Source: Planctomycetota bacterium
Lineage (GTDB): Bacteria > Planctomycetota > UBA1135 > GCA-002686595
Assembly (NCBI GenBank): GCA_027623615.1
Contig: JAQBVH010000035.1
Span: forward strand, 1-11,695
Length of the DNA: 11,695 nucleotides
Reading direction: 5' to 3'
Below, one piece after another: positions 1 through 11,695 of the stretch (positions are counted from its first letter, which is position 1; each line of letters starts with the position of its first letter). A program made the translations under genes and the position numbers. The notes beneath the pieces are model-generated. The model searched no databases. It saw only the letters and a list, made by a program, of their open reading frames with translations, and was not told the origin of the DNA.

Positions 1-432
1 GAGGCCCCCCTCGCGGCCGGCAAGCCGGCCAGCCTCGTCGTTTTCGGCGATGCGGACTGGCTGCGGGACGACCGCACCGAGAGCTCCTACCCGTTCCTGA
101 ATGCCCCGGGCAACGCGACCCTGTTGATGAACGTGCTCGACTGGTTGGCCCTCGACGAGGAGCTGATCGCCCTGCGGCGCAAGAGCCCGATCGAGCGCAG
201 CCTGCGGGACTTCGAGCGTGAGGCGCATGAGGAGCTGGGCGTGCTGGGCGCCGGTCCGCCCGACAGCGACGAGGAAGCCCGCCGCCAGCGCGAGCTGCTC
301 GACGAGGCTATGGCCATGGCCCGCCGCGAGGAGTGGCAGCGCATGCTCCTGCCGTTGCTCGTGACCCTCGGCCTCGTGCTGGGCTTCGGCCTGGCCTGGA
401 ACCTCCTGGAACGACGGAGCGCGCGCTCATGA
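1..432 (+). CDS. GldG-like ABC-transport auxiliary protein, C-terminal part (5' end outside window)
   Basis: The reading frame is open from base 1 and ends at TGA 430-432, giving the last 143 residues. The start contains a LVVFGDADWL segment, followed by GNATLLMNVLDWLA and a charged stretch beginning LDEELIALRRKSP. This order is typical of the C-terminal half of GldG-type proteins (ABC-type uncharacterised transport system domain). A Glu/Arg-rich, probably coiled-coil linker (partial residues about 70-113) leads to one membrane segment (about 116-136, LLPLLVTLGLVLGFGLAW) and a basic tail (ERRSARS), which predicts a cytoplasmic C-terminus. Family members sit in the cytoplasmic membrane with a large outer domain and work with an ABC-2 permease and an ATPase. 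Those partners should be encoded upstream. The stop overlaps the next start (ATGA), so the two genes are translationally coupled. The transported substrate cannot be inferred. The family assignment is from memory of the sequence pattern. Confidence 0.85.
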   Translation, partial: EAPLAAGKPASLVVFGDADWLRDDRTESSYPFLNAPGNATLLMNVLDWLALDEELIALRRKSPIERSLRDFEREAHEELGVLGAGPPDSDEEARRQRELLDEAMAMARREEWQRMLLPLLVTLGLVLGFGLAWNLLERRSARS

Positions 433-1331
433 AGCTCACTCCGATGAACCTCGGGCTGCTCGTGGCGGTGCTCGCCCTCGGTCTGGTCGAGCTCCTGTCC
501 GGCGGGGGCCGCGCCGCCGAGCGCGAGATCGAGAAGCTGTTCCCGCTCTTCACCTCCGATGCCGCGCAGCGCATCGAGGTCGCGGGCCCCGAGGGTACCC
601 TACGCCTGCACCGGACGGACGGCGCTTGGGTCTGCTCGGAGCGCTTCGATTATCCCGCGCGGGAGGACTTCACCCGCAAGATCCTGAACGCGATGGCTTC
701 CCTGACGACGATCGATCTCCTCTCGACCGACGCAGGCTCGCACAAGGACTACGGTCTCGACCAGAAAACGACGCGCGTTCGTGTGTGGGGTGAGGGCGAT
801 GACCTCCTGGTCGACCTTATCCAGGGCAAGGACGTGCCCGATGGCCTCGCTTGCTACGTGAAGCGTTTCGGCGGTGACGAGGTCTATCGCGCGCCAGTCC
901 TGACTCGGATTCCCTCGGCCCAGACCATCTGGCTCGAGTCGCGCTGGTTCCTGTTCGAGCCCGGCTTCGTGCGCAAGATCGAGGTGACCGGCGCGGACCT
1001 GCCCACCCCGGTGGTGATCGAGCGTGAGGTCGGTCGCTCCCGCTGGCACAAGGGCGACGACAACGTTGCCCTCGGTCGCGTGGACAGCTTCTTCGCGGCG
1101 CTGCAGGGCCTGCTGGTCGAGGACGTCGTCGCCGGCCGCGCGGACCCCGAGGCGCTGGGGGAGGTCGTTCTACGCGTCGAGTTGACCCTGGCGGACGACT
1201 CGGTCCTGGCCGCGGAATTCGGTGCCCCTGCGGACTCCGTCGTTCGCGCGCGCCGGGACCCGGGCGGCTTCGTGGTGGCGATTCCTGAAGGGCGCGTGAC
1301 CCTCATGGCCCAGCGTGCCCTCGAGTTCTGA
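429..1331 (+). CDS. DUF4340 domain-containing membrane-anchored protein
   Basis: This gene encodes a 300-residue protein starting at ATG 429, which overlaps the previous stop as ATGA. A GGAG at 416-419, nine bases upstream, is a plausible ribosome-binding site inside the previous gene. Reading further upstream in this frame gives only an Arg/Pro-rich shadow of the upstream gene, so the 429 start is preferred. The N-terminus has one hydrophobic segment (residues about 7-24, LGLLVAVLALGLVELL) acting as signal anchor, and the remainder should lie outside the cytoplasmic membrane. The body alternates short beta-type segments: a RIEVAGPEGTLRLHR strand pair, then LTTIDLLSTD, then a DYGLDQKTTRVRVWG stretch. 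That last pattern (gene product 'YGLD... rV.v') is characteristic of DUF4340. In other genomes DUF4340 genes follow gldG-like genes in the same ABC operon, as here. The molecular function is unknown. It ends six bases before the convergent pseudopilin-like ORF, with no obvious terminator between. Confidence 0.85.
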   Translation: MKLTPMNLGLLVAVLALGLVELLSGGGRAAEREIEKLFPLFTSDAAQRIEVAGPEGTLRLHRTDGAWVCSERFDYPAREDFTRKILNAMASLTTIDLLSTDAGSHKDYGLDQKTTRVRVWGEGDDLLVDLIQGKDVPDGLACYVKRFGGDEVYRAPVLTRIPSAQTIWLESRWFLFEPGFVRKIEVTGADLPTPVVIEREVGRSRWHKGDDNVALGRVDSFFAALQGLLVEDVVAGRADPEALGEVVLRVELTLADDSVLAAEFGAPADSVVRARRDPGGFVVAIPEGRVTLMAQRALEF

Positions 1332-1337
1332 TCGCGG

Positions 1338-1829
1338 CTACTTGTACGACGCGCCGCCGCCGGTGACGAAGGCGAACTCGTTCGCCCAATCACGCGAGGT
1401 GCAGGCGAAGGCACCCTGGAACTCGTCGATGGCGGACTGGGTCTCGAAGTTGCGGATGCCGAGCACGTAGTACGAGTCCGCACCCACGCAGCCGTAGGAG
1501 CCCTTGTTGTAGACGTAGTACCGGAAGTGGTACGTGCCGTCGCTGACAGGGTCCATGACGGGGGCCCTCAGGTAGCCCTCCTGGACGAGCACCGAGATGA
1601 AGTCTCCGTCGTGGGAGACGTCCCAGCCACCAAAGCTGGAGTTCGTGTTCGCGGCCGGGAACTGGCCCGTGTCGAGCTTGTACTGCTCGACGGCGGACTG
1701 GACCGTCTTCAGGTCCTGCATGCGGCGTGTGTCGCGGGCGCGCTCCCGATGGGGCCGCCTACGCCTCCTGCGGAGGCGTGCGTGTTGTTTGGCGCCACAC
1801 CTGACGGAGTGGCAGCCCGGAGCGAGCAT
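1338..1829 (-). CDS. GspG/type II secretion-like pseudopilin, N-terminally truncated (probable gene remnant)
   Basis: The C-terminal 130 residues look like a GspG-type pseudopilin. A RARDTRRMQDLKTVQSAVEQ helix is followed by YKLDTGQFP, then an Asn/Ser/Gly-rich loop, a GYLRAPVMDPVSDG segment and two cysteines (GCVG and FACTS) that could form a disulphide. In intact pseudopilins this helix continues N-terminally into the hydrophobic prepilin segment (G-FTLIE...), which the leader peptidase needs. No such segment exists in any minus-strand frame between 1742 and the kgd start at 1970. The ORF instead opens with an Arg-rich stretch (RLRRRRRRPHRER) crossing a hairpin. Pilin-like residues (RERARDTRR) extend upstream of the internal ATG at 1721, so that Met is not a natural pilin start. 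As it stands the product could not be processed or assembled. It is either a truncated duplicate or, less likely, a soluble pilin-like domain. The first codon (ATG at 1829) is uncertain; 1721 would give 127 residues. Confidence 0.6.
   Translation of the reverse strand: MLAPGCHSVRCGAKQHARLRRRRRRPHRERARDTRRMQDLKTVQSAVEQYKLDTGQFPAANTNSSFGGWDVSHDGDFISVLVQEGYLRAPVMDPVSDGTYHFRYYVYNKGSYGCVGADSYYVLGIRNFETQSAIDEFQGAFACTSRDWANEFAFVTGGGASYK
1761..1779. terminator. Perfect GC-rich hairpin, possible terminator
   Basis: ACGCCTCC at 1761-1768 is exactly repeated as GGAGGCGT at 1772-1779 with a three-base loop (TGC). On the plus strand it is followed by GCGTGTTGTTT, a short T-rich run, so it resembles an intrinsic terminator for plus-strand transcription arriving from the gldG/DUF4340 operon. 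It lies in the Arg-rich, non-pilin part of the minus-strand ORF, which supports the view that this stretch is not truly coding. It could also be a mobile or recombination-associated hairpin left at the pilin breakpoint. Confidence 0.45.
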
Positions 1830-1969
1830 CTGTGGCGCACGCTGTCTAGCCGGACCGTGGCCTGGCTTGGCCCGCCGACCTCTCGATCCGGATCTGCCGC
1901 TGGAGCGCGCTTCTGGCCGGGACGGTTACGCCCGCCCAGACCCATGGCGTATCCTCGCCTCGGAATCGT
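1780..1969. promoter_or_regulatory. Non-coding region upstream of kgd, holding the presumed promoter
   Basis: No convincing gene is seen here. A second inverted repeat is present: GCGCCACA at 1792-1799 and TGTGGCGC at 1831-1838, separated by 31 bases. A weak -10-like TATCCT occurs at 1950-1955, only 15 bases before the kgd ATG, which would give a very short leader. No clear -35 element or strong Shine-Dalgarno sequence accompanies it (only CGGAA at 1961-1965). The promoter must lie in this stretch or just upstream, because the preceding plus-strand gene ends 638 bases before kgd, but its exact position is not resolved. Confidence 0.3.
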
Positions 1970-4900
1970 ATGCCCATCGACTTCGAACGCGAGTACGGCG
2001 TCAACGCCGGGTACGTCCAGTCCATCTACGACACCTGGCGCGAGGACCCCAGCGCGGTTCCCCAGAGCTGGGGCCGGATCTTCGAGAGCGCCGGCGCCAC
2101 GCTCGCGACGGACACGTCGGAGCCGGCGTCGGAGGTCGAGGTCGAGGTCGAGGTCGACCCGACGCTCGAACCGCTGACCGGCCTGTCGGGCCGCATCGCC
2201 GCGAACATGGAGGCCAGCCTCGCGCTGCCCACGGCGACCTCGGTGCGCACCTTGCCCGCCAAGGTCCTGGCCGAGAACCGCGCGGTGATCAACGAGCACA
2301 TGGCCCTGCGCGCCCTGTGCAAGGCCAGCTACACGCACCTGATCGCCTTCGCCCTCGCGCGCGCGCTCGGGGAGCAGCCGCGGGTGCAGGCGTCGTACCT
2401 CGAGCAGGGTGAAAAGCCCTTCCGCCGGGTGCCCGACCAGGTCAACCTCGGCATCGCGATCGACGTGGCCACGTCGCGCGGGCGGACGTTGATGGTGCCC
2501 TCGATCAAGGACGCGGCTTCCCTCGACTTCCTCGGGTTCCACGCAGCCTTCGAGGACCTGGTCGCGCGCGGCCGCGACGGCAAGCTCAGCGCCGCCGACT
2601 TCAAGGGCACGAGCGTGACGCTCACCAACCCGGGCGGCTTCGGCACCACCCTGTCGGTGCCGCGCCTGATGGAGGGCCAGGGTCTGATCGTCGCGACCGG
2701 TGCGATCGGCGTGCCGCCCGAGGTCATGGGCATGTCTCCCGAGGCCCTGGCGCAGCTCGCGCTCGGTCCGGTGATGACCGCGACCTCGACCTACGACCAC
2801 CGGGTGATCCAGGGGGCCGAGTCGGGGCTCCTGCTCAAGCGCCTCGAGGAGCTGCTGCAGGGCGCGGACGGGTTCTACGACGAGGTCTTCGCCGCCCTGC
2901 GCATTCCCTGGACCCCGTTCCGGGCCGCGAGTGACCTGCGCCTGCCCTCGGGCCGTGACGAGGCCGAGGCGCAGACCCGGGTCTGGAGCCTGATCAACGC
3001 GTACCGCTCCCGCGGGCACTGTCTGGCCGACCTGAACCCGCTGGCCTACGAGCCGGCTCTCGAGGAGTCCCTCGACCCGGCCAGCTACGCGTTCACGATC
3101 TGGGACCTCGACCGCTCCTTCCTCTGCGGCGGGATGCAGGGACGGCAGCGCATGCGCTTGCGCGAAGTCCTGGCTGCGCTGCGGCGGGCCTACTGCCGGC
3201 GCTGGACGGTCGAGAGCAACCACCTGACGAACCGGGAGCGCAAGCACTGGCTGCGCGACCAGGTCGAGCGGCCCGAGAACGAGTACGCGTTCGACCAGGA
3301 GCACCGCATGCAGGTGCTGACCCTGCTGTCGCGCTCGGAGAACTTCGAGCGCTTCCTGCACACGCGCTACGTGGGCAACAAGCGCTTCTCCCTCGAGGGT
3401 GGCGAGGCGCTGATCCCGGCCCTGGCCGAGGTCATCGAGCACGCGGCCGAGCAAGGGGTCGAGCGCGTCGTCATCGGCATGGCTCACCGCGGGCGCCTCA
3501 ACGTGCTCGCGAACATCCTGCACAAGTCCTACGGACAGATCTTCCGTGAGTTCGAGGCGGTGCTGCTGCCCCTCTCGACCGAGGGCTCGGGCGACGTGAA
3601 GTACCACCTCGGCCAGCGCGGCGTGTACCGCACGCGCGCAGGCCAGGAGGTCGAGATCGAACTGTGCGCGAACCCCAGCCACCTCGAGGCGGTCGACCCG
3701 GTCGTGTGCGGGATGACCCGCGCCTACCAGGATCGCCTCGCGGACACTGATCGTCGCCGGGTACTCGCCGTGCAGGTGCACGGCGACGCCGCCTTCAGCG
3801 GCCAGGGCGTCGTTGCGGAGACCCTGGCCATGGGCGGCCTGCCCGGCTACACGAACGGCGGCACGGTGCACCTGGTCGTCAACAACCAGATCGGCTTCAC
3901 GGCCAGCCCGGACGAGACGCGCTTCACGCGCTACTGCACGGACATCGCCAAGGGGGTCGAGGCGCCGATCCTGCACGCGAACGGCGACTATCCCGAGTCC
4001 GTCCTGCGGGCATGCCGCCTGGCGGTGGACTATCAGCGACGCTTCGCGGGAGACACCGTGATCGACATCGTGTGCTACCGCCGCTGGGGTCACAACGAGG
4101 GCGACGAGCCGGCGTACACCCAGCCGCTCCTCTACCGGCGCATCGCGGCGCACCCGACCTCGCGCGAGCACTACACCCGACTGTTGCAACGCCGCGGAGT
4201 GCTGACGGAAGCCGAGGCCGTGGAGATCACCGAGTCGTTCGACGCCGAGCTGCGCGAGGCGCTCGAGGGCCAGCGCGCCGCGCCCGAGCTGGAGCTGTCG
4301 CCCGAGGAGGTCATGGACATGACCCTGGACGACCCCCTCGACTACCGGCAGGGCGACTCCCCGGAGACCGGCGTGGACGGGGAACGTCTGACCAGCCTGA
4401 TCGACGAGCTGAACACGGTGCCCGAGGGTCTGGTGGTCCACCCCAACCTCCTGCGCCAGCTGCGGCGCCGCGAGGACATGGTGCGCGGAGAGCGCGACGT
4501 GGACTGGGGCTGCGCGGAGGCCCTGGCCCTGGGCAGCGTGCTCCAGGATGGCACCCCGGTGCGCATCAGCGGCCAGGACTCGGGCCGCGGCACCTTCTCC
4601 CATCGGCACGCGGTCATCCACGACCAGGTGCACGAGGCCGTCGAGTACGTGCCCCTGGCGGACCTGGTGGGTGGCGCCTCCTTCGAGGTCCACAACTCCC
4701 TGCTCAGCGAGGAGGCGGTGGTCGGCTTCGAGTACGGCTACGCGGTGGTGCGCCCCGAGGCGCTGGTCGTCTGGGAGGCGCAGTTCGGCGACTTCGTGAA
4801 CGGCGCGCAGATCCCCCTCGACCAGTTCGTCACGGCGGGCGAGGCCAAGTGGCGCCAGCTCGCTGGCCTGGTGCTGCTCCTGCCGCACGGCTACGACGGT

Positions 4901-5515
4901 CAGGGTCCCGAGCACTCGAGCGCGCGTCCGGAGCGCTTCCTGTCGGCGTGCAACGCCGGGAACCTCGTCGTCGCGAACTGCACGACGGCTGCGCAGTACT
5001 TCCACCTGCTGCGCCGCCAGGCGGCCACGGAGCAGAAGCGACCGCTGGTGGTGTTCACCCCCAAGTCCCTCTTGCGCGACAAGCGCGCTGCGAGCCCGGT
5101 CGAGGCGCTCGCCGGCGGGCGCTTCCTCGAGCTGATCACGGACGGGGTCGCCGAGCGCGCGGAGGTCAAGCGCGTCCTGCTCTGCACGGGCAAGGTCTAC
5201 TACGAACTCGAGGCCCACCGGGTCGCGAGCGGTGTGACCGACACGGCCATCCTGCGCCTCGAACAGCTCTACCCGTTCCCCAAGGACACCCTGGTGACCG
5301 AGCTCGAGCGCTACGGCGACGCGGCCACCGTCTGGGTCCAGGAGGAGCCGCGCAACATGGGCGCCTGGTCCTTCGTGCTGCAGCGCTTCCTCGACCTGAA
5401 CCGCCGCATCGAGTACGCCGGCCGGCCCGAGACCTCGAGCCCGGCGACGGGTTCGTACAAGCGCCACGCCGCCGAGCAGGACCTGGTGGTCCAGCGCGCG
5501 TTCGGCAACGTGTGA
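1970..5515 (+). CDS. kgd: Multifunctional 2-oxoglutarate dehydrogenase/decarboxylase (fused E2 acyltransferase-E1, Kgd type)
   Basis: This gene encodes an 1181-residue TCA-cycle enzyme that decarboxylates 2-oxoglutarate with thiamine diphosphate (ThDP). Known Kgd enzymes support oxidative succinyl transfer with an external lipoylated E2/E3, and can also release succinic semialdehyde or act as a carboligase. Domains in order: the E1 N-terminal helix (residues 5-41, with YVQSIYDTWREDPSAV); a short acidic linker with (Glu-Val)x4 at 55-62; an E2 catalytic domain (about 75-305) with the active-site motif DHRVIQGAESG (His277); then the E1 core. E1 landmarks are HRGRLNVL (His506), ANPSHLEAVDP (His571), the ThDP/metal-binding HGDAAF (Asp606) to NNQIGF (638-643), and GQDSGRGTF (868 on). 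The C-terminal domain has LEQLYPFP and WVQEEPRNMGAW. As in mycobacterial Kgd, no lipoyl domain is present, and the length is close to that enzyme (about 1230). The 1970 ATG starts a proper E1 N-terminus; no strong RBS is visible. It is monocistronic here. Confidence 0.95.
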   Translation: MPIDFEREYGVNAGYVQSIYDTWREDPSAVPQSWGRIFESAGATLATDTSEPASEVEVEVEVDPTLEPLTGLSGRIAANMEASLALPTATSVRTLPAKVLAENRAVINEHMALRALCKASYTHLIAFALARALGEQPRVQASYLEQGEKPFRRVPDQVNLGIAIDVATSRGRTLMVPSIKDAASLDFLGFHAAFEDLVARGRDGKLSAADFKGTSVTLTNPGGFGTTLSVPRLMEGQGLIVATGAIGVPPEVMGMSPEALAQLALGPVMTATSTYDHRVIQGAESGLLLKRLEELLQGADGFYDEVFAALRIPWTPFRAASDLRLPSGRDEAEAQTRVWSLINAYRSRGHCLADLNPLAYEPALEESLDPASYAFTIWDLDRSFLCGGMQGRQRMRLREVLAALRRAYCRRWTVESNHLTNRERKHWLRDQVERPENEYAFDQEHRMQVLTLLSRSENFERFLHTRYVGNKRFSLEGGEALIPALAEVIEHAAEQGVERVVIGMAHRGRLNVLANILHKSYGQIFREFEAVLLPLSTEGSGDVKYHLGQRGVYRTRAGQEVEIELCANPSHLEAVDPVVCGMTRAYQDRLADTDRRRVLAVQVHGDAAFSGQGVVAETLAMGGLPGYTNGGTVHLVVNNQIGFTASPDETRFTRYCTDIAKGVEAPILHANGDYPESVLRACRLAVDYQRRFAGDTVIDIVCYRRWGHNEGDEPAYTQPLLYRRIAAHPTSREHYTRLLQRRGVLTEAEAVEITESFDAELREALEGQRAAPELELSPEEVMDMTLDDPLDYRQGDSPETGVDGERLTSLIDELNTVPEGLVVHPNLLRQLRRREDMVRGERDVDWGCAEALALGSVLQDGTPVRISGQDSGRGTFSHRHAVIHDQVHEAVEYVPLADLVGGASFEVHNSLLSEEAVVGFEYGYAVVRPEALVVWEAQFGDFVNGAQIPLDQFVTAGEAKWRQLAGLVLLLPHGYDGQGPEHSSARPERFLSACNAGNLVVANCTTAAQYFHLLRRQAATEQKRPLVVFTPKSLLRDKRAASPVEALAGGRFLELITDGVAERAEVKRVLLCTGKVYYELEAHRVASGVTDTAILRLEQLYPFPKDTLVTELERYGDAATVWVQEEPRNMGAWSFVLQRFLDLNRRIEYAGRPETSSPATGSYKRHAAEQDLVVQRAFGNV
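2132..2155 (+). repeat. Hexanucleotide tandem repeat (GAGGTC)x4 in the kgd linker
   Basis: Four perfect copies of GAGGTC encode alternating Glu-Val in the linker between the N-terminal E1 helix and the E2 domain. The run keeps the frame, so copy-number change would only lengthen or shorten a flexible acidic linker. Confidence 0.8.
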
Positions 5516-5522
5516 CCGCGGC

Positions 5523-5544
5523 GCGCTGACCCCGGGGTCAGCGC
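5523..5544. terminator. 22-bp perfect palindrome between convergent genes, probable bidirectional terminator
   Basis: GCGCTGACCCC at 5523-5533 is followed immediately by its exact reverse complement at 5534-5544. The palindrome lies 7 bases after the kgd stop and includes the stop codon (5538-5540) and last codon of the minus-strand DUF6263-like gene. Its position between tail-to-tail genes and its symmetry fit a shared terminator. It lacks a T-tract on either side, so termination efficiency is uncertain. A protein-binding palindrome is possible but less likely at this location. Confidence 0.55.
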
Positions 5545-6569
5545 TTCAGCCGCTCCCAGCGGGAGGTGTACGACCCCGTCAGCTCCATCTCCATCTCGAT
5601 CTTCTCGGGTCCGACCTCCATTTGACCCTCCAGTGAGAACCCCAGGTTCTTGTTCGTGGAGAGCAGGGTGTGGCCGTTGCGGACGTCGAACGTCGAGGTC
5701 ACCTCGTTCTTGAAGTCCTCACCCGCGAGGTGGACTTCGACTTGCAGCTCGAGGCCCATCGTCTCGAAGAGGAACCCCATGAGGTCCTCCATCTTCGCGG
5801 AGAAGCCGCTCGCGTCGACTGCGTAGGTCAGCTGCTCGCGGAGCTCGGCCCGTCCGTCCTTCAGGGAGACGAGGGTCGCCTTGCCGGCGCCGCTCAGGTC
5901 GAGGCCCATGGCCACGATCTCGCGGGCGACCTCCCAGCTGCCGCCGACCTCCACGGGGTCCGGGCTCAGCTGCGTGAACATCTCCGCGGCGGCCATCGCG
6001 GGCAGGTCCTTGGCGTCCAGCAACATGGCGATCGTCTTGGCCGCCATGCGCGTGACCTCGGTCTCCATGGGCAGGTCCGCGTAGGGATCCTGGTTCATCC
6101 CGGCCCGGATCACCTTGCCCTGCGGGGTGACCTCGAACTCGAACTCGAGCTCGAGCATGTTCCGGCCGAGGGCCTCGAAGAACGCGACCACGTCGTCGCC
6201 CTCCATCAGAGGGAGGGCCGCCTCGATGTCGACCTCGACGACGGGCGCGCCGTCGGCGTCGCGCGTGGCTTCCAGGATGATCTTCTGCTGCGGGGTCACC
6301 TGCTCGAGACCCATGGACTCCAGTGTGACCGACAGCTCGAGGTTGCCCTCGTCGTTGCGGCCCTCTACGGAGATGAGGTGGGTGGCGCGGTTGACCTGGG
6401 ACTGCTCCTGCGTGTCGCCCTGGGTGACTGTGACGGAGACGAACTCCTGGGTGGAGGCGACCCGATAGGTCGCCTCCTCGGAGAGGTTCCACCGCAGGCG
6501 GACCGGGTCCTGGCCGGGACTGAGGTGCGGAGCGGCGAGCAACGGCAGGGTGGCGAGGGCGTGGAACAT
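5538..6569 (-). CDS. Exported beta-rich protein of unknown function, DUF6263-like
   Basis: This gene encodes 343 residues from ATG at 6569. The N-terminus (FHALATLPLLAAPHLSPG) is a short hydrophobic stretch resembling a signal peptide, though without an early positive charge, so export is probable rather than certain. Upstream residues in the same frame are Arg/Pro-rich shadow of the Nudix gene, which supports this start. The mature part opens with DPVRLRWNLSEEATYRV followed by many alternating hydrophobic/charged strands (LELEFEFEV, KIEMEMELTG). This 'receive-ligand-like' beta architecture and the opening pattern resemble DUF6263 proteins, known mainly from Bacteroidota and Planctomycetota. 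No catalytic motif or cysteine pair is seen. It is the last of three co-directional genes, 59 bases behind the Nudix gene, with no clear ribosome-binding site of its own, which suggests co-transcription. Its stop lies inside a palindrome. The CDS is sure; the family name is tentative and the function unknown. Confidence 0.8.
   Translation of the reverse strand: MFHALATLPLLAAPHLSPGQDPVRLRWNLSEEATYRVASTQEFVSVTVTQGDTQEQSQVNRATHLISVEGRNDEGNLELSVTLESMGLEQVTPQQKIILEATRDADGAPVVEVDIEAALPLMEGDDVVAFFEALGRNMLELEFEFEVTPQGKVIRAGMNQDPYADLPMETEVTRMAAKTIAMLLDAKDLPAMAAAEMFTQLSPDPVEVGGSWEVAREIVAMGLDLSGAGKATLVSLKDGRAELREQLTYAVDASGFSAKMEDLMGFLFETMGLELQVEVHLAGEDFKNEVTSTFDVRNGHTLLSTNKNLGFSLEGQMEVGPEKIEMEMELTGSYTSRWERLKR
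6132..6155 (-). repeat. Imperfect hexanucleotide repeat (CTCGAA/CTCGAG)x4
   Basis: Two copies of CTCGAA and two of CTCGAG in tandem encode, on the minus strand, an alternating Leu-Glu/Phe-Glu strand (LELEFEFE) in the DUF6263-like protein. It is in frame and looks like a codon-level consequence of an amphipathic beta strand rather than a mobile or regulatory element. Confidence 0.6.
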
Positions 6570-6628
6570 GGGCACAGCATGCAACGAGCGCCGCCGGCCG
6601 GTCGAGCGGATCGCCCTGGGGCCCGCGC

Positions 6629-7195
6629 TCAGCTCTCCTGGCGCCGCAGCCAGTACAGCACGGCGATGGCCGTGAAGCCGTCCGCGAAGCGGCCGGCGTC
6701 GAGGAGCGCCTCGACCTCGCCGCGGGTGAAGACCTGGGCGGTGATCTGCTCGGAGTCGTCCAGGGCCTGCTCGCCGATCAGCTCGCAGTCGTGGCCGACG
6801 AACAGGTGCGCGTAGTGGGCGCTGATCCCGTTCGTGGGGTAGAAGCCCGGGAGCGGCTCGACGCGCCGGGGGCGGTAGCCCGTCTCCTCCAGGCACTCAC
6901 GTGCTGCCGCGACCGCGGGGTCCTCGCCCTGATCGATGCGGCCCGCCGGCGTCTCCCAGTGGGTGTTGCCGTGGGTGTAGCGGTACTGGCCGCAGAGCAC
7001 GACGCGGCCGTCCGGGAGGACCGGGACGATGCCTACCGCGCTGGCCAGCTCGAGGACGTGATACTCCTGGAGCCTGCCGTTCGGTAGCACGACCGTGTCC
7101 CGCCGCAGCCCGCACCAGGGAGAGTCGTAGACCTGCTCCGATGCGTGGACGCCGAACGGCGGGAACGGCTCTGGGTTCGCGGGGACGTCGGTCAT
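6629..7195 (-). CDS. Nudix hydrolase, ADP-ribose/ADP-sugar pyrophosphatase type
   Basis: This gene encodes a 188-residue cytoplasmic hydrolase that would cleave a nucleoside diphosphate linked to another moiety, with ADP-ribose or a related nucleotide sugar the likeliest substrate. A complete Nudix box GX5EX7REUXEEXGU spans residues 85-107, with its REXXEE glutamates at 100, 103 and 104 (RECLEETGY) binding the catalytic metals. Before it come a beta strand with QYRY and the HWETPAG lead-in. After it comes LPGFYPTNGISAHYAHLFVG, close to the PSPG region of the NudF/ADP-ribose pyrophosphatase group. The length is normal for that group. The start at ATG 7195 is required by the reading frame but has no Shine-Dalgarno sequence. 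A duplicated copy of the start region 34 bases upstream has a GGAG but is out of frame. It lies between the PFOR-like gene (101 bases) and the DUF6263-like gene (59 bases), all on one strand. Confidence 0.92.
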   Translation of the reverse strand: MTDVPANPEPFPPFGVHASEQVYDSPWCGLRRDTVVLPNGRLQEYHVLELASAVGIVPVLPDGRVVLCGQYRYTHGNTHWETPAGRIDQGEDPAVAAARECLEETGYRPRRVEPLPGFYPTNGISAHYAHLFVGHDCELIGEQALDDSEQITAQVFTRGEVEALLDAGRFADGFTAIAVLYWLRRQES

Positions 7196-7237
7196 CGCGG
7201 CTCAGGATAGCGGCGGCGGCGTCGGTCATCGCGGCTC
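7186..7237 (-). repeat. 18-bp direct repeat duplicating the Nudix start codon region
   Basis: The 18-mer CGTCGGTCATCGCGGCTC occurs at 7186-7203 and again at 7220-7237, exactly 34 bases apart. Read on the minus strand each copy holds an ATG followed by Thr-Asp codons. Only the inner ATG (7195) is in frame with the Nudix protein. The outer one (7229) follows a GGAG five bases away but opens a frame that becomes an Arg/Pro-rich shadow. Confidence 0.85.
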
Positions 7238-7296
7238 CGGTCAGCGAGCGTGGAATGAGCGTGCGTCGCAGCCTGCCCCGCAAGGCCGGTCCCGTC

Positions 7297-10200
7297 TCAG
7301 GTCGCGGCCAGCTCCTCCTTCGCGGCGGTCAGAAGACCGAGCGTGCCGTTGAGGAACGTCTCGCGCTCGACCTCACCCTTGGCGAGCCGCGCCAGCACCA
7401 GCTTCTGGGCGGCGTAGTCCTCGTTGACCAGGCCGGCGCGGCTCTGGAGCATGCGCCAGGCGCGGCGCCGCTCGACGCAAAAGAGGACCATCTGGCGGCT
7501 GAGCAGGAGGCGCCGGACCTTGCCGTCGTCGGTCTCGGCCTCGATCGAGACCCCGAAGTCGGGCACGTACGCGTGGTGGTCCTCGTCGAGGAAGCGGCGG
7601 TGGACCACGTCGTCCTGGGTGATGCGTACCAGCATGTCGAGGAGGTCGATGGACTCTGCGTCCGGCTTGGCCGGCTGCATGTGTCGCCGGAAGCGCGCCT
7701 CGGTCGCGGCCCAGTGGGCGATCGTGTAGGAGTAGTTACCGCGGCCTGCCTTGGACTTGACCTGGGCCCAGTCGCGCTTGAGGTCCGGGTTGCCCTTGAG
7801 GGACAAGGCCTCGCCGTAGCTCTCGCCCTTCTGGGGGTCGAAGACGAACTCGGGCATGCAGCGCGAGTCGCGCACACGCGCGGCCTGGCGGTTGGCCATG
7901 TCGTCCGGCACGCCGTGCTCGGGCTGGCAGGTCGTGAAGGCCTGCAGGAAGGCCGTTCCGCGGTAGGCCAGGCCCTCGAGCACCGCCTTGTAGAAGTTGC
8001 CCGCGCTGGCGAGCGACACCTGGCCCACATAGGGCGAGCCGTGCCCCGCCGCGAAGATCTCGGCCAGGCTCTTCTTCTCGGTGTACTTGCCCTGGCTCGC
8101 GCTGCCGAACTGGTTCATGTCCCCGCCGCCGAGCATCGGCGTCGAGTCCGAGTTCTGGCCGCCGGTGTTGGAGTACACCTGGGTGTCGAGCATCACCAGC
8201 TTCACGTTCGGCCGGTTTTGCAGGATCACCTTGCTGACGTTCTGGAAGCCGATGTCGCCCATGCCGCCGTCGCCGCCGACGCACCAGGCCTTCGGCAACT
8301 CGGCGATCTCCTGGTCGGTCATGAGCGCGTCGGTGAAGTGCTCGATCTCGAACGACCAGCGCGCGTCGAGGTCGTCCTCGCCGCCGCGGAGGACCAGCGC
8401 GGACAGGCGCTCGGGCAGGACCGAGCGCCGCGCGTGGTCCATCACGAAGCTCTCGCCGAACATCCACGTGATGGTCGCGCCGTCCTGGAAGAGGGAGTTC
8501 ATCCAGGGGTAGGGGTGCGGGTTCGACGGCGGGGTCGAGCCGTAGACCGTGTTGCAGCCGGTGTGGGCGCCCATGGCCATGACCGCCATCCCGTTCTCGA
8601 GCATGCCGTCCACGGCGCGCAGGTCGCGGTGGTTGAAGGCGTCCTGGCGCAGGACGGCGCGCAGGGCGCCGAGCAACTCCTCGTCCGAGGGCAGGCCGAG
8701 GGTGGCGAGGCGGTGCGCGCTGTCCGCGTCGTCCTCGCCGCCGAGGCCCATCACGATGTGCGCGACGGCGCGCCGAAAGCGATCGGCGGAGTCGGGGTGA
8801 CGCTCGGACCAGCGCGCGAGGTGGTCCACGCCGCGCTCGTCGAGGGCGCGCGCGGTGGCCTCCATGCGCTCGGCCTTGGCGTGGTAGAGCGGGCGCATGA
8901 GCGCCTCGGTCAGGCTCGCGATGCCGCGCAGGATGCTCTTCTCGCCGCAGCCCGCGCACGCCCCGTCGCCCGAGACGAGCGCCTCGTAGTTGCTGCGCAC
9001 CATCAGGTGGTTCTTGAGCGTCACCGCGTGGGAGCCGAGCGGATCGAACGGGTCGAACTTGCCGAGGAAGTCCGCGGTCGTGTCGGGGAGCAGGTCGAGG
9101 AAGTTGGTGCCGGAAACGTGGTCCGAGTTGAGCTCCTCGGTCTCCGACGCCATGACGAGCGCGTCCTTGTCGCCGCACTCCGCGACGCACTCGCCGCAGC
9201 CCTTGCACAGGTCCGAAACCATGATCGCGAAGAGTCCGCCCGAGCCAGGCTCCTTCTTCTCGCGCGCCATGAAGGCCTGCGGGACCTTGGTGTAGGCGAA
9301 GGGGATGCGCTCGAAGACCTCGAGGTACTTGGCCCGGGTCTCGGCGTCGAGGCCGCTGACGGCGCGCACCTCCTGTGCCACGATCTGCTTGAACGGCAGG
9401 GTCTGCTTGGCCTTGGTCGCGGCGACCATGCGCGCGCGCGCGCGCTCCTCGACCGCGGGCAGCTCGGCGGCGAGCAGCTCACGCCCGGGCGCGCCGGGCG
9501 CCAGGAAGTTGAGCGCGGTCGCCAGGATGCTGGCGATCGGCTGGGCCGTGTTCGGCAAGGCCGTGTCCGGGCAGGCGGTGATGCACTCCATGCACTGGGT
9601 GCAGTTCTCCGCGATCCAGAGCGGCGTCTCCCGCCGCGCGACGTACTTGCTCGCGGTGCGGCCGGTCGCGGCGGCCATGACCCCGACCGAGGACAGGGTC
9701 GACGCCGGCTGGTCGTAGCCGAGGCCTGCCCGGAACTCGTCGTCGAAGGTGCTGATGCGCGCGACCGGGGGGCGCTCGGGTTGCTCGTGGCAGGTCGTGT
9801 CGGCGTCACAGGTCAGGCAGGCCAGCGGCGCGGCGCGCATCGACGAGCGGTCGGGCGCTGCCATGTCCCCGACGGGCAGGCGCCGGACGCGCGCGAAGCC
9901 CTCGGTCATCACCGTCATGTTCGAGGCGACGACCGCGTCGCCGAAGCGGCCGAACTTCTTCTCGTACTGAGCCTCGACCACATCGTGGAAGCGCGCCTCG
10001 TCGATGCCGTACTCGGCGAGGAAGGGGGAGACCTTGAAGAAGGCGCCGAGGAACGCGTTGCCCTGCATCCGTAGCTGCAGGTCCTCCCGGTCGGTCGCCT
10101 GCTTGGCGATGTCGAAGCCGGGCAGCAGGTAGACCTGGATGTGCTTGCGCTCGATCTCGCGCCGCTGCGGGAGCGGGATGCGTTGCCACGCGACGTCGGG

Positions 10201-11695
10201 CTCCTCCTCGGACTCCCAGACGAAGATGCCGCCCTCACGCATGCCCGCGATCGGGTCGTACTGGGTGAACGCGCGCGGGTCGCAGCACAGCACCACGTCG
10301 ACATGGCGCAGGTCGCAGTTGACGCGGATGCGCTCGGGCGCGACGACGAGGAAGTAGGAGGTGGGCGCGCCCTTCTTCTCGGAGCCGTACTTCGGGTTGG
10401 CGCTGACGTGCAGGATCTCCTTGGGGCGCCCAAGCTCGTCGACCTCGCCGGCCTTGGTCATCAGGTCGTCGCCGAACGCGCCGATGACCTCGCCGAGGTT
10501 CTTGCCGGTAGTGATCATGCCCCACCCGCCGATCGAGTGGAAGCGCACCGCGATCGAGCCCTCGGGCAGGAGCGACGGGGTCTCCTCGCTCTGCACCTCG
10601 TAGTCGTGGTCGATGCCGAGCGTGAAGTAGCTCGTGCCCTCGGAGGCCTTGCGGCCGTCCTTGCGCGTCGCGCTGCCGGTGGCGAACTCGTACGCGCCGA
10701 GGACACCCTCGGGGCGGAAGTCGCGCGAGCCGAGCCCATAGGAGCCGCTGATGATGCGCGGCACGTCGCCCGCTGCGAGCGCCGGCAGGGGCTCGCCCGC
10801 GCTGGTCAAGCTGCCTTCGACGGCCTTGCCCAGGGCGGCGCGCACGTCGCGCGTGAGCGGGTTGTCGCCGGAGAGCGCCTCGTCCGTGCGCTCGAGGATG
10901 ATCAGGGTCTGCTTCCCGCGCAGCGCCTCGACGAGCGCGGCCTCGGGGAACGGGCGCAGCAGGTTGAGGTGCAGCGACCCGACCCTGGCACCGCGCGTCT
11001 CGCGCAGGTGATCGACGGCGGCCTCGATGTTCTCGGCGGCGCAGCCCAGGGAGAGGAACACGACCTCGGCGTCCTCGCAGCGGTACTGGCTGAGGAAGCC
11101 GTAGTAGCGCCCGGTCAGCTGGCCGAACTCCTCGTAGGCGTCGGCGAGAAAACCCATGATCGGCTCGGCGAAGTTGTCGCGTCGCGCGATCACGCCGTTC
11201 ATGTAGTGCTCCTGGTTCTGGACCGGGCCGAGGAGCAGCGGGTTGCGCAGGTCGATCATCGCCGGCACGCGCGGCCGGGTCGGGCCGAACAGGCGCCGCT
11301 GGGCCTCGTTGGGGCAGTCGATGATGTCGTCGGGGGCGCCGAGGAACTCGCGCAGGAGGTCAGCCTCGTGCTTGAAGAAGGTGCGCTCGAGGTGCGAGGT
11401 CAGGAAGCCGTCCTGGGTGTTGATGCCCGGCGTCAGGGCCAGCTCGTTGACCTTGCGCAAGATCAGCGCCTGGTCGGCCGCCTGCTGTGCGTCCTTGGCG
11501 AACAGGATCGTCCAGCCGGTGTCGAGGGCGGCGTAGATGTCGTCGTGTCCGCAGTGCACGTTGAGCGCGTGCTTGGTCAGCGCGCGCGCGGCGACCTCGA
11601 GCACCATCGTCGAGCACTTGCCCGGCGCGTGGTAGTACTGCTCGATCCCGTAGACGATGCCCTGCCCGGAGGTGAAGTTGACCGTCCGCTTGCCT
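7297..11695 (-). CDS. Very large pyruvate:ferredoxin oxidoreductase-like 2-oxoacid:acceptor oxidoreductase (5' end outside window)
   Basis: The frame is open from the window edge; 1465 C-terminal residues are visible, ending at TGA 7299-7297 (numbering from the first full codon, 11694-11692). All fused PFOR domains occur in order. The alpha/PYR domain has VNFTSGQG and EVAARALTKHAL (about 1-200), and domain II follows (about 205-300). The gamma domain begins at HSIGGWGM (386-393). A two-cluster ferredoxin-like region has CTQCMECITACP (Cys698, 701, 704, 708) and CKGCGECVAECG (Cys830, 833, 836, 840). The ThDP-binding beta domain has CAGC (913, 916), TGCNTVYG (Cys1047), GGDGGMGD (Asp1142) to YSNTGGQ (1174-1180) and TTCQPEHG (Cys1256). 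It would convert a 2-oxoacid and CoA to acyl-CoA, CO2 and reduced ferredoxin or flavodoxin in the cytoplasm. Ordinary PFOR is about 1200 residues; this protein, with its missing start, is probably over 1500. Extra length sits between the ferredoxin motifs, between Cys916 and Cys1047, and at the C-terminus. Pyruvate is the default substrate but is not proven. Confidence 0.93.
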   Translation of the reverse strand, partial: GKRTVNFTSGQGIVYGIEQYYHAPGKCSTMVLEVAARALTKHALNVHCGHDDIYAALDTGWTILFAKDAQQAADQALILRKVNELALTPGINTQDGFLTSHLERTFFKHEADLLREFLGAPDDIIDCPNEAQRRLFGPTRPRVPAMIDLRNPLLLGPVQNQEHYMNGVIARRDNFAEPIMGFLADAYEEFGQLTGRYYGFLSQYRCEDAEVVFLSLGCAAENIEAAVDHLRETRGARVGSLHLNLLRPFPEAALVEALRGKQTLIILERTDEALSGDNPLTRDVRAALGKAVEGSLTSAGEPLPALAAGDVPRIISGSYGLGSRDFRPEGVLGAYEFATGSATRKDGRKASEGTSYFTLGIDHDYEVQSEETPSLLPEGSIAVRFHSIGGWGMITTGKNLGEVIGAFGDDLMTKAGEVDELGRPKEILHVSANPKYGSEKKGAPTSYFLVVAPERIRVNCDLRHVDVVLCCDPRAFTQYDPIAGMREGGIFVWESEEEPDVAWQRIPLPQRREIERKHIQVYLLPGFDIAKQATDREDLQLRMQGNAFLGAFFKVSPFLAEYGIDEARFHDVVEAQYEKKFGRFGDAVVASNMTVMTEGFARVRRLPVGDMAAPDRSSMRAAPLACLTCDADTTCHEQPERPPVARISTFDDEFRAGLGYDQPASTLSSVGVMAAATGRTASKYVARRETPLWIAENCTQCMECITACPDTALPNTAQPIASILATALNFLAPGAPGRELLAAELPAVEERARARMVAATKAKQTLPFKQIVAQEVRAVSGLDAETRAKYLEVFERIPFAYTKVPQAFMAREKKEPGSGGLFAIMVSDLCKGCGECVAECGDKDALVMASETEELNSDHVSGTNFLDLLPDTTADFLGKFDPFDPLGSHAVTLKNHLMVRSNYEALVSGDGACAGCGEKSILRGIASLTEALMRPLYHAKAERMEATARALDERGVDHLARWSERHPDSADRFRRAVAHIVMGLGGEDDADSAHRLATLGLPSDEELLGALRAVLRQDAFNHRDLRAVDGMLENGMAVMAMGAHTGCNTVYGSTPPSNPHPYPWMNSLFQDGATITWMFGESFVMDHARRSVLPERLSALVLRGGEDDLDARWSFEIEHFTDALMTDQEIAELPKAWCVGGDGGMGDIGFQNVSKVILQNRPNVKLVMLDTQVYSNTGGQNSDSTPMLGGGDMNQFGSASQGKYTEKKSLAEIFAAGHGSPYVGQVSLASAGNFYKAVLEGLAYRGTAFLQAFTTCQPEHGVPDDMANRQAARVRDSRCMPEFVFDPQKGESYGEALSLKGNPDLKRDWAQVKSKAGRGNYSYTIAHWAATEARFRRHMQPAKPDAESIDLLDMLVRITQDDVVHRRFLDEDHHAYVPDFGVSIEAETDDGKVRRLLLSRQMVLFCVERRRAWRMLQSRAGLVNEDYAAQKLVLARLAKGEVERETFLNGTLGLLTAAKEELAAT
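9430..9445. repeat. (GC)8 dinucleotide run inside the PFOR-like gene
   Basis: Sixteen uninterrupted alternating G and C bases encode an Arg-Ala-Arg-Ala-Arg stretch in the segment inserted between the two ferredoxin-type cysteine motifs. Alternating GC is prone to Z-DNA formation and slippage, but in a genome this GC-rich it may simply reflect codon choice for an Arg/Ala helix. Confidence 0.6.

Follow-up and report, generated by a model that had tools for sequence, protein, structure and literature searches.

A block between the proximal-cluster cysteines marks a branch of giant single-chain PFOR-like proteins

The window, that is, the whole stretch of 11,695 nucleotides analysed here (contig C23 of G000, a draft planctomycete genome 72% complete and divided into 847 contigs), carries a gene for a giant PFOR-like protein in which a block of about 105 residues lies between the CxxC pair and the third cysteine of the proximal [4Fe-4S] cluster. 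Judged by comparison with its homologues, the block is the marker of a branch of PFORs of ~1550 residues from soil and marine bacteria, and not an oddity of this genome. As to its role, we tentatively favour, with a probability of roughly 45%, that of a packing module, an accessory subdomain that would shape the acceptor side of the single-chain enzyme. The features of the gene are collected in Table 1.

Table 1. Features of the giant PFOR-like gene and its product (positions in the window; residues numbered in the product)
Feature	Position	Strand	Evidence
Giant PFOR-like gene	7297..11694	-	POR_N, PFOR_II, POR, Fer4, TPP_enzyme_C (Pfam)
First ferredoxin-domain cluster motif, residues 698-708	9571..9603	-	Pfam, alignment
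Second enlargement, residues 722-799, between the ferredoxin cluster motifs	9298..9531	-	Alignment comparison
Second ferredoxin-domain cluster motif, residues 830-840	9175..9207	-	Alignment
CAGC, Cys913/Cys916, proximal [4Fe-4S] ligands 1 and 2	8947..8958	-	phmmer, alignment
Insert proper, residues ~931-1036, between the CxxC and the third proximal-cluster Cys	8587..8904	-	Comparison with ordinary, split, A and B forms
Cys1047, third proximal-cluster ligand	8554..8556	-	phmmer against 1b0p, alignment
GDGGMGDIG thiamine diphosphate motif	8248..8274	-	Alignment
YSNTGGQ, matching the Asn996 region of D. africanus PFOR	8155..8175	-	phmmer, alignment; residue role from PMC5020499
Cys1256 (TTCQPEHG), fourth proximal-cluster ligand	7927..7929	-	Cys in all four aligned groups
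Third enlargement, residues ~1346-1398, C-terminal tail	7501..7659	-	Missing in ordinary and split forms

The frame ends in a stop at position 7297 and stays open as far as the contig end at 11694, so that the N-terminus of the protein is cut; 1465 residues are kept. Its residue 1 aligns with residue 116 of a congeneric copy, the stop-to-stop frame of which has 1581 residues. The POR_N, PFOR_II, POR and ThDP-binding C-terminal domains scored above their curated cut-offs, placing the protein in the 2-oxoacid:acceptor oxidoreductase superfamily. With the equivalog model for single-chain PFORs (TIGR02176) the window copy obtained 326 bits, under the 911-bit cut-off, and so did a full-length relative (L122, 353 bits); none of the 25 NCBIfam families among the matches listed reached its cut-off with the giant PFOR. 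The genes next to it on the side preserved in the contig encode a NUDIX protein and a 2-oxoglutarate dehydrogenase. A fused 2-oxoglutarate decarboxylase/dehydrogenase (window positions 1970-5515, plus strand; NF008907, 1536 bits) lies near the PFOR in this apparent planctomycete; fused enzymes of the NF008907 kind are typical of actinobacteria. Contig C335 of the same genome (L001) carries an apparent two-subunit 2-oxoacid:ferredoxin oxidoreductase, with fused gamma-alpha and the start of beta.

Positions 8554-8958 correspond exactly to the codons from Cys913 to Cys1047. In phmmer alignments the CAGC of the window protein matched that of 6cin, and its TGC (residues 1045-1047) fell on positions 837-839 of chain A of 1b0p, the last of which is presumably the published D. 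africanus residue Cys840. The third cluster cysteine thus lies at 1047, where the original prediction had placed it, and not elsewhere. In an alignment of 27 sequences (10 of clade A, seven of clade B, five of the split two-subunit form and five ordinary PFORs; clades A and B of giant PFORs are names defined in the present analysis), all 12 cluster cysteines were kept in all 27 rows of the four groups, eight of them being those of the ferredoxin domain. The claim that every ligand is preserved, Cys1256 included, therefore held. A further cysteine, Cys626, is found in the linker before the ferredoxin domain (window 9787-9828, residues 623-636), often in a CxxC; it was kept in all 10 clade-A rows of this alignment and was absent from the B, split and ordinary rows.

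The equivalents of Arg114 and Asn996, named among the residues around the pyruvate site in PMC5020499, are present in the window protein (in ARAL and YSNTGGQ; phmmer, alignment) and point to pyruvate as the substrate. YPITPS, with Thr31, was seen in the consensus of the full-length relatives only, the window copy being cut. The chemistry looks like that of an ordinary pyruvate-type PFOR, probably with three [4Fe-4S] clusters and with ThDP lodged where domains I and VI meet.

The separation of Cys916 from Cys1047 is 131 positions in the window PFOR, as against 25 in all 30 ordinary-PFOR loci (L083-L112) and 30 in the seven split two-subunit loci (L113-L117, L119, L120), the closest two-subunit relatives; an eighth split candidate, L121, is a broken PFOR from which no spacing was obtained. 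The same spacing was 128, 130 or 131 in 121 of 121 proteins (P0001-P0121, the listed matches, query and own duplicate included); at the genome loci (the best 80 of 475 relatives) it ranged from 128 to 135 in all 80. The insertion of 'about 105 residues' originally described, with its spacing of 131, is thereby borne out as a net gain of 101-106 residues, and the ordinary PFORs of ~1200 residues lack it. By its spacing within 128-135 and a block that matches profile A2, the window PFOR belongs to clade A, its full length of ~1550 residues being that expected from its relatives. There is practically no chance that the block is an intein, a mobile insertion or an assembly artefact: no support for this was found, and the comparison refutes it, the block being in frame and conserved in the 80 loci and 121 listed proteins. 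A search also detected 112 short proteins resembling the block; the 15 inspected all appeared to be truncated or frameshifted parts of this PFOR.

Within the block, mean identity between the window protein and 44 other clade-A representatives was 51%, as compared with 77% (residues 913-930) and 86% (1035-1090) in the flanks. Its ends are nearly invariant (TEAYMRP..H.KADR and RQDAFNH..LQA.DG), and R934, R943, G985, D991, R995 and A1019 were invariant in 45 of 45 clade-A representatives. Length varied among the 27 aligned blocks in one loop near residue 1000, and one sequence had a 3-residue gap near 964. For three pairs of sequences, in which dS was close to 1 or higher, dN/dS was 0.17, 0.57 and 0.38 in the block and 0.17, 0.27 and 0.19 over the entire protein; the block values were the highest among the stretches measured. 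These ratios indicate that the block is under purifying selection, though it is the fastest-evolving stretch measured. A tolerated ornament, that is, a surface expansion kept by drift with no specific role, would agree with this faster evolution relative to the flanks and with the differences in insert length and sequence between clades A and B, but hardly with six invariant residues or with retention of the block in the clade-A members examined, and we consider it improbable.

The block had also been described as mostly helical, a point that fared less well. Mean helix propensity was 1.10-1.15 in the five insert segments tested, which agrees weakly with it. Amphipathic periodicity was significant for the native helix before the insert only (p 0.009), marginal in two insert segments (p 0.077 and 0.069) and absent from the other three (p 0.25-0.43). 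The insert gave no match in Pfam at E <= 0.01, and a single insert sequence gave none among PDB sequences at E <= 10; an insert profile obtained six weak matches among PDB sequences, all to designed or engineered proteins (best E 0.043), and thus no credible relative.

Of 8000 candidates scored in the homologue search, 4415 proteins passed at E <= 0.001, and the 120 homologues listed were all 1469-1682 residues long. The 80 insert-bearing loci (best 80 of 475) carried six phylum-level labels: Planctomycetota, Acidobacteria, Verrucomicrobia, Actinomycetota or Acidimicrobiia, Armatimonadetes, and Deltaproteobacteria. In the phylum of the window, the insert profile matched in 21 of 392 genomes. 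Among 121 genomes of the class, clade A was present in 14 (two of them, G037 and G095, counted from pieces only), clade B in 10, the split form in eight and an ordinary PFOR over the cut-off in 30; G026, with broken PFOR matches only, was placed in none of the four groups. More than one PFOR type occurred in one class genome only (G079), an overlap that all 20000 shuffles exceeded, and clade A and an ordinary PFOR were found together in one genome of the phylum versus 7.1 expected (p 0.003), kinship being uncorrected in both comparisons. Two cases stand against a strict exclusion of ordinary PFORs by clade A. In L040, from an Opitutaceae MAG, an ordinary PFOR (857-4501; spacing 25; TIGR02176, 1740 bits) lies directly upstream of the giant one. 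G116 has an ordinary PFOR together with two clade-A-like pieces (G116:C123:15634-16056; 81% and 57% identity), the first with an internal TGA; these pieces, possibly a decayed copy, were left out of the clade-A count.

The closest known systems differ from the window PFOR in recognizable ways. Single-chain PFORs (TIGR02176; D. africanus 1b0p, Moorella 6cin) share its domain order, the 12 cysteines, the ThDP motif and the Arg114 and Asn996 equivalents, but the ordinary PFORs of the class are only 24-33% identical to it and lack three enlargements, the 105-residue block included. The split PFORs of the same class show 36-39% identity over the alpha part and have TGCNTVY and CKGCGEC motifs in common with it; they are encoded by two genes (alpha frames of 664-864 residues, beta of about 530-620), with spacing 30 and without the block. 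Some split alpha subunits end in CBS domains (L113 by Pfam, PF00571; L116 and L120 by eye), possibly a nucleotide sensor. The archaeal 2-oxoacid:ferredoxin oxidoreductase of S. tokodaii shares a CxGC loop near the ferredoxin site and a cluster in the domain VI equivalent, but, according to PMC5020499, has no intramolecular ferredoxin domain. The members of clade B (~1690 residues), sister to clade A, are likewise giant single-chain PFORs with an insert at the same site and are 34-37% identical to the window PFOR.

The block is accompanied by other enlargements. In the second one, all 78 residues are absent in ordinary PFORs, and the split form lacks residues 724-772 (49 residues); the C-terminus of clade A is likewise longer than that of ordinary PFORs, and there are shorter additions elsewhere. 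Clade B fills the enlargement columns of clade A (30% occupancy threshold). Their co-occurrence is the reason why we regard the block as belonging to a wider remodelling of the protein. A tree was made from 1060 columns present in all groups, with 26 of the 45 clade-A representatives, nine B, seven split and 16 of 28 ordinary sequences; all B and split sequences came from one class, a narrow sampling. UFBoot support was 97 for A and 100 for each of B, A+B and A+B+split, the split form lying outside A+B; the ordinary group was not recovered as a clade, perhaps through the rooting. That the insert defines a clade, for which an alignment of homologues had been proposed as a check, is supported both by the 80 fetched loci and by this monophyly of the insert-bearing forms. 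A single gain before A and B separated would be the simplest history, because both outside groups are without the block. It rests on position and tree: the A and B inserts agree in site and approximate size, but hhalign did not demonstrate homology between them (probability 3-6% over the first 25-26 columns, with one B subgroup at 0.4%), and A and B may alternatively have gained them independently at a single hot spot.

Clade B also differs from clade A in its surroundings. Downstream of the clade B gene lies one whose product has RnfC_N and Complex1_51K domains (Pfam at two loci; neighbour cluster at nine). Upstream lies one with an FeS and a Fer4 domain (Pfam at two loci; neighbour cluster at seven), a pair that we take to be the mark of RnfB. 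RnfC_N matches above 85 bits adjoin the B gene in all 10 B genomes of the class (at loci including L123, L124, L126, L133 and L137); outside these genomes, G054 is the only one of the class with such a match. None of the 14 clade-A class genomes had an RnfC_N match above 64 bits or a clade-A gene beside RnfC, four weaker matches lying on other contigs, and G000, at its 72% completeness, had no RnfC_N match. Beside the window PFOR there is neither RnfC nor an RnfB-like gene on the side away from the contig end, the one side visible. The arrangement in clade B suggests direct electron transfer from pyruvate to Rnf. The main rival to the packing module is acceptor docking, in which the block itself would contact a dedicated redox partner (Rnf in B, some ferredoxin or flavodoxin in A) and set the choice of acceptor. 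The constant presence of RnfC beside the clade B gene, and of an RnfB-like gene before it at the loci inspected, is in keeping with it, and A and B inserts that are not recognizably alike might be partner-specific surfaces; but no conserved operon or partner gene was found beside clade A (among 100 loci of A and B combined, many of them short in flanking sequence, the widest neighbour cluster took in 11), which leaves this reading possible but doubtful.

A different role, shielding of the proximal cluster from oxygen, had been put forward in the original prediction. In ordinary PFORs a helix starts at the CxGC and a strand returns to the TGC; in the alignment, the block enters at this helix-strand turn, its first residue lying 15 after Cys916. 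The root of the block would then be ~20-25 Å from the proximal cluster (about 22 Å if helical). Because of this distance of about 15 residues from Cys916, direct cover of the cluster is unlikely, unless the block folds back. According to PMC5020499, D. africanus PFOR owes its unusual oxygen stability to an extra C-terminal domain that covers the proximal cluster, an element different from the block. COX1 (E <= 1e-40) was detected in 299 of 392 genomes of the phylum. It was found in 20 of the 21 insert-A genomes, the exception being the incomplete genome of the window, whose congener G056 has COX1, versus 78 of 133 ordinary-PFOR genomes. With this cut-off, which was chosen after the data were seen, p was 0.0009 for A-only against ordinary-only genomes (0.026 with any COX1 match; kinship uncorrected), but 0.035 for A against all other genomes of the phylum (0.15 with any match). 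Within the class there was no contrast: COX1 was present in 119 of 121 genomes, including all 30 with ordinary PFORs and all eight with the insert-less split form. Given that nearly all class genomes have COX1, its link with clade A is one of lineage, not of the block. Further, E1 alpha of the PDH/BCDH type was matched at E <= 1e-64 in 13 of the 14 clade-A class genomes, and aceE is present in the remaining one, so the giant PFOR need not work in air. The root position and the co-occurrence of split forms with COX1 both speak against the shield, which we regard as unlikely. Clade A thus occurs in respiring bacteria, and the block itself is not what permits respiration.

That the giant PFOR is the sole pyruvate enzyme of aerobes was also considered and was rejected, as E1 alpha matches were present in 121 of 121 class genomes; none was over its family cut-off, so that they do not distinguish PDH from related dehydrogenases. 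The aceE family was over cut-off in 10 of the 121.

The favoured reading, the packing module, is as follows. The block is an addition relative to ordinary and split PFORs that leaves the 12 cysteines in place, as the add-on subdomain originally envisaged would be. It would have been fixed before the two giant single-chain clades split, within the sampling used, and would spring from the helix-strand turn on the cluster-distal end of domain VI. From there it may pack against the two other enlargements, the one separating the ferredoxin clusters and the one in the C-terminal tail, and the resulting cap could brace the fused chain or the dimer and shape the surface on which the electron acceptor docks. 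The joint occurrence of the three enlargements, the constant spacing, the monophyly of A+B, the low dN/dS and the strong conservation of both block ends argue for such a module, as does the acceptor context, which differs between B and A. The faster evolution of the block than of its flanks, the mostly non-significant helical periodicity and the scant likeness between A and B inserts argue against it. In a broader and rather speculative extension, less probable than acceptor docking, A and B together would form a separate PFOR branch adapted to respiring bacteria; a three-part cap with the block as its largest piece would replace free-ferredoxin chemistry and dock a dedicated acceptor (Rnf in B, some other carrier in A), the enzyme running beside a PDH-type complex and terminal oxidases.

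Neither the insert nor a PFOR beside rnfC was described in the titles and abstract openings of the literature searched, although a full-text account is possible. PFOR is commonly regarded as an enzyme of anaerobes; contrary to this image, most of the genomes over which the giant branch extends have terminal oxidases. The block provides a clean clade-defining marker and a removable part, such that its effects on stability, oxygen response and acceptor choice are directly testable. In the sister clade, the link with Rnf hints that electrons from pyruvate may pass directly to an ion pump in the membrane.
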